A DNA stretch of 64,000 bases from Chitinophagaceae bacterium (GTDB lineage Bacteria; Bacteroidota; Bacteroidia; Chitinophagales; Chitinophagaceae), in NCBI GenBank assembly GCA_017853575.1, contig JAFMJI010000012.1, forward strand, positions 1 through 64,000, read 5' to 3'. Below, piece after piece: positions 1 to 64,000 of this stretch. Position 1 is the stretch's first letter, and the number at the start of each line of letters is the position of its first letter. The notes under the pieces were generated by a model. The model had not been told where the DNA came from and did not search any database. It saw nothing but the letters and a program-made list of their open reading frames with translations. A program made the position numbers and the translations under genes.

Positions 1-1316
1 GCAGGTTGCGTGATTTCAAATGTATCTCTTACCGTACATTGAGAATTGTCTGTAATGAGCACAGTATACACGCCCGCACTCAATCCATTTAAGTCTTGCG
101 TGGTGGCTCCATTCGACCATGAGTAGGTATATCCGGGTGTTCCGCCGGAAACGGAGAGATCAATGGTGCCAGTAGTGTTTCCATAACACAACACATTGGT
201 TACATTGCCGCTCGAACTCAACACAGGGGGCTCTGTTATGGTAGTCGATACGGTATTTGTACAACCGATGGTGTCTCTAACCGTGAACTGATAACTCCCT
301 GCAGCCAACCCAGAAAAAATATTGGAAAACTGATAGGTCTTTCCACTGTCAATACTGAATTGATAACCTGCCGTACCTCCTGAGGAAGATAGTGTGACAG
401 ATCCAGATCCAACACCATTACATTGTAAATTCTGTTGATTTGTGATCAAAACCGCAAGATTATTACAATCGGGTGCAGCAACTTGCAATGATCGATCCTG
501 GTTGCCAATAGAAGTTGTACTTCCATTGAAATCAAGTTGTATCACTCGCATGTGATAAGGCGATCCGCTGATACCACCGGCAGATCTTGCTTGTCCATTT
601 GGCAACGTACCCCAATCAAATCGGCTCGCAATGTGACCACCAAATCCGATGATGACCGGAAGTGCAGAAGCAACAATGGTTACATCCATCTGTGCTTCAA
701 AACTTGCGTTCAATTCAGAGAAATCGGGTTCTTTACCAGCAACCCAAACTGGATTGGATTGGAAAAGTGCGTTCTTCAATGACATGTTCGCATTTCCTGC
801 AGCTTTCACCAAATTAAAACTCGCCTGCGGCTCATTGCTCCAGCCAGAAGGCGAATTTTTGTTCCCAGGATCAGGCAATGGTGCATAGGTTGTAACAACG
901 ATTGGCACTGGTATTCCTAATTCTTCGATAACCTGTTCAGGTGGATGCTTAAAAAATACGGCATGCTTTGAAGTGAAAGTATCCGATGTCAAATAATCAA
1001 TGGCATAGTGACCAGAATTTCTCAGGTCAAATCCAATGCGCACTTTAACGGGCACACCGATTGGAATATTATTCAATGAAATACGATAGGGAATCGATTG
1101 ACCTTCGATATAATGGGTTTTGGTGGTATTCAAATTACCATTGACCCAATCAACAGGACTTTTAGGTGCATCTTTGCGACCATTATCACCTTGATCAATA
1201 TTCGCACTGGCCGATTGCGAATAACCATTGATTTGAATCAAAATAAGGAGCAGAGAGAAAAGAAGGACATTACACGTCCATCTCAAACTTCGAGAAATTG
1301 TTTTTTCCTGATACAT
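1..1316 (-). CDS. Secreted SprB-repeat surface protein, C-terminus beyond the window edge
   Basis: The frame is open from an ATG at 1316 down to base 1 (about 438 codons), so the C-terminus is outside the window. Residues 1-35 form a signal peptide with hydrophobic core LLFSLLLILIQING. Residues about 40-290 belong to no family I recognise. From about 292 there are two repeats of some 75 residues, each with a GGTxGYxxS core and ending in a GSYQFTVRDTIGC or GVYTVLITDNSQC strand. This is the SprB repeat pattern of Bacteroidota gliding and adhesion proteins, which are usually large and exported by the type IX system. More repeats and a C-terminal sorting domain probably follow off-window. It is divergent from the beta-synthase gene. 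Family assignment is secure; the specific role is unknown. Confidence 0.8.
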   Translation of the reverse strand, partial: MYQEKTISRSLRWTCNVLLFSLLLILIQINGYSQSASANIDQGDNGRKDAPKSPVDWVNGNLNTTKTHYIEGQSIPYRISLNNIPIGVPVKVRIGFDLRNSGHYAIDYLTSDTFTSKHAVFFKHPPEQVIEELGIPVPIVVTTYAPLPDPGNKNSPSGWSNEPQASFNLVKAAGNANMSLKNALFQSNPVWVAGKEPDFSELNASFEAQMDVTIVASALPVIIGFGGHIASRFDWGTLPNGQARSAGGISGSPYHMRVIQLDFNGSTTSIGNQDRSLQVAAPDCNNLAVLITNQQNLQCNGVGSGSVTLSSSGGTAGYQFSIDSGKTYQFSNIFSGLAAGSYQFTVRDTIGCTNTVSTTITEPPVLSSSGNVTNVLCYGNTTGTIDLSVSGGTPGYTYSWSNGATTQDLNGLSAGVYTVLITDNSQCTVRDTFEITQP

Positions 1317-1485
1317 AACCCTTCATTTTTTTGTTAATGATTAGAAAATGTTTAACAGGGGCAAAGTATTTCTCGATATGCATCAATTCTATGAGTAAAA
1401 TTTATTCTTTTGAGTAATGAGTGAATTGATACTTTTTATTTTGATCTTTACTGATTCAAATGATGTAGATCAAAAAGCAATATGA

Positions 1486-1515
1486 TTTCGACTTACCATA
1501 AAACATCTAACTTTA
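1486..1515 (+). promoter_or_regulatory. Possible Bacteroidota promoter of the beta-synthase gene
   Basis: TTTC at 1486-1489, an 18-nt spacer and TAACTTTA at 1508-1515 resemble the consensus TTTG-N19-TAnnTTTG with one mismatch in each box. The start codon lies 15 nt downstream. The 1317-1530 gap is AT-rich and otherwise shows nothing definite. Confidence 0.3.
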
Positions 1516-1530
1516 TATTATTATAGTCGC

Positions 1531-2895
1531 ATGATGGATATCAAAAAAAATATTCTTGAGACCATTGGAAACACACCTTTGATTCAATTAAACAAGATCA
1601 CCAAAACTTTTCCTTGTCAGGTTCTTGCAAAAGTAGATTACTTCAATCCAGGCAACTCCATTAAAGACAGAATGGCTTTGAAGATGGTTGAAGTTGCTGA
1701 GAAAGAAGGAAAGCTTAAACCTGGTGGAACCATCATTGAATGCACATCTGGAAATACGGGCATGGGATTAGCCCTTGCTGGTATTGTAAAAGGTTATAAA
1801 TGCATTTTTACCACAACCGATAAACAATCAAAAGAAAAAATTGACATCTTAAAGGCAGTTGGAGCAGAAGTAATTGTTTGTCCTACGAACGTTGAACCAG
1901 ATGATCCGAGAAGCTATTATTCAGTTGCAAGAAGGCTTTTCAAAGAAATTCCAAATTCTTTTCTTGCCAATCAATACGATAATCTTGCAAACAGGTTGGC
2001 ACATTATGAAACAACCGGTCCAGAAATTTGGAAACAAACGGATGGCAAGATTACACATTTGGTGTGTACAGCAGGAACAGGCGGAACCATCACCGGCACA
2101 GCAATGTATCTAAAAGAAAAAAATCCAAATATTAAAATCTGGGCCGTTGACGTATACGGATCCTTGTTGACAAAATATTTCAAAACGGGTGACATTGATA
2201 TGAAGGAAGTATATCCTTACATATCAGAAGGATTTGGAGAAGACTTTGTTCCTGAAAACTACAACATGTCGGTGATTGATCATTTTGAACAAGTAACAGA
2301 CAAAGATGGTGCGATCATGGCTAGAAGGATTGCAAAAGAAGAAGGACTCTTTTGTGGATACAGCGCGGGCAGCTGCCTACAGGGATTGATGCAGTTAAAA
2401 GATCAACTTAAAAAAGAGGATGTGGTTGTCTGCATCTTTCATGATCATGGTAGCAGATATGTAGGAAAAATATACAATGATCAGTGGATGATGGAGAGAG
2501 GATTCATGGAAGTGAAGACATTCAGAGATATTATATCTGCTAGAGGATCAAAACAAAAACTCATTTCAGTTCAATCAAACCAAACAGTTGCAGAAGCAGT
2601 TACACTGATGCAGAAATATGAAATTGAACACATTCCTGTGATGGAACAAGATGAAGTAGTTGGCGCTATCAGTGAAAATGGACTCTTTCAAAAAATTTTC
2701 AAAGACCCTGAAATAAAAAATTCTTCAATCAGGTTGGTAATTGAGAAACCATATCCATTGGTTGAATTCAATACACCGCTTGAAAAAATCAGTTCTCTTA
2801 TCAATAAGGACAATGGTGCAGTGCTTTCAAAAGATGAAGGAGGTAATTATCATATTATTACTAAATATGATATTCTTCAGTCTTTGACAAAATAA
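1531..2895 (+). CDS. Cystathionine beta-synthase-type PLP enzyme with C-terminal CBS domain pair
   Basis: 454 residues. The N-terminal fold-type II PLP domain carries the Schiff-base lysine K45 in GNSIKDRMA, the substrate loop SGNTG at 73-77, the phosphate loop GTGGTITG at 182-189 and the SAGSC loop near 278-282. A tandem CBS domain pair fills about 335-454 (VAEAVTLMQKYEIEHIPVM and a second half). The linker HDHGSRYVGKIYNDQWM is typical of cystathionine beta-synthases rather than plain CysK. The expected reaction is condensation of serine (or O-acetylserine) with homocysteine or sulfide in the cytoplasm, with the CBS pair as a regulatory ligand sensor. There is no haem-binding N-terminal extension. 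The stop codon abuts the convergent hisB stop with no spacer. Exact substrate preference cannot be read from sequence. Confidence 0.85.
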   Translation: MMDIKKNILETIGNTPLIQLNKITKTFPCQVLAKVDYFNPGNSIKDRMALKMVEVAEKEGKLKPGGTIIECTSGNTGMGLALAGIVKGYKCIFTTTDKQSKEKIDILKAVGAEVIVCPTNVEPDDPRSYYSVARRLFKEIPNSFLANQYDNLANRLAHYETTGPEIWKQTDGKITHLVCTAGTGGTITGTAMYLKEKNPNIKIWAVDVYGSLLTKYFKTGDIDMKEVYPYISEGFGEDFVPENYNMSVIDHFEQVTDKDGAIMARRIAKEEGLFCGYSAGSCLQGLMQLKDQLKKEDVVVCIFHDHGSRYVGKIYNDQWMMERGFMEVKTFRDIISARGSKQKLISVQSNQTVAEAVTLMQKYEIEHIPVMEQDEVVGAISENGLFQKIFKDPEIKNSSIRLVIEKPYPLVEFNTPLEKISSLINKDNGAVLSKDEGGNYHIITKYDILQSLTK

Positions 2896-4035
2896 TTAGA
2901 GCACTCCTTTGGTAGATGGCAATGCATCCTGAAATGGATCTTTTCGTATAGCCATTCGAATAGCTTTTGCAAAAGCTTTGAAAATAGCTTCAATTTTATG
3001 GTGCTCGTTTTCACCCTTGCACTGGATATTTAAATTGCATTTTGCAGCATCAGAAAATGATTTAAAGAAATGGAAGAACATTTCTGTAGGCATATCCCCT
3101 ATCTTTTCTCTTCTAAAGTCAGCATCCCATACCAACCAATTTCTCCCTCCAAAATCTATCAATACTTTTGCTTCAGCTTCATCCATTGGAAGTGCAAAAC
3201 CATAACGTTCCATGCCGCGCTTATCACTTAAACCTTTTAGAAACGCCTCACCCAATGCAATTCCAGTATCTTCTATGGTATGGTGTTCATCAATGTGTAA
3301 GTCACCTTTAACTTGAATATCTAAATCTATTTTACCGTGACGGGCAATCTGGTCGAGCATGTGATCAAAAAATCCCAAACCTGTGTGAATGGCCGATTTA
3401 CCTGTACCATCAAAATTTGCTTTGATAGAAATCTTGGTTTCGTTGGTATTGCGCTCGTGCTCAACGATTCTTAAACCATTTTTTAAAAAAGCATAAATAT
3501 CTTTCCAGCCGTCAGTTGACAATATGATATGTTTTTTCAAATCAGCAGGCAAAGATTCAATATCCACTGCTCCTGCCCCATCAGCATTGTTAATGAATAT
3601 GCATTGAGCTCCTAAATTTTTAGCGAGTTCAATATCGGTTTTTCGATCACCGATCACAAAAGAATCTTTTAGATCATATGCATCATTTCCAATATATTTT
3701 CCGAGCATTCCCAATCCAGGTTTTCTTGAATTAGAGTTTTCATGTGGCATGCTTGGGTCGATGAATATCTCATCGAATATAATACCCTCGCCTTCCAGTG
3801 TATTTAAAATATGTTGTTGTATCGGTTCGAATTGTTCTGCAGGAAAAGATGCCGTACCCAATCCATCTTGATTAGACACCATGGCCAATTCAAAATTAAA
3901 TTCAGCAGCGATTCTGGATAAATACTGAAAAACAAAAGGATAAAAAATAAGTTTATCAAAATGATCAATTTGATAAGTCGGAGGTGCTTCTTTAATCAGT
4001 GTTCCATCACGATCGATGAAGAGTACTTTTTTCAT
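2896..4035 (-). CDS. hisB: Bifunctional histidinol-phosphatase / imidazoleglycerol-phosphate dehydratase
   Basis: 379 residues with two fused domains. Residues 1-165 are a HAD phosphatase with catalytic DRDGT (D8, D10), which dephosphorylates histidinol phosphate. Residues about 185-379 are IGP dehydratase with the metal-binding motifs GFFDHMLDQIARHG, DEHHTIEDTG and EHHKIEAIFKAFAKA. The Cys-rich zinc loop of the enterobacterial phosphatase domain is missing: the equivalent segment reads IDPSMPHENSNSRKPG. It is the last gene of the operon here and overlaps hisC by 4 nt (ATGA). No hisH, hisA, hisF or hisI follows; the next gene is convergent. Confidence 0.95.
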   Translation of the reverse strand: MKKVLFIDRDGTLIKEAPPTYQIDHFDKLIFYPFVFQYLSRIAAEFNFELAMVSNQDGLGTASFPAEQFEPIQQHILNTLEGEGIIFDEIFIDPSMPHENSNSRKPGLGMLGKYIGNDAYDLKDSFVIGDRKTDIELAKNLGAQCIFINNADGAGAVDIESLPADLKKHIILSTDGWKDIYAFLKNGLRIVEHERNTNETKISIKANFDGTGKSAIHTGLGFFDHMLDQIARHGKIDLDIQVKGDLHIDEHHTIEDTGIALGEAFLKGLSDKRGMERYGFALPMDEAEAKVLIDFGGRNWLVWDADFRREKIGDMPTEMFFHFFKSFSDAAKCNLNIQCKGENEHHKIEAIFKAFAKAIRMAIRKDPFQDALPSTKGVL

Positions 4036-5081
4036 GATTTAAAAGATTTTATAGCATTCAACAGTGCTTCATTTTCTTTTGCATTACCTACTGTGATGCG
4101 AAGATTGCCTTCACAAAATTTAACATTGCTTCTGTCTCTTACAACAATACCTTGCTGCAGCAAGTAATCATATAAACGTTTTGATTCCTTGAATTGTACA
4201 AGAAGAAAATTGGTATCGGATGGGTTTATTTTAATCACATGTTCAACAGTGCGTAAGTCAACGACTAATTTTTCTCTCAATTCCACAATCTCTTTGATCA
4301 TATCATTCACCTGTCCCACTTCATCCAATGCCTTTAAAGCCAGCTCTTGAATCGGAACAGAGATGTTATATGGAGCTTTCACCTTATTCATGTATGATAT
4401 GATTTCCTTTGAAGCAAAGGCCATACCGATACGCAATCCAGCCAAACCCCAGGCCTTGCTGAGCGTCTGCAATACAATCAGATTAGGATATTCACTTAAA
4501 TCAGACAGAAAAGATTGTTGTCTGGAAAAATTAATATATGCTTCATCAACAACTACCAATCCGTCGAAATTGTTAAGAATCATCTCAATGGATTGCCTAT
4601 CTATACTATTCCCTGTTGGATTATTGGGAGTACATATCCAAATAATTTTAGTGTTGGGATGAATAGCATTTTCGAGTGCTTCCAGATCAATTTGATATTC
4701 AGCAGTCATTGGCACATAATTGATGTGTGCTCCATGAATATTTGCATACACTTCATACATCCCATAGGTTGGGGGCATTACAATGATCTCATCTTGATGC
4801 GGTTCGCAAAAACATCTCAATAAATTATCAATGGGTTCATCACTTCCATTTCCCAAGAATATATTTTCATTAGGAATTTTCTTGATAAAGGATATTTTCT
4901 CCTTCACTTTCCATTGCATGGGATCTGGGTAACGGTTGTACCATTTCATTAAAGGAGAGCCCAAAGCATTTTCATTAGCATCTAAAAAAACAGATGCTTC
5001 ACCGCTGAATTCATCCCTTGCAGAAGCATATGGAACAAGTGCTTTTATATTCTTTCTTACAATTGAGTCCAGGTTAAACAT
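4032..5081 (-). CDS. hisC: Histidinol-phosphate aminotransferase
   Basis: 349 residues, a class I/II fold-type I PLP aminotransferase of normal length. It shows NNPTG at 153-157, the PLP-pyridine aspartate in VVVDEAY (D179), the Schiff-base lysine K209 in TLSKAWGLAGLR, and the following arginine R217. It converts imidazole-acetol phosphate and glutamate to histidinol phosphate and 2-oxoglutarate. The gene sits 2 nt after hisD and overlaps hisB by 4 nt, so the genes are very probably translationally coupled. Confidence 0.95.
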   Translation of the reverse strand: MFNLDSIVRKNIKALVPYASARDEFSGEASVFLDANENALGSPLMKWYNRYPDPMQWKVKEKISFIKKIPNENIFLGNGSDEPIDNLLRCFCEPHQDEIIVMPPTYGMYEVYANIHGAHINYVPMTAEYQIDLEALENAIHPNTKIIWICTPNNPTGNSIDRQSIEMILNNFDGLVVVDEAYINFSRQQSFLSDLSEYPNLIVLQTLSKAWGLAGLRIGMAFASKEIISYMNKVKAPYNISVPIQELALKALDEVGQVNDMIKEIVELREKLVVDLRTVEHVIKINPSDTNFLLVQFKESKRLYDYLLQQGIVVRDRSNVKFCEGNLRITVGNAKENEALLNAIKSFKS

Positions 5082-5083
5082 TG

Positions 5084-6364
5084 CTATATCTTATTTAGTC
5101 TTATTTTAACTGCATTCGCATGTGCATCTAGTCCTTCAGCTTCAGCCATTATAATAATGGTATTCCCCAGTTTAGAAATTCCATTTCGGCTGATTTGCTG
5201 ATAGGTGATTTTTTTCACAAAGCTATCAACGCTCACACCACTGTATGATTTGGCAAATCCATTTGTTGGAAGCGTATGGTTTGTTCCACTTGCATAATCA
5301 CCAGCGCTTTCCGGTGTATAATTTCCTATGAAAACAGATCCTGCATTTACAATTCCATCAACAAATTGCTGAGGCTCATCAGAAGCTATAATGAGGTGCT
5401 CAGGGGCATACTGATTTACAAATGCAATTATCGAATCTGTTTCTTTCAACAAAATTGATTTACTGTTTTCCAGTGCCTTTTCAGCGATTGTTTTTCTCTC
5501 AAGTTGGGTTACCTGTATGTGCAATTCTTTTGCCGTCTCATCTATAATTTTATGATTATTTGTCACCAACATTACCTGTGAATCAGGACCATGTTCTGCC
5601 TGCGCCAATAAATCTGCCGCGATAAATGCAGGAACAGCTGTATCATCAGCGATGATGCATACTTCACTCGGACCAGCCGGCATGTCAATTGCCATACCAT
5701 CCAATTGAACGAGTTGTTTTGCAGCAGTCACATATTGGTTACCCGGACCAAAAATCTTATCCACTTTAGCAATTGATTCAGTACCATATGCCATTGCCGC
5801 AATTGCTTGCGCACCACCTGCCTTATAAATTTCTTTTACACCAACTAAACTTGCTGCGTATAATATGGCAGGGTGAATTTGTCCATCTTTTCCAGCAGGA
5901 GTTGATAATACAATTTGTTTACATCCTAAGATTTGCGCTGGAATTCCTAACATCAGCACTGTTGAGAACAGAGGTGCAGAGCCTCCAGGAATATAAAATC
6001 CAACCCGTTGAATAGGAACAGATTTTCTCCAACAGTAAACACCTTCACTTGTTTCAATTTTCTTGGTTACTTCAATTTGTTGGGTGTGAAATTTAGTAAT
6101 GTTTTGATGAGCACGTAAAATCGCTTGTTGTAATTCAACAGAAATTTTTCTCTCAGCGTCTTTGATTTCCTTCTCTGTAACCAACAGTTTACGCGGAGAA
6201 AATCCATCAAATTTTTTTGAGAACGATTTTACTGAAGCATCCCCTTTCATTTTTACCTGCTGTAAAATTTTTGAAACTGTTTTATGCAAAGGTGCTTGAT
6301 CGATAACGGGCCTTTGCACTAATTCAGTCCACTGCTGAAACGATGGTTCTTGAAATATCTGCAT
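5084..6364 (-). CDS. hisD: Histidinol dehydrogenase
   Basis: 426 residues, full length. Visible motifs are GFYIPGGSAPLFSTV near 122-136, FGPGNQYVTAAK near 205-216, the zinc-site segment LLAQAEHGPDS (Q255, H258) and the catalytic pair E322-H323 in YAPEHL. It oxidises histidinol to histidine in two NAD-dependent steps, the last steps of the pathway. It lies 3 nt after hisG and 2 nt before hisC in the same operon. Confidence 0.96.
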   Translation of the reverse strand: MQIFQEPSFQQWTELVQRPVIDQAPLHKTVSKILQQVKMKGDASVKSFSKKFDGFSPRKLLVTEKEIKDAERKISVELQQAILRAHQNITKFHTQQIEVTKKIETSEGVYCWRKSVPIQRVGFYIPGGSAPLFSTVLMLGIPAQILGCKQIVLSTPAGKDGQIHPAILYAASLVGVKEIYKAGGAQAIAAMAYGTESIAKVDKIFGPGNQYVTAAKQLVQLDGMAIDMPAGPSEVCIIADDTAVPAFIAADLLAQAEHGPDSQVMLVTNNHKIIDETAKELHIQVTQLERKTIAEKALENSKSILLKETDSIIAFVNQYAPEHLIIASDEPQQFVDGIVNAGSVFIGNYTPESAGDYASGTNHTLPTNGFAKSYSGVSVDSFVKKITYQQISRNGISKLGNTIIIMAEAEGLDAHANAVKIRLNKI

Positions 6365-6367
6365 AAA

Positions 6368-7234
6368 TTATAAAATCATTTTTTCAATTGGCACCACAAG
6401 GATTCCCTCAGCACCAGCCAATTTGAGTTTTTCAATTTTATCCCAAAACTCATCTTCACTCAACACACTGTGCACACTGCTCCATCCTGTTTCTGCCAAA
6501 GGCAATACAGATGGACTTTTCATGCCAGGTAGCAAAGAGATGATTTCAGAAAGTTTTTCATTGGGAGCATTCATCAACACATATTTGTTCTTCTTGGCTT
6601 TTTTAACAGCTCTTATTCTAAACAATAATTTTTCTAACACTTGTTGTTGCTCTACAGAAAGCTGCTTGTTCGAAACCAACACAGCTTGAGAATCCAAAAT
6701 GACTTCAGCTTCTTGTAAGCCATTCATAAACAAAGTACCTCCGCTGCTTACCAAATCAACTACAACATCAGACAAACCAATTCCAGGAGCAATTTCAACA
6801 GAACCACTTATTTCATGTACCGTTGCATTGATGTTATTTTTTTTCAAATAGTCTTGCACGATGTGTGGGTAACTGGTTGCAATCCTCTTTCCTTCAATTG
6901 ATTTTGATCCTTCATATTTTACAGATTTGGGCAATGCAATGGATAGTCGGCATTTACCAAAGCCAAGTGCTTCAACCGTTTCCACTTTGCTGTTCTTTTC
7001 TGCAAGTACGTTTTGTCCAACAATCCCCAAATCAGCCACACCGTCCTGCACATATTCCGGAATATCATCATCCCTCAGAAAAAATACCTCTATTGGAAAA
7101 TTTTCCGAAACAGTCCTCAACCTGTCTTTTACATTGCGGAGATCGATGCCACATTCTTTTAAAAGATGTATTGAATCATCTGACAATCTGCCAGACTTCT
7201 GAATTGCAATTCTCAATACTGTTTCATTTTTCAT
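6368..7234 (-). CDS. hisG: ATP phosphoribosyltransferase, long form
   Basis: 288 residues, the long HisG form with a C-terminal ACT-like regulatory domain that normally gives feedback inhibition by histidine. The N-terminus LRIAIQKSGRLSDDS and the PRPP-binding region around GLSDVVVDLVSSGGTL are typical. The C-terminal part from about 210 (NKYVLMNAPNEKL, ILVVPIEKM) matches the regulatory domain. It catalyses the first step, ATP plus PRPP to phosphoribosyl-ATP. It is the first structural gene of the operon, starting 17 nt after the U-run of the leader terminator, so attenuation would control it directly. Confidence 0.95.
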   Translation of the reverse strand: MKNETVLRIAIQKSGRLSDDSIHLLKECGIDLRNVKDRLRTVSENFPIEVFFLRDDDIPEYVQDGVADLGIVGQNVLAEKNSKVETVEALGFGKCRLSIALPKSVKYEGSKSIEGKRIATSYPHIVQDYLKKNNINATVHEISGSVEIAPGIGLSDVVVDLVSSGGTLFMNGLQEAEVILDSQAVLVSNKQLSVEQQQVLEKLLFRIRAVKKAKKNKYVLMNAPNEKLSEIISLLPGMKSPSVLPLAETGWSSVHSVLSEDEFWDKIEKLKLAGAEGILVVPIEKMIL

Positions 7235-7251
7235 TGTTCATCATTTAAAAT

Positions 7252-7277
7252 AAAAAAGGCTTACCAACGGCAAGCCT
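7252..7277 (-). terminator. his operon attenuator: terminator hairpin with competing antiterminator
   Basis: On the minus strand AGGCTTGCC-GTT-GGTAAGCCT forms a 9-bp stem (one G-U pair) followed by a run of Ts (7257-7252), just before hisG. AGCCT at 7303-7299, directly after the leader stop, can pair with AGGCT at 7277-7273 (the terminator's left arm) as an antiterminator. TCACC within the His codons (7330-7326) can pair with GGTGA at 7307-7303. These are the three alternating pairings of classical translation-coupled attenuation. Pairings were judged by eye. Confidence 0.85.
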
Positions 7278-7302
7278 GTATAATGTACATACCAAGATAG
7301 GC

Positions 7303-7353
7303 TCACCTCTTAGGAGAGATATGGTGGTGATGTTTGTTTAAAAATACTGACAT
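7303..7353 (-). CDS. hisL: his operon leader peptide (16 aa, four consecutive His)
   Basis: The ORF reads MSVFLNKHHHHISPKR then TGA. Codons 8-11 are CAT CAC CAC CAT. It lies between a strong promoter and the attenuator hairpin ahead of hisG. A ribosome starved for charged His-tRNA would stall on this run, cover the TCACC arm and favour the antiterminator, as in enterobacterial hisL. The sequence itself is unrelated to the enterobacterial peptide. The ATG is only 4 nt downstream of the -7 box, so the mRNA probably starts at or next to the start codon. Confidence 0.85.
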   Translation of the reverse strand: MSVFLNKHHHHISPKR

Positions 7354-7357
7354 GTTG

Positions 7358-7389
7358 CAAAGGTAAGATTCAAAAACATAATAGCCAAA
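7358..7389 (-). promoter_or_regulatory. his operon promoter
   Basis: On the minus strand TTTG (7389-7386), a 20-nt spacer and TACCTTTG (7365-7358) match the Bacteroidota primary sigma consensus perfectly. The predicted start of transcription falls within a few nt of the leader ATG at 7353. The promoter lies back to back with the GH16 gene. Confidence 0.75.
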
Positions 7390-7413
7390 AAGGGAAAATC
7401 ATTACCTTGGGGA

Positions 7414-8217
7414 ATGAAAAAAACGATGGCTTTCCCACCCCTCTCATTAGCACTTATCAGCATATTATTTATCTTATCTCCAATGCATTCGTCTTCCCAA
7501 TGGAAGTTGGTTTGGAGTGATGAATTCAAGAAAGATGGACTCCCCGATCCAGCAAAATGGGATTATGACATTGGAGGCAGTGGATGGGGAAACAACGAAC
7601 TCCAATATTATACCATGGCCAGAAAAGAAAACGCAAGAATTGAAAATGGCAAACTGATCATTGAGGCACACCGTGAGCCATTTGAAGGAAAAGAATATAC
7701 TTCCGCCAGATTGGTTACGAGAGATATCGCAACCTGGTCAAGCGGAAAGATTGAGGTGAGTGCAAAACTTCCCTCAGGATTGGGCACATGGCCAGCGATT
7801 TGGATGTTGGCAAATACAAATCCTTTAAAATGGCCAGATGATGGTGAAATTGATATCATGGAGCATGTTGGGTATGATCAAGGTGTGGTTCATGCATCTG
7901 TGCATACTAAAAAATACAACCATATCATAGGTACTCAAAAGACATCTAGAATCAATGTAGCAGATTGCTCAACAAATTTTCACCGTTATCAATTGGAGTG
8001 GAACAACGACAGTCTTAGGATTGGCATTGACGACAATTATTATTACAGTTTCAAAAATGAAAATACCGGATATGATGTTTGGCCTTTGACAAATAAATTT
8101 TATCTCCTACTGAATCTTGCTGTTGGTGGCAACTGGGGTGGACAAAAAGGTGTTGCAACAGATATTTGGCCGAGGAGAATGGAAGTTGATTATGTACGTG
8201 TTTATCAAAAGAAATAA
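7414..8217 (+). CDS. Secreted glycoside hydrolase family 16 (beta-glucanase / laminarinase type)
   Basis: 267 residues. A signal peptide (about 1-29, ending SSSQ) is followed by a single GH16 jelly-roll domain. The catalytic signature is GEIDIMEHVGY with nucleophile E145, D147 and acid/base E150. The upstream WKLVWSDEF, NNELQYYT and the C-terminal YVRVYQKK are typical of bacterial laminarinase-like GH16. It probably cleaves beta-1,3 or mixed-linked glucans outside the cell or in the periplasm; substrate is inferred from family only. The M1 peptidase gene follows after 10 nt. TACCTTGG (7403-7410) ends 3 nt before the ATG and could be a degenerate -7 box. Confidence 0.9.
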   Translation: MKKTMAFPPLSLALISILFILSPMHSSSQWKLVWSDEFKKDGLPDPAKWDYDIGGSGWGNNELQYYTMARKENARIENGKLIIEAHREPFEGKEYTSARLVTRDIATWSSGKIEVSAKLPSGLGTWPAIWMLANTNPLKWPDDGEIDIMEHVGYDQGVVHASVHTKKYNHIIGTQKTSRINVADCSTNFHRYQLEWNNDSLRIGIDDNYYYSFKNENTGYDVWPLTNKFYLLLNLAVGGNWGGQKGVATDIWPRRMEVDYVRVYQKK

Positions 8218-8227
8218 ATTTTGCTTC

Positions 8228-10144
8228 ATGAAAATTCAATTAACAATTCTTAGTCTTTGTATAAGTCTGATTTCCTTTTCCCAAGCAGACAGATGGCAAC
8301 AACATGTCAATTATAAAATGGATGTAACGGTAGATGCTGAGAAAAATGTTTTTACCGGAAAGCAGAAACTTGAGTACACCAATAACTCACCTGATACATT
8401 GCATGTCATCTACTATCATTTATACTGGAATGCTTTTCAGCCAGGAAGCATGATGGATGAGAGAAGCCTGGTACTCGGGAAGAAAAGTGTTACTGGCAGA
8501 CCCGACTGGGATCAACGCGTAAGGGACAGGATTTCCAATTTGAAGCCTAATGAAATAGGATATCAAAGAGTAAACAATTTGAAAGTGAATGGCATCCCTC
8601 AAAAAACAACTGAATATGAAACCATTCTCAAGGTGGAACTTTCCAAACCAATCCTTCCGAAATCAAAAGCAATGATCGAGCTTGATTTCGAGGCCCAGGT
8701 ACCTGTTCAAATCAGAAGAAGCGGCAGAGACAATGTAGAAGGTGTTCGATTCAGCATGGCGCAATGGTATCCAAAGTTGTGTGAATATGATAGAAGTGGA
8801 TGGCATCCAACACCCTATGTTGCGAGAGAATTCTATGGCGTTTGGGGAGACTATGAAGTAAACTTAAAAATCGACAGCTCATACACAGTTGCAGCAACTG
8901 GATATCTTCAAAATGCACAAGAAATCGGACATGGTTACCAGTCAGCTTCCCTTCCATTTAAATCTTCCAAAGAAAAAATGCTGACATGGAAATTCAAAGC
9001 ACCAAACGTTCATGATTTTGTTTGGGCGGCAGACCCGGAATATATCCATAACAGCAAGCAAGTTCGCAAAGGACTCATCTTACATTCTTTTTATAAAATC
9101 AATCCAACCTTGTTGGGCAAGCAATACGATGGTATGCCTGCTAGAATGAAAGAAAGAATCACCAGAAATGATTTTATCAATAATTACAAAATGGAATGGG
9201 ACAGTGTATTGGAATTTGCTTCCAGGGCCATTCCATATATGGACAGCCACTATGGCGAGTACCCATATAAGCAATATTCATTCATTCAAGGGGGTGATGG
9301 CGGAATGGAATATCCAATGGCAACTTTGTTGAAAGGTGCAGGTAAAGGTGTAGTGATACATGAATGGATGCATAGCTGGTACCAGATGATGTTGGGAACA
9401 AATGAATCTTTGTACCCATGGATGGACGAAGGTTTTACAAGTTTTGCTGAAGCCAACGTAAATAACTATTTGGATAATTTTAAAGACAGTTTACCCCACA
9501 AGCCTGCATACGATGCAATCATTGCACTTTCCAAATCAACATACAACGAACCCCTGACCACACATTCAGATCAATACAGCAGCAATGCGGCATATAGCAT
9601 CAATGCTTATTCGAAAGGTGAAGTTTTTATGGAACAATTGGGATATATAGTAGGTGCAGATGTTAGAGACAGCATTCTTATTAAATATTTCAATACATGG
9701 AAATTCAAACATCCAGATGTAATTGATTTTATCAGGGTGGCCGAAAAAACAAGTGGAATCCAATTAGATTGGTATAAAGACTTCTATGTCAACACAACAA
9801 AGACCATTGATTATGCTATTGATAGCCTTTGGGAGGAATCCGGCAAGATGCAATTAAGATTGAAAAATAATGGTACCATGCCGATGCCCTTAGACATTGA
9901 ACTTACTTTTAAAGACGGCTCAAAAGAAATTGCTTACATCCCTCAATATTTGATGTTCGGAACTAAACAAAATGAAACCCCCTCTGTTAAAAGAACAATT
10001 GGAGCGCCATGGAAATGGACACATCCAACTTATACCATTGGTATTGACAGAAAATTATTAGACTTAAAAAAATTGGAAATAGATCCAACACAAAGAATGG
10101 CAGATACCGAGCGTAAAAACAATGTTTTGGTATTGAATTGGTAG
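8228..10144 (+). CDS. Secreted M1-family zinc metallopeptidase
   Basis: 638 residues from ATG 8228, chosen because it begins directly with the signal peptide MKIQLTILSLCISLISFSQ; the open frame further upstream overlaps the GH16 gene. The gluzincin motif HEWMH (H378, E379, H382) is followed after 18 residues by the third zinc ligand E401 in DEGFTSFAE. GGMEYP near 358-363 takes the place of the GxMEN exopeptidase motif. The N-terminal beta domain (about 25-220) matches M1 aminopeptidases. The role is probably peptide scavenging in the periplasm or outside the cell. The gene lies between GH16 and proline dehydrogenase, with gaps of 10 and 23 nt. Confidence 0.9.
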   Translation: MKIQLTILSLCISLISFSQADRWQQHVNYKMDVTVDAEKNVFTGKQKLEYTNNSPDTLHVIYYHLYWNAFQPGSMMDERSLVLGKKSVTGRPDWDQRVRDRISNLKPNEIGYQRVNNLKVNGIPQKTTEYETILKVELSKPILPKSKAMIELDFEAQVPVQIRRSGRDNVEGVRFSMAQWYPKLCEYDRSGWHPTPYVAREFYGVWGDYEVNLKIDSSYTVAATGYLQNAQEIGHGYQSASLPFKSSKEKMLTWKFKAPNVHDFVWAADPEYIHNSKQVRKGLILHSFYKINPTLLGKQYDGMPARMKERITRNDFINNYKMEWDSVLEFASRAIPYMDSHYGEYPYKQYSFIQGGDGGMEYPMATLLKGAGKGVVIHEWMHSWYQMMLGTNESLYPWMDEGFTSFAEANVNNYLDNFKDSLPHKPAYDAIIALSKSTYNEPLTTHSDQYSSNAAYSINAYSKGEVFMEQLGYIVGADVRDSILIKYFNTWKFKHPDVIDFIRVAEKTSGIQLDWYKDFYVNTTKTIDYAIDSLWEESGKMQLRLKNNGTMPMPLDIELTFKDGSKEIAYIPQYLMFGTKQNETPSVKRTIGAPWKWTHPTYTIGIDRKLLDLKKLEIDPTQRMADTERKNNVLVLNW

Positions 10145-10167
10145 TTTGAAATAAACCTGGAGAGAGG

Positions 10168-11385
10168 ATGTTGAACTTTAACGATACGCAAAAAGCTTTT
10201 GCGTACAAATCCGATGAAGAACTAAAAAAGGCGAGATTTCTTTTTGGCTTGATGCAATACAATGCTTTGGTGAAACTGGGCACGTTGCTCACCCCTCTTG
10301 CATTGAAAATAAAATTTCCCATTAAAGGAATAATTCGAAAGACACTTTTTCAGCAATTTGTTGGAGGTGCATCATTGGAAGAATCTTCGCCTGTTATCAG
10401 CAATCTTGAAAAAGAAAAAGTGTCAGTCATTCTCGATTATGGTGTAGAAGGTGGTGAATACAACGATGAAAAATATGATCACTCACTGAATGAATTCATT
10501 AAAGTAATTCGATTTGCTTCAACCAAAAAAAATGCTCCCTTCATAAGTGTAAAAATTACTGGACTCAGTTCAACGAATTTGTTGGAAAAGCTTAACCTAA
10601 ATGCATACGAACATTTTGAGTTTGTCTCTGATCAAAAAATGAATGAAAAAATTAACGCCCTTGATTCTTCAGAAAAGGATGCGTGGAATAAGTTGCTGAA
10701 AAGAACCGACATAATATGTGATACAGCAAGCCAAAGTGGCGTGGGTATAATGATTGATGCTGAGGAAACCTGGATACAGGATCCAATCGATTATATAACC
10801 ATATTGATGTCGAGAAAATACAATAAAAACAAAGCTGTCGTTTATAATACCATCCAATTTTATAGACATGATCGGATAGCATTTATGCATGCATCTAATC
10901 AAGATAGTGTTCAACATGGATATCAATTTGCTGTAAAAATTGTTAGAGGTGCTTACATGGAAAAAGAAAGAGCGAGGGCTCAAAAATTAAATTATTCATC
11001 CCCTATTCATTCAGATAAGAAAAGTGTTGATTACGATTATGATCAGGCGATTGAATTTTTAACTCAACATGAATCTGCCCCTTCCCTCATTGTTGCATCA
11101 CATAATGAAAAGAGTACACAATTGGCAGTAACTCTTTCGCAAAAGAAGGAAACAGCAGACAAGCAACTAAAACTACACTTTTCACAACTCTATGGAATGA
11201 GCGATCATCTTACTTTTAATCTAGCCTCAGAAGGATACGATGTTTCAAAATATTTGCCATTTGGTCCTATCGAGGAGGTTATTCCCTATCTGATGAGAAG
11301 GGCTCAGGAAAATAGCTCTGTTGCAGGACAGACTAACAGAGAACTCACCCTGATCAAAGAGGAATGTAAAAGAAGGGGGATTTAA
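10168..11385 (+). CDS. Proline dehydrogenase
   Basis: 405 residues, a monofunctional FAD-dependent PRODH barrel. KIVRGAYMEKER (R260) and the C-terminal substrate motif RRAQENSSV (R377, R378) are the family hallmarks; ASHNEKST is also typical. It oxidises proline to pyrroline-5-carboxylate, feeding electrons to quinone. There is no P5C dehydrogenase domain, which is normal in this phylum. GGAGAGAGG immediately before the ATG resembles a Shine-Dalgarno sequence, uncommon in Bacteroidota. The position after a peptidase fits use of released amino acids. Confidence 0.93.
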   Translation: MLNFNDTQKAFAYKSDEELKKARFLFGLMQYNALVKLGTLLTPLALKIKFPIKGIIRKTLFQQFVGGASLEESSPVISNLEKEKVSVILDYGVEGGEYNDEKYDHSLNEFIKVIRFASTKKNAPFISVKITGLSSTNLLEKLNLNAYEHFEFVSDQKMNEKINALDSSEKDAWNKLLKRTDIICDTASQSGVGIMIDAEETWIQDPIDYITILMSRKYNKNKAVVYNTIQFYRHDRIAFMHASNQDSVQHGYQFAVKIVRGAYMEKERARAQKLNYSSPIHSDKKSVDYDYDQAIEFLTQHESAPSLIVASHNEKSTQLAVTLSQKKETADKQLKLHFSQLYGMSDHLTFNLASEGYDVSKYLPFGPIEEVIPYLMRRAQENSSVAGQTNRELTLIKEECKRRGI

Positions 11386-11544
11386 TCCCAAATTATATTG
11401 AATAATCTTAAGTATAAATACTGAATACCCACAAAAAATAAATGGGTGGAAGTATGTTTTTTTTAACTTTAGACATCCAAATAATTGAAATCCAAGCTCC
11501 TACCTTGAAATCCTCCAACATTCTATGACAATAATCGAAATTGA

Positions 11545-12186
11545 ATGACGAAAAAAGTACGAATTATAATTGCGGACGATCATTTGCTCATTGCGGAAAC
11601 CTGGGCAACCTTGATCAACCTGGATCCAGAATTTGAAGTGGTGAAGGTGTATGACAACACCAAAACAATGATTGATGAAATCACAGAAGTTCGTCCGGAT
11701 GTAGCCATCTTAGATATCAATATCAATCCATTTTCAGGAATTGAGGCAACCACCATGATTAAAAAGCTTTCCCCTGGAGCAAAAATCATTGGAGTGTCCA
11801 TGCACAATCAACCCTCGTTTGCAAAGAAAATGATCCGAAACGGTGCGATGGGATATGTAACCAAAAACTCGTCTAAATTGGAGATGTATGAAGCCATCAG
11901 ATCCGTCATGAAGGGCGAGAAATACATTTGTGCTGAAATTCAAAAGAACATCACCAATCAATTGCTCGTTGAAGAGGAAGACAACAAATTAAGCAAGCTA
12001 ACTGAGAGAGAGATTGAAATCATTCGATTGATTAAAAATGGATCAACCAATAAAGAAATTGCTGAGACCCTCTTCTTATCACCAAGAACGGTTGAAACCC
12101 ATCGGGCAAGGATTTTAAAGAAATTAGGACTTAAAAATTCTCTTTCCCTCGTAAAGTATATCAACGAGTCTTTTTTGGATCTTTGA
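11545..12186 (+). CDS. LuxR/NarL-family response regulator
   Basis: 213 residues. The receiver domain (1-120) has the acidic pair D11-D12, phospho-acceptor D57 in VAILDININ and lysine in YVTKNSS. The LuxR-type helix-turn-helix (about 150-207) contains LTEREIEIIRLI and the recognition helix SPRTVETHRARILKKL. No kinase is adjacent. Its HTH differs from the four regulators at 16066-22913, which share an AGLVMYA-like tail that this one lacks, so it belongs to another subfamily. It ends 6 nt before the convergent citrate synthase stop. Confidence 0.92.
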   Translation: MTKKVRIIIADDHLLIAETWATLINLDPEFEVVKVYDNTKTMIDEITEVRPDVAILDININPFSGIEATTMIKKLSPGAKIIGVSMHNQPSFAKKMIRNGAMGYVTKNSSKLEMYEAIRSVMKGEKYICAEIQKNITNQLLVEEEDNKLSKLTEREIEIIRLIKNGSTNKEIAETLFLSPRTVETHRARILKKLGLKNSLSLVKYINESFLDL

Positions 12187-12192
12187 GAAGAA

Positions 12193-13518
12193 TTATTCTC
12201 CCCAGATTTGATCTTTGCCAGCAAGCCAATCCTTCACAAGTGTTGTAGTAACTGACTTTGGACGCTCGAGTGGCATTCCAAGTGCCCTGTCCCAACAGAG
12301 ACTGGCAAGAACACCCAATGCGCGGCTTACACCAAACAAAACTGTGTAGAATTCATATTCAACCATACCATAATGAACGAGAAGTGCTCCACTGTGTGCA
12401 TCAACATTTGGCCATGGGTTTTTGACCTTTCCGAGTCCATTTAATATATCTGGCACTGTATCATAAATTCTCCAAACAGTTTGTACCAACGGGTCATCTG
12501 GCATATGTTTTTTGCCAAATTCCATCTGAGCAGTAAAACGAGGGTCTGTTTTTCTCAAAACTGCGTGGCCATAGCCTGGAACAACCTTGCCTTCAGACAG
12601 GGTTTTCTTTACATAATCTGCAATCTGATCTTTGCTGGGAAGATCAACGCCTAGCGTTTCCCTCATTTCAAAAATCCACTTTATAACTTCCTGATTTGCA
12701 AGCCCGTGAAGTGGTCCAGCTAAACCATTCATTCCGGCTGCAAAACTCAAAAAAGGATCACTGAGAGCAGATCCTACCAGGTGGGTAGTATGGGCTGAAA
12801 CGTTTCCACCTTCATGGTCGGCATGGATGGTCATGTACAACCTCATCAATTCTTTGAAACCTTCCTGTTCATAACCCATCATATGGGCAAAATTCCCAGC
12901 CCAATCAAGCAGGCCGTTCGGTTCAATATGTTCACCGTTTCTGTATTTCCTTCTATATATATATGCAGCAATTCGGGGCAACCTCGCAATCAGATCCAAC
13001 GAGTCATCGAAAGTTGCATCCCAGTAATCCTTTTTATTCATACCTGATGCGTACTCCTTGGCAAAATGGCTGCCATTTTGAAGTGCCATGATCCCAACCA
13101 CAAACATGGTCATAGGATGTGATGAAACTGGTAGTGCTTCGATGGTATCAAATACATAGTTTGGAACATGCGATCTTCTCTGAAGGGTTGCTGTAATGAC
13201 ATCAGCCTCTTCTTGAGTAGGCAATTCTCCCAAGAGCATCAAATGAAACAAAGCTTCTGGAAGAGGTTCATCTCCACCGGGGGCTTTCGGAAGTTTGTCT
13301 TTTAATTCCGGAATGGAATACCCTCTAAAACGGATTCCCTCATTGGCATCCAATAAAGATGTTTCAGTAACCAACCCGGTGATGCCGCGCATTCCCTGAT
13401 ATATCTGAGAAAGCGTTACCTCTCCGATTACTTTATTGCCATGCTCTTTGAGCATTTGTTTGATCTCAGCACCTACCTGGTCTGCTTTTTTCTTGAAACT
13501 TTCCTTTATTAAATCCAT
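12193..13518 (-). CDS. gltA: Citrate synthase, mitochondrial-like type
   Basis: 441 residues. The catalytic triad is visible: H271 in GLAGPLHGLANQEV, H318 in VPGYGHAVLRKTDPRF and D373 in NVDAHSGALLVHYG. The long N-terminal part and the segment HTTHLVGSALSDPFLSF resemble the eukaryotic mitochondrial enzyme more than the NADH-inhibited proteobacterial type. It condenses acetyl-CoA and oxaloacetate. Together with odhA and odhB in the same window it gives part of the oxidative TCA cycle. Upstream TAACTTTA on the minus strand may be a -7 box, but no -33 is visible. Confidence 0.95.
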   Translation of the reverse strand: MDLIKESFKKKADQVGAEIKQMLKEHGNKVIGEVTLSQIYQGMRGITGLVTETSLLDANEGIRFRGYSIPELKDKLPKAPGGDEPLPEALFHLMLLGELPTQEEADVITATLQRRSHVPNYVFDTIEALPVSSHPMTMFVVGIMALQNGSHFAKEYASGMNKKDYWDATFDDSLDLIARLPRIAAYIYRRKYRNGEHIEPNGLLDWAGNFAHMMGYEQEGFKELMRLYMTIHADHEGGNVSAHTTHLVGSALSDPFLSFAAGMNGLAGPLHGLANQEVIKWIFEMRETLGVDLPSKDQIADYVKKTLSEGKVVPGYGHAVLRKTDPRFTAQMEFGKKHMPDDPLVQTVWRIYDTVPDILNGLGKVKNPWPNVDAHSGALLVHYGMVEYEFYTVLFGVSRALGVLASLCWDRALGMPLERPKSVTTTLVKDWLAGKDQIWGE

Positions 13519-13612
13519 TGAAAATCAATAATAGGGTTTGGTCCAATTTTTGGATGCGTAAAGTTACAGCAAAGCGGTCTACAGCCGATGATGAATTGGG
13601 AAAAAACTTGAA

Positions 13613-14695
13613 TTATTTTGGTGCTTTTTGATAGATGCGCCAAGCTACATATGCAAAAACAAAATTGGGTATCCAAGCTGCCAGGTAAGGATTCAGATCA
13701 CCTTTGGTAGAGAAAATGGTGGAAAACCTATCAAAAAGGATATAAACAGCACAAATAAGCAACCCTATTGCCAAATGAATTCCACTCCCACCTCTGATTT
13801 TCCTAAATGAAATCAACGCGCCTATCATTGTAAGAATCATGACAGAGAAAGGGGTTGCCATTCTGTGAGCATTTTCCATTTCCAGTTCTTTGATAGTCTC
13901 TGATCCTCTCATTCTTTCTTTTCTGATTCGTTTTATCAAATCAGGAGTAGTCATCCTGGTTTGAGTGTATCCGTCAAAACGAAGATCATTGGGTTCAAAT
14001 GAAAATTTTCTAAATGCCTCAAACTTATATGATACGTTTTCTTCCAAACCATTGATCTTACGTTCAACCACTCCATTCAGTTTCCAGGTTTTTTTAGTTG
14101 TATCCCAGATGATATTATCCGCACGTAGATTATATATCACCTTATTTTCTTTTACTGTCTCCAGAAAAAAAGTTCCACCCATTTTCGCTGCAGTATCATA
14201 GTATCGCATTCCAACATAAGAAAACGAATCAATTCTCATATAGACAGCATTACTGGAAGTGTATGACATCAAGCTTGGCATATACTTTGCTTCAAACGTA
14301 GTTCGAACAGTATTTGCACGGGGTATGATCAGGGCATTTGAAAAAAGCAATAAAATGGATAAAAGTGCGCCTCCAATCCAATAAGGACGCATCAACCGAT
14401 GTAAACTCACTCCAGAGGAAAGTACCGGAATAAATTCAGATCTGCTGGCCATTTTAGAGGTAAAAAAAATCACCGAAATAAATACAAAGAGAGGAAAAAG
14501 AAGTGCAACAATATGTGGAATGAAACCAATATAATATTGCAAGAAGATTTGCTTTGAAGTGAGTCCTGATTTTACAAAATCATCTGTATGCTCTGAAATA
14601 TCTACGATTGTACTGATGAGTGTAAGGAGCAATACTGAAAAGAAGAATGTTTTCAGGAAGTTTTTAAGGATATACCAATCGATTCTGCTCAACAT
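13613..14695 (-). CDS. LptF/LptG-family lipopolysaccharide export permease
   Basis: 360 residues. A transmembrane segment lies just inside the N-terminus (FFSVLLLTLISTIVDI), with further helices near 60-115, a periplasmic beta-jellyroll region about 120-260, and three C-terminal helices from about 280. FSVMILTMIGALISF and the final WIPNFVFAYVAWRIYQKAP are typical of YjgP/YjgQ proteins. These inner-membrane subunits move LPS from the membrane to the Lpt bridge using the LptB ATPase, which is not in this window. LptF versus LptG cannot be settled here. Confidence 0.88.
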   Translation of the reverse strand: MLSRIDWYILKNFLKTFFFSVLLLTLISTIVDISEHTDDFVKSGLTSKQIFLQYYIGFIPHIVALLFPLFVFISVIFFTSKMASRSEFIPVLSSGVSLHRLMRPYWIGGALLSILLLFSNALIIPRANTVRTTFEAKYMPSLMSYTSSNAVYMRIDSFSYVGMRYYDTAAKMGGTFFLETVKENKVIYNLRADNIIWDTTKKTWKLNGVVERKINGLEENVSYKFEAFRKFSFEPNDLRFDGYTQTRMTTPDLIKRIRKERMRGSETIKELEMENAHRMATPFSVMILTMIGALISFRKIRGGSGIHLAIGLLICAVYILFDRFSTIFSTKGDLNPYLAAWIPNFVFAYVAWRIYQKAPK

Positions 14696-14714
14696 ATCCT
14701 CACAAAAGTATCAT

Positions 14715-16028
14715 TTAATCTTTTGAAAGATACTTTGCATAGGTGTCCAAGCATCTTTTTCTCGCAAAATTATGATCCACCATAGGTTGCGGGTATTCAA
14801 GGGAATCAAATTCAGGAACCCATTTGCGGATGTATTTGCCTTCTTTGTCAAATTTTTCAGTTTGTAAATATGGATTGAAAACCCTGAAATATGGTGCAGC
14901 ATCGCAACCACAACCTGCTGCCCATTGCCATCCCCCATTGTTTGCTGCGAAGTCATGGTCGAGCAGTTTAGCAGCAAACCAAGCTTCACCCCATCGCCAA
15001 TCAATGAGAAGGTGTTTGGTCAGGAAACTGGCAACAATCATCCTTACACGGTTATGCATAAATCCAGTTTGGTTCAGTTCTCTCATGCCTGCATCTACAA
15101 TTGGATAACCCGTTTGCCCCTTGCACCATTTATTAAACTCCTCTTCGTTGTTCCTCCATTGTATCTTATCATATTCCTTTTTGAATGAAAATCCTTCAGA
15201 GATATGTGGGAAATTGAAGAGTATGGATTGATAAAATTCGCGCCAAATCAATTCGTTCAGAAAGATTTCATTAAGAGATGCAGCAACTTTTGCAAGTTCA
15301 CGAATGCTAATTGTACCAAACCTTAGGTGAACTCCCAATTTGGAGGTACCATTGATAGAAGGATAATCGCGTTGTTTTGAATACTGTTTAATAATATCTC
15401 GAGGAAATACTTTTGGTGGGAATTCAATACCAGTATTTTTAAATCCAATCTTAGAGAGGGATGGTAAGTCCTCTTGATTTTGTTTATAGAACTTATTGAA
15501 ATATTTATCTGATGGAAATGATGTGATTGGATGGTTCAATAGATGTGATTTCCATTTTCTGGAAAAGGGGGTAAAAACAGTATATGGAGTTCCATCATCT
15601 TTGGCAACTTCTAATTTTTCAAAAATCACCTGGTCTTTGAAATCGCTAAATCCAATCTGATGAGATCTTAAGAAATCAGCAATTGTATGATCTCTTTCAA
15701 TAGCATATTTCTCATAATCACGGTTGGTGTATACATGTTTTACATCAAATTCATGTATCAACTTTTTATATGCATTCAGGGGGGTATCAATCAGAATTTT
15801 TATTCCTGTACCCTGTTTTAGAAGTTGCTGATGGATGGAGGTCAATGTTTCGTGAATAAACTGCACCCTTGCCTGGTAGGGTTTATCCAGTTTATCAAGA
15901 ATATTGGGATCAAAAATAAATATTGGAAGAACAGGATATCCAGATTGTAATGCCTGAAAGAGCGCATGGTTATCATGTAATCGGAGGTCTCGACGGAACC
16001 AGAAAATGCTGATCTCGGGCTTTTTCAT
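14715..16028 (-). CDS. Cryptochrome/photolyase family deoxyribodipyrimidine photo-lyase
   Basis: 437 residues. The N-terminal antenna-binding Rossmann domain opens with ISIFWFRRDLRLHDN. The C-terminal FAD domain has ELIWREFYQSILFNFP, GYPIVDAGMRELNQTGFMHN and, around residues 362-385, GGWQWAAGCGCDAAPYFR and FNPYLQTEKFD. These are class I CPD photolyase signatures, so light-driven repair of cyclobutane pyrimidine dimers is most likely. A cryptochrome role is possible but less likely given the intact repair-type motifs. It is separated by 37 nt from the upstream response regulator on the same strand. Confidence 0.92.
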   Translation of the reverse strand: MKKPEISIFWFRRDLRLHDNHALFQALQSGYPVLPIFIFDPNILDKLDKPYQARVQFIHETLTSIHQQLLKQGTGIKILIDTPLNAYKKLIHEFDVKHVYTNRDYEKYAIERDHTIADFLRSHQIGFSDFKDQVIFEKLEVAKDDGTPYTVFTPFSRKWKSHLLNHPITSFPSDKYFNKFYKQNQEDLPSLSKIGFKNTGIEFPPKVFPRDIIKQYSKQRDYPSINGTSKLGVHLRFGTISIRELAKVAASLNEIFLNELIWREFYQSILFNFPHISEGFSFKKEYDKIQWRNNEEEFNKWCKGQTGYPIVDAGMRELNQTGFMHNRVRMIVASFLTKHLLIDWRWGEAWFAAKLLDHDFAANNGGWQWAAGCGCDAAPYFRVFNPYLQTEKFDKEGKYIRKWVPEFDSLEYPQPMVDHNFARKRCLDTYAKYLSKD

Positions 16029-16065
16029 GGTTCTAAAACAAACCCGAGGAAAAATAGTTTAGAAA

Positions 16066-16737
16066 TTAATTAGACATGGAGCGACTATCGATGATGCCTG
16101 ATTTTACGGCATACATAACGAGTCCCGCTAGCGACTTTGCGCCTGTTTTTACTTTCAGCTTGTCACGGATGGCTTCTATGGTTCTGGGACTCAATTCAAC
16201 TTCGTCTGCTATTTCCTTGGTGCTCTTTTCTTCGCAGATAAGTCTTAATACAGTCATTTCATTGTCTGTAAGTTTTGCTTCCACAGGCAGATTCGCTTCA
16301 GCCTGACGTTTAATGCGAAGTCCATCTATCAAAGCCTTGTTTGTAAGCTGGTTGAAATAGAATTCCTGCTCGAATACAGTAGTGATGGCTTGGTGAATAA
16401 TTTCAGAGTCTGAATTTTTCGTGAGATAAGAATTAGCTCCCAATTCCATCAATTTGGTGATCATGGAGTGGTCGTTGTGCATGGTAAGCATGATGACCTT
16501 GATGTCTGGATAATTGCTTTTAATTTCAGGCAATGTTGCAATACCATCCATGATGGGCATCTGAATATCAAGAAGTATTACATCCGGATGAATATGTTTA
16601 AGTATGGTTAGGAGCTGCATACCATTATCAGCTTCTGCAATAACTTTTACATCTTTGTGTATACTCAGTGCAGTTTTAACACCTGCACGGAATAAAATAT
16701 GATCATCGGCGATAATTACTTTAATAGGTTCAGACAT
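16066..16737 (-). CDS. LuxR/NarL-family response regulator of the signalling island
   Basis: 223 residues. Receiver: D11-D12, phospho-acceptor D57 in VILLDIQMP, T85 and K107 in SYLTKNSD, all intact. The HTH near 155-215 carries LTDNEMTVLRLI and SPRTIEAIRDKLKVKTG, followed by the tail SLAGLVMYAVKSGIID. That tail is shared with the regulators at 18496, 19149 and 22263, so the four are paralogues. No kinase is adjacent on its strand; the nearest is at 17694, divergent. A good promoter lies about 40 nt upstream. It is read away from the rest of the island. Confidence 0.93.
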   Translation of the reverse strand: MSEPIKVIIADDHILFRAGVKTALSIHKDVKVIAEADNGMQLLTILKHIHPDVILLDIQMPIMDGIATLPEIKSNYPDIKVIMLTMHNDHSMITKLMELGANSYLTKNSDSEIIHQAITTVFEQEFYFNQLTNKALIDGLRIKRQAEANLPVEAKLTDNEMTVLRLICEEKSTKEIADEVELSPRTIEAIRDKLKVKTGAKSLAGLVMYAVKSGIIDSRSMSN

Positions 16738-16778
16738 GCGGCTAATATTAAATAGTTATGAACAGAAATTTCACTATG

Positions 16779-16809
16779 CAATGTTAGTGCAATTCTTGGC
16801 TGCTACAAA
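16779..16809 (-). promoter_or_regulatory. Probable promoter of the response regulator at 16066-16737
   Basis: On the minus strand TTTG (16809-16806), a 19-nt spacer and TAACATTG (16786-16779) match the Bacteroidota consensus with one mismatch in the -7 box. The 5' UTR would be about 38 nt. Confidence 0.45.
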
Positions 16810-16813
16810 GCGT

Positions 16814-16991
16814 AAAATCACCAATTTATCTGGTTGCAGAAAATACGGTCAAGGGTGATTTCAGCCATACCATGCAAAGATTCTCAGAAAAAGAAGGATA
16901 ACAGAAATCAATAATCTCCTCTTTCAATTATTGACACATCAAAGTTGAAAAATGCCCTTAAGATGAAAACACCAAAATTACTGGTGATTTT
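16814..16991. repeat. Three AAATCACC / GGTGATTT elements
   Basis: AAAATCACC at 16814-16822, GGGTGATTT at 16853-16861 and GGTGATTTT at 16983-16991. The first and third are perfect inverted 9-mers; the first two form an inverted pair with a 30-nt spacer. The first lies directly upstream of the -33 element at 16806-16809. They may be binding sites for a regulator; function is inference. Confidence 0.35.
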
Positions 16992-17058
16992 CTCGTTGGC
17001 GAGGGGTGAAATAATCATTGAAGAGTAGTCATATTTTATACTTTTATATACACATAAT

Positions 17059-17712
17059 ATGAAGTTCCTTATAACAATTACATCTTTCTCAAGAATTCTA
17101 ATGTTCATAATGAGCATAATATGTTGTTATAATGGTGTAAAAGGATTAAAAAAAGATGATAAAATAATTGGAATATTTTCTCTCTCAATAATTTCAATAA
17201 TTGACTCAATTACATACATATACTTAGTTATAATAAAACAAGACAAGCATCTTTTTATAAACATATCTGAGTACACTCAGTTTCTATATCAATTTTTAGA
17301 GATAATAATTATTTTTCACTTTTATCTCATAACACAAATTAAACAATCAAAATTCTTGAATTTTTCAAAGTTAATTCTGATTGTTTTTTCAATGATTATA
17401 TTTTTTATTTTTAAGCTTAGTGAAAGGGAGATATTTCTTACTGTGTTTGAACTATCTATAATTAATTTCTTTTCCATAAGATTTTTCTTTTCAGAATTTA
17501 AAAGAAATCATTACAGAGAAAACACATTTAAGTACATTTCATTCGGACTTTTCATTTTTGCAAATTTTACCGCACCCTACTACATTATTGAAAATAAATT
17601 GGAGAATAATCACCCATCAATAATTCAATCTTTAAATTTTATAAGTGACATAGGCTACACAATATTATTTGCATTCATTAATAAAGAAATTAAATGCATA
17701 TCCAAGAGGTAA
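17059..17712 (+). CDS. Seven-helix integral membrane protein, first gene of kinase module 1
   Basis: 217 residues, very hydrophobic, with seven predicted membrane spans (starting FLITITSFSRILMFIM, then about one every 28 residues) and short loops. I recognise no enzymatic or ligand-binding domain. It overlaps the histidine kinase gene by 19 nt and is clearly part of its operon. A similar-sized seven-span protein precedes the second kinase (20752-21405), with the same early FS-x(2)-FxM/L pattern, so the two are probably distant paralogues. A reasonable inference is a separate sensory or membrane-anchoring partner of the kinase. The gene is notably more AT-rich than flanking metabolic genes. 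Confidence 0.75.
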   Translation: MKFLITITSFSRILMFIMSIICCYNGVKGLKKDDKIIGIFSLSIISIIDSITYIYLVIIKQDKHLFINISEYTQFLYQFLEIIIIFHFYLITQIKQSKFLNFSKLILIVFSMIIFFIFKLSEREIFLTVFELSIINFFSIRFFFSEFKRNHYRENTFKYISFGLFIFANFTAPYYIIENKLENNHPSIIQSLNFISDIGYTILFAFINKEIKCISKR

Positions 17713-18515
17713 ATATTATTTCTGCAATTTTGATTAGTTCAATAATAATCTTGTGCTTATTATTTATTATTCTAATTTTTATGTCTAAACACAAGGAAAA
17801 GATTATTGAATCTCAAATTGAAATTGAAAACATAAAATCAAATTTTGAAAATGAAATACAGGCAGCTCAACTTGAAATTCAAGAAGACACATTCAAAAAA
17901 ATATCAAGAGAGATTCACGACAACATTAGCCTAGGACTTACACTTTCAAAACTTCAACTTACCAACTTACTTACAGTAGATCAATTCGATAAAAATAATC
18001 TGATACACTCAATTGATCTTATCAGCAAATCTTTGGTCGATTTGAATGACATCTCAAAATCATTGGATGCAAAACAAATGATTGCACACGGACTAATCAA
18101 TGCGCTTGAATCTGAGATTGGCGTTTTGAGAAAATCTGGCATATACCATGCTTCACTGGAAATTATTGGTACCCCAGTTTACTTTGATGCAGAAACTGAT
18201 TTAATTCTTTTGAGAATATTTCAGGAAGCATGTAACAATATCATAAAACATGCTGAGGCAGACAGGATTGACCTCGACCTGATTTATAAAAACAACCATT
18301 TACTAATGAAAATAACAGACAATGGAAAAGGGTTTGATGTAGAGGCAGCTAAAAATAAAAAAGAAATTAGAAGAATGGCAGGATTAAAAAATTTTGAAAC
18401 AAGGGCCAAACTCATCAATGCGGAATTAAGCATCATCTCCTTCCCTACTAAGGGAACAACCATAAACATACGTATACCCATTAAACAAAATCAACATGAA
18501 AAAAGAAATGATTAA
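17694..18515 (+). CDS. HisKA_3-type sensor histidine kinase, module 1
   Basis: 273 residues. One N-terminal membrane helix (about 9-30) is followed by a coiled linker, the dimerisation/phosphoacceptor box with H75 in EIHDNISLGL, and a HATPase domain. That domain has the N-box FQEACNNIIKHA (N181/N182), the G1 box ITDNGKGF (D209) and the G2-like GLKNFETRAKLI; all catalytic residues are present. It has almost no sensory domain of its own, which supports sensing through the preceding seven-helix protein. It overlaps that gene by 19 nt and the regulator downstream by 20 nt, so the three genes are tightly coupled. Confidence 0.92.
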   Translation: MHIQEVNIISAILISSIIILCLLFIILIFMSKHKEKIIESQIEIENIKSNFENEIQAAQLEIQEDTFKKISREIHDNISLGLTLSKLQLTNLLTVDQFDKNNLIHSIDLISKSLVDLNDISKSLDAKQMIAHGLINALESEIGVLRKSGIYHASLEIIGTPVYFDAETDLILLRIFQEACNNIIKHAEADRIDLDLIYKNNHLLMKITDNGKGFDVEAAKNKKEIRRMAGLKNFETRAKLINAELSIISFPTKGTTINIRIPIKQNQHEKRND

Positions 18516-19152
18516 AGTAATCATGGCAGATGACCATATTTTACTAAGAAATGCATTGGCATCATTGATCGACAAAAGTGATTCTTGCAAGGTTATTGCG
18601 GAAGCATCTAATGGAAAAGAACTGATTGATGCTATTCAAAAAGACAACTACCCAGACATTGCCATTCTAGACTTAAACATGCCTGTGATGGATGGTCACG
18701 AAACCGCACAATATCTTCAAAAGCATCACCCAAAAATCAAGGTACTCATGTTAACCATGTATGACTCGGAATTGGTGCTCATTCGTTTGTTGAAAGCAGG
18801 TGTAAAAGGGTTTATGAAAAAAGATATTCATCCAAAAGAACTTATTCATGCAATACAATCTGTATTTGAGAATGACTATTATTACTCTTCACAGACAAGC
18901 AGTAAACTTGCAGGTTTATTCAGAGACGAAGATGATACTCCTATTTTAGAGAAAATTACATTGTCGGATGCTGAAGTTGAATTTCTCAAACATGTTTGTA
19001 GTGAACAGACATACAAGGAAATTGCATTCGACCTTGGTATGAACCCCAGAGCAATTGATGGCATGAGAGATAATCTATTTAATCGGTTGGACGTGAAAAG
19101 CCGTGTTGGATTGGCCATGTATGCCATCAGACATGGGATTGTACCCATTTAG
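18496..19152 (+). CDS. LuxR/NarL-family response regulator, module 1
   Basis: 218 residues (an ATG at 18508 is a possible later start). Receiver with phospho-acceptor D59 in AILDLNMP, acidic pair D12-D13 and lysine in FMKKDIH. The HTH region has LSDAEVEFLKHV and a recognition segment NPRAIDGMRDNLF that departs from the SPRTVE pattern of its paralogues, so it probably binds a different site. The tail VGLAMYAIRHGIVPI is the family tail. It is the presumed target of the kinase at 17694. It overlaps the convergent regulator at 19149 by 4 nt. Confidence 0.92.
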   Translation: MKKEMIKVIMADDHILLRNALASLIDKSDSCKVIAEASNGKELIDAIQKDNYPDIAILDLNMPVMDGHETAQYLQKHHPKIKVLMLTMYDSELVLIRLLKAGVKGFMKKDIHPKELIHAIQSVFENDYYYSSQTSSKLAGLFRDEDDTPILEKITLSDAEVEFLKHVCSEQTYKEIAFDLGMNPRAIDGMRDNLFNRLDVKSRVGLAMYAIRHGIVPI

Positions 19153-19808
19153 TTGATCAATTTATTTCTCATTCCATACATAACGAGTCCTGCAATTGTT
19201 TTTGCACCTACTTTGGCCTTCATATTTTGCCGAATGGTTTCAACAGTTCGAGGGGACAAGTATACCTCTTTTGAAATCTCTTCAGTGGTTTTATCCTGAG
19301 AAAGCAACCTAAGAATACTCAGTTCTTTTTCATTGAAGGTTGCAGGATTGGGAAAAAATTGCTTTGTATGCTTCTTTTGTTGAAGCTTCATCATCACTGC
19401 CTTGTTCAACAGATCATTGAAATAAAAATCATCATTTATACAGGTCAGGATCGCATTGTAAATCTCCTCCGGGTCAGTCGTTTTGGTTAGGTATGCATTC
19501 GCTCCCATTTCCATCATTTTAGATATCATTTCCTGATCATCATACATGGTCAATACAATGATTCTTACTGCTTCATACTCTTTCCTTAAAATTGAAATGG
19601 CATTTATACCATCAATCTCAGGCATACGGATATCCATCAGCAGAACATCTGGTAACTTGATTTTCATCTTATGTATCAATTCCTTTCCATCCTCTGCTTC
19701 CCAGATAATTTTCAAGTACTCCTTCCCACCTAGTGCCATTTTAATTCCATCTCTAAAAATTTTATGATCGTCAGCAATGGCCACCTTAATTGATTCTGCA
19801 GCTTCCAT
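19149..19808 (-). CDS. LuxR/NarL-family response regulator, convergent paralogue
   Basis: 219 residues. Acidic pair D13-D14, phospho-acceptor D59 in VLLMDIRMP, threonine in VLTMYDD and lysine in YLTKTTD are intact. The HTH is FNEKELSILRLL plus SPRTVETIRQNMKAK, and the tail is AGLVMYGMRNKLIN. It most resembles the regulator at 16066. It is an orphan on its strand, facing module 1 tail to tail. Its putative -7 box TATCATTG (19844-19837) has a CGTA-N4-TACG palindrome where the -33 element should be, suggesting control by a regulator of this island. Confidence 0.92.
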   Translation of the reverse strand: MEAAESIKVAIADDHKIFRDGIKMALGGKEYLKIIWEAEDGKELIHKMKIKLPDVLLMDIRMPEIDGINAISILRKEYEAVRIIVLTMYDDQEMISKMMEMGANAYLTKTTDPEEIYNAILTCINDDFYFNDLLNKAVMMKLQQKKHTKQFFPNPATFNEKELSILRLLSQDKTTEEISKEVYLSPRTVETIRQNMKAKVGAKTIAGLVMYGMRNKLIN

Positions 19809-19836
19809 TTAACTCTTTTTAATTTTTTTATTTAAC

Positions 19837-19844
19837 CAATGATA
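19837..19844 (-). promoter_or_regulatory. Putative -7 box of the regulator at 19149-19808
   Basis: TATCATTG on the minus strand (one mismatch to TAnnTTTG). No TTTG occurs at the -33 position; instead the palindrome at 19864-19875 begins 19 nt upstream. This suggests regulator-dependent transcription, as activation or repression. Confidence 0.35.
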
Positions 19845-19863
19845 AAGTCCGCATACGGGATCA

Positions 19864-19875
19864 CGTATAATTACG
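19864..19875. promoter_or_regulatory. Palindrome CGTA-TAAT-TACG, operator candidate 1
   Basis: Perfect CGTA-N4-TACG. It covers the -33 position relative to the putative -7 box of the regulator at 19149. Confidence 0.5.
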
Positions 19876-19968
19876 ATAGCCTTCGAAAGAGAGTATGTTT
19901 CGGAAATTAAAATTGATTAGCAATGGCCTGACCTAGGATATTGGAGTTCAATAAAACCGCCTCACAGC

Positions 19969-19985
19969 AGCATTTTAAGAATGCT
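19969..19985. repeat. Small hairpin AGCATT-TTAAG-AATGCT
   Basis: A 6-bp perfect inverted repeat with a 5-nt loop. No adjacent T-run long enough for a clear terminator; role unknown. Confidence 0.3.
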
Positions 19986-20110
19986 CAAAATTGCAAAGTT
20001 TTCTATCATAAAATTCGAGGCAGCATTTCGGACAGATGAAATAATACCACCTTTAAAATACAACTCGTATTTTTCTAAGAATATTTTGAGATTTTTACTA
20101 TTTTATTTAC

Positions 20111-20122
20111 CGTATTTTTACG
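20111..20122. promoter_or_regulatory. Palindrome CGTA-TTTT-TACG, operator candidate 2
   Basis: Perfect CGTA-N4-TACG, extended by one base on each side to the hairpin-like ACCGTA-TTTT-TACGGT. It starts 22 bp before candidate 3, about two helical turns. Confidence 0.5.
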
Positions 20123-20132
20123 GTTACACAAT

Positions 20133-20144
20133 CGTGTTTTTACG
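20133..20144. promoter_or_regulatory. Palindrome CGTG-TTTT-TACG, operator candidate 3
   Basis: One mismatch to CGTA-N4-TACG, with flanking T/A symmetric (TCGTG..TACGA). It shares the TTTT core and a 22-bp phase with candidate 2. Confidence 0.45.
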
Positions 20145-20230
20145 AAATATTTGAGAAAAGAATCAGACAAATTATTTCATAATATATTGATTTTCAATTT
20201 TTTAAATGAATTAGAAACTTGGTGTGTAAT

Positions 20231-20242
20231 CGTAGATCTACG
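20231..20242. promoter_or_regulatory. Palindrome CGTA-GATC-TACG, operator candidate 4
   Basis: Perfect CGTA-N4-TACG inside a perfect 16-bp palindrome ATCGTAGATCTACGAT (20229-20244). It lies about 80 bp upstream of the start codon at 20325. Confidence 0.5.
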
Positions 20243-20324
20243 ATGGTCATTTTAGTGCAACCTGAAACTAGAAGAAATTAGTTGTCCGATTAACGAATAT
20301 TTTATCCACATCAAAATTTAAATT

Positions 20325-20690
20325 ATGTTGAAAAGTAATGTTGAAATCAGAGACGAAAAACTGTTGGACGAGACAGTTGGAGAGCACATTGGCTATGACC
20401 TTGGGGTAAAAATGGTGAAAGATTACTTTGCCAAATATGGTGAGGGGGGTGCGCAGTTTGTAGGGAGGAATATTTTAGAGAAAATATTAAACCAACCTGA
20501 TTGTGTTGGCATAAACATCTACAAAGGACTAAACGAAATCGGTAATAAAACCTATGTCCTAGTTGGAATGGACAAAGAAAATCAACCCATATTAAATTAT
20601 TCTGCAGTTGAAGTTTCTGGCGAAATCTCACAAAAAGAAGGCATTGTTGCAGATAGAAATTTTGGATTGGGCTGGTTTGATCTAGATTAA
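20325..20690 (+). CDS. Small cytoplasmic protein of unknown function
   Basis: 121 residues, no signal peptide or membrane span, acidic C-terminus. The middle reads GRNILEKILNQPDCVGINIY and is followed by a strand-rich half (KTYVLVGMDKENQPI), ending GIVADRNFGLGWFDLD. I do not assign a named family. It stands alone behind the palindrome-rich gap and 52 nt ahead of kinase module 2, so it may be an output gene or component of the local signalling system; that is inference from position only. Codon use looks ordinary and the ORF is intact. Confidence 0.7.
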   Translation: MLKSNVEIRDEKLLDETVGEHIGYDLGVKMVKDYFAKYGEGGAQFVGRNILEKILNQPDCVGINIYKGLNEIGNKTYVLVGMDKENQPILNYSAVEVSGEISQKEGIVADRNFGLGWFDLD

Positions 20691-20726
20691 AAACCACAAT
20701 CAACATAGTTAAGGTTTTTTTGTAAT

Positions 20727-20734
20727 TATATTTG
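20727..20734 (+). promoter_or_regulatory. Putative -7 box of kinase module 2
   Basis: TATATTTG matches TAnnTTTG exactly; no convincing TTTG lies 19-20 nt upstream. The predicted transcript would begin near 20738, just before the reading frame of the 7TM protein opens at 20743. Confidence 0.35.
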
Positions 20735-20751
20735 GGTATTAATTTAATCAC

Positions 20752-21405
20752 ATACCGAATATTTTTACATATTTCTCTCTTTTCTCAGGCGTTTTCGTCC
20801 TGCTAGCATTTTTAATTGGTAGGACGAAATCGTATGTTTTCCGGTTGCTAGGATTCTATCTTGGATATGAATTTTTGACGGATATATTTTTTAACCCTGC
20901 TTCTAAATTTCTATTTGGATCAGAATTCACTTCTGCACACATCTTCACCGTGGTTGAATTCAGTGTTTTTATTTCTATTTTCTACAGCTTAATGAAAAGA
21001 GAATATAAGAAAACAATCATAACGATTTCCACTTTTATCTTTTTAGCTGCCTTTATTTTTGAAAATTTGATCATTAAAAACCTTGGCTTTGATTCACTCT
21101 CAGTTGGAACATCTTATATTCTTTTGATAATATGTGCAGTAATCTCTATTGGAGACACAATTAAATATAACAGTGCCAACAATTTTTTTACTTCAAGTTT
21201 TTTAATTTTAGCATCAGCTATAATATACTTTTCAGGCACTTTATTCATTTACGTTTTATCCGATTCATTTTATTCGAATAATAATTTTAATAAGTTTTAT
21301 TACATAATTAATCCAACAGTAATAACGCTTAGAAATTTTTTACTATTCCTTGCTTTATTAAAATTATATCAGTACAATAAGAAACAAAAGCTCGTAGTTG
21401 TATAA
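20752..21405 (+). CDS. Seven-helix integral membrane protein, first gene of kinase module 2; start codon uncertain
   Basis: The frame opens at 20743 after a TAA. The first conventional start codon is TTG at 20845, giving 186 residues and six spans. The upstream in-frame stretch encodes a complete hydrophobic helix (FTYFSLFSGVFVLLAFLIG) that aligns with helix 1 of the module 1 protein. I therefore place the start at ATA 20752; ATT 20761 is the alternative. Both are rare start codons, so a mutation or an assembly error is also possible. With the extension the protein has seven spans and about 217 residues, the same as the module 1 protein. It ends 1 nt before the kinase ATG. I recognise no known domain. 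Confidence 0.55.
   Translation: MPNIFTYFSLFSGVFVLLAFLIGRTKSYVFRLLGFYLGYEFLTDIFFNPASKFLFGSEFTSAHIFTVVEFSVFISIFYSLMKREYKKTIITISTFIFLAAFIFENLIIKNLGFDSLSVGTSYILLIICAVISIGDTIKYNSANNFFTSSFLILASAIIYFSGTLFIYVLSDSFYSNNNFNKFYYIINPTVITLRNFLLFLALLKLYQYNKKQKLVVV
20793..20829. repeat. Inverted repeat TTTCGTCCT ... AGGACGAAA
   Basis: Perfect 9-bp arms separated by a 19-nt loop, inside the 5' part of the 7TM reading frame and just before the TTG codon at 20845. As mRNA it could fold across the translation start region. Confidence 0.45.
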
Positions 21406-21406
21406 C

Positions 21407-22237
21407 ATGACCTTTCTCCAAACCATATCATCTTCAAATGTTTCAACGGTGTTGATTTTTGGCACACTTGGGATGTTGGTATTGGCTATTGGTCTTATCA
21501 GCTTTGTGTTATTTCACCAAAGAAGAATTATCAAATATCAACAACAATTGCAGCGGCTGGAAGAGGAACAACAACAAATTCTACTCAATGCGTCTATTCG
21601 TTGGCAAGAGGAAGAACGCCAGCGAATTGCCGCCGACCTTCATGATGACGCAGGACCATTGCTTGCAACTGCAAGATTGTATTTAAACGATAATCTTGTA
21701 AAACAAGATACTGCAACACAATTGCAAAGCATTTATAATGCCAAGCAAATTATAGATGATACCATCCAACTTATCCGAAATATTTCTCATAGCCTGATGC
21801 CCCCTACCCTGAAAAACTTTGGACTGGAATCAGCTATCAATGATTTATTTCAAAAAATCAGCGGATCTGGGGCCATCAATGCAAGCTGCAGATTTCATGA
21901 ATACAAAGAGCGTATGGTTGCTCAAAAAGAATTACTCATTTTCAGGGTCATCCAGGAACTTATCAACAATATTCTTAAACACAGCAACGCTAGCTTTATT
22001 CATCTAACCCAGAATATTCTCGATGATAAATTCTACATCTGGGTCAACCATGATGGGAAAGGAATTACACAAGAAGATTTTGAAAACATCAACAAGAGTT
22101 CTGTAGGACTCGGTCTGAAAAATATCCAAAGCAGAATGAAAGTTCTGAATGCCAATATCCTCTTCGAAAAAGATCCAAGTAAAACCTTTTATAAGGTTAC
22201 CATTGAATTGCCTGTAAAGACTGGCAAATTGAATTGA
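21407..22237 (+). CDS. HisKA_3-type sensor histidine kinase, module 2
   Basis: 276 residues from ATG 21407; an in-frame TTG at 21398 overlaps the upstream gene and is less likely. One membrane helix (about 15-36), then a coiled coil rich in Q and E, and the phosphoacceptor H79 in RIAADLHDDAGPLL. The N-box is VIQELINNILKHSNAS. The G1 segment reads VNHDGKGI, with H215 where the DxGxG aspartate normally stands. GLGLKNIQSRMKVLNA is the G2 region. As in module 1 it lacks a sensory domain and follows a seven-helix protein. The regulator at 22263 follows after 25 nt. Confidence 0.9.
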   Translation: MTFLQTISSSNVSTVLIFGTLGMLVLAIGLISFVLFHQRRIIKYQQQLQRLEEEQQQILLNASIRWQEEERQRIAADLHDDAGPLLATARLYLNDNLVKQDTATQLQSIYNAKQIIDDTIQLIRNISHSLMPPTLKNFGLESAINDLFQKISGSGAINASCRFHEYKERMVAQKELLIFRVIQELINNILKHSNASFIHLTQNILDDKFYIWVNHDGKGITQEDFENINKSSVGLGLKNIQSRMKVLNANILFEKDPSKTFYKVTIELPVKTGKLN

Positions 22238-22262
22238 CAGGAAACTTTTAAATCATGAATGC

Positions 22263-22913
22263 ATGCAATTGATCCGTGTGGGGATTGCGGATGATCATAA
22301 GATCTTTCGCAAGGGTATTATATTATCGCTTAGACAGTATACCAATATATCTTTTGTGTTGGAGGCTGAAAATGGAGAAGATTTGTTAAGTCAGCTCAAA
22401 AGCAATCAACCCGATCTTGTTTTGCTAGATCTTCGTATGCCTGGCAAAGATGGAATTGAAACAACCAAAGAGATCAGCAAACTTTATCCCCATATCAAAA
22501 TTCTCATCATCACCATGTTCGAAGATGAGCGCTATGTAAGTCATCTCATGGAAAACGGAGCAAATGGTTATCTTCTAAAAAATGCCGAACCTGCTGAAAT
22601 CAAAAAGGCCATTATGGAGGCATACGTCAGAGGTTACTACCTAAATAATTTTGTCAACAGAATTTTACTCAAGAAATCAACCTCAAGAATTAAAAACGCC
22701 CCTTCATTAAACAATGAAATTGTGATGTCTGACAGAGAAAAAGAAGTGGTAAGGTTAATTTGCAGAGAATACACAGCTGCAGAAATTGCAGAAAAACTGT
22801 CTATCTCCCCTCGTACCGTAGAATCTATTAAAGATCGCCTCATGGAAAGATTTGGTCTGAAAAACACAGCCGGACTCGTTTTTTTCGCTGTCAAAAATGA
22901 GCTGATCGACTAA
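22263..22913 (+). CDS. LuxR/NarL-family response regulator, module 2
   Basis: 216 residues. D10-D11, phospho-acceptor D56 in VLLDLRMP and lysine in YLLKNAEP. The HTH has MSDREKEVVRLI, the recognition helix SPRTVESIKDRLMERF and the tail AGLVFFAVKNELID. It is the presumed partner of the kinase at 21407 and a paralogue of the regulators at 16066, 18496 and 19149. Confidence 0.93.
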   Translation: MQLIRVGIADDHKIFRKGIILSLRQYTNISFVLEAENGEDLLSQLKSNQPDLVLLDLRMPGKDGIETTKEISKLYPHIKILIITMFEDERYVSHLMENGANGYLLKNAEPAEIKKAIMEAYVRGYYLNNFVNRILLKKSTSRIKNAPSLNNEIVMSDREKEVVRLICREYTAAEIAEKLSISPRTVESIKDRLMERFGLKNTAGLVFFAVKNELID

Positions 22914-22955
22914 ATTCTTAAGACAACTTACACCAAGGTATCGCCTCCGATTAAT

Positions 22956-22963
22956 TAACTTTG
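22956..22963 (+). promoter_or_regulatory. -7 box of mnmA, start codon 6 nt downstream
   Basis: TAACTTTG followed by CA is the extended TAnCTTTGCA form seen repeatedly here. No TTTG is visible at -33. The mRNA would have almost no 5' UTR. Confidence 0.45.
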
Positions 22964-22969
22964 CACACT

Positions 22970-24070
22970 ATGGGCAGAAGTGGAAAAGTATTGGTTGCCA
23001 TGAGTGGTGGAATTGATAGTACCGTTGTAGCACTCATGTTGCATCAACAAGGGTATGAAGTGATTGGTATCACAATGAAAACCTGGGATTATGCAACGGC
23101 AGGCGGTAGTAAAAAAGAAACAGGCTGCTGTAACCTTGATTCATTCAATGATGCTAGGGCTGCTGCAGTTCAACATGGATTTCCTCATTACATTATAGAT
23201 ATCAGAGAAGAATTTGGAGATGCGGTCATTGAAAACTTTATCGAAGAATACATGGCCGGAAGAACTCCCAATCCTTGTGTGATGTGCAACACACATATCA
23301 AATGGAGAGCACTTCTGAAAAGAGCGAATGCATTGGACTGTGATTTCATCGCAACCGGACACTACGCCAACATCAGAAATGAAAACAATCGTTTTATCAT
23401 CAGCAAAGGAAAAGATGAAACAAAAGATCAAAGCTATGTTCTATGGGGATTAGAGCAGGACTTGCTTTCCAGGACTATACTACCGTTGGGGAATTATAGA
23501 AAAACGGAAATAAGACAAATGGCATTGGACTTTGGCTATCCAGAATTAGCCAAAAAAAGCGAGAGTTATGAAATCTGTTTCGTTCCGGACAATGATTACA
23601 GAGGATTTCTAAAAAGAAATGTAGAAGGAATAGATGATAAGTTGAAAGGCGGGCTTTTTGTAGATAAACACGGAAAAATATTAGGGAAACACAGCGGCTA
23701 CCCTTTTTATACCATTGGTCAAAGAAAAGGACTAGAAGTAACGCTTGGGAAACCAGTATTTGTAACTGCCATCGACCCAAACACCAATACCGTAGTCTTG
23801 GGGGATGAAGAAGATTTATTGAAAAATGAAATGCATGTAGGTCAAATCAACTTGATAAAATATGACCACATAGATGATGGAATGGAAGTCTCTGTAAAAA
23901 TAAGATATAAGGACAGTGGAAATGAAGCCACTTTGTACAACAACGAAAGGGGTATTCGTGTTCATTTCTATGACAATGCAAAAGGAATCGCTCCAGGTCA
24001 GTCAGCCGTATTTTACGATGGTGACGATGTCATCGGAGGAGGTATTATTCAAAGAGAAAATATATCATGA
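22970..24070 (+). CDS. mnmA: tRNA-specific 2-thiouridylase
   Basis: 366 residues from ATG 22970; an in-frame TTG at 22961 lies inside the -7 box and is rejected. The PP-loop AMSGGIDSTVVALML activates U34 with ATP. The catalytic cysteines are C103 in NPCVMCNTHIK and C203 in YEICFVPD. The C-terminal domain has FYTIGQRKGL and VLGDEEDL. It inserts sulfur at the 2 position of wobble uridine in tRNAs for Lys, Glu and Gln. It overlaps the following lipoprotein gene by 4 nt (ATGA). Confidence 0.95.
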   Translation: MGRSGKVLVAMSGGIDSTVVALMLHQQGYEVIGITMKTWDYATAGGSKKETGCCNLDSFNDARAAAVQHGFPHYIIDIREEFGDAVIENFIEEYMAGRTPNPCVMCNTHIKWRALLKRANALDCDFIATGHYANIRNENNRFIISKGKDETKDQSYVLWGLEQDLLSRTILPLGNYRKTEIRQMALDFGYPELAKKSESYEICFVPDNDYRGFLKRNVEGIDDKLKGGLFVDKHGKILGKHSGYPFYTIGQRKGLEVTLGKPVFVTAIDPNTNTVVLGDEEDLLKNEMHVGQINLIKYDHIDDGMEVSVKIRYKDSGNEATLYNNERGIRVHFYDNAKGIAPGQSAVFYDGDDVIGGGIIQRENIS

Positions 24071-24828
24071 AGAAGAACTTCCTCTTCTTTATAATTTCCT
24101 TCATCCTAATAGGATCAACATCCTGTAAAAAAACTTTTGACGTTATTGAAAGTGAAAATGTGAGCAGCTATGTGCCATTGGCGCTTGGAAAGTACATCAT
24201 GTATCAACTCGATTCAACAGTCTATACCAACTTGGGCGCTTCGAAAGAGGTACATTCATATGTAATCAAAGACACCATTCAATCAATCACAACAGACAAT
24301 ATTGGGAGAAAGGCATTCAGCATCATTAGACTGATGCGAAACAAGCTAGATACAAACAACTGGATACATGTCGATGCATACCTAGCGATCGCAGACAGCA
24401 CATCACTTGAATGGATTGAATCAAATAAAAGATTCATTAAAATGAAAGCACCCATTAAAAATGGATTTTCCTGGAAAGGCAATGCCTATATCAATACCAT
24501 CAGTGTTCCTGAGGCATCCTATCTGCATGACTGGACCTACACATACCAGAATATCAACAGCCCAATTAAATTAAACAATCAATTAATACCTTCTGCCATC
24601 AGCATCCTTCAAAGAAATGACACCATTGGTGACCCATCAAACAAAAAAGTATACTCAGAAATAAATTATTCGAAAGAAATCTATGGCAAAAATACCGGCC
24701 TGATCTTCAAAGAATTTTTACACCAAGTATGGCAACCCGGAAATGCCAACAACGCATCAGGCTACTTCGAAGAGAACAGTTATGGTATAAAAATTTCTAT
24801 ATTGAGGCATAATTTTTCAACCCTCTGA
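24067..24828 (+). CDS. Predicted lipoprotein of unknown function
   Basis: 253 residues. A lipoprotein signal peptide ends in the lipobox STSC (Cys 20), so the protein is probably anchored in the periplasm or outer membrane. The mature part begins KKTFDVIESENVSSYVPLALG and is rich in strands, with a YxxYQLDSTVYT-like pattern common in Bacteroidota lipoproteins. No named domain is recognised. It is translationally coupled to mnmA in front and to the subtilase behind (TGATG junction), so it may work with the secreted protease. Confidence 0.8.
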   Translation: MKKNFLFFIISFILIGSTSCKKTFDVIESENVSSYVPLALGKYIMYQLDSTVYTNLGASKEVHSYVIKDTIQSITTDNIGRKAFSIIRLMRNKLDTNNWIHVDAYLAIADSTSLEWIESNKRFIKMKAPIKNGFSWKGNAYINTISVPEASYLHDWTYTYQNINSPIKLNNQLIPSAISILQRNDTIGDPSNKKVYSEINYSKEIYGKNTGLIFKEFLHQVWQPGNANNASGYFEENSYGIKISILRHNFSTL

Positions 24829-26498
24829 TGAAAGCTTCACTGATATTCATTCTGATCATTTTCTTCAACTCATCATTTGCACAATATTCCAGGTACATTA
24901 TTGAATTCAAGGATAAAAAAGGAACCACTCATTCGTTAAACAACCCCACCACCTTTCTCTCTAATGAAAGTATTCTAAGAAAAAAAACATTTAACATTGT
25001 CATAGACAGCTCAGACCTGCCTGTTTCCAAAAATTATGTTGACAGCATTTCAAGATTTTCAGATGTCAAGCTGTTATATACTTCCCGTTGGATGAACCTG
25101 GCTGTCATCCAAACCACCAATCAAAGTTCAATTGATAAAATCAAGTCTTTGGACTTTGTAAAGAAGCAATATCCAATCGCCAATACACTCATTCAGTTAC
25201 ATGCAAGTGAAATAGAGAGCAACATTGTAAAAACGAATATCCCCCAACAAAATGAAACATCAAATGATAACACGCTGCAGTATGGTAAGAGCCAAGCACA
25301 AATAACCATTCACGAAGGTGAATTTCTACACAACAGAGGATTTCTGGGTGAGGGAGTCAAAATTGCAGTTTTTGATGGCGGATTTTTTAAGTACCTCAAC
25401 CACCCTGCATTTGACAGCATAAGAAAACAGAATAAAATAAAATACACCTGGGATTTTGTGAGCAATGATGCATCGGTCAACGAAGATGACCCGCATGGCA
25501 TGAATTGTCTTTCAATCATGGGAGCGAATCTTCCCGGCTCTTTTGTGGGAACTTCTCCGCACGCAGATTATTACTTATTTAGAACGGAAGATGCAAAATC
25601 AGAATTTCCAATTGAAGAAGTCTATTGGCTGATCGCAGCAGAAAGAGCAGACAGCATAGGTGCTCACATCATCACCTCGTCCTTGGGATATACCACTTTT
25701 GACAACTCATTTTTTGATCATCAATACAATGATCTAAATGGGACTGGGACTATTGTAAGCAAGGCGGCAAGCATGGCGGTTGCAAAAGGAATGATTGTTA
25801 CAAACAGTGCTGGAAATGAGGGTGATGATCCCTGGAAATATATTTCTGCTCCTGCTGACGGGATAAATGTACTCGCAGTTGGCGCCATCAATACTTCCAA
25901 ACAATTAGCAGGATTCTCGGGATTAGGCCCCTCCGCAGATGGAAGAACAAAACCCGATATCGTATCTGTTGGAGTCAATACTCAACTGATTGCAATGGAT
26001 GGGACTGTGGGCATCGGAAGCGGAACCTCTTTTTCCAATCCCAATATCGCAGGACTCATTGCTTGTCTCTGGCAGGCATTTCCAGAATTTTCTAATCTTG
26101 AAATCATTCAGTCTGTAAAAAAATCTTCAGATCAATTTTTAAATCCTGACAATAAAAAAGGATATGGAATTCCAAATATGCGCATCGCATACCTGGATCT
26201 GAGTTTGCAACGTGAAATAAGAAACGCAAAAAGAATTCTCATAGAGAAAAATATAAAACTATATCCAAACCCCGTTACTACCACCGGAAAGATTGCATAT
26301 AAATCGACCGCAAGTGGGCTCTTAAGCTGGAAGATGATCAACGCTGTTGGACAGTTGATTAAAGCTGATCAACTCGCTGTAAAAAAAGATGAATATTATA
26401 TTATTGAATTGGGTGATCTAGCATTGGCTCCAAGAGGAAAATATTTTCTGGTCTACCAGAATGGAGATGAACACGGAGTACTCCCTTTTATAAAGTAA
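24828..26498 (+). CDS. Secreted S8 subtilisin-like protease with type IX secretion tail
   Basis: 556 residues. Signal peptide 1-18 (ending SSFA), a propeptide-like region to about 150, then the S8 catalytic domain with D183 in KIAVFDGGFF, H223 in DPHGMN, oxyanion N330 in SAGNEGD and S401 in GTSFSNPNIAG. The C-terminal 80 residues (from KLYPNPVTTTGK, with MINAVGQLIK and RGKYFLVY) form a type A sorting domain. The protein is therefore probably exported by the type IX system and attached to the surface or released. The gene overlaps the convergent RsmB-like gene by 11 nt. Confidence 0.93.
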   Translation: MKASLIFILIIFFNSSFAQYSRYIIEFKDKKGTTHSLNNPTTFLSNESILRKKTFNIVIDSSDLPVSKNYVDSISRFSDVKLLYTSRWMNLAVIQTTNQSSIDKIKSLDFVKKQYPIANTLIQLHASEIESNIVKTNIPQQNETSNDNTLQYGKSQAQITIHEGEFLHNRGFLGEGVKIAVFDGGFFKYLNHPAFDSIRKQNKIKYTWDFVSNDASVNEDDPHGMNCLSIMGANLPGSFVGTSPHADYYLFRTEDAKSEFPIEEVYWLIAAERADSIGAHIITSSLGYTTFDNSFFDHQYNDLNGTGTIVSKAASMAVAKGMIVTNSAGNEGDDPWKYISAPADGINVLAVGAINTSKQLAGFSGLGPSADGRTKPDIVSVGVNTQLIAMDGTVGIGSGTSFSNPNIAGLIACLWQAFPEFSNLEIIQSVKKSSDQFLNPDNKKGYGIPNMRIAYLDLSLQREIRNAKRILIEKNIKLYPNPVTTTGKIAYKSTASGLLSWKMINAVGQLIKADQLAVKKDEYYIIELGDLALAPRGKYFLVYQNGDEHGVLPFIK

Positions 26499-27672
26499 TC
26501 AATGCTGCAAATAACTGGTCGCCACGATTAGGAAATCCGATAAAATATTTTTGTTCAAGCACCTTTATGGGATGTGAATTTTTAATGGCTTCCAGTACAG
26601 CTTCGTTTTCATTTGCAAATATGGAACATGTTATATAAAGCAGATACCCATCTTTCTTCAGAAATGGTAAAATATTTTTAACAATTTGAATCTGCTTTTG
26701 CTGATATACTTCGATTTGCTCTTCCTCAAAAGATCTCAGCCACTCTGGACTCCTACCCCATGTTCCGGATCCGGTACATGGAACATCTGCAATAATCAAT
26801 TCGACCCCTGTTGAAGGCAAGTGTGATTTTGCAACCTGTATAGAAAGACTGTTCGTCAAATCTACACAAAACGCATCTGTAAGTTTTATATTGGCCTTGG
26901 ATAAACGCTCAGTCAATTCTTCTAAGATAGAAGGACGAATATCTGATACATAATGAGAAGTAAAATGATAGCGATCTGAGGCCAGAATAGATTTACCTCC
27001 ACTTCCTGCACAGGCATCCCAACAGGTATTGCCCTTAATATCGTATTTGTCCAATAAGCTTATAGTAAACTGAGAGCTGATATCTTGCACCACAATATCT
27101 CTATCTAACTTGAATAAATCCGAAAGGTTAACATGTTGTTCGAATCCAAGTATTTTGTTTTCAAATGATGCATATGCTACATTCTTCTCTTCCAACATTT
27201 GAATGATTGCCTGTTGTTCCCCCCGTATCTTGATAAAAAAAAGTGGTTTTCTGAGATGGCTGAGTCCAAAAGATTCGAGGTTAATTTTTGTTGAGATATA
27301 TTGATGAAAAGAGAAAATCAAAGAAGAATTAAATAAAGGAAAGGACTCTGAAATAATTTCAATTTTCTTTTCAAGATTTTCATCAACGCTGTGCTTCAAC
27401 AACGGAGAGAAATTTTCAAGCAATCCATTGTCTTGTTGATGTGTAAGAAAAAAGCCAATGATGATCTGATCTTGAACAGTGTATTCATCTGCAGATTTAC
27501 CCAATCGCATATAACAGTAACAAAGGTCTGCAATGCTTTTACGATCTCTGGATCCGAACTTCTTATCCTTCTTGAAATGGTTTTTTAAAAAAATGGCAAA
27601 TGGCTCCTTGTATGAATACCTTTTAATCAGATCAATGGCTGATACGAGGTGTTGTTTATAAAAGCCAGCCAT
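26488..27672 (-). CDS. RsmB/NOP-family m5C rRNA methyltransferase
   Basis: 394 residues. The N-terminal third is a NusB-like helical part; the C-terminal part is a SAM-dependent methyltransferase. Motif I is DACAGSGGKSILASD, motif IV carries a cysteine in ADVPCTGSGTWGRSPEWL, and the catalytic cysteine is in YITCSIFANENEAVLE. It likely methylates cytosine in 16S rRNA, as RsmB does at C967; the exact site is inferred. It follows odhB by 17 nt on the same strand and may be read from the same transcript. Confidence 0.88.
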   Translation of the reverse strand: MAGFYKQHLVSAIDLIKRYSYKEPFAIFLKNHFKKDKKFGSRDRKSIADLCYCYMRLGKSADEYTVQDQIIIGFFLTHQQDNGLLENFSPLLKHSVDENLEKKIEIISESFPLFNSSLIFSFHQYISTKINLESFGLSHLRKPLFFIKIRGEQQAIIQMLEEKNVAYASFENKILGFEQHVNLSDLFKLDRDIVVQDISSQFTISLLDKYDIKGNTCWDACAGSGGKSILASDRYHFTSHYVSDIRPSILEELTERLSKANIKLTDAFCVDLTNSLSIQVAKSHLPSTGVELIIADVPCTGSGTWGRSPEWLRSFEEEQIEVYQQKQIQIVKNILPFLKKDGYLLYITCSIFANENEAVLEAIKNSHPIKVLEQKYFIGFPNRGDQLFAALITL

Positions 27673-27689
27673 GATTCTTTATTAAAGGC

Positions 27690-28889
27690 TTATAGCTCTA
27701 ACAATGATTTTACTGGATCTTTCCCAAAGAGAAGTTGCTGTGGGTTTTCGAGCAATTCTTTTATTCGCACCAAAAAGCCAACACTCTCTCTTCCATCAAT
27801 GATTCTATGATCATAGCTAAGGGCCAGGTACATCATAGGACGTGCAACGATCTGTCCTTTGATCACAATAGGACGCTCTTCAATTTTATGCATTCCCAAA
27901 ATGGCTGATTGAGGTATATTGATAATAGGCGTGCTTAATAGAGATCCAAAAACACCACCGTTGGTAATGGTGAAAGTTCCTCCCTGCATTTCCTCCAGTG
28001 TTAATTTATTATCTCTTGCTTTAGTAGCCAATTCAACTACTTTTTTCTCAATATCTGCCATTGAAAGACTTTCTGCATTTCTGATAACCGGCACTACGAG
28101 TCCCTTGGGTGCAGATACAGCTATGGAAATATCACAATAATCATGATAAACCAACTCTTCATTGCTGATGTATGCATTTACAGCAGGGAATTCCTGCAAT
28201 GCATAGGCTGCTGCCTTGGTGAAGAAACTCATAAAGCCAAGATTCACTCCATGTTTCTCCTTAAATTTATCCTTGTATTGTGCCCTGATGTCCATTACAA
28301 AGCTCATGTCCACTTCATTGAATGTGGTGAGCATGGCAGTTGTATTTTTAGCTTCGACCAATCGTTTGGAAACCGTTTTTCTCAACTGTGTCATTTTCTC
28401 TTTTCGCTCATTTCTGCTGAACAATTCAACACCAGGCTTTCTTCCAGGATTTGATAAAGCTTCTAATACATCTTGCTTTAATATTTTACCTCCTGATCCA
28501 GAAGCAGCGATTCCCTTTGCATCCACTTTCTTATCTGCAATGATAGCTGCTGCAACAGGTGTAGCTTTTACTTCTGTTTTTGTAGAGGCCTCAACTTTAG
28601 ATGCTGTTGAAGATTTTTCTTTTTTCTCTACTGGAGCAATATTTTCAGGACGTTTTGCTTTTTCATCGATAGAACACACGATATCTCCAATGGCAAGCGT
28701 ATCACCTTCCTTGACTTTTATTTTTAAAATTCCTGCTTGCTCAGCATTGATCTCAAAAGTTGCTTTTTCACTTTCGATTTCAGCCAACACCTCGTCTCTT
28801 TCTACCCATTGTCCATCTTGCTTCAGCCATTTCGCTAGACTTACTTCGTTGATGGATTCTCCTACGGTTGGAACTTTTATATCTATCAT
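27690..28889 (-). CDS. odhB: 2-oxoglutarate dehydrogenase E2, dihydrolipoamide succinyltransferase
   Basis: 399 residues from ATG 28889, which starts directly with the lipoyl domain [18 protein letters not shown]; an ORF extension to 28931 is not family-like. The lipoyl lysine is K42 in ESEKATFE. A short E3/E1-binding domain lies near 120-145 ([19 protein letters not shown]), flanked by Ala/Lys/Glu-rich linkers. The catalytic domain ends with [11 protein letters not shown] (H361, D365). It transfers succinyl groups to CoA. It lies 31 nt after odhA. Confidence 0.95.
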
Positions 28890-28920
28890 AATATTCAGTT
28901 GATGATTCGTAATTAATTTA

Positions 28921-31653
28921 TTATTTAGCAAAAGCTTTTTTCATTATTTCTTCCTGTTCTGCAGCATGTACTTTGCTGTAACCAGTAGCAGTTGCAGCAC
29001 TTGCTGATCTGGAAACAATACTGATTGGCGCCAAATCGAAATTCATCCTCATGAAAGATGCTGCTCCCATATTGAGTGGTTCCTCTTGAACCCATACCAA
29101 TTCCGCTTTGGAATACTTTTTCATAACAGCTTCCAATTGCTTTACCGGCAATGGATATATCTGCTCCAATCTAACAATTGCTGTATCTGAGATATTGTTC
29201 TGATTTCGGTAATCATTCAAATCAAAATACACTTTGCCGCTGCAAAGCAAAACACGTTTAACCTGCTTGGCATCAGCTACCTCATCTTCAATCACTTCTT
29301 TGAATCCTCCTTTCACAAACTCATCCATAGTTGAATAAGAACTTGGATGCCTCAGATTAGCTTTAGGTGAAAAGTTAATAAGTGGTTTTCTAAAGTTCCA
29401 AGTAAGCTGTCTTCTTAATGCATGGAACAAATTCGCTGAAGTTGAAATATTGGTGATAACCATGTTCAATTCTGCGCACATCTGTAAGTAACGCTCCATC
29501 CTTGCACTGCTATGCTCTGGCCCCTGCCCTTCATATCCATGTGGCAATAACATTACCAATCCATTCATTCTATTCCACTTCTGCTCTGCTCCAGAAATAA
29601 ACTGGTCAATCATTGTTTGAGCACCATTTGAAAAATCTCCAAATTGAGCTTCCCAGAGTACCAATGCATTTGGATTTGCCAGGGCGTATCCATATTCAAA
29701 ACCAAGTACCCCATATTCACTCAACAGTGAATTATAAATTTTGAAAGAAGTTTTTGCTCCGGGGATATTGCTTAACCTATTGTATGACTGATCAGTTGCT
29801 TCATCCATGATCACAGCATGGCGGTGACTGAATGTGCCACGACGAACATCTTGTCCACTCATTCTTACATCCTTCCCATCTGCCAACAAACTCGCATAAG
29901 CTAGCAATTCACCTGTTGCCCAATCCACTTTATTTTCTTTTTGCAGTAAATTGATTTTGTCTTGCAGCAACTTATCAATTTTCTTCAATGGTTTGAAGCC
30001 TGATGGAACAGTCATGATATGATCAAAGAGCAATTTGAACTGCTTCTTGTCAATATAAGTATCGGGAGATTTTTCAAAGTCCTTTACAGTTGCTTTGTGC
30101 AAACTCTTCCAAACCAATTCAGGAGGTTGGTAGTGATATGGCAGTGGGTGTTGCTTCACTTCATCCAAACGTTCCTGAAGATCGCTCCAGAATTTCTTCT
30201 CCATATCGGATGCCAAAGATTTAATCTCTGGTGTATCATCCGACTGAAGTATTGAGATATAATTTTCGCGGGGATTCAAATGCTTTTCTATAATTGAATA
30301 TAGACGGGGCTGTGTAAACTTAGGATCATCACCTTCATTGTGGCCATGACGTCTGTAACATACCATGTCTATAAACACATCACTGTTGAATTTTTGTCTG
30401 TACTTGGTTGCAATCTCCATGCATTTCACCACAGCTTCTGGATCGTCTCCATTTACGTGCATTACAGGTGCATGAACCATTGCAGCAAGCGATGTACAAT
30501 AATCGGCTGTTCTTGCATCTTCAAAATCAGTTGTGAAACCTATCTGATTGTTAATGACAAAATGAATGGTTCCTCCAGTGAGGTACCCATCCAAACCTGA
30601 CATCTGCAAAATTTCATACACAACACCTTGACCTGCGATGGATGCATCACCATGAATTAACACAGGAAGTATAGCATCGTATTGGCTTTCATACATGACA
30701 TCTGCCTTGGCCCTGGAAAATCCCAATACTACAGGATCTACAGCTTCCAGATGTGATGGATTCGGCATAAGCTTCAGAGATACTGTTTGCCCAGTTGGAG
30801 TCTCTACCTCACTGCCATAACCAAGATGATATTTAACATCACCACTTCCCATGGTTTGATCAGGAGTTGATTTTCCCTCAAACTCACTAAAAATATGCTC
30901 GTATGTCTTGCCCATGATGTTGGCCAATACATTTAACCTGCCCCTGTGTGCCATTCCCATCACAACTTCCTTCACTCCAAATTCTCCAGCAGTATTGATC
31001 ATTGCATCAAGAGCTGCAATGGTTGTTTCCCCTCCCTCCAGAGAAAATCTCTTCTGCCCAATGTATTTGGTATGAAGAAATTTTTCAAACATTACACCTT
31101 GGTTGAGTTTTTCCAGTATTCTTTTCTTTTTTTCAAACGGCAGCGGGCTGGGAAAATTGATTTCCATTTCTTGGGTTATGAAATCAATTTTTTCCTGGTT
31201 GCTGATGTATTTAAATTCAATACCAACATGCGTCGCATAACAACGTGTTAGATGAGATAGAATTTCTTTGAGTGTAACTGTGCCCAAACCAATCAGGTTT
31301 CCTGCATAAAAACTGGAGTTCAAATCTGATTCAGACAATCCAAAAAAAGATAACTCTAAATTGGCTCCCCTATCTTTTCTTTTTCTGATTGGATTGGTAT
31401 TTGCAATTAGATGACCTTTGTTTCTATACCCTAAAATCAAACGATAGACCCCCAGTTCTTTTTTCCAATCTAAATCTGAAGGAGCAGAGTCAATTGATAA
31501 TGGTTTTCCTTGAAGCTGACTTACAGCAAAGTCAAATCCCTCGAAAAATTTTCTTAAATCAGGGTCAATGGTTTCAGGCGAACGTGAAAATTCCTGATAT
31601 AAATTTTCGATATACGACGGGTGCGATGAAGTTATATACGAGAAGTCCTTCAT
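28921..31653 (-). CDS. odhA: 2-oxoglutarate dehydrogenase E1
   Basis: 910 residues from ATG 31653 ([19 protein letters not shown]). An in-frame TTG 36 nt upstream is an unlikely start. The small N-terminal domain is followed by the thiamine diphosphate region ([38 protein letters not shown]) and the pyrimidine-binding domain ([27 protein letters not shown]). It decarboxylates 2-oxoglutarate and passes the succinyl group to odhB, forming the TCA-cycle complex. It is first in a likely operon odhA-odhB-rsmB and divergent from rpsT. Confidence 0.96.
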
Positions 31654-31766
31654 TTTGAGGGTATATGGGTTTGACAAATCGGTTTGCAAATATCGTTGAT
31701 TTAAGGCAAAAAAATAAGCCTAAAATCATTCATAACTGCTTGAAATTCCGATAAAAAGGGGTCATT

Positions 31767-31798
31767 TTTGGTTGTTTAGGCGAAGTCACTTACCTTTG
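31767..31798 (+). promoter_or_regulatory. rpsT promoter
   Basis: TTTG (31767-31770), a 20-nt spacer and TACCTTTG (31791-31798) followed by CA, a perfect consensus match. The 5' UTR would be about 20 nt. Confidence 0.75.
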
Positions 31799-31822
31799 CA
31801 AACCATAAAATTAATAGACAGC

Positions 31823-32083
31823 ATGGCAAACCATAAGGCAACCCAAAAAGACGTACGTCAAGTTGAAAAACGCAGGGAAAGAAACCGTTACCAAGGTAAA
31901 ACCACCCGTAATGCAATGCGTGATTTGCGTGCATTGACTGATGCAACAGAAGCAGCTAAAAACCTTCCTGAAGTGCTCAGCAAGATTGATAAACTTGCAA
32001 AAAAGGGTGTCATCCACAAAAATAAAGCAGCCAACCTGAAGAGCTCACTTACAAAATCAGTGGCCAAGGCTAAAAAAGCTTAA
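31823..32083 (+). CDS. rpsT: 30S ribosomal protein S20
   Basis: 86 residues from ATG 31823 ([21 protein letters not shown]); an upstream in-frame TTG lies before the promoter and is rejected. It is highly basic and helical with the usual S20 pattern (KSARQ-like start replaced by [28 protein letters not shown] near the end). It binds 16S rRNA during small-subunit assembly. It is a monocistronic unit with its own promoter and terminator. Confidence 0.96.
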
Positions 32084-32104
32084 CCTCCCCTTCTAACAAT
32101 ATTG

Positions 32105-32133
32105 AAAAGAACATCCCCAAGATGTTCTTTTTT
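32105..32133 (+). terminator. Intrinsic terminator of rpsT
   Basis: AAAGAACATC-CCCAA-GATGTTCTTT gives a 10-bp perfect stem followed by further Ts, 22 nt after the rpsT stop. Confidence 0.82.
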
Positions 32134-32135
32134 CA

Positions 32136-32167
32136 TTTAAGGCAAACCCTGCAAATCTTTACCTTCG
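32136..32167 (+). promoter_or_regulatory. guaA promoter, start codon 3 nt downstream
   Basis: TTTA (32136-32139), a 20-nt spacer and TACCTTCG (32160-32167) followed by CAT and the ATG at 32171. One mismatch in each box. A leaderless guaA transcript is predicted. Confidence 0.5.
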
Positions 32168-32170
32168 CAT

Positions 32171-33706
32171 ATGACCGAAAAAATTCTCATTCTGGATTTT
32201 GGCTCTCAATACACGCAACTGATTGCAAGAGCCATCAGAGAAGCAAATGTCTATTGCGAAATAGTTCCTTATCACAAAGAAATTGAATTTACAGACGATC
32301 TGAAAGGAATTATTTTATCAGGATCTCCATTCTCAGTGAATGACGAAAAAGCGCCTGAAGTAAACATCAAAAAGATTGCAGAAAAAAGAAATGTGCTTGG
32401 CATTTGCTACGGAGCACAATTAACTTCTAAACAATTCGGTGGTCGTGTAGAAAAAAGTGAAAAGAGAGAATACGGAAGAGCACAACTCAACATAGAAAAT
32501 TCAAATGCACTGCTGGAAGGCATTCCAGCCAACTCCCAGGTTTGGATGAGTCACGGTGATTCTATCTTAGCACTGCCCCAGCAAGCAAAAATCTGTGCAA
32601 CTACCGATTCAATCCCTGTTGCAGCCTTCGAATTGAATGAAAATGGTTGCAAGGGCATCTATGGACTTCAATTTCATCCCGAAGTATACCACTCCTCATA
32701 CGGAAAACAAATCATTCAAAATTTTCTTTATAAAATATGTGGATGCAAGGGAGATTGGACGCCTGCACATTTTATTTCAGATACGGTTGAAGCACTCAAG
32801 AAGCAAATAGGAGACAAAAAAGTTGTGATGGCACTCAGTGGTGGAGTGGATTCTACGGTTGCAGCCACACTCATTCATAAAGCCATTGGAAAAAATCTTT
32901 TTGGAATTTTCGTTGACAATGGCGTATTGAGAAAAGATGAATTTGAATCTGTTTTAAAAACATACGATCAGCTAGAACTGAATGTTAAAGGCGTTGATGC
33001 AAAGAAGAGATTTTATGATGCGCTTGAAGGACTTACCAATCCTGAAGAAAAAAGAAAAGCCATTGGTAAAACTTTTATAGATGTCTTTGATCATGAATCA
33101 CATCAGCTGAAAGATATTTCGTTTCTAGGTCAAGGAACCATCTATCCAGATGTGATTGAAAGTGTTTCTGTGCATGGCCCATCTGTAACCATCAAGTCTC
33201 ATCATAATGTGGGTGGACTTCCTGAAACGATGAAACTTTCTTTGGTTGAACCTTTAAGATTCTTGTTCAAAGACGAAGTAAGAAAAGTTGGATTAGAACT
33301 TGGTATTCCTCATGAGCTCTTGTACAGACATCCCTTCCCTGGTCCTGGTCTTGCCATCAGAATCTTAGGTGAGATCACTGAAGAAAAAGTAAGATTGCTG
33401 CAAGAAGCAGATAGAATTTATGTTGATGGATTAAAAGAACATCAATTGTACGATCAAGTTTGGCAGGCAGGCGCCATACTATTGCCTGTAAAATCAGTTG
33501 GAGTAATGGGTGATGAAAGAACTTATGAATTTACTGTTGCTTTGAGAGCAGTAACCTCCGTTGATGGAATGACAGCGGATTGGGCACATCTACCCTATGA
33601 TTTTCTTGGAAAGATTTCCAATGAAATCATCAACAGGGTCAGAGGCATCAACAGGGTTGTTTATGATATTTCAAGCAAACCTCCGGCAACGATTGAATGG
33701 GAATAG
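32171..33706 (+). CDS. guaA: GMP synthase (glutamine-hydrolysing)
   Basis: 511 residues. The N-terminal class I glutamine amidotransferase has the nucleophile C79 in GICYGAQLT and the His-Glu pair in [11 protein letters not shown]. The ATP-pyrophosphatase domain has the PP-loop [14 protein letters not shown] (223-228). The C-terminal dimerisation domain ends with [18 protein letters not shown]. It aminates XMP to GMP in purine synthesis. It stands alone, 5 nt from the convergent TolB-like gene. Confidence 0.97.
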
Positions 33707-33711
33707 ATTGA

Positions 33712-34794
33712 TTAATCAACCCAGTCAGCAATAAATATATTGGTATCTCTTGTACCTCCGTTGTTGCGGTTGGAACAGAAAATCACTTTCTTACCATCGG
33801 GACTAAACATGGGGAATGCGTCAAACCCTTTGTCACGACTTATTTTTCTCAGTTCCGCTCCATCCTCATTCATTAAATAGAGATTGAAAGGAAATCCTCG
33901 TTTGTATTCATGATTCGACGCAAAAATGATCGTCTTGCTGTCAGGCATATATGCTGGAGCCCAGTTTGCTTGACCAAGGTGACTAACTTGCTTTGCATTT
34001 GATCCATCGGCATTGGCAATCCATACTTCCATTTTAGTTGGGGCAACCAAATTTTCTTTCAATAACTCTTTATATTCTTTGATTTCTTCTTCTGTTTTTG
34101 GGCGAGATGCACGCCAAATGATTTTAGTACCATCTGGGCTGAACCAAGCTCCCCCGTCATATCCAAGATCTGTGGTGATGCGTGTGATTTTGCCAGACTT
34201 TAATTGCATGGTATACAAATCAATATCACCATCACGTGTAGAAGTAAACAACATTGTTTTTCCATCTGGTGAAATGGTAGCCTCAGCGTCGTACCCTGGA
34301 GAATTTGTCAAGTTTTTGATGATCTTCCCTTTGGTATCAGATAAGAATATATCGTATCCATCATACAATGGCCAGATATATTTATTCCCATATTTGGCTC
34401 TGTCTGGTGTTGGAGGACAATCAACGCTGGCTAAATGTGTGGAAGCATATACAAGATGTTTCCCATCTTTCAAAAAAGCCCCGCAGGTTGTTCTTCCTGT
34501 TCCATTGCTGATTCGAATTGGCTGAAATTTTTCATTTTGCTGTTCGGGAACTTTCCCAATAAATATTTGATCACATGCAATACCTTCTTTTGGATTTGTT
34601 TTTTGGAAGATGATCCACTTACCATCAAAACTAAAATATGCCTCTGCATTGTCACCCCCGAAGGTCAACTGCCGTATATTCTTGAAATGAGTCTCATCAC
34701 TGTATTGTAAACTTTCTTGTGCTTGAATTGAAAAAGGGAAAATGAATACGATCAGCGACAGAGTGGTTGAACAAATGATGGATAATTTCTTCAT
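33712..34794 (-). CDS. Secreted TolB-like WD40/PD40 beta-propeller protein
   Basis: 360 residues. Signal peptide (about 1-25, ending SIQAQ). The mature part contains PD40-type propeller repeats: AYFSFDGKWIIFQ, ATISPDGKTMLFTSTRDGDIDLY, AWFSPDGTKIIWRASR, AYMPDSKTIIFASNH and PMFSPDGKKVIFCSNRN. No peptidase or other catalytic domain follows, unlike S9 peptidases with similar propellers. It is probably a periplasmic binding protein; the ligand is unknown. Not necessarily the Tol-Pal TolB, since no tol or pal gene is near. Confidence 0.87.
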   Translation of the reverse strand: MKKLSIICSTTLSLIVFIFPFSIQAQESLQYSDETHFKNIRQLTFGGDNAEAYFSFDGKWIIFQKTNPKEGIACDQIFIGKVPEQQNEKFQPIRISNGTGRTTCGAFLKDGKHLVYASTHLASVDCPPTPDRAKYGNKYIWPLYDGYDIFLSDTKGKIIKNLTNSPGYDAEATISPDGKTMLFTSTRDGDIDLYTMQLKSGKITRITTDLGYDGGAWFSPDGTKIIWRASRPKTEEEIKEYKELLKENLVAPTKMEVWIANADGSNAKQVSHLGQANWAPAYMPDSKTIIFASNHEYKRGFPFNLYLMNEDGAELRKISRDKGFDAFPMFSPDGKKVIFCSNRNNGGTRDTNIFIADWVD

Positions 34795-34816
34795 CTTGAG
34801 GTTGATTAAATGAGCG

Positions 34817-34824
34817 CAAATGTA
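34817..34824 (-). promoter_or_regulatory. -7 box of the TolB-like gene
   Basis: TACATTTG followed by CG on the minus strand, 22 nt before the start codon; no clear -33 element. Confidence 0.4.
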
Positions 34825-34855
34825 CAGATAAGCAATCTGAAATGCGTCATAGAAG

Positions 34856-34886
34856 TTTCATAAAAAGCATAGTTTTTGTAGCTTTG
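34856..34886 (+). promoter_or_regulatory. Promoter of the TPR lipoprotein operon, start codon 3 nt downstream
   Basis: TTTC (34856-34859), a 19-nt spacer and TAGCTTTG (34879-34886), then CAC and the ATG at 34890. This decides the start codon and predicts a leaderless mRNA. Confidence 0.6.
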
Positions 34887-34889
34887 CAC

Positions 34890-35459
34890 ATGGCTAGAGT
34901 CTATTATAAAAATCGCATTTTTTTGCTCTGCTGCAGCTCGATTTTACTTGGATGCTCACAACAGCCTGAATCTCAAGAAAGCACAACAGTTAACCCAGAA
35001 AAAGCAACCACTTCCTCAATTGAGCAGCTTTATCAAATGGCAAGTGAAAAAAATTCTACTTGTTTGCCATTGACAGATTCTATCCTGAATACTACCAGTG
35101 ACCCCAACTCCAGGGCGGAAGCTTTTTATATAAAAGGACTTTATTACTCTAACATCAAGGATGTTTCCAAGGCAGAACAATATCTAGACTCCACCATTAG
35201 AGAGAATTATACTTTTTATGATGCGTATATAGAAAAAGGAATTTTGCTCAATGAAAGGGGTGATTTTAAAAATGCATTGAACACGTTTCAAATTGCATTG
35301 GAAATCACAAAAAATAATGCCGATCTTTATTATTGGATTGGCAAATCATACGAGGGGTTAAAAATGAACAAAGAAGCTCAAGCATATTATAACATGACAC
35401 TTAAATTAGATCCAACATATCAATCTGCCGAAGAGGCATTAAAAAGAACAAAACAATAG
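34890..35459 (+). CDS. TPR-repeat lipoprotein
   Basis: 189 residues from ATG 34890, chosen because a promoter lies directly in front and the product starts with a lipoprotein signal peptide (hydrophobic core IFLLCCSSILLG, lipobox LLGC, Cys 25). The longer frame from 34842 would run through the promoter. Residues about 75-189 contain three TPR-like units (AEAFYIKGLYYSNIKDVSKA, YDAYIEKGILLNERGDFKNA, ADLYYWIGKSYEGLKMNKEA). It is probably a periplasmic protein-interaction module. rpe starts 1 nt after its stop. Confidence 0.85.
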   Translation: MARVYYKNRIFLLCCSSILLGCSQQPESQESTTVNPEKATTSSIEQLYQMASEKNSTCLPLTDSILNTTSDPNSRAEAFYIKGLYYSNIKDVSKAEQYLDSTIRENYTFYDAYIEKGILLNERGDFKNALNTFQIALEITKNNADLYYWIGKSYEGLKMNKEAQAYYNMTLKLDPTYQSAEEALKRTKQ

Positions 35460-35460
35460 T

Positions 35461-36111
35461 ATGGCCATCATTGCACCTTCTCTACTATCTGCTAATTTTC
35501 TTCAACTGGAAAACGCTTGCAACATGATCAATGCATCAGAAGCGGATTGGCTTCATTTGGATGTAATGGATGGAAGATTTGTACCCAATATTAGTTTTGG
35601 GATTCCTGTTATTTCAGCAGTGAGAAAAGCAACCAAAAAAGTTTGTGATGTTCACCTCATGATTGAAGAGCCTGAAAAATTTACCCAAGCTTTTAAAGAT
35701 GCTGGAGCAGATATATTGACTGTGCATGTTGAGACATGCAGGCATCTGCATAGAAACTTACAACAAATCAAATCACTGGGAATGAAGGCTGGAATCGCCA
35801 TCAATCCCCATACACCCATCGAATCCATCAAAGAAGTAATTGCAGATGCTGATCTGGTTTGTGTCATGTCCGTAAACCCAGGATTTGGAGGTCAACAATT
35901 TATTAACGCAACGTTAAGCAAAATTGAAAAGCTTAAAAACATCATCATCCAATCCAATGCCAAAACATTGATTGAAGTGGACGGTGGGGTTACACTTGAA
36001 AATGCATCCAGTATTGTAAAAGCTGGCGCAAATGTGCTGGTTGCAGGCAATACGGTATTCAATTCCAAAGATCCTGCAGAAGCAATCAGGTTGTTAAAAA
36101 ACCTGTCTTAG
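35461..36111 (+). CDS. rpe: Ribulose-phosphate 3-epimerase
   Basis: 216 residues, a TIM barrel of normal length. It opens with APSLLSANFLQLE, has the metal-site motif HLDVMDGRFVPNISFG (H32, D34), DVHLMIEEPEKF, VMSVNPGFGGQ and VDGGVTLENA with the phosphate-binding loop VAGNTVF. It interconverts ribulose-5-phosphate and xylulose-5-phosphate in the pentose phosphate pathway. It follows the TPR lipoprotein by 1 nt, so it is cotranscribed. Confidence 0.96.
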   Translation: MAIIAPSLLSANFLQLENACNMINASEADWLHLDVMDGRFVPNISFGIPVISAVRKATKKVCDVHLMIEEPEKFTQAFKDAGADILTVHVETCRHLHRNLQQIKSLGMKAGIAINPHTPIESIKEVIADADLVCVMSVNPGFGGQQFINATLSKIEKLKNIIIQSNAKTLIEVDGGVTLENASSIVKAGANVLVAGNTVFNSKDPAEAIRLLKNLS

Positions 36112-36153
36112 ATATTTTCTCATCGTTTAGAATAAACAAGTTTACTCACAGGG

Positions 36154-36186
36154 TGTTGATAAGTAAATGTTGGTTCGATATCAACA
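36154..36186. repeat. Inverted repeat TGTTGATA ... TATCAACA upstream of phoH
   Basis: Perfect 8-bp arms with a 17-nt spacer in the 132-nt gap between rpe and phoH. It could be an operator; no T-run follows. Confidence 0.35.
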
Positions 36187-36243
36187 GATTAATTAAATTT
36201 ATAGAACAACCTCTATTACACTAACCACATAAAATTCAACACT

Positions 36244-37209
36244 TTGACTGAAACCATTATCAACCTTGATTCCGTTAATCCTATTGAATTCTTTGGTGCA
36301 AACAATGGCAAATTAGACCTTCTTAAAAAACGCTTCCCCCTCTTGAAAATTTTGAGCAGAGGAACTCAGTTAAAACTCAGCGGTTCTCCGGAGCAAATTG
36401 AACAGGCAAAAGAAAAAATTGATTTGTTGGTTCAATATTTAGAAAGAAACGGAAACGTTAGTCATAATTATTTCGAACAAATATTGGGCGGTGACGACAC
36501 AGAAAGCGTTGACAATTTCATCGATAAACATCCAAACGATGTACTTGTCTTTGGGCCAAATGGCAAATCAGTACGCGCAAGAACACAGAACCAGAAAAAA
36601 ATGGTTTCACTGGCCGAAAAAAATGATGTCATCTTCGCCATTGGTCCTGCAGGTACCGGTAAAACATATACTGCGGTAGCTTTGGCCGTACGTGCATTAA
36701 AAAACAAGATGGTCAAAAAGATCATCTTAACACGCCCTGCAGTTGAAGCAGGTGAAAGCCTGGGATTTTTGCCTGGAGATTTAAAAGAAAAAATTGATCC
36801 ATACTTGAGACCATTGTATGATGCATTGGATGATATGATCCCGGCTGATAAGTTGGGATATTATATGAGTACACGTGTGATTGAAATTGCTCCTCTTGCC
36901 TACATGCGTGGCAGAACGCTGGACAATGCATTTATCATTTTGGATGAGGCGCAAAACACCACAGATCTCCAAATAAAAATGTTTCTTACCCGTATTGGCG
37001 CGAATGCAAAAGCAATCATCACAGGTGATTTAAGTCAGATAGATCTGCCAAAAAATCAAAAGAGTGGACTCGATAAAGCAACCAGAATTTTGAAAAATAT
37101 TGACGGGATCGCACATATTGAATTGGACGAAGAAGATGTTGTAAGACATAGGCTGGTGAAGGCAATCATTCGTGCATATGACAAAGAAAGCCAAAGAAAT
37201 GATCAATAA
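36244..37209 (+). CDS. PhoH-like NTPase
   Basis: 321 residues with a TTG start: the N-terminus TETIINLDSVNPIEFFG fits the family and no ATG is available. Residues 1-70 form a KH-like RNA-binding domain. The ATPase has Walker A GPAGTGKT (134-141, K140), Walker B AFIILDEAQNTT and an Arg/Asp motif ITGDLSQIDLPKNQKSGL. PhoH-like proteins are linked to RNA metabolism and often sit near ybeY; ybeY is not here. The stop overlaps the next start. Confidence 0.9.
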   Translation: MTETIINLDSVNPIEFFGANNGKLDLLKKRFPLLKILSRGTQLKLSGSPEQIEQAKEKIDLLVQYLERNGNVSHNYFEQILGGDDTESVDNFIDKHPNDVLVFGPNGKSVRARTQNQKKMVSLAEKNDVIFAIGPAGTGKTYTAVALAVRALKNKMVKKIILTRPAVEAGESLGFLPGDLKEKIDPYLRPLYDALDDMIPADKLGYYMSTRVIEIAPLAYMRGRTLDNAFIILDEAQNTTDLQIKMFLTRIGANAKAIITGDLSQIDLPKNQKSGLDKATRILKNIDGIAHIELDEEDVVRHRLVKAIIRAYDKESQRNDQ

Positions 37210-37624
37210 AATTTTCATCCTTTTCACAGGATGCTTACTATTAATTTTTTCATCTTGTAAGCAACCAGAGGGTTTTTTTGAGCCAGAAGACCCGCTTGAT
37301 GCAGGAAGAGAGTTTGTTAGAGCCGTGCTAGATGGAGATTTTGAAAAAGCTTCACTTTATGTTTGTGAGAATGATGAGGACAAAGAAATCTTTGAGCGAT
37401 ATGAAGTTTACATGAAAAAACAACCGAGAACAGAGCGTTTGAACTTGAAATCTGCATCAATAATAATTAACAAAGTAGAAAAGTTAAGTGATACGGTAAC
37501 CGTCATCAATTTCTCCAACTCACATACGATGAAACCAACTGATTTAAAAATTTTAAAACAGGGTGATGCATGGAAAGTTGATTTCAGTTATACATTCTCC
37601 GGAAATCTTCCAGTAAATGATTAA
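37199..37624 (+). CDS. Small DUF4878-like lipoprotein
   Basis: 141 residues from ATG 37199, chosen because the lipoprotein signal peptide MINKIFILFTGCLLLIFSSC begins there (lipobox FSSC). The mature region has DAGREFVRAVLDGDFEKASLYV and a later strand VTVINFSNSHTMKPTDLKIL followed by GDAWKVDFSYTF, a pattern of the NTF2-like DUF4878 group. Function unknown. It overlaps the phoH stop by 11 nt and crcB by 8 nt, so it belongs to this operon. Confidence 0.75.
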   Translation: MINKIFILFTGCLLLIFSSCKQPEGFFEPEDPLDAGREFVRAVLDGDFEKASLYVCENDEDKEIFERYEVYMKKQPRTERLNLKSASIIINKVEKLSDTVTVINFSNSHTMKPTDLKILKQGDAWKVDFSYTFSGNLPVND

Positions 37625-37994
37625 TTTAAAAAATACTTTACTGGTTATCCTTGGAAGTGCTGCAGGCGGTGGACTCAGATATATCATCAGCACAGTTGTT
37701 CAGCAAAATAGAAGTGGAAATTTTCCATTGGGTACTTTTACAGTAAACATGCTTGGATGTTTTTTGATGGGATTAATATTCGGACTCGCAGATAAACATT
37801 CATCCACCCAGTTAAGCCTAGTATTGTTGTTAGCAACTGGATTTTGTGGTGGTTTTACAACTTTCTCTGCTTTTGCTTATGAAAACATCAACTTATTAAA
37901 AAATCAGCTCAATGTATTGGCATTGGCTTACATGCTGCTTTCTGTTGTTATAGGAATTCTGGCTGTTAGATGGGGAATGTCAATTATTAAATAA
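37617..37994 (+). CDS. crcB: Fluoride ion exporter
   Basis: 125 residues with four membrane spans. The signature segments are GGGLRYIIS, FPLGTFTVNMLGCFLMG and the fluoride-pore stretch GFCGGFTTFSAF. CrcB/Fluc dimers form a double-barrelled fluoride channel in the inner membrane. No fluoride riboswitch is visible; the gene lies inside an operon with overlapping neighbours. The TSUP gene follows immediately. Confidence 0.92.
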   Translation: MINLKNTLLVILGSAAGGGLRYIISTVVQQNRSGNFPLGTFTVNMLGCFLMGLIFGLADKHSSTQLSLVLLLATGFCGGFTTFSAFAYENINLLKNQLNVLALAYMLLSVVIGILAVRWGMSIIK

Positions 37995-38387
37995 ATGGAA
38001 CTTAAGAAACCTTCGATGGAAACAATTATTTATTTGATCCTGATCGGGATTGCCGCAGGATTTTTGGGAGGCATGGTAGGAATTGGCGGTGGTTTAATTA
38101 TAGTACCTGCATTGGTGCTTTTGTTGGGAATCACGCAACACAATGCACAAGGGATCTCACTTACAATGATGCTTTTCCCAGTTGGAATTTTGGGTGTGAT
38201 TAATTACTACAAAAGAGGTTATGTGGATTTTAGATATTCAGCTTTGATTGCAGTTGGATTTTTGTTGGGAAGTTATATAGGAAGCAAGTTTTCATTGAGC
38301 CTTCCAGAGGACACAGTTAAAAAGGTTTTTGCCATCATCATGATCATCCTTGCCATAAGAATGTTGATGACCGGCAAAAAAGCATGA
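37995..38387 (+). CDS. Half-size TSUP (TauE/SafE) membrane transporter
   Basis: 130 residues, four spans. MVGIGGGLIIVPALVLLLG is the classic TSUP repeat motif, and GSYIGSKFSLSLPEDTVKKVFAI matches the end of one TSUP half. Full transporters are about 250 residues with two such halves, so this one would need to dimerise. Substrate, probably a small sulfur-containing or organic anion, cannot be inferred. It abuts crcB with no gap. Confidence 0.85.
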   Translation: MELKKPSMETIIYLILIGIAAGFLGGMVGIGGGLIIVPALVLLLGITQHNAQGISLTMMLFPVGILGVINYYKRGYVDFRYSALIAVGFLLGSYIGSKFSLSLPEDTVKKVFAIIMIILAIRMLMTGKKA

Positions 38388-38402
38388 TCATTCTTTAAAT
38401 CA

Positions 38403-39455
38403 TTATTGGTACTGAATATACATCGGAACAGGTTTCAGCTTTAAGAGCTCAGCTGGAGTAAGCATTCGATGAGGAGGTTCTCTCAAATCATTTTTATAAA
38501 ATAATTTAAACCCTGTAAACTGAACAGGTTCTCCATACACAAACAATTTATATGTATTGATTTTGCGTGCAGGAGATCCCCATCCATCCATGTCCATCAC
38601 AATTTGAACTTCTGGGTGTTTCTTGATGGATTTGTATTCTCGCACCATATTTTGTGTAAACCGATGCACTACCAAAATCTTGGGAGGCAAATTGTTCTTT
38701 TGAACCAATTCTTTCAAATATTGTGAGGCATAGTTAATATCTCCCGCATCGAATGTTCCAATGACGGATCCAGGTTTTTGTCCGCCTTTCATTGAAAACT
38801 CAGGATCAATGCCCAGGTGAACATTTGGCAATTGCAAGTATTTCTCAATAACTGGTATTTCTTCTCTGAGATTGCTCAATCCAACTTGTATATCTAAGAA
38901 AACCAATGCATCAATTTCCGCTGCCATGGCCATTACTTTGTCAATTTCTTTGTTTGGCATGCGAAGTCTATATTTTCCTCCTGCTCCTGGTGAACCTTGT
39001 GCAGTAGTAACAATATAATGCAATGCAGGTTTTACGGGAGTTGAAGGATCAGCCTTTCGCCATGCTTCCAACTCACCTTTAAGCTTTGCAAACATTTGTG
39101 GTTTGGGCAACTCTCCTAGAATTCCCATCCTGGTTGAATACAAATTGCCATAGTATGCAATGATGCGATGATGAGGAAACAATGCCCCTGCCAAAGGAAA
39201 ATCACCTCTGAATTTCCATTTTTCTGAGCTGTCTCCATTGAGCATTAAATTAAATTTCTTTCTGTAGAGTGCTGTGTCCAAGGGATCGGCAGCATTAGAT
39301 GTTGGGACAGATTTATTAGCCCTTGTCTTTGAGACAGCAGAAACCGACTGCGGGTCTGATTGTGCGTTTGAACAAGAAAATATTGCAAATGAAATCAGAG
39401 TCAGCACAACTGACTGCAAGGATATTAGGATTTTTACGTTACAATTTTTTATCAT
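38403..39455 (-). CDS. Predicted lipoprotein of unknown function, possibly a TIM-barrel
   Basis: 350 residues. Lipoprotein signal with lipobox IFSC (Cys 28), then a Ser/Ala/Thr linker to about 55. The rest is a globular domain with conserved-looking acidic loops at barrel-like strand ends: FLDIQVG, HLGIDPEFSM, VIGTFDAG, LVVHRFT and QIVMDMDGWGSP. This resembles glycoside-hydrolase-like or xylose-isomerase-like barrels, but I cannot name a family. It is probably anchored facing the periplasm. Convergent with the TSUP gene (15-nt gap) and downstream of clpB on the same strand. Confidence 0.72.
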   Translation of the reverse strand: MIKNCNVKILISLQSVVLTLISFAIFSCSNAQSDPQSVSAVSKTRANKSVPTSNAADPLDTALYRKKFNLMLNGDSSEKWKFRGDFPLAGALFPHHRIIAYYGNLYSTRMGILGELPKPQMFAKLKGELEAWRKADPSTPVKPALHYIVTTAQGSPGAGGKYRLRMPNKEIDKVMAMAAEIDALVFLDIQVGLSNLREEIPVIEKYLQLPNVHLGIDPEFSMKGGQKPGSVIGTFDAGDINYASQYLKELVQKNNLPPKILVVHRFTQNMVREYKSIKKHPEVQIVMDMDGWGSPARKINTYKLFVYGEPVQFTGFKLFYKNDLREPPHRMLTPAELLKLKPVPMYIQYQ

Positions 39456-39492
39456 AACGTAAAAATAATAAAGTCAATTCAAATATTGATGA

Positions 39493-42090
39493 TTACAATT
39501 TTTCATTCCTAAATACAACCAATCCATCGAACACATCAATGATTACAGGTGTTGATTTGTCGATGTCGCCTGCAAGAATTTTCTTTGAAAGCTGATTGAC
39601 AATCTCTTTTTGGATTAGCCTTTTGAGTGGTCTTGCACCGAACTGCGGATCAAATCCATGCTCAGCGAGGAATTCAAGTGTATAAGGAGTAAATGTTAAT
39701 TCAATATTGTTTTCTTTGACCAGATGCTGGATAGATTTGAGTTGAATCTCAATGATCTTTCTCAATTCTTTTTTCTTCAAAGGCTGGAACATGATGATTT
39801 CATCTACCCTGTTCAGGAACTCAGGACGAATGGTCTGCTTCAGCAAATTCATTACATCCACTTTTGCTTTATCAGCAACTTCCTCAAGATCTTTCTCTCC
39901 TGCCTGATCGAATGCATCTTGAATTAAATGGCTCCCTAAATTGCTTGTCATAATGATGATGGTGTTCTTAAAATTCACAACGCGACCCTTGTTATCTGTT
40001 AACCTTCCATCATCCAATACCTGCAACAAAACATTCCAAACATCCGGATGCGCCTTTTCAATTTCATCCAATAAAACAACACTGTAGGGTTTTCTCCTAA
40101 CCGATTCTGTTAATTGTCCCCCTTCTTCATAACCCACATATCCGGGAGGAGCACCTACCAATCTGGAAACAGTATGCTTCTCTTGATATTCACTCATATC
40201 AATACGCGTCATCATGCTTTCATCGTCAAACAGATAGGCTGCAAGCGCTTTTGCCAACTCTGTTTTACCAACGCCCGTAGTTCCCAAAAAGATAAAAGAC
40301 CCGATGGGCTTCTTAGGATCTTGCAAACCTGCTCTGCTCCTTCTGATAGCATCTGCAACTGCAGTGATGGCTTCATCCTGGCCAACAACCCTTTCATGAA
40401 GATGGTCTTCCAACTGCAATAATTTTTCACGGTCAGATTGCATCATTTTGGAAACAGGAATACCTGTTGCCTTTGCAACATTTTCTGCGATGTCTTCAGC
40501 ATCAACTTCCTCTTTCAACAATCTTTTCTCACTTGTTTTTGAAAGCTCTTCAGTTAATTCGACAATCTCAGATTCCTTTTGTTTTATTTTCCCATATCTT
40601 ATTTCTGCGACAGTACCATAATCACCTTCGCGTTCAGCTTTTTCAGCTTGTAATTTTAATTTTTCAATCTCTGATTTTGCAGATTGTACTTTTTCAACCA
40701 ACTCTTTTTCTGACTTCCATTTTGATTTGAGCGTATCCCTTTCCACAGCTAGATTTGCGATTTCAGTATTGAGCTCTTTTAATTTTTGTTCATCGTCCTC
40801 ACGTTTAATTGCTTCTCTTTCAATTTCAAGTTGTCTGATTTGACGCTCCAATTTATCAAGCTCTTCAGGCATGGAGTTCATCTCCAACCTAAGCTTGGCA
40901 GCACTTTCATCAATCAGATCAATGGCTTTATCAGGCAAAAATCGATCGGTTATATATCGGTGCGAAAGCTCAACTGCTGCAATGATTGCTTCATCTTTGA
41001 TACGAACATGATGATGTGTTTCATATCGATCTTTCAGTCCACGTAAAATTGAAATAGCATCCTCCACTCCGGGTTCCTCAATCATAACCTTCTGGAACCT
41101 TCTCTCCAATGCTTTGTCTTTCTCAAAATATTTCTGATATTCATTCAGTGTAGTAGCTCCGATCGCCCTGAGTTCACCTCGAGCCAGTGCTGGCTTTAAA
41201 ATATTGGCAGCATCCATCGCCCCATCGCCTCCACCAGCTCCAACCAAAGTATGGATTTCATCAATGAATAAAATGATCTCACCATCGCTGGTTGCGACTT
41301 CCTTGACTACCCCTTTCAAACGTTCTTCAAATTCACCTTTATATTTAGCCCCTGCAATCAATAAACCCATGTCAAGTGCATATATCAACTTACTTTTTAA
41401 GTTTTCAGGCACATCTCCATTTACAATTCTCATAGCGAGTCCCTCAGCAATGGCAGTTTTACCAACACCTGGTTCACCAACAAGAATTGGATTGTTTTTT
41501 GATCTTCTGGTTAGAATGTGTAAAGTTCTACGGATCTCTTCATCTCTTCCAATGACCGGATCAAGTTTTCCTTGTCTGGCCATTTCTATAAGATTCTTAG
41601 CATATTTATTCAGTGCATTGAATTGCGTTTCCTGTGTTTGACTTTTCACAGAATCACCTTTTCTCAGTTCCTTAATAGATAGAATCAACCCATTTTCAGT
41701 AAGTCCTGCTTCTTTCAACATTCTAGCAACTGCATCATTCCCCATTACCATCGCCAAAAGCAAATGTTCCGGAGTTATAAACTCATCATTGAACTTTCCA
41801 AGCAAAGACCCTGCTTTCAAAAAAATCGTATTGGCTTCTCTACTTAATGCCTGTGCAGGTTCGGTGGATGATTTAGGAAGCTTACCCAAAGATTCTTTTA
41901 GTTTTCCAGTTAAAACCTGTACGGAAACATTGTTCTTTTTCAACAGATATTCAACGGGAGAATTCTTTTGTTCAAGCAATGCATGCAATACGTGCTCTGC
42001 TTCGATGTTTGGATTCCCGGCATTGTATGCTGCCTGTTGGGCTGACTGTACAATTTCTGTTGCCTGTATGGTAAAGTTGCTTAAATTCAT
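39493..42090 (-). CDS. clpB: ATP-dependent disaggregase ClpB
   Basis: 865 residues, full length. Two Clp N repeats (1-145), first AAA+ module with Walker A GEPGVGKT near 206, the coiled-coil middle domain about 400-530 that separates ClpB from ClpA/ClpC ([18 protein letters not shown]), and the second AAA+ module with GTTGVGKT near 605 and the [19 protein letters not shown] region. It pulls proteins from aggregates together with DnaK. No CIRCE- or HrcA-like element is visible upstream. Confidence 0.97.
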
Positions 42091-42147
42091 GTCCTATACT
42101 TTCATATTTTGGCGCAAAACACTCACCAATTCATAAAACAGGTAATA

Positions 42148-43188
42148 ATGTCAGCAATTTTATCAAAATCATGTCGCAAATGCAGTCTGGCACTGATTTT
42201 CATGCTAAATCTTCAGTTTTCATCTTCACAGGATTTTGTGGATTTGAAAACAATGATAAAAAACAATGGTAAAAATCTAGGAAAAGAATACACCATCGTT
42301 GTTCAAAAAGGAGGAAAAAATATATTTCTTGCTGAAACAGATGAACTGAAATTTAAATCGCCCAGTCCCATTGGGTATGCAAGCGCCTGGTTGAGTGCTG
42401 CACTTGTAATGACTTTTGTTGATCAAAATAAATTAAGTCTAGACGATCCTATTTCAAAATATATCCCTGAATTAAAGCGACACATGAAAGGATATATTAC
42501 TGTTAAAAATTGTCTCACCCAAACAACAGGATTAGATATTGATGCATCAGGTGTTATGAAAGTTGCACAGAAAAATAAATTTCTAAACCTCGATGAAGAA
42601 GTTGAATTTTTTGCTTCGAAAAGACTAATAGTTGACAACCCTGGTGAAGCATTTTCATACAGCAGTGTTGGATTAAACATGCTAGGAAAGGTTCTTGAAA
42701 TAATCAGCAAAAAATCTTTCGACCGACTCGCTGCGGAAAGATTGTTTAGGCCACTTTCAATGCGCACAGCAACTTTTTATAACGAGGAGGGAAATGCACC
42801 AAACCCCACCACAGGAGCTTCCTGCTCTGCTTTTGATTATATCAATTTTATGCAAATGTTGGCCAACAAAGGAATGTTTAATGGCAAAAGAATTCTTTCG
42901 GAAAATGCTGTGAATACACTACTTACCATTCACTTCCCTGATATCAGAGCCAGGTTTACGCCAGATAATACCAGAGATTTTCAATACGCAATGGGATGTT
43001 GGGTAGAGGATGAAGACGAAAATGAAAAAGGAATGATTTTCTCATCTTTTGGCCCATTGGGCTCAGCAGCATGGTTCGATTTAAAGAAGAAATATTTTGG
43101 AGCTGTCATCCTGGGAGATGCTCAAAATTATCAGAAGACAGCCATGATCGATCAAATCCGAAAACTTATTGATGAGTCGATCGATTGA
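42148..43188 (+). CDS. Serine-hydrolase (class C beta-lactamase fold) protein lacking the catalytic SxxK
   Basis: 346 residues from ATG 42148, which directly precedes a signal peptide (ends FSSSQ). The fold matches the penicillin-binding/beta-lactamase C family: ASAWLSAALVMTFVDQNKLS aligns with the usual S-x-S-K-W-L-T-A-A-x-V-M helix, followed by LDDPISKYIPELK and a VKNCLTQTTGL segment. The nucleophile Ser is replaced by Y77 and the Lys by A80, and the third motif reads Y171-S-S. The enzyme is therefore predicted to be inactive. The reading frame is otherwise intact with normal length, so it is a pseudoenzyme rather than a decayed gene. It may bind muropeptides or another protein; that is inference. 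Confidence 0.8.
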   Translation: MSAILSKSCRKCSLALIFMLNLQFSSSQDFVDLKTMIKNNGKNLGKEYTIVVQKGGKNIFLAETDELKFKSPSPIGYASAWLSAALVMTFVDQNKLSLDDPISKYIPELKRHMKGYITVKNCLTQTTGLDIDASGVMKVAQKNKFLNLDEEVEFFASKRLIVDNPGEAFSYSSVGLNMLGKVLEIISKKSFDRLAAERLFRPLSMRTATFYNEEGNAPNPTTGASCSAFDYINFMQMLANKGMFNGKRILSENAVNTLLTIHFPDIRARFTPDNTRDFQYAMGCWVEDEDENEKGMIFSSFGPLGSAAWFDLKKKYFGAVILGDAQNYQKTAMIDQIRKLIDESID

Positions 43189-43198
43189 TTTGTGAACC

Positions 43199-44131
43199 AT
43201 GCAGCATTTACTTTTTTCAAAATCGGTTCTTATTAAAAAACTTGCATCAGATCATGGATTTGATCAATGTGGTATTGCCAAAGCTGAGCCACTTTATGAA
43301 GATGCAAAACGACTTGAAGATTGGTTGAAAAAAGGATACCATGGTGAGATGCAATACATGAGTAATCATTTTGAATTGAGGACCGACCCTACCAAACTTT
43401 TTCCAGGTGCCAAGTCTGTTATTACATTGCTGTATAATTATTTTCCAGAAACACTACAAAATACTGATGCTCCTAAAATTGCCAAGTATGCGTATGGAGA
43501 AGATTATCATTTGGTGATTCGTAAAAAACTTAACACCTTACTTCAGTCAATAAGAGAAAATTTTGGGAATATTGAAGGACGAGGGTTTGTAGATTCAGCA
43601 CCAGTACTGGAAAGAACATGGGCAAAGAAAAGTGGATTGGGATGGATTGGGAAAAATGGAAATCTGATTAACAAATCCAAGGGTTCATTTTTTTTTATTG
43701 CAACACTCATCACTGACCTGGAACTAGAACCGGATGTAGAGCATGTGAAAGACTTTTGTGGAACATGCAATAAATGTGTCGATGCCTGCCCTACCGAAGC
43801 CATCATGATTAACAAAACCATTGATGCTACAAAATGCATCTCATACTTTACAATTGAGTTAAAGTCAAACGAACTTCCCGATGGCCTGGAGAAGAAAAGT
43901 GAAAATTGGATTTTTGGATGTGATATCTGCCAAGATGTTTGCCCTTGGAATCGATTTTCAGAAACAACTGAACACCAGGAATTAAATCCCTATCCCGAAA
44001 TTATACACTTTGGTATAAGAGAATGGGATAACCTCAGTGAAGAAAATTTCAATGTAATCTTTAAAAATTCTCCGCTCAAAAGAACAGGCTTTAAAGGACT
44101 GAAAAGGAATCTCAAATTATTTCAGCAGTGA
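43199..44131 (+). CDS. queG: Epoxyqueuosine reductase
   Basis: 310 residues. The N-terminal cobalamin-binding part (KYAYGEDYHLVIRKKL, SAPVLERTWAKKSGLGWIGKN) is followed by two [4Fe-4S] ferredoxin motifs, CGTCNKCVDACPTEAI with a further Cys in KCISY, and GCDICQDVCPWN. It reduces epoxyqueuosine to queuosine in tRNA wobble position 34. It starts 10 nt after the serine-hydrolase-like gene. Its stop is 1 nt from the convergent ABC permease stop. Confidence 0.95.
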   Translation: MQHLLFSKSVLIKKLASDHGFDQCGIAKAEPLYEDAKRLEDWLKKGYHGEMQYMSNHFELRTDPTKLFPGAKSVITLLYNYFPETLQNTDAPKIAKYAYGEDYHLVIRKKLNTLLQSIRENFGNIEGRGFVDSAPVLERTWAKKSGLGWIGKNGNLINKSKGSFFFIATLITDLELEPDVEHVKDFCGTCNKCVDACPTEAIMINKTIDATKCISYFTIELKSNELPDGLEKKSENWIFGCDICQDVCPWNRFSETTEHQELNPYPEIIHFGIREWDNLSEENFNVIFKNSPLKRTGFKGLKRNLKLFQQ

Positions 44132-44132
44132 A

Positions 44133-45224
44133 TTATTCCCACTTGAAAACTTTGATAGCAACTGCATAAACAACAACCCCCCAAATCAGCAATACTTTTA
44201 ACTGAGGAAGGCAATCATACAAATGTGCGCCTTCAAACGCAACATTGCGCATGGCTTGGTTCAGATGTGTTAATGGAAGTAAATTACACAAAGGTTGTAG
44301 CCAATTGGGGAAATTTTCAATAGGGAAAAATGTTCCGGCCAACAAGAACTGCGGCAATGTTACAAGGTTTGCAAATGGTGGAATTGTACTCTCACTTGTG
44401 GCAAGTCCACTGACTACAAATCCAAATCCCATGAAAATAATCAGTCCGATCAAACTCAATGCCATCAACTCTAGAAAAGTAATCCAACCATTGATCAGTG
44501 TGAACTGAAATGCAAAATGACCGAATGTAAGGATAACTACAGCCGTGATCATCTGAAACATAATTCTGCCCAGTCCTTCTCCAAAAACAATATATGTTCG
44601 CTTGATAGGAGTTGCGAAAAATCTCTTGAGCACAAGGGTTTGACGCAGGTTAAAGAAAATAAATGCAACACCAAATACACCTGCACTCAACAAAGAAAAT
44701 CCAAGTTGACCTGGTAAAATAAAATCTATTGTTCGGTATACCCTTCCAGGAATTACTTGACTTGAAACTGTTGCGTAGGTTGGCTGTTGGGGTAAATGCG
44801 TTTGATTCAATTCAACAATTGCCTGTTGTATTAGCGACTGAAGCAATCCAATTCTGTCTGCAGCAGCAGAAGAAGTAGTCAGCTGAACATTGTACTTTGG
44901 ATAATCAACGCCCTTCAATTTTTTGATAGAAATGATAGCAGTAATATGACCTCGGGAAAGTTCCTCCAAAGCTTTTTCGCGTGTAGAAACAATTATTTTC
45001 AAACTTTTTTTCTGTATAAGCTGCTGATACAGCTCATTGTTATTGGAAGATGAAGGGTCAAAAACAATTTTGATGACTGGGGAACTTGAACTTAAAAATC
45101 CAAATACCAGTATAAAAATAATTGGAAACAGAAAGCTGAAGATGACTGCAGAGGGGCTTCTAAAAATTGAGGATAAGCTTGCCTTTGCAATGGCCATCAT
45201 GGCCTTCATCTGATTGTATTTCAT
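44133..45224 (-). CDS. ABC-2 type transporter permease
   Basis: 363 residues. One N-terminal helix (FSFLFPIIFILVFGFL), an extracytoplasmic region about 45-170, then five helices with the ABC-2 signature LLAGTFFPIENFPNWLQPL and LPLTHLNQAMRNVAF. Such permeases export polysaccharides, drugs or lipids with a separate ATPase. No ATPase gene lies next to it: the neighbours are queG and sppA. It follows sppA by 8 nt on the same strand. Confidence 0.88.
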   Translation of the reverse strand: MKYNQMKAMMAIAKASLSSIFRSPSAVIFSFLFPIIFILVFGFLSSSSPVIKIVFDPSSSNNNELYQQLIQKKSLKIIVSTREKALEELSRGHITAIISIKKLKGVDYPKYNVQLTTSSAAADRIGLLQSLIQQAIVELNQTHLPQQPTYATVSSQVIPGRVYRTIDFILPGQLGFSLLSAGVFGVAFIFFNLRQTLVLKRFFATPIKRTYIVFGEGLGRIMFQMITAVVILTFGHFAFQFTLINGWITFLELMALSLIGLIIFMGFGFVVSGLATSESTIPPFANLVTLPQFLLAGTFFPIENFPNWLQPLCNLLPLTHLNQAMRNVAFEGAHLYDCLPQLKVLLIWGVVVYAVAIKVFKWE

Positions 45225-45232
45225 ACTTGAAA

Positions 45233-46987
45233 TTAACGAATAGAAAATTCAAATGGCAATCTTGCTTTTACTTCTCCTGTTTCAGATTTAATTTGTTTGA
45301 TTCTCTTCAACAGCTGAAAATCCTCTACTCCCAGTTCTTTTTCCATTTTTGTAGATACAAATTCTCCAGAGTATTTATTAATAAAATATTCAATCATGGA
45401 TTCTGGTTCTGGATATTTTTTCAATTTATACTCCTTCAAATCAACTGATTTTGCTGCAAATTTGATTGCATCTTCTAAACCACCTATGGAATCTACCAAT
45501 CCAATTTTAAGTGCTCTTGCTCCTGTCCATACTCTTCCCTGAGCGATACTGTCTACATCTGCAATTTTCATGTGTCGCCCATCGGCAACCCTTCCCAGAA
45601 AATCTTGATAAATATTGTCTACTTCACCCTGAATGATTTTTTTCTCATTTTCTGTCATGGCCCTTGTTACTGATGGTGCATCAGCATATGGTGAAGTACT
45701 GATCCGATCAAAAGTAATTCCAAGCTTGTTTTTAAAGAATGTTGAGAAATCTGGTACGATTGAAAACACTCCAATTGAACCAGTAATTGTATTGGGTTCA
45801 GCAAATATTTTATCAGCATTGCAGGAAATATAATACCCGCCACTGGCAGCGACATTCCCCATGGATACAATCACTTTTTTACCAGCCTTTTTACTCAACT
45901 CGAGTTCTCTCCAGATAATTTCACTTGCAAAGCTGCTTCCTCCAGGTGAGTTCACCCTAAGCACAATTGCCTTTATTGATTTGTCCAACCTGATTTTTCT
46001 CAGCAGTAATAAATAATCATCTGAGCCAATTTGGTCTGGACTTCCTTTTCCATAGACGATATCTCCATCTGCTACGACAAGTGCAATCTTATCTTTGGAA
46101 AAAGATGATTTCAAACTTGTTGCTTTAGAATAATTTGCAAGGGTTACAAAATTAATTTTATCATCTTCTTTTATCTTCAATTTTGATCTTAGCAAAGATT
46201 TAAACTCATCATCATACTTTACACCATCGATGAGTCCGTATTTTAGAGCATCAGCAGGACGCATTAAACGATAATCATCAGCGTAAGCTTTAAGACTGTC
46301 AGATGATTTATTTCTTGCTTCAGCTGATTTCTTTAATAAATCTCCATAAATATCATTTAGCCACACTGAAGTTTGAATTTTATTCGCTGGTGACATCTCT
46401 GTTGTTCTCAAAGGCTCTGTTGCACTCTTGAATTTTCCTGCATAAAATATCTGTGGATTGATTTCAAGTTTATCGATCAAATTTTTAAAAAATACATATT
46501 CAACAGACATTCCTTGCCATTCAAACATACCCTTTGGATGACAATAAATTTTATCAGCAACCGATACAAGTCCGTATGCTTTTTGGGTGATATAATCTCC
46601 ATATGCATAAATAAACTTCCCAGTATTTTTAAATTTTACCAATGCATTGCGCAGTTCATCTGAATTGCCATAACCATTTGCGTTCCCTTTGGCAACCAAA
46701 TAAATACCTTTGATGGAGGTATCTTCTGCTGCGTGTTCAATCAATTTCAATGCGGTATGAAAATCAGGATTTTGCTGTTCACCAGTTAAAACCTGAAATG
46801 GGTCTTCGGCAACCTGTTCACGCAGTTCCTGCATCAGATCAATCACCAAGACAGCATTAGACCCCACCTCTGGCTTGTCGGTTGCAATCAAAGCTCCTGC
46901 AATCCCAAAAAAAATGACAAATATCAGTCCGAAGAAAACAATCAGTGCAAGCAGAGATGCAAAGAAAGATTTGAAGAAATTTTTCAA
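45233..46987 (-). CDS. sppA: Signal peptide peptidase SppA, 67 kDa type
   Basis: 584 residues with one N-terminal membrane anchor (about 10-35) and two tandem ClpP-like halves. The catalytic dyad is K187 in AGKFKSATEPLRTTEMSP and S382 in NVAASGGYYISC, at the same relative positions as in the E. coli enzyme. NSPGGSSFASE and GSIGVF are further family motifs. It degrades cleaved signal peptides in the inner membrane. The ABC-2 permease follows 8 nt later. Confidence 0.95.
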   Translation of the reverse strand: MKNFFKSFFASLLALIVFFGLIFVIFFGIAGALIATDKPEVGSNAVLVIDLMQELREQVAEDPFQVLTGEQQNPDFHTALKLIEHAAEDTSIKGIYLVAKGNANGYGNSDELRNALVKFKNTGKFIYAYGDYITQKAYGLVSVADKIYCHPKGMFEWQGMSVEYVFFKNLIDKLEINPQIFYAGKFKSATEPLRTTEMSPANKIQTSVWLNDIYGDLLKKSAEARNKSSDSLKAYADDYRLMRPADALKYGLIDGVKYDDEFKSLLRSKLKIKEDDKINFVTLANYSKATSLKSSFSKDKIALVVADGDIVYGKGSPDQIGSDDYLLLLRKIRLDKSIKAIVLRVNSPGGSSFASEIIWRELELSKKAGKKVIVSMGNVAASGGYYISCNADKIFAEPNTITGSIGVFSIVPDFSTFFKNKLGITFDRISTSPYADAPSVTRAMTENEKKIIQGEVDNIYQDFLGRVADGRHMKIADVDSIAQGRVWTGARALKIGLVDSIGGLEDAIKFAAKSVDLKEYKLKKYPEPESMIEYFINKYSGEFVSTKMEKELGVEDFQLLKRIKQIKSETGEVKARLPFEFSIR

Positions 46988-47031
46988 CGTAATTTATTTA
47001 GAGCACAAAATTAAAGAACTTTGACCGCCTC

Positions 47032-47038
47032 AGAGGAG
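47032..47038 (+). promoter_or_regulatory. Shine-Dalgarno-like site of folK
   Basis: AGAGGAG lies 7 nt before the ATG at 47046. Such a strong match is unusual in this window, where most genes lack one. Confidence 0.45.
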
Positions 47039-47045
47039 TACTTAT

Positions 47046-47549
47046 ATGAATAATGCGTATTTATTGATAGGTGGCAACATTGGTGACCGGTTGGGTTATT
47101 TGCAAAGAGCATGTAATGAAATCACCAATAAAATTGGCGAAATAATCAAGTCTTCCTCGATTTACGAGACAGCGCCTTGGGGGAACTATAATCAATCCAA
47201 TTTCCTCAATCAGGCACTTTTGGCAAAGACTGCACTAGAGCCTTCGCTCTTGCTTCAGAATATCTTGAGCATCGAGGAAGGAATGGGCAGAATTAGAACT
47301 GCTGAAAACCAACCAAGAACAATCGATATTGATATACTTTATTTCAATGATGTGAAAATAAATTCAAATGAATTAACCATACCACATCCAAGAATTTTCA
47401 GCAGAAAGTTTGTTCTGGTTCCAATGCATGAAATTGCACCAGACCATATTGATCCTGAACATGAAAAATCTATCGAACAAATGCTGAATGAATGCAAAGA
47501 TGATCTCGAAGTGAATAAATTTTCAATCAATGTGCATAACAATGATTGA
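47046..47549 (+). CDS. folK: 2-amino-4-hydroxy-6-hydroxymethyldihydropteridine pyrophosphokinase
   Basis: 167 residues, typical HPPK length. GGNIGDRLGYLQRA at the start, the ATP/Mg site RTAENQPRTIDIDILYFND and the pterin-site segment IPHPRIFSRKFVLVPMHEI are diagnostic. It transfers pyrophosphate from ATP to the pterin precursor in folate synthesis. It is preceded by an unusually clear Shine-Dalgarno and followed after 32 nt by the nucleoside kinase, which seems to have its own promoter. Confidence 0.95.
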   Translation: MNNAYLLIGGNIGDRLGYLQRACNEITNKIGEIIKSSSIYETAPWGNYNQSNFLNQALLAKTALEPSLLLQNILSIEEGMGRIRTAENQPRTIDIDILYFNDVKINSNELTIPHPRIFSRKFVLVPMHEIAPDHIDPEHEKSIEQMLNECKDDLEVNKFSINVHNND

Positions 47550-47576
47550 CCATCTTTAAAAGCTTTGATAAGTTTG
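47545..47576 (+). promoter_or_regulatory. Promoter of the deoxynucleoside kinase, start codon 5 nt downstream
   Basis: ATTG (47545-47548), a 20-nt spacer and TAAGTTTG (47569-47576). It supports the ATG at 47582 rather than an in-frame ATG at 47546 that overlaps folK. Confidence 0.5.
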
Positions 47577-47581
47577 AAAGT

Positions 47582-48214
47582 ATGAAATATAAATTCATCG
47601 CGATTGAAGGGAATATTGGCGCTGGCAAGACAACCCTTGCACATTTGTTGGCAAAACATTTCAACGCGAGACTTATATTAGAAGAATTTGCAGACAATCC
47701 ATTCTTATCTAAATTCTACGAAAACCCCTCCCAGTATGCCTTTCCGGTAGAACTTTTTTTTATGGCAGAAAGGTTCAAGCAACAAAAAGACCTGGTCAGC
47801 CAACAGGATCTCTTTCAAAGCACAACGATTTCTGATTACCTGTTTACAAAATGCCTTCTTTTTGCCAAAGTAAATTTGCCGGACGATGAATTCAGGTTAT
47901 ATCAGCGATTGTTTGAAATCATTCACCAACAGATTCATCAGCCGGATTTACTCATCTATCTCCACTCTCCAGTACAAAAACTTCAAGAAAACATTAAGAA
48001 GAGAAATAGGTCGTATGAGCAAAATATCCAAAATGATTACCTGTTCAACTTACAGGAAACATATACTCATTACATCAAGCAACATAATTTCAAGACACTT
48101 TACGTGGATGCGTCTCATGCAGATTTTCTAGGAAACGATAAACATCTTGAAACCATCATAGAAGCGCTTGACAAGGATTATGAGCATGGGCAACATTTGA
48201 TCACACTGCCCTGA
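47582..48214 (+). CDS. Deoxynucleoside kinase
   Basis: 210 residues from ATG 47582. P-loop GNIGAGKT at 10-17, then the substrate-loop glutamates LILEEFADNPFL and the PVELFFMAERFKQQKD helix typical of dGK/dAK/dCK-family kinases. The lid region has KRNRSYEQNI. It phosphorylates a deoxynucleoside with ATP for salvage; the base preference is not readable. It follows folK, as in many Bacteroidota. Confidence 0.9.
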   Translation: MKYKFIAIEGNIGAGKTTLAHLLAKHFNARLILEEFADNPFLSKFYENPSQYAFPVELFFMAERFKQQKDLVSQQDLFQSTTISDYLFTKCLLFAKVNLPDDEFRLYQRLFEIIHQQIHQPDLLIYLHSPVQKLQENIKKRNRSYEQNIQNDYLFNLQETYTHYIKQHNFKTLYVDASHADFLGNDKHLETIIEALDKDYEHGQHLITLP

Positions 48215-48248
48215 CATACAATCAAAACAAAGACCGATCTTTGTTTAT

Positions 48249-49493
48249 ATGTTTGGTTTCCTCCGACACAAAAGTTTCTCTGCATTGATCCACGCTGAAT
48301 TCAGGATATATATCATCGCCCGTTTCTTTTTTATCATGGTGTTAACCATGCAGGCAACACTGATCAGCTGGAAAGTATTTGAAATAACACATGATCCATT
48401 TAGCATTGGGCTCATTGGACTTGTTGAGTTTGTGCCTGCAGTAATCATGGCCATCTATTCAGGTTATATTATCGATAAAAGTGATAAGAAAAAGTTGCTG
48501 CACCTGAGCATTGCCGGAAATCTGTTGTTAACCATTCTTTTCACTTACATCACCAGTCAACAAGCATCTACTGTTTTCTCGCAGCAGGCGATTTTATTCA
48601 CTATTTATATCATCGCATTTTGTACTGGTATTGCAAGGGCATTTAGTGGGCCTACCTCTTTTGCATTGGTTAGTATGTTGGTTCCAAAAGAAAAAATCCC
48701 GAATGCAATCAGCTGGCATAGCAGCTCTTGGCAGATTGCGGGAGTTGGTGGCCCTGCCATCGGGGGGTTGTTGTACGGTGCAAAAGGGATCACTTTCACA
48801 TTCACTTTGATGATTATCATGATGAGCATCGCGGTGATTGTATTGTTTTTTATTGGGCCAAAACCACCTACTGCACAACTCAAGGGAGAACCCATGTTGA
48901 AAAGCATACGAGAAGGATTTAAGTTTGTCTGGAACACCAAAGAAATACTTGGCGTGATAACATTGGATTTGTTTGCAGTATTTTTTGGTGGAGCTACTGC
49001 ACTCCTTCCCTACTTTTCTGATGTGATTTTAAAAACTGGCGCACAAGGGCTGGGTATTTTGAGAGCCGCACCGGGTATTGGGGCCATTGTAGTGATGTTG
49101 GTGGTGAATTTTATTGGAATGAAATCAAATCAAGGCAAATGGATGCTTTGGTGTGTTGCTGGCTTTGGACTTACCATCATCATTTTTGGGCTATCCAGCT
49201 GGTTTTGGATTTCCTTTGTTGCATTGTTATTATCAGGACTGTTAGATGGAATCAGCATAATAGTTAGATCAACCGTACTTCAGCTCAAAACACCAGAGGA
49301 AATGAAAGGGCGAGTCTCTGCATTAAACAGCATCTTCATTATTTCATCCAATGAATTGGGTGCATTTGAAAGCGGTTTCGCATCCAGACTGATGGGAGTT
49401 ATACCGTCAGTAGTTTTTGGGGGGATGATGACAATTGGAGTAGTGGTATTTACTTGGTTTAAGATGCCAAGTCTCAGAAAAATCAATTACTGA
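48249..49493 (+). CDS. MFS transporter
   Basis: 414 residues with 12 predicted membrane helices. YSGYIIDKSDKKKLLH matches the MFS loop 2-3 (motif A-like), AFSGPTSFALVSMLVPKEKIPNAISWHSSSWQIAGVGGPAIGG covers the middle helices. It belongs to the EntS-like/DUF894 group, often annotated as enterobactin or macrolide exporter; no biosynthetic genes nearby support a substrate. It ends 1 nt before the convergent YkgJ gene. Confidence 0.88.
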   Translation: MFGFLRHKSFSALIHAEFRIYIIARFFFIMVLTMQATLISWKVFEITHDPFSIGLIGLVEFVPAVIMAIYSGYIIDKSDKKKLLHLSIAGNLLLTILFTYITSQQASTVFSQQAILFTIYIIAFCTGIARAFSGPTSFALVSMLVPKEKIPNAISWHSSSWQIAGVGGPAIGGLLYGAKGITFTFTLMIIMMSIAVIVLFFIGPKPPTAQLKGEPMLKSIREGFKFVWNTKEILGVITLDLFAVFFGGATALLPYFSDVILKTGAQGLGILRAAPGIGAIVVMLVVNFIGMKSNQGKWMLWCVAGFGLTIIIFGLSSWFWISFVALLLSGLLDGISIIVRSTVLQLKTPEEMKGRVSALNSIFIISSNELGAFESGFASRLMGVIPSVVFGGMMTIGVVVFTWFKMPSLRKINY

Positions 49494-49494
49494 T

Positions 49495-49980
49495 TTATTT
49501 TATTTCTTGCATCAATCTTTCAACTACATAATATGCAGCTGGACAAAAAGAAATGTTCTTAAGCGTTAATTGTTGACGTTTTACAAATACATCCTCATCT
49601 GTATATGGAAACCTCCTGCAGTCAGATGGTCGGTCATGATATATCGAACAGTAATTGTCAGATCCCAAAAATGGACAAGGTTTTGATTTTAATACGTAAT
49701 CCCCTTCCTCATCAATATTCAGATATGTGTCAATAAACATGCTCTCTTTCATTGACAAGGCTTTGCTTATCCTTTTGATGTCCGGGGTTTTGAACCTTGG
49801 TGAATAATTTTTACAGCAATTGGCACAGGTAAGACAATCCACCTGCTCAAATGCTTCCTCATGAAGTGCCGGAAGTTCACGAAGGATCTTGTTTTTATCC
49901 GCTCTTGTAAGAAACTGCTTATAGAGTTTTGAGCGTTCAGACGACTTTTTCTCCCAATTTTTGAGTAGGTCTCCAGACAT
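49495..49980 (-). CDS. YkgJ-family cysteine cluster protein
   Basis: 161 residues. The Cys-rich motif CLTCANCCKNYSPRF and the later KPCPFLGSDNYCSIYHDRP with SDCRRFPY form the CxxCxxCC...C...C zinc/iron cluster of the YkgJ/UPF0153 family. The biochemical role is not established for the family. A TAATTTTG box on the minus strand sits 4 nt before the start. Confidence 0.88.
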   Translation of the reverse strand: MSGDLLKNWEKKSSERSKLYKQFLTRADKNKILRELPALHEEAFEQVDCLTCANCCKNYSPRFKTPDIKRISKALSMKESMFIDTYLNIDEEGDYVLKSKPCPFLGSDNYCSIYHDRPSDCRRFPYTDEDVFVKRQQLTLKNISFCPAAYYVVERLMQEIK

Positions 49981-49984
49981 AGGC

Positions 49985-49992
49985 CAAAATTA
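49985..49992 (-). promoter_or_regulatory. -7 box of the YkgJ gene, start codon 4 nt downstream
   Basis: TAATTTTG on the minus strand; no clear -33. A leaderless mRNA is predicted. Confidence 0.4.
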
Positions 49993-50084
49993 GATCAAAA
50001 GTTGAATCTGGAGGTTGTTTCACCAATTAATCCACATTCATAGAACAGCCTGCACAAAGCATCCAATCAGTGGTTGGATATGAG

Positions 50085-50092
50085 TAAATTTG
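50085..50092 (+). promoter_or_regulatory. Putative -7 box of gcvP
   Basis: TAAATTTG followed by CA, giving a 5' UTR of about 35 nt. No clear -33 element. The leader is too short for a glycine riboswitch. Confidence 0.4.
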
Positions 50093-50131
50093 CAGCTCAA
50101 TATCAACCTAACTTAAAAATATACCGATTCC

Positions 50132-53011
50132 ATGAATCTTATAGAGCAGCAAGAAAAGGAGTTTATATCAAGACATATTGGTCCAAATCAATTGGAAGAG
50201 AAAGAAATGCTCAAGATTACCGGAGAAAAAAACCTGGATGATCTTGTAAACAAAACAGTTCCATCCAACATAAAAAATAAAGAAAACATGAAGCTGCCCA
50301 CTCCAATGAGTGAAGCTGCTTATCTGGAACATATTCAAGAAGTTGGACAGAAAAATATTGTTGCGAAAAATTTCATTGGACAAGGTTATTACGGCACACA
50401 TACTCCCAGTGTTATACTTAGAAATATTTTTGAGAACCCGGGATGGTATACACAATACACTCCATACCAAGCAGAGATTGCACAAGGACGATTGGAGAGT
50501 TTACTCAATTACCAAACCATGGTAAGTGATTTAACCGGATTGCCAATTGCCAACGCTTCACTGTTGGATGAGGGAACTGCAGCGGCTGAAGCAATGACAA
50601 TGTTTTTTAATTTTCTAAATAAACAGGATCATATTGAGCGAGCAAAGTTTTTTGTTGATGAACATTGCTTTCCTCAAACCTTGGATGTGCTGATAACAAG
50701 AGCTTTGCCAATTGGAATTGAGATTGTATCAGGCAATGCAGAAACTGCAAATATTGACAACAGTTATTTTGGAGCCCTTGTTCAATATCCAAATAACAGT
50801 GGCAGTCTGGTTCACCATAAATCATTTATAGAAAAAGTACACGCCGCTGGGGCATTTGTTGTTATGACCACAGATTTGCTGGCACTCACGTTGATCACGC
50901 CTCCTGGAGAATTAGGTGCAGATGTTGCATGTGGGTCGGCACAACGATTTGGTGTACCTATTGGGTTTGGAGGTCCACACGCTGCATTTTTTGCCACAAA
51001 AGATGAATTCAAACGTAACATTCCAGGAAGAATCATTGGCATTAGCATAGATGCACATGGAAACAGGGCATTGAGGATGGCTTTGCAAACCAGAGAGCAG
51101 CATATCAAAAGAGAAAAAGCAACTTCCAATATTTGTACTGCACAAGCATTGTTGGCAAACATGGCTGCCATGTACGCGGTGTATCATGGTCCAGATGGTT
51201 TAAAGAAAATTGCAACAAGAACTTCCTTGCTTGCAAAAACTACTGCCAATGCGCTAAAAGAAAAAGGCTTTGCGATTGCTTCTGATAATTTCTTTGACAC
51301 AATTACAGTTGTAACAAATGATGCACCAAAAATCATTGATACAGCAGCTAAGAAGAAAATAAATTTCAGAAAAATTGCAAGTGATAAAATTGGCATTTCA
51401 TTTGATGAAACATCTACCCCATCTGATGTGCTGAACATATTGCAATGTTTTGATGAGAACAGTTCAGCTGCTTTCAGTATTTCAGAAGATGAGTTGCTGA
51501 GCAACATTCCAGGAAATCTTACCAGAACATCTACCTATTTATTGCATCCTGTTTTCAATAATTACCACAGTGAAAGCAAGATGATGAGATACATCAAGTA
51601 TCTAGAAAACAAAGACCTCTCCTTAAATACTTCCATGATATCACTTGGCAGCTGTACCATGAAATTGAATGCAGCTACGGAGATGATGCCGCTCAGTTGG
51701 AGTTGCTGGTCAAACATCCACCCTTTCGCTCCATTGGATCAGACAAAAGGTTACCAACAAATCACAGATGAACTTTCAGCTTACTTGTGTGAAATCACCG
51801 GATTTGATGCATGCAGCCTTCAACCAAACAGCGGCGCACAGGGAGAATATGCAGGGCTGCTTACCATCAGAGAATACCACCTTTCTAGAGGAGACAACCA
51901 TAGAAATGTTATGCTGATTCCGATTTCAGCACATGGAACCAACCCGGCATCTGCTGTAATGGCTGGTATGAAAGTGGTTGTTGTAAAAGCACTGGAAAAT
52001 GGATATATCGATGTGGCAGACTTCAGACAAAAAGCAGAGCAATACAGTGCGGAACTTGCAGGAACCATGATTACCTATCCGAGCACTTATGGAATTTTTG
52101 AAGAAACAGTAAAAGAAATTACTGATATAGTTCATCAACATGGTGGACAAGTTTACATGGATGGTGCAAATATGAATGCACAAGTTGGACTTACTTCACC
52201 TGGTTTAATTGGTGCGGATGTATGTCATCTTAATCTTCATAAAACATTTGCCATTCCACATGGCGGCGGCGGTCCGGGCATGGGTCCTATCTGCGTAAAG
52301 TCACACCTGGCACCGTTTTTACCAGGACATGTTCATACCAGTGAAAAAGTGTTGGACATCAACAAAGGAAACATTGCAGTAAGTGCTGCTCCATTTGGAA
52401 GTGCAAGCATTTTATTGATCAGCTATGGTTATATCAGAATGCTAGGACATGAGGGTTTGAAAAAATCAACTGAATTTGCCATCTTAAATGCAAATTACAT
52501 GCGTGCAAGGTTGCAAGGACATTATGATATCCTATATCTTGGAAGCAACAACACTTGTGCACATGAATTCATAGTTGACTTAAGGCCATTTAAAAAATCT
52601 GCAGATATTGAAGCAGAAGATGTAGCAAAGCGATTGATGGATTATGGATTCCATGCTCCTACACTCAGCTTCCCTGTACCAGGAACCATCATGATTGAAC
52701 CAACAGAAAGTGAAGACAAACAAGAGTTGGATAGATTTTGTGATGCGTTGATTTCAATTAGAAATGAAATCAGATCAATAGAAGAAGGAAAAATGGAGAA
52801 GCAAAACAACTTACTTAAGAATGCCCCACATACTCAATATGTTATCATAAGCGATGAGTGGAACAAACCATATTCCAGAGAACAGGCAGCTTTTGCATTA
52901 CCATATCTTAGATCAAGTAAATTCTGGCCAAGTATTTCAAGAGTAAATAACACATACGGTGACAGAAACCTGGTTTGTACATGCGAACCGGTAAGCAGCT
53001 ATGCAGAGTAG
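50132..53011 (+). CDS. gcvP: Glycine dehydrogenase (decarboxylating), P-protein
   Basis: 959 residues, the single-chain form with both homologous halves fused. The N-half has [11 protein letters not shown] and [17 protein letters not shown]; the C-half has [29 protein letters not shown], and the PLP lysine K704 in [18 protein letters not shown]. It decarboxylates glycine and loads aminomethyl groups onto GcvH. GcvT and GcvH are not in this window. It releases ammonium precursors upstream of the glutamate synthase genes, a sensible neighbourhood. Confidence 0.97.
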
Positions 53012-53153
53012 GCTGTAATAAACAAATATTGTGTAGAAATTTTGACAATTTTATACCTGAATTGTTGTAAATTCACCGTGAGCTTGCCCCTGTATTAGAT
53101 AATTTTCATCTTTACAGTCAATTTATTAGAATTTTTAAAAAAACTGCTTTCTT

Positions 53154-56100
53154 ATGGCAAGAAACCGGGGTTTATATCGTTCAGAATTCGAAAGGGATGC
53201 CTGTGGAATTGGCTTTGTAGCAAATATAAAAGGCAATAAAAGTCATCAGGTAGTTTCTGATGCACTTACCATATTGGAAAACATGGAGCACCGAGGTGCT
53301 TGTGGTTGTGAGAGCAATACAGGCGATGGTGCTGGTATTCTGATTCAGATTCCACATGCTTTCTTCTTTGATGAATGTTTGAAAATGGGTGTTCATCTTC
53401 CTTCATTCGGAAAATATGGTGTTGGATTTGTTTTTTTCCCAAAAGAAGTGAGACTAAGAGAAGAATGCAGAGATATTTTCAGCAGAGCAGCAGAGGAACT
53501 CGGACTCGAAATATTAAGCTGGCGTAAAGTTCCGGTGAATCCTTCAGATATAGGTTTTACAGCTAGATCTGTTGAACCTGAAATGGAACAAGTTTTCGTT
53601 GCATGTCCAGATCATATCACTGATCCACTGGCATTTGAAAGAAAACTTTTCATCTTAAGAAACTATTCAAGCCATTTAATCAACAATTCTGTAAAAAAAG
53701 ATCCGATTGGATTTTATATTTCATCTCTCTCCTATAAAATTATCGTTTACAAAGGCCAATTGACAAGCCATCAAGTTAGATCTTACTTCCCTGATTTAAG
53801 CAACAAGAAAGTTGTCAGTGCATTGGGATTGGTTCACTCGCGTTTTGCAACAAATACATTTCCATCATGGAAACTTGCACAACCATTCAGATTCATTGCA
53901 CACAATGGTGAAATCAATACACTTCAAGGAAACTTGAACTGGATCAAGGCAAATGAAAAGGGTTATACATCTCCCTACTTTACCAAAGAAGAAATGGAAA
54001 TGTTACTGCCTATCATCTCTTCAGGAAACAGTGATTCTGCGAGCTTGGATAATATGATTGAATTGCTGACCATGACAGGCAGATCTTTGCCGCATGTTAT
54101 GATGATGCTGATACCTGAAGCGTGGGATGGCAACGAGCAAATGGATCCTATTAAAAAAGCATTCTATGAATTTCATGCATCCATGATGGAACCATGGGAC
54201 GGTCCTGCTTCCATTTCATTCACCGATGGAAGAATTATTGGTGCAACATTGGATAGAAATGGTTTAAGACCATCCAGATATTGTGTTACATCTGACGACA
54301 GGGTTATCATGGCTTCAGAAACAGGAGCACTACCCGTGGACCCCTCCATCATCATCAAAAAAGGGAGATTGCAACCTGGTAAAATGTTCATCGTTGATAT
54401 GGAAGAAGGAAGAATCATCAGCGATGAAGAAGTTAAATCTAACATCTGCGGACAAAAACCATATGCAGAGTGGTTGAATAAATATAAAATCAGGTTGAAT
54501 GAACTACCTGAACCAAGAGTTATGTTCACACACTTGGAACATGACCAGGTATTTAAATATCAAAAAACATTTGGTTACAGTTCAGAAGACTTGGAACATA
54601 TCATAGCTCCAATGGCATTGGACGGCAAAGAACCGGTGGGCTCAATGGGAACAGACACTCCATTGGCCATCTTGAGTGATGAGCCCCAACATTTAAGTAG
54701 TTATTTCAAACAATTGTTTGCACAAGTAACCAACCCTCCTATTGATCCCATCAGAGAGCGACTAGTTATGTCACTTGCAACATTTGTCGGCAACAATGAA
54801 AATATGTTGTTTGAGAATCCAATGAGTTGTCATACGGTGGCATTGAAACATCCGGTGTTGACCAATCATGATCTCGAAAAAATCAGGAGTATTGATACAG
54901 GAATTTTCCAAGCAAAAACATTGCAGTGTTATTTCAGGGCAGATGGAAAACCGGGTGCATTGAAAAAAGCATTGGATAGAATTTGCAGATATGCAGTAGA
55001 TGCAGTGGAAGATGGATTTGAAGTATTGATTTTGCAGGACAGAGCAATTGACTCTGAGCATGCTCCTATCCCATCATTGTTATCAACTGCAGCCATTCAC
55101 CATCACCTGATCAGAAAAGGTTATCGTGGTAAAGTGGGCATCATTGTTGAAGCAGGAGATGTTTGGGAAGTTCATCATTTTGCATGCTTGATTGGTTTTG
55201 GTGCCACAGCCATCAATCCATATCTAGCCTTAAGTTCTATCAGGGACATGAAGATCAATGGTAAGCTGCAAACTGAATTGGATCCTGAACAACTAAAGAA
55301 AAATTACATCAAGGCTGTTAACGAAGGTTTATTGAAAGTATTCTCAAAAATGGGAATCTCAACTCTTCAATCGTACCAAGGAGCACAGATATTTGAAATC
55401 ATCGGTTTAAACAATGAAGTAGTTGATAAATATTTTACAGGAGCAGTATCGCGCATACAGGGAATGGGGTTGGATGAAATTGCAAGAGAGGCGTTGGCAA
55501 AGCACAGGCTAGCATTTGCAAGAAAGAGCTTACCAGTGGATAGATTGCCAGTAGGCGGTTTCTACCAATGGAAAAGAAAAGGAGAATTCCACTTATTCAA
55601 TCCCCAAACCATTCATCTGCTTCAGCATTCTACAAGAACTGGAGATTATTCTTCATTTAAAAAGTACTCGAAGCTTGTCAACGATCAGGAAGAGAAAGCT
55701 TGTACACTGAGAAGTCAGTTTGAATTCAACCCAGTTCGTCCATCGATTTCAATCGACGAAGTTGAACCTGCTGAAAAAATATATAAAAGATTTGCAACAG
55801 GCGCCATGTCATTTGGTTCCATTTCATGGGAAGCACATACAACACTTGCCATTGCCATGAATCGATTGGGTGCAAAAAGCAATACAGGTGAAGGTGGAGA
55901 AGATCAAGCACGTTATGAGAAATTGCCAAGTGGTGATTCAATGAGATCATCTATCAAGCAAGTTGCGTCTGCAAGATTTGGTGTTACTGCTCAATATCTA
56001 ACTGAAGCAGATGAACTGCAAATTAAAATGGCACAAGGTGCAAAGCCAGGTGAAGGCGGTCAATTACCAGGACATAAAGTTGATGATTGGATTGGAAGGG

Positions 56101-57674
56101 TCAGACATTCAACCCCTGGTGTTGGTTTGATTTCCCCACCCCCCCATCACGATATCTACTCGATCGAAGATCTTGCACAGTTGATATTTGATTTGAAAAA
56201 TGCAAATCGACAAGCGCGCATCAGTGTAAAACTGGTTTCAAAAGCCGGTGTGGGAACGATCGCTGCTGGTGTAGCAAAAGCAAAAGCGGATGTAGTATTG
56301 GTTTCAGGATATGATGGCGGAACAGGTGCATCACCATTGAGTTCTATTAGACACGCAGGATTGCCATGGGAATTAGGATTGGCAGAAGCCCATCAAACAC
56401 TGGTGAAGAATAAATTGAGAAGCAGGGTTGTATTACAAACAGATGGACAATTAAAAACAGGAAGAGACATTGCCATTGCAACCTTATTAGGCGCAGAAGA
56501 ATGGGGAGTAGCCACAGCAGCATTGGTTGTAGAAGGATGTATTCTGATGCGCAAGTGTCATTTGAATACTTGTCCCGTGGGCGTTGCAACGCAAGATCCT
56601 GAATTGAGAAAAAGATTTAACGGTGCCGCAGAATATGTTGTCAATTTTATACAATTCCTCACCAAAGAATTGCGTGAATTGATGGCAGAATTGGGATACA
56701 GAACCGTTGAAGAAATGGTAGGACAGGCTGAGGCTTTGAAAGTTAGACAGGATATCAAGCATTGGAAGTATAGCAAACTTGATCTCTCTCCTATTCTATA
56801 TAAAGAGCCAGCTGATACTTACATTGGATTGTACAAACAAGAGGAACAAGATCATGGAATTGCAAGTGTAATTGATTGGCAGATCATTGAGCAGTCGCAA
56901 TCAGCGATTGAAAATGGCAAAAAAGTAAAACTAGCATTTCCTATCAAAAACACTGATAGAACTACAGGCACCATGCTCACAAATGAGATAACCAAGAAAC
57001 ATGGAGCAGCAGGACTTTCAGAAGACAGCATTCATATTAAATTCAACGGAACAGCAGGACAAAGTTTTGGAGCATTTAATACCAATGGAATAACGTTGGA
57101 GCTTGAAGGTGATGCAAACGATTATTTTGGAAAAGGATTGAGTGGTGCAAAAATGATTGTGTATCCAGACAAACATTCAAGTTTTATTCCCGAAGAAAAT
57201 ATTGTGATTGGAAATGTTGCCTTTTATGGCGCCACTTCAGGCAAGGCATTTATAAGAGGGAAAGCAGGTGAAAGATTTGCTGTAAGAAATTCAGGTGCAA
57301 CTGCAGTGGTTGAAGGTGTTGGTGATCATGGATGTGAGTACATGACCGGAGGAACCGTTTTAATACTTGGTAAAACCGGAAGAAATTTTGCCGCTGGCAT
57401 GAGTGGTGGAATTGCTTATGTGTACGACCTGTCCGGACAATTCAAAGAGAATTGCAACCAAGAAATGGTTGATTTGGATCCACTGGACAACCAGGATTTA
57501 AAAGTTGTATATGATCTATTAAGTGATCATCAAAAATATACCAACAGTTCTGTTGCAAAATATTTGTTAAGTGACCTGGAGAGCCAGAAGCAACACTTCA
57601 TTAAAGTATTTCCAAAGGACTATAAAAAAGCACTTCAACAGAACACACCAACAAAAAAAGCAACTGTCAAATAA
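53154..57674 (+). CDS. gltB: Glutamate synthase large (alpha) subunit
   Basis: 1506 residues. The N-terminal class II amidotransferase starts after a 16-residue propeptide: C17 in ERDACGIGFV becomes the nucleophile. Then come the central domain, the FMN-binding synthase barrel (GAMSFGSISWEAH, GEGGEDQARY, KPGEGGQLPGHKV, GYDGGTGASPL) and the [3Fe-4S] motif with C1129, C1135 and C1140 in CILMRKCHLNTCPVGVA. The C-terminal beta-helix has GMSGGIAYV. It makes two glutamates from glutamine and 2-oxoglutarate. gltD follows after 6 nt. Confidence 0.97.
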   Translation: MARNRGLYRSEFERDACGIGFVANIKGNKSHQVVSDALTILENMEHRGACGCESNTGDGAGILIQIPHAFFFDECLKMGVHLPSFGKYGVGFVFFPKEVRLREECRDIFSRAAEELGLEILSWRKVPVNPSDIGFTARSVEPEMEQVFVACPDHITDPLAFERKLFILRNYSSHLINNSVKKDPIGFYISSLSYKIIVYKGQLTSHQVRSYFPDLSNKKVVSALGLVHSRFATNTFPSWKLAQPFRFIAHNGEINTLQGNLNWIKANEKGYTSPYFTKEEMEMLLPIISSGNSDSASLDNMIELLTMTGRSLPHVMMMLIPEAWDGNEQMDPIKKAFYEFHASMMEPWDGPASISFTDGRIIGATLDRNGLRPSRYCVTSDDRVIMASETGALPVDPSIIIKKGRLQPGKMFIVDMEEGRIISDEEVKSNICGQKPYAEWLNKYKIRLNELPEPRVMFTHLEHDQVFKYQKTFGYSSEDLEHIIAPMALDGKEPVGSMGTDTPLAILSDEPQHLSSYFKQLFAQVTNPPIDPIRERLVMSLATFVGNNENMLFENPMSCHTVALKHPVLTNHDLEKIRSIDTGIFQAKTLQCYFRADGKPGALKKALDRICRYAVDAVEDGFEVLILQDRAIDSEHAPIPSLLSTAAIHHHLIRKGYRGKVGIIVEAGDVWEVHHFACLIGFGATAINPYLALSSIRDMKINGKLQTELDPEQLKKNYIKAVNEGLLKVFSKMGISTLQSYQGAQIFEIIGLNNEVVDKYFTGAVSRIQGMGLDEIAREALAKHRLAFARKSLPVDRLPVGGFYQWKRKGEFHLFNPQTIHLLQHSTRTGDYSSFKKYSKLVNDQEEKACTLRSQFEFNPVRPSISIDEVEPAEKIYKRFATGAMSFGSISWEAHTTLAIAMNRLGAKSNTGEGGEDQARYEKLPSGDSMRSSIKQVASARFGVTAQYLTEADELQIKMAQGAKPGEGGQLPGHKVDDWIGRVRHSTPGVGLISPPPHHDIYSIEDLAQLIFDLKNANRQARISVKLVSKAGVGTIAAGVAKAKADVVLVSGYDGGTGASPLSSIRHAGLPWELGLAEAHQTLVKNKLRSRVVLQTDGQLKTGRDIAIATLLGAEEWGVATAALVVEGCILMRKCHLNTCPVGVATQDPELRKRFNGAAEYVVNFIQFLTKELRELMAELGYRTVEEMVGQAEALKVRQDIKHWKYSKLDLSPILYKEPADTYIGLYKQEEQDHGIASVIDWQIIEQSQSAIENGKKVKLAFPIKNTDRTTGTMLTNEITKKHGAAGLSEDSIHIKFNGTAGQSFGAFNTNGITLELEGDANDYFGKGLSGAKMIVYPDKHSSFIPEENIVIGNVAFYGATSGKAFIRGKAGERFAVRNSGATAVVEGVGDHGCEYMTGGTVLILGKTGRNFAAGMSGGIAYVYDLSGQFKENCNQEMVDLDPLDNQDLKVVYDLLSDHQKYTNSSVAKYLLSDLESQKQHFIKVFPKDYKKALQQNTPTKKATVK

Positions 57675-57680
57675 TTATTC

Positions 57681-59174
57681 ATGGGTAAACCAACAGGATT
57701 TTTAGAATTTACTAGGGTGAGTCCGAATAAACTTGAACCCAAAAAAAGAATTTCAAATTTCAATGAATTTGTTCAACCATTCGATGCATCTGAATTAAAC
57801 AAGCAAGCTGCAAGATGTATGAACTGTGGAGTCCCTTTTTGTCACAGTGGCTGTCCTTTAGGAAATGTAATTCCCGAGTTCAATGATGCAGTATACAATG
57901 AACGTTGGGAAGAAGCATATGAAATTTTAACCTCCACCAATAATTTTCCAGAGTTTACAGGAAGAATTTGTCCAGCTCCATGTGAAAGCGCATGCGTGCT
58001 TGGTATCAATCAACCACCGGTTAACATTGAGGAAATAGAAAAACACATCATTGAAATAGCATTTGAAAAAGGAATTGCCAAACCTCGAATTCCTGCAATG
58101 AGAACAGGCAAGAAGGTTGCGGTAGTTGGAAGTGGCCCAGCAGGATTGGCAGCAGCTGCACAATTAAATCAGACTGGTCATACAGTGATCGTCTATGAAC
58201 GTGACGAAAAACCAGGAGGATTATTGAGGTATGGAATTCCAGATTTTAAACTTGATAAGCATGTTATTGACAGGAGAATTTCTTTGCTAGAACAAGAAGG
58301 CATAACATTTAAATGCAATGCAAATGTTGGTGTAAATGTAAACATGAATGATTTGCTCAGGGAATGTAATGCAATAGTTCTTTCTGGGGGATCAACTGTT
58401 CCAAGAGATTTAAATGTGAAGGGCCGTGAATTGAAGGGTGTCTACTATGCAATGGAATTTTTAAAGCAACAAAATAAATTGGTAGCAGGAAGTGACCCAC
58501 TTGCCAACAAAGAAATTGAAAGCAATGTTCTTGATGAATTGATATCTGCAAAAGGTAAAAATGTAATTGTAATTGGAGGAGGTGATACTGGTAGCGACTG
58601 TGTAGGAACATCTAACAGACAAGCTGCAAAATCGATTACACAATTTGAATTGTTGCCTAAACCACCAGAGAAGAGAACAGATAACATGCCTTGGCCAACC
58701 TATCCGATGGTTTTAAAAACATCCACATCACATGAAGAGGGCTGTGATAGAAAATGGGCCATTGCTACAAAAGAATTTATAGGAGATAAAAATGGAAATC
58801 TCATAGGAATTAAAACGGTGGAGTTGGATTGGAAAATCGAACAAGGAAGACCAGCGAATTTTATAGAAAGATCGGGCTCTGAAAAAATACTTGATTGTGA
58901 ATTGGTCTTACTTGCAATGGGATTTGTTGCACCACAGAAAGATGGGATGATCGATCAACTTGAAGTTGAACTGGATGAAAGAGGAAATGTAAAAGCATCA
59001 GAAAAAGAATTTAGAACGAACATCAATAAAATCTTCTCATGCGGTGATATGAGAAGAGGGCAATCATTGGTAGTATGGGCCATCAGCGAAGGCAGAGAAT
59101 GTGCCAGAAAAGTTGATGAATTTTTAATGGGTGAATCCCTTCTTGAGTCTAAGGACAGCAGCCTGCATATATAA
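57681..59174 (+). CDS. gltD: Glutamate synthase small (beta) subunit
   Basis: 497 residues. The N-terminal [4Fe-4S] region has CMNCGVPFCHSGCPLGN and CPAPCESACVLGIN. FAD-binding VVGSGPAGLAAAAQL and NADPH-binding VIGGGDTGSDCVG follow, with the closing GDMRRGQSLVVWAI flavin segment. It passes electrons from NADPH to the large subunit. It is cotranscribed with gltB and followed by an AT-rich gap before amt. Confidence 0.97.
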   Translation: MGKPTGFLEFTRVSPNKLEPKKRISNFNEFVQPFDASELNKQAARCMNCGVPFCHSGCPLGNVIPEFNDAVYNERWEEAYEILTSTNNFPEFTGRICPAPCESACVLGINQPPVNIEEIEKHIIEIAFEKGIAKPRIPAMRTGKKVAVVGSGPAGLAAAAQLNQTGHTVIVYERDEKPGGLLRYGIPDFKLDKHVIDRRISLLEQEGITFKCNANVGVNVNMNDLLRECNAIVLSGGSTVPRDLNVKGRELKGVYYAMEFLKQQNKLVAGSDPLANKEIESNVLDELISAKGKNVIVIGGGDTGSDCVGTSNRQAAKSITQFELLPKPPEKRTDNMPWPTYPMVLKTSTSHEEGCDRKWAIATKEFIGDKNGNLIGIKTVELDWKIEQGRPANFIERSGSEKILDCELVLLAMGFVAPQKDGMIDQLEVELDERGNVKASEKEFRTNINKIFSCGDMRRGQSLVVWAISEGRECARKVDEFLMGESLLESKDSSLHI

Positions 59175-59328
59175 TATACCATACCCTAATACATATTATA
59201 TATATTTATATATATTAATTTACAAACATTTTCTTGTGAATAAAATATCTATTTAATTGATTTTCAATATTATTTGAATTTACATTACATATTACATTTA
59301 TATATATGTATACTTTTATGTTATAAAT

Positions 59329-59384
59329 GGGGTTACTTAATCGTATTTTAGCGATATAAATACAAATTATTGAACCAAAACCCC
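59329..59384 (+). promoter_or_regulatory. Possible nested hairpin in the amt leader
   Basis: GGGGTT (59329-59334) can pair with AACCCC (59379-59384), and GTATTT (59343-59348) with AAATAC (59358-59363) inside it. The outer right arm ends 5 nt before the amt ATG. The gap 59175-59328 is otherwise simple AT-rich sequence with TA repeats. Confidence 0.3.
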
Positions 59385-59389
59385 TTAAA

Positions 59390-60739
59390 ATGAATTCCAA
59401 AACAGTCCGAGACAAACTCCCTTTCATCGTCCTTATTCTTATTTCAATTGCAGCAATATTTGTTCCAGTATTACCAAATTTCGAAGACAAGCAGGCTGTT
59501 TATAATGGCGCAGATATTACATGGATCATTGTAGCAACTGCACTTGTATTTCTGATGACCCCCGGGTTGGCATTCTTTTATGGAGGAATGGTACATAGAA
59601 AAAATGTTATTTCAACCATGATCAAAAGCACCGTAGCTGCTGGTGTTGTTAGTGTTATCTGGATTGCTTTTGGCTACAGTTTGTGTTTCGGTGATTCAAT
59701 AGGAGGTTTTGTAGGCAACCCCCTCACCCACTTCTTTTTTAAAGGTGTGAACGATGGTGAACCATGGAGCTTGGCACCTACCATTCCAAAATCACTTTTT
59801 GCATTATTCCAATTAATGTTTGCAATCATTACACCGGGACTTGTAGTGGGTGCATTGGCGGAGCGCGTTAGATTCACTTCTTATATTCTTTTCATCATAT
59901 TATTTAGTATTCTGGTATACGCTCCTTTAGCACACTGGAGCTGGCATCCGGATGGATTTTTATTTAAACTCGGTGCACTTGATTTCGCAGGAGGAACCGT
60001 AGTACACATTTCGGCAGGTTGTGCTGCCCTAGCAGGTGCACTTGTTTTGAAACGCAGAAAAGCGCATCTCGAAGGAGCTGAGGTACCTCCAGCAAATGTC
60101 CCCTATGTTTTAATTGGAACGGGATTGTTGTGGTTTGGATGGTTTGGTTTCAATGCAGGATCTGCGCTCGGAGCAAATGGTTTAGCTGTATCCGCATTCG
60201 CAACTACCAACACCGCAGCAGCTGCAGCAGGTTTGTCGTGGATGTTCTTTGATGTAATGAAAGGCAAAAAACCTTCGGTGATGGGATTCTGTATCGGAGC
60301 AGTAGTTGGACTTGTTGCGATAACGCCGGGAGCAGGTTTTGTCGGAATTCCTCAAAGTATTTTTATTGGAGTGATTTCTGCAATCATCTCAAACATCGCT
60401 GTATACTACAAACAAAAATCAACATTGGACGATGCCTTGGATGTATTTCCTTGTCACGGTATTGGTGGTATTGTTGGTATGATACTCACAGGTGTATTTG
60501 CGACAAAAGCAGTTAACAGTGCTGGAAATGACGGACTACTTTACGGCAACTTCGACTTCTTTTTAACACAAGTTAAAGCGATGGGAATGGCAGTTGCTTA
60601 TTCATTTGTGGTTTCTTTCATCATCTTTAAATTCATCAACCTCATTCAACCACTTCGTGTGAGTGAAGAAGAGGAAGAATTAGGGTTGGATCAAACACAA
60701 CACGACGAGAAATATGGAAGAAATCCAAATAAAGCATAA
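59390..60739 (+). CDS. amt: Ammonium transporter
   Basis: 449 residues, an N-terminal signal-like helix plus 11 transmembrane spans. The family motifs are FFYGGMVHRKNVISTM, the first pore histidine in FAGGTVVHISAGCAALAGAL and the second in DVFPCHGIGGIVGMILTGVF, with the periplasmic recruitment region WSWHPDGFL. It conducts ammonium into the cytoplasm, feeding glutamine synthetase and the adjacent glutamate synthase. No glnK/glnB gene lies beside it. A porin gene follows. Confidence 0.95.
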   Translation: MNSKTVRDKLPFIVLILISIAAIFVPVLPNFEDKQAVYNGADITWIIVATALVFLMTPGLAFFYGGMVHRKNVISTMIKSTVAAGVVSVIWIAFGYSLCFGDSIGGFVGNPLTHFFFKGVNDGEPWSLAPTIPKSLFALFQLMFAIITPGLVVGALAERVRFTSYILFIILFSILVYAPLAHWSWHPDGFLFKLGALDFAGGTVVHISAGCAALAGALVLKRRKAHLEGAEVPPANVPYVLIGTGLLWFGWFGFNAGSALGANGLAVSAFATTNTAAAAAGLSWMFFDVMKGKKPSVMGFCIGAVVGLVAITPGAGFVGIPQSIFIGVISAIISNIAVYYKQKSTLDDALDVFPCHGIGGIVGMILTGVFATKAVNSAGNDGLLYGNFDFFLTQVKAMGMAVAYSFVVSFIIFKFINLIQPLRVSEEEEELGLDQTQHDEKYGRNPNKA

Positions 60740-60759
60740 AGGCCCTTATAAATAAATCA

Positions 60760-60816
60760 AGGGTACAGCGCGGGGCAATGTTGGACTAGAACATTTGCCT
60801 TTGCCATACCCTCTTT
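60760..60816 (+). terminator. Long imperfect hairpin between amt and the porin gene
   Basis: AGGGTA (60760-60765) pairs with TACCCT (60807-60812), and GGCAATGT (60774-60781) with ACATTTGCC (60791-60799, one bulge), followed by CTTTT. It can act as a terminator or partial terminator that lowers porin expression relative to amt. A second TTTGCC copy allows an alternative pairing. Confidence 0.45.
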
Positions 60817-60836
60817 TAGAACTAAAAACCAAAACA

Positions 60837-61907
60837 ATGATACGAAATCTTTCCGTAACAGTATTCTTATGTGCAATCACTTTGATCTCCTACTCACAAG
60901 ACAACACAGCAACATCAAAAAAGCCTTCCAACTTTAGTTTTACAGGTTATGTTGATGGATATTTCAGGTATGACTTTAGCAAAGACATTACCAATAACAA
61001 GACCAGCTTTACCAATAATACAGGTGGACTTGCTCTTGGAATGCTTTCTGAAAAAATAGATTACGCAAAAAATAAATTCAGTTTTACAGCCGACCTGGGT
61101 ATTGGTAAAAGAGCAAAAGAATTTGCGTATAACGATAAAGGACTACTATCAAGCGTTAAACAACTTTTTGCATCCTATCAATTGACAGATTGGATGAAAC
61201 TGACTGCTGGAACATGGGCTACTCATGTTGGTTATGAAGTTGTAGACCCATATGTTAATAGAAACTATAGCATGTCTTACATGTTTTCATATGGTCCTTT
61301 TTTACACACTGGATTAAAATCTGACTTTACATTCGGTAAATCTGGACTCATGTTGGGCATTTCAAATCCGACTGATTACCGAAAAGTACCTTCCGCTAAC
61401 AAGAAGTCTTTGCTACTACAATACAGCTATGCTTTCAATGACAATACTAAATTGTATCTGAATTATGTTGGAGGACAAAGACCAACTGATGAAGCGAAAA
61501 TCAGACAATTTGATGTGGTGTTTACAGATAAACTCAATGATGAAATCAACATAGGATTCAATGGAACCATCAATAGCACCAGACTGAAAAAGAATGGTAA
61601 TTATTCAGATGCATCAGCCTGGTCTGGAGCTGCACTCTACCTGAATATTGATCCTTGGGAAAAAGTTGGATTCACACAACGATTTGAAGCATTCAGTGAT
61701 AAAAATCAACTTTCCGGCTTGTCCACTTCGGCCTATGGAGGAACCATATTTGCAAATACAATTTCTGCGAATATAAAAATTGGTCCAATGGTGGTTGTGC
61801 CAGAATATAGAATTGAGAACTGTAGCAATAAAGTTTTTCATGACAGAATAGGTGCTGAATCAAATTTTGAATCAAGCTTTATTCTTGCAGCTTACTTAAA
61901 ATTTTAG
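60837..61907 (+). CDS. Outer-membrane beta-barrel porin (OmpL-like/BBP2 type)
   Basis: 356 residues from ATG 60837, directly before a signal peptide (ends SYSQ); an upstream in-frame ATG at 60795 lies in the hairpin. The mature protein alternates polar and hydrophobic residues in strands: FSFTGYVDGYFRYDFSK, FTADLGIGKRAKEFAY, WMKLTAGTWATHVGYE, and it ends with an aromatic-rich SFILAAYLKF, typical for outer-membrane insertion. The BBP2 family is common next to amt in Bacteroidota, so a role in passage of ammonium or small nitrogen compounds is likely by context. Confidence 0.85.
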   Translation: MIRNLSVTVFLCAITLISYSQDNTATSKKPSNFSFTGYVDGYFRYDFSKDITNNKTSFTNNTGGLALGMLSEKIDYAKNKFSFTADLGIGKRAKEFAYNDKGLLSSVKQLFASYQLTDWMKLTAGTWATHVGYEVVDPYVNRNYSMSYMFSYGPFLHTGLKSDFTFGKSGLMLGISNPTDYRKVPSANKKSLLLQYSYAFNDNTKLYLNYVGGQRPTDEAKIRQFDVVFTDKLNDEINIGFNGTINSTRLKKNGNYSDASAWSGAALYLNIDPWEKVGFTQRFEAFSDKNQLSGLSTSAYGGTIFANTISANIKIGPMVVVPEYRIENCSNKVFHDRIGAESNFESSFILAAYLKF

Positions 61908-61936
61908 AAATAGTTTTGGGTTATATACAGGGTTTT

Positions 61937-61969
61937 GAGGCGACCATCCAGTCGCCTCTTTTTATTTTT
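61937..61969 (+). terminator. Intrinsic terminator of the amt-porin unit
   Basis: GAGGCGAC-CATCCA-GTCGCCTC gives an 8-bp perfect GC-rich stem followed by TTTTTATTTTTT. The T-run overlaps the der stop codon. Confidence 0.85.
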
Positions 61970-63266
61970 TTCTGAAAAATATCCTAACTGGTACACCTGT
62001 CAACTTAAAAACTTCCCTCAACTTGTTTTCCAGATAATTCTTGTAAGGTGTTTTAATATCATCTGGATAGTTGGTGAAAAAAGCAAAACTTGGCACAGGA
62101 GTTGGAAGCTGTGTGATAAATTTTATTTTAATGGCATTGCCCCTTACCACCGGAGGATGATATGCTTCAATGGCCTTAAGCATTACTTCGTTTAATTGAG
62201 AAGTCGGAATTTTTCTGCTCCGGTTTTCATATACTTGTAAAGCAGTTTCAATAACCTTAAAAATTCTTGTTTTTTCTTTTGCAGAAACAAATAAAACAGG
62301 CACATCTTTAAAAGGAGCCAATCGTTCTTTAAGGCCTTTTTCATAATCTTTTGCTGTATTGGTTGACTTCTCAACCAGATCCCATTTGTTCACAAGAAAA
62401 ACGATTCCTTTCCCTTTTTTAACAGCCAATGAAAAAATATTCAAATCTTGCTGGGTTATCCCTTTTTCTGCATCAATCATCATGAGACATACATCAGCTT
62501 CATCCATTGCTTTTATTGCACGAATAACAGAATAAAACTCTAGGTCTTCATGCACCTTGGTTTTTCTTCGAATACCAGCAGTATCAATTAGAATGAATTC
62601 TTTCTGAAACAAATTATAATGAGTATGAATGGTATCTCTTGTAGTACCTGCAATATCACTTACAATTGTACGCTCCGTACCAACCAATGCATTAAGCAGA
62701 GAGGATTTACCAACATTGGGCTGTCCGATGATTGCAAAATGAGGCAATCCTTCTTGGGGAAGTTCTGCAGGAATATCTATCAATGCTGCAACTTCATCGA
62801 GTACTTCACCTGTTCCACTTCCCGACATTGATGAAAGAAAAAAAGTTTTTTCGAAGCCCATTGAATAAAACTCAGTTGCATCCAACTGCCGCTCACTGTT
62901 GTCTACCTTATTCACAACCAAAAAAACCGGTTTATGTGCAGTTCTCAATACTTCGGCCATGGCTTCATCCAGTGTAGTAATACCTGTAGTAACATCACAC
63001 ATGAATACAATCGCATTTGCTTCCTGTACAGCAATCATGACTTGTTGTCGAATTTCTTTTTCAAATACATCGACTCCATCCTGAACAAAACCTCCAGTAT
63101 CGATTACGTTGAATGTTTTCCCATTCCATTCAGAAATACCATATTGTCTATCACGTGTAACGCCAGGGGTATCTTCAACAATTGCTTTTCGTTGCTCAAG
63201 CAGCCGGTTAAAAAAAGTACTTTTCCCTACATTGGGTCTCCCCACAATCGCTAATGTAAATCCCAT
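61962..63266 (-). CDS. der: Ribosome biogenesis GTPase Der
   Basis: 434 residues with two tandem GTPase domains: GRPNVGKSTFFNRL near 8-21 and GQPNVGKSSLLNALVG near 184. Both have NKVD/NKWD and DTGG/DTAG motifs (NVIDTGGF, ILIDTAGIRRK). A KH-like domain ends the protein (PVPSFAFFTNYPDDI, GVPVRIFFRKK). It acts in 50S subunit assembly. Its ATG overlaps the stop of the upstream gene (TAATG). Confidence 0.97.
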   Translation of the reverse strand: MGFTLAIVGRPNVGKSTFFNRLLEQRKAIVEDTPGVTRDRQYGISEWNGKTFNVIDTGGFVQDGVDVFEKEIRQQVMIAVQEANAIVFMCDVTTGITTLDEAMAEVLRTAHKPVFLVVNKVDNSERQLDATEFYSMGFEKTFFLSSMSGSGTGEVLDEVAALIDIPAELPQEGLPHFAIIGQPNVGKSSLLNALVGTERTIVSDIAGTTRDTIHTHYNLFQKEFILIDTAGIRRKTKVHEDLEFYSVIRAIKAMDEADVCLMMIDAEKGITQQDLNIFSLAVKKGKGIVFLVNKWDLVEKSTNTAKDYEKGLKERLAPFKDVPVLFVSAKEKTRIFKVIETALQVYENRSRKIPTSQLNEVMLKAIEAYHPPVVRGNAIKIKFITQLPTPVPSFAFFTNYPDDIKTPYKNYLENKLREVFKLTGVPVRIFFRKK

Positions 63267-64000
63267 TATTTTTTCCCCTTTTTATTTAATTCGTTATTGA
63301 TCATTTGTATGCCCGCTAGCAATTCTTTTTCTTCCTCCAAATCAGACGACTTCAACCCCAAAAGCTGGAATTCTTTTTCTAAAAACGGAAACGTTTTCAC
63401 TATATTTTTGAAGGATAATTTTTTTAACTCTCTATAATCTCCATCATAAAAAATTAAATAACTCTGTTGGGGAACAATCATTGGCTTTTTTATTGTTCCA
63501 AACAAAGAATCCTGATATCGGATGATTGATTTGTAAGATTTATAAATACCTATAGGTCCTGAGACAAGTTCATGCAGGTAAGCATGTGTTGGATTGACAA
63601 ACTTAGTGGATAAATTACTGAAATTACTTACAAAAACTGGATTCTGCCATCCTTGTTCAGTGCTGCTAAAAATAATGCGTTCAACCAACACGGGGTCAAC
63701 AACCTGGGTTTTGTTTTCTTTTTCAATCAGCACATAAAAGATCTGATTCAGCTGCTCAAACCTGACTTTAAATTCCCCAAGAAATTGATTGTTTTTTAAA
63801 AATAATTTTGCTGCTGCATATTCATTATTCCAATATAACTTACCAGGAATGGATTCTAAATCTTTCCCTCCCAGCATTGGTTTTCCATTATTATCCAGGG
63901 TAATTTCTGCACCATTGAATCCTCGAAAATATAAACCATAGCTTGAAGAGCTTATGATCGTTTCACTTTGCTGGATACTCTGAACTGCTCTTTGCGAAAA
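63266..64000 (-). CDS. Secreted protein of unknown function, 5' end beyond the window
   Basis: The frame is open from base 64000 to the stop at 63266-63268; no start is visible in the last 120 bases, which read FSQRAVQSIQQSETI and then SSSYGLYFRGFN. The FSQ at the edge looks like the end of a signal peptide, so almost the full mature protein (about 240 residues) is present. Middle and C-terminus contain strands and a Lys-rich end (NNELNKKGKK). No family is recognised. It is translationally coupled to der, probably by operon position only. Confidence 0.7.
   Translation of the reverse strand, partial: FSQRAVQSIQQSETIISSSSYGLYFRGFNGAEITLDNNGKPMLGGKDLESIPGKLYWNNEYAAAKLFLKNNQFLGEFKVRFEQLNQIFYVLIEKENKTQVVDPVLVERIIFSSTEQGWQNPVFVSNFSNLSTKFVNPTHAYLHELVSGPIGIYKSYKSIIRYQDSLFGTIKKPMIVPQQSYLIFYDGDYRELKKLSFKNIVKTFPFLEKEFQLLGLKSSDLEEEKELLAGIQMINNELNKKGKK

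Follow-up and report, generated by a model that had tools for sequence, protein, structure and literature searches.

The leader region of the histidine operon

The window, a stretch of 64,000 nucleotides, encodes histidine biosynthesis genes on its minus strand, arranged downstream of a short leader in the order hisGDC(NB). The first gene, hisG (6368..7234), encodes the long form of ATP phosphoribosyltransferase (Pfam HisG, 6.1e-54, plus HisG_C) and is followed by hisD (5084..6364; Pfam Histidinol_dh, 1.6e-167), a putative hisC (4032..5081), and a putative hisNB fusion (2896..4035), the latter two named by reading their translations. The nearest relatives of hisG are Chitinophagaceae, and the best among the matches listed, from a 'Parafilimonas sp.' MAG, shares 90% identity. 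The window's family (f1) was called Chitinophagaceae from these relatives, bearing out the Bacteroidota host proposed by an earlier inspection of the letters and open reading frames (hereafter, the sequence-only reading).

The promoter, leader ORF, and terminator named in that reading are all present on the minus strand. A TTTG element at -33 (7386..7389) lies 20 nt upstream of the -7 box TACCTTTG (7358..7365), which we assigned by the consensus TAnnTTTG and its published position, -12 to -5 (PMC9723704). CAAC is the sole sequence between this box and the leader ATG, and the 4-nt gap places the predicted transcription start at the A of that ATG (7353). The leader ORF, MSVFLNKHHHHISPKR-stop, comprises 16 codons (7303..7353, with TGA at 7305-7303) with no predicted 5' UTR, and its four His codons (7321..7332) form region 1, the putative sensor.

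Pairing, spacing, and alignment analyses divide the rest of the leader into three further regions. Region 2, GGTGAGCCT (7299..7307), holds the leader stop codon TGA and is the predicted 5' arm of an antiterminator; region 3, AGGCTTGCC (7269..7277), can pair with either region 2 or region 4; and region 4, GGTAAGCCT plus a T-run (7247..7265), forms the 3' half of an intrinsic terminator. The terminator hairpin (7277-7257) has 9 bp and a 3-nt loop and is followed by the T-run. Region 4 is nearly a copy of region 2, and the two compete for pairing with region 3. The AGCCT/AGGCT antiterminator suggested by the sequence-only reading does pair, as one end of a longer helix: the full antiterminator is 9 bp, GGTGAGCCT (7307-7299) with AGGCTTGCC (7277-7269).

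Scans of the region and genome returned few other candidates. A terminator scan of 601 bp on both strands gave three sites, including the leader hairpin, with shuffles averaging 0.5. A sigma-70 promoter scan of the leader region gave no match on the minus strand, as expected in Bacteroidota. Scanning approximately 459 kb of the 2.32 Mb genome (395 kb in stretches and the window itself) for the promoter, a gap of 3–8 nt, a short ORF, and a terminator yielded three matches: the his leader, a trp leader, and a match at the 3' end of an unrelated gene (L277), which we rejected as a leader, its ORF being a chance one at the gene end. On the other side of the leader, a divergent GH16-family gene begins with an ATG at 7414, leaving 60 bp (7354-7413) between it and the his leader ATG; the sequence upstream of this gene, TACCTTGG-GGA-ATG, could likewise give a very short leader. 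The leader stop and the hisG ATG (7234) are separated by 68 nt, and at this distance reinitiation from the leader onto hisG is not favoured; a survey of reinitiation places the Bacteroidetes peak at 11–14 bp (PMC4833913).

Conservation of the leader and spacing of its promoter

The sequence-only reading had proposed looking in related genomes for a short ORF with at least three His codons upstream of hisG. Such a leader, defined as an ORF that begins with ATG, lies no more than 450 nt upstream, and has three or more His in a stretch of 7 residues, precedes hisG at 78 of 80 related loci, the best 80 among at least 513. The two without one are L027 and L022, the latter having just 5 nt of contig before the match; some of the 78 leaders are weak, for example that of L088, which has no terminator. 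Applied in the window's family to 92 regions upstream of trpE, ilvD, pheA, and thrA, the identical rule found a His ORF in 2. The His leader before hisG is not due to chance. The run of His codons is kept across the related loci and the flanking codons differ. Further afield, His-rich ORFs were found in 23 of 29 loci (L090–L118) and, under a permissive rule (901-nt loci, other start codons allowed), in all 40 of a further set from a phylum search (L119–L158), several of them doubtful, the 40 loci being hand-picked and without a matched control.

An intrinsic terminator is present in 76 of 79 leaders (the window plus the 78 found among the best 80 of at least 513 loci). Two features of a his-type attenuator, a short leader ORF rich in His codons and an intrinsic terminator between it and the first structural gene, are present here.

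In 38 of these 79 leaders, exactly 4 nt lie between the TAnnTTTG box and the leader ATG; the loci being related, these do not amount to 38 independent cases. The remainder have gaps of 5–11 nt (24/79) or 14–37 nt (9/79) or carry no strict box (8/79). Where several in-frame ATGs occur, the one nearest a box was taken, a choice that favours short gaps and on which L012–L015 depend. The gap of 4 stays constant while the linker bases vary. Mapped onto a HisG tree, it occurs in all 12 rows of the window's clade (SH-aLRT 99), in all 22 scored rows of a second clade of 23 rows (SH-aLRT 99), and in five other rows. Twelve changes are required to place the three gap classes on this tree, a quick one built without bootstrap in which 41 of 107 inner branches are left open. 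The gap-4 layout is, judged by these spacings, a clade trait, with other loci predicted to have short or ordinary leaders. An extension of leaderless leaders to the whole phylum was rejected: in f5, another family in the class, gap 4 occurs in none of 17 His leaders, seven of which have no strict box, one a gap of 7, and nine gaps of 17–36.

Ordinary genes rarely show this spacing. In the sampled part of the window's genome, 101 of 375 ORFs of at least 120 aa have a box within 300 nt of their first ATG, with gap 4 in five and gap 0–10 in 16; allowing any ATG of the first 90 nt gives five and 19, respectively. In a second control, which includes the target genes, the related loci contain 582 ORFs of 120 aa or longer; 28 of these carry a box within 120 nt, with gap 4 in one and gap 0–10 in three.

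Published promoter mapping gives the gap its meaning. In F. psychrophilum, TAnnTTTG occupies positions -12 to -5 (PMC9723704), and in F. johnsoniae the box of probable promoters is separated from the start site by 4 or 5 nt (PMC6847099). If the window's organism behaves alike, a gap of 4 puts +1 on the A of the ATG. The leaderless start predicted by the sequence-only reading is supported by both the gap in 38 of 79 leaders and this mapping in Flavobacterium, and by analogy with the latter the leader ORF is predicted, with good support, to be leaderless; a start site a few nt off would give a leader of 1–3 nt. The AUG start codon has no ribosome binding site upstream, as is characteristic of leaderless mRNA. 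That reading had treated the missing Shine-Dalgarno site as part of what is unusual here; none precedes the leader ATG, but this is normal for Bacteroidota, whose ribosomes do not use Shine-Dalgarno pairing (PMC6847099).

The alternative to weigh at this point is a genuine attenuator whose transcript begins upstream of the predicted site, by a few nt or by more, and carries an ordinary short 5' UTR. Few of the Bacteroidota mRNAs that have been mapped are leaderless: 5.5% of 890 mRNAs in F. psychrophilum (PMC9723704), with approximately 3.7% of 5' UTRs shorter than 10 nt in B. thetaiotaomicron (PMC7366714) and 87% of leaders longer than 10 nt, hence 13% of at most 10 nt, in F. johnsoniae (PMC6847099). 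The related loci with gaps of 5–11 or 14–37 would also have some nucleotides before the ATG. Against this stand the gap of 4 in every scored row of two clades despite varying linker bases, the position of TAnnTTTG as mapped in Flavobacterium (-12 to -5, or 4–5 nt from the start), and the mere 60 bp between the leader ATG and the divergent gene at 7414. We consider an ordinary 5' UTR at this locus unlikely.

Predicted competing hairpins and modelled ribosome positions

Sixty-one of the leaders could be aligned. For the terminator, 99.3% of the alignment cells are paired, and three of its pairs are doubly changed. For regions 2 and 3 the figure is 97.5%, a percentage favoured by the omission of 18 of the 79 leaders (three without a terminator, eight with region 2 misplaced, that is, upstream of the stop or otherwise placed, and seven too divergent), compared with 18.6–55.3% when the two are slid against each other. 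Among the same 61 leaders the antiterminator shows no doubly changed pair, only one-sided changes, and in one control (a) the count of doubly changed pairs does not separate it from shuffles. Support for the antiterminator therefore comes from conserved pairing, spacing, and energy rather than from covariation. The sequence of region 2 is GG-TAA-GCY, GG-TAG-GCY, or GG-TGA-GCY in most relatives, with matching conservation of the terminator arm GGCTTAC; G-U pairing lets all three stop codons pair with much the same arm.

The spacing between sensor and switch is also largely constant. Measured between their first nucleotides, the last His codon and region 2 are 16 nt apart in 52 of 68 loci, with a range of 15–19 nt covering 62 of 68, counted without the eight of 76 loci in which region 2 was not found and including L019, whose assignment is apparently wrong by a few nt. 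A ribosome covers approximately 12–13 nt ahead of its A-site codon, so stalling at the last His codon would just free region 2, and a ribosome at the stop codon would cover it. Relative to the stop codon, region 2 starts 2 nt before it in 53 of 68 loci, 9 nt before it in six, and 1–4 nt after its first base in nine. That the stop codon must lie within region 2 is a weakened idea as a constraint in itself, since 15 of 68 loci place region 2 elsewhere relative to the stop; in 10 of these 15 it is still 15–18 nt from the last His codon.

Folding models agree with this geometry. When the nucleotides under a stalled ribosome are blocked and region 3 has just been made, the window's leader folds into the 9-bp antiterminator (-15.1 kcal/mol); with the nucleotides under a ribosome at the stop blocked, the terminator forms. 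By loose pair counts over the 38 gap-4 loci, the antiterminator forms on stalling in 36 and the terminator at the stop in all 38. A loose fold test of this kind (at least 6 pairs) does not discriminate, being passed by 75 of 76 loci and also by 897 of 1520 shuffled spacers, and it was therefore replaced by a test of unbroken helices and energy. With a modelled ribosome on the last His codon, an unbroken helix of at least 8 between spacer and terminator arm is found in 64 of 76 loci compared with 161 of 3800 shuffles, and the modelled energy averages -16.8 kcal/mol compared with -8.4 kcal/mol in shuffled spacers, falling below all 50 shuffles in 63 of 76 loci. As modelled, antiterminator and terminator would be mutually exclusive, the 5' arm of the antiterminator being left free by a stalled ribosome and covered by one that has reached the end. 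When the full transcript is folded, the terminator wins even if the ribosome is stalled, so any choice of the antiterminator would have to be made kinetically.

Attenuation by a run of His codons is textbook knowledge, and conservation and geometry strongly support the proposal of the sequence-only reading that this locus is a ribosome-mediated attenuator of the his type. Combining the switch with the promoter spacing, we infer that it is very probably a ribosome-mediated transcription attenuator of hisGDC(NB) whose sensor ORF lies at the 5' end of the RNA. Leader translation, stalling, and the response to histidine would, as we picture them, proceed as follows. RNA polymerase would start at the A of the leader AUG, and a ribosome would load onto this 5'-terminal AUG with RNA polymerase still close. 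If His-tRNA is scarce, the ribosome would stall on the His run with its front edge just short of region 2, region 2 would pair with region 3, and RNA polymerase would read into hisG. If His-tRNA is ample, the ribosome would reach the stop and cover region 2, leaving regions 3 and 4 to pair and transcription to end. Should no ribosome load, the His codons would be paired to the stretch downstream of region 2, and here too the terminator would form.

A different possibility is a constitutive element, either a simple terminator or a site for an RNA-binding protein, in which the His codons would be incidental. Conservation of the terminator arm GGCTTAC is unusually strong, as it might be for a protein site, yet it follows from pairing with region 2, which usually holds the stop codon. 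Moreover, the His run is kept where flanking codons vary, the 16-nt ruler is measured from the last His codon, and parallel leaders precede other biosynthetic genes, Phe/Tyr leaders before pheA (23/23) and Trp leaders before trpE (23/24). A constitutive element is accordingly very improbable. Least probable of all, to the point of being scarcely credible, is control of hisG by a T-box, riboswitch, or other ligand-binding leader: T-boxes are known to control his genes in other phyla (PMC9413887), but the leader RNA is only approximately 100 nt, no Rfam family reaches its gathering threshold anywhere in the window, and at a loose E-value positions 7200-7450 give no credible match, RF00514 (His_leader) included.

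Other amino-acid leaders and known systems

We applied simple codon rules to 30 genomes of the window's family to look for leaders before other biosynthetic genes; the counts for trpE, ilvD, and thrA leave out weaker trpE-like, ilvD-like, and aspartokinase matches. A Phe/Tyr-rich leader precedes pheA at 23 of 23 loci, with a gap of 4–9 in 18, and a Trp leader, mostly WWWHTNS, precedes trpE at 23 of 24 full-length loci, with a gap of 4–7 in 17 of 23 when the first T of the box is left free (in only six with the strict box). Branched-chain leaders before ilvD (9/23 loci, or 8/23 by a second rule) and Thr/Ile leaders before thrA (12/22) are less frequent, and their gaps to the nearest box in this family are 8–35. 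The window's own genome has a pheA leader, MSTRSNWYSFYFYFYFTSRPGAHC, with gap 4, and a trpE leader, MKLFNTNNGWHTIS, with a single Trp codon, gap 5, and a weaker box, CAATTTTG.

Several observations accompany these counts. The one Trp codon in MKLFNTNNGWHTIS (L291, preceding trpE; locus L181) stands in a context that in most relatives holds WWW and is possibly a weakened sensor. The nearest box reads.AnnTTCG instead of.AnnTTTG in five of eight branched-chain and six of 12 Thr leaders (L189–L211, L242–L263), which have longer gaps, and also in five of 23 trp, one of 79 his, and none of 23 phe leaders. Upstream of leuA-leuB-ilvD in the window's genome (L290, 2390-2561, the leuA-like gene named by eye), no branched-chain leader was seen by eye, unlike some relatives, which do carry such leaders before ilvD.

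A second lineage has His leaders as well. In the order reached from the Acidobacteriota loci L079, L073, and L081, a His-rich leader precedes hisG at 18 of 18 long-form hisG loci (L292–L309; five short hisG matches, L310–L314, were left out of the count). A TTGC[AG] -35-like element begins 39–41 nt before the ATG in 13 of the 18, suggesting a nearly leaderless transcript, with a leader of 0–5 nt, from an unrelated promoter type; only one of the 18 has a recognizable intrinsic terminator. We raise tentatively, as a reading that may well prove wrong, the idea that outside enterobacteria leader-peptide attenuators have convergently acquired a 5'-terminal AUG under selection, the published cases in Actinobacteria and Sinorhizobium included. 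On the same tentative footing, most leaders for his, phe, and trp in the window's family would be leaderless or nearly so, and few ordinary genes would be, as suggested by gaps of 4–11 in 62 of 79 his, 4–9 in 18 of 23 phe, and, with the relaxed box, 4–7 in 17 of 23 trp leaders. Such a placement of the sensor ORF would let a ribosome load at once and stay near RNA polymerase in a phylum that makes no use of Shine-Dalgarno pairing. With the sensor ORF apparently at the first base of the RNA, the leader would be a natural reporter for Bacteroidota initiation on a 5'-terminal AUG, and the 16-nt ruler and the stop codon inside the antiterminator arm lead to precise, easily tested predictions.

A 2013 survey proposed that the attenuator motifs in Rfam may stem from gamma-proteobacteria with very few transfers (PMC3766115). 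Set against that picture, a compact, differently built his attenuator, along with Phe/Tyr and Trp leaders, is found across a Bacteroidota family. An earlier paper stated that no leader-peptide system was known outside Proteobacteria and Actinobacteria before its own case in Firmicutes (2010; PMC2965389). Among the titles and abstract openings of the matches listed from the openly accessible literature, none describes a Bacteroidota his attenuator or its leaderless start, and in a study of his genes in the superphylum the word 'leader' is absent from the text (PMC8305728). Leader-like sORFs in Bacteroidota are mentioned in PMC7366714. Closest in phylum is a 2021 report of strong clues for leader-peptide attenuation before amino-acid operons in F. 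psychrophilum (PMC9723704), the relevant passage of which names no his leader and makes no statement about leaderless starts.

The enterobacterial hisL leader (RF00514) likewise consists of a short ORF with consecutive His codons and alternative antiterminator and terminator structures upstream of hisG. The window's leader differs in being a simple three-arm switch that matches no Rfam family, with a predicted 5'-terminal AUG, a TTTG/TAnnTTTG promoter, and the stop codon inside the antiterminator arm.

For translation from the very 5' end, which the sequence-only reading had singled out as unusual, the combination with a leader peptide has published precedents in Actinobacteria and Sinorhizobium (PMC8079986, PMC11857589, PMC7298713), and it is thus not unprecedented. 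In Streptomyces lividans, the leader peptides of leuL, ilvL, and trpL1 are made from leaderless transcripts (PMC8079986), as is that of ilvBNC in Corynebacterium glutamicum (PMC11857589). These systems share with the window a leaderless leader peptide and an operon attenuated by ribosome position; they belong to another phylum and promoter type, and in the accessible text their leaders are for Leu, Ilv, Trp, Ala, Thr, and Met, with none for hisG. The C. glutamicum hisEG transcript is itself leaderless, and the part of the paper available mentions no leader peptide (PMC3896937). In Sinorhizobium meliloti, the 5' end of the trpL RNA begins with the ATG of the leader ORF (PMC7298713), as predicted for the window; it differs in being an alphaproteobacterial trp attenuator, the peptide of which also acts in trans. 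We accordingly regard attenuation by His runs and leaderless leader peptides elsewhere as known, and the Bacteroidota his version with its predicted leaderless start as a variation on both.
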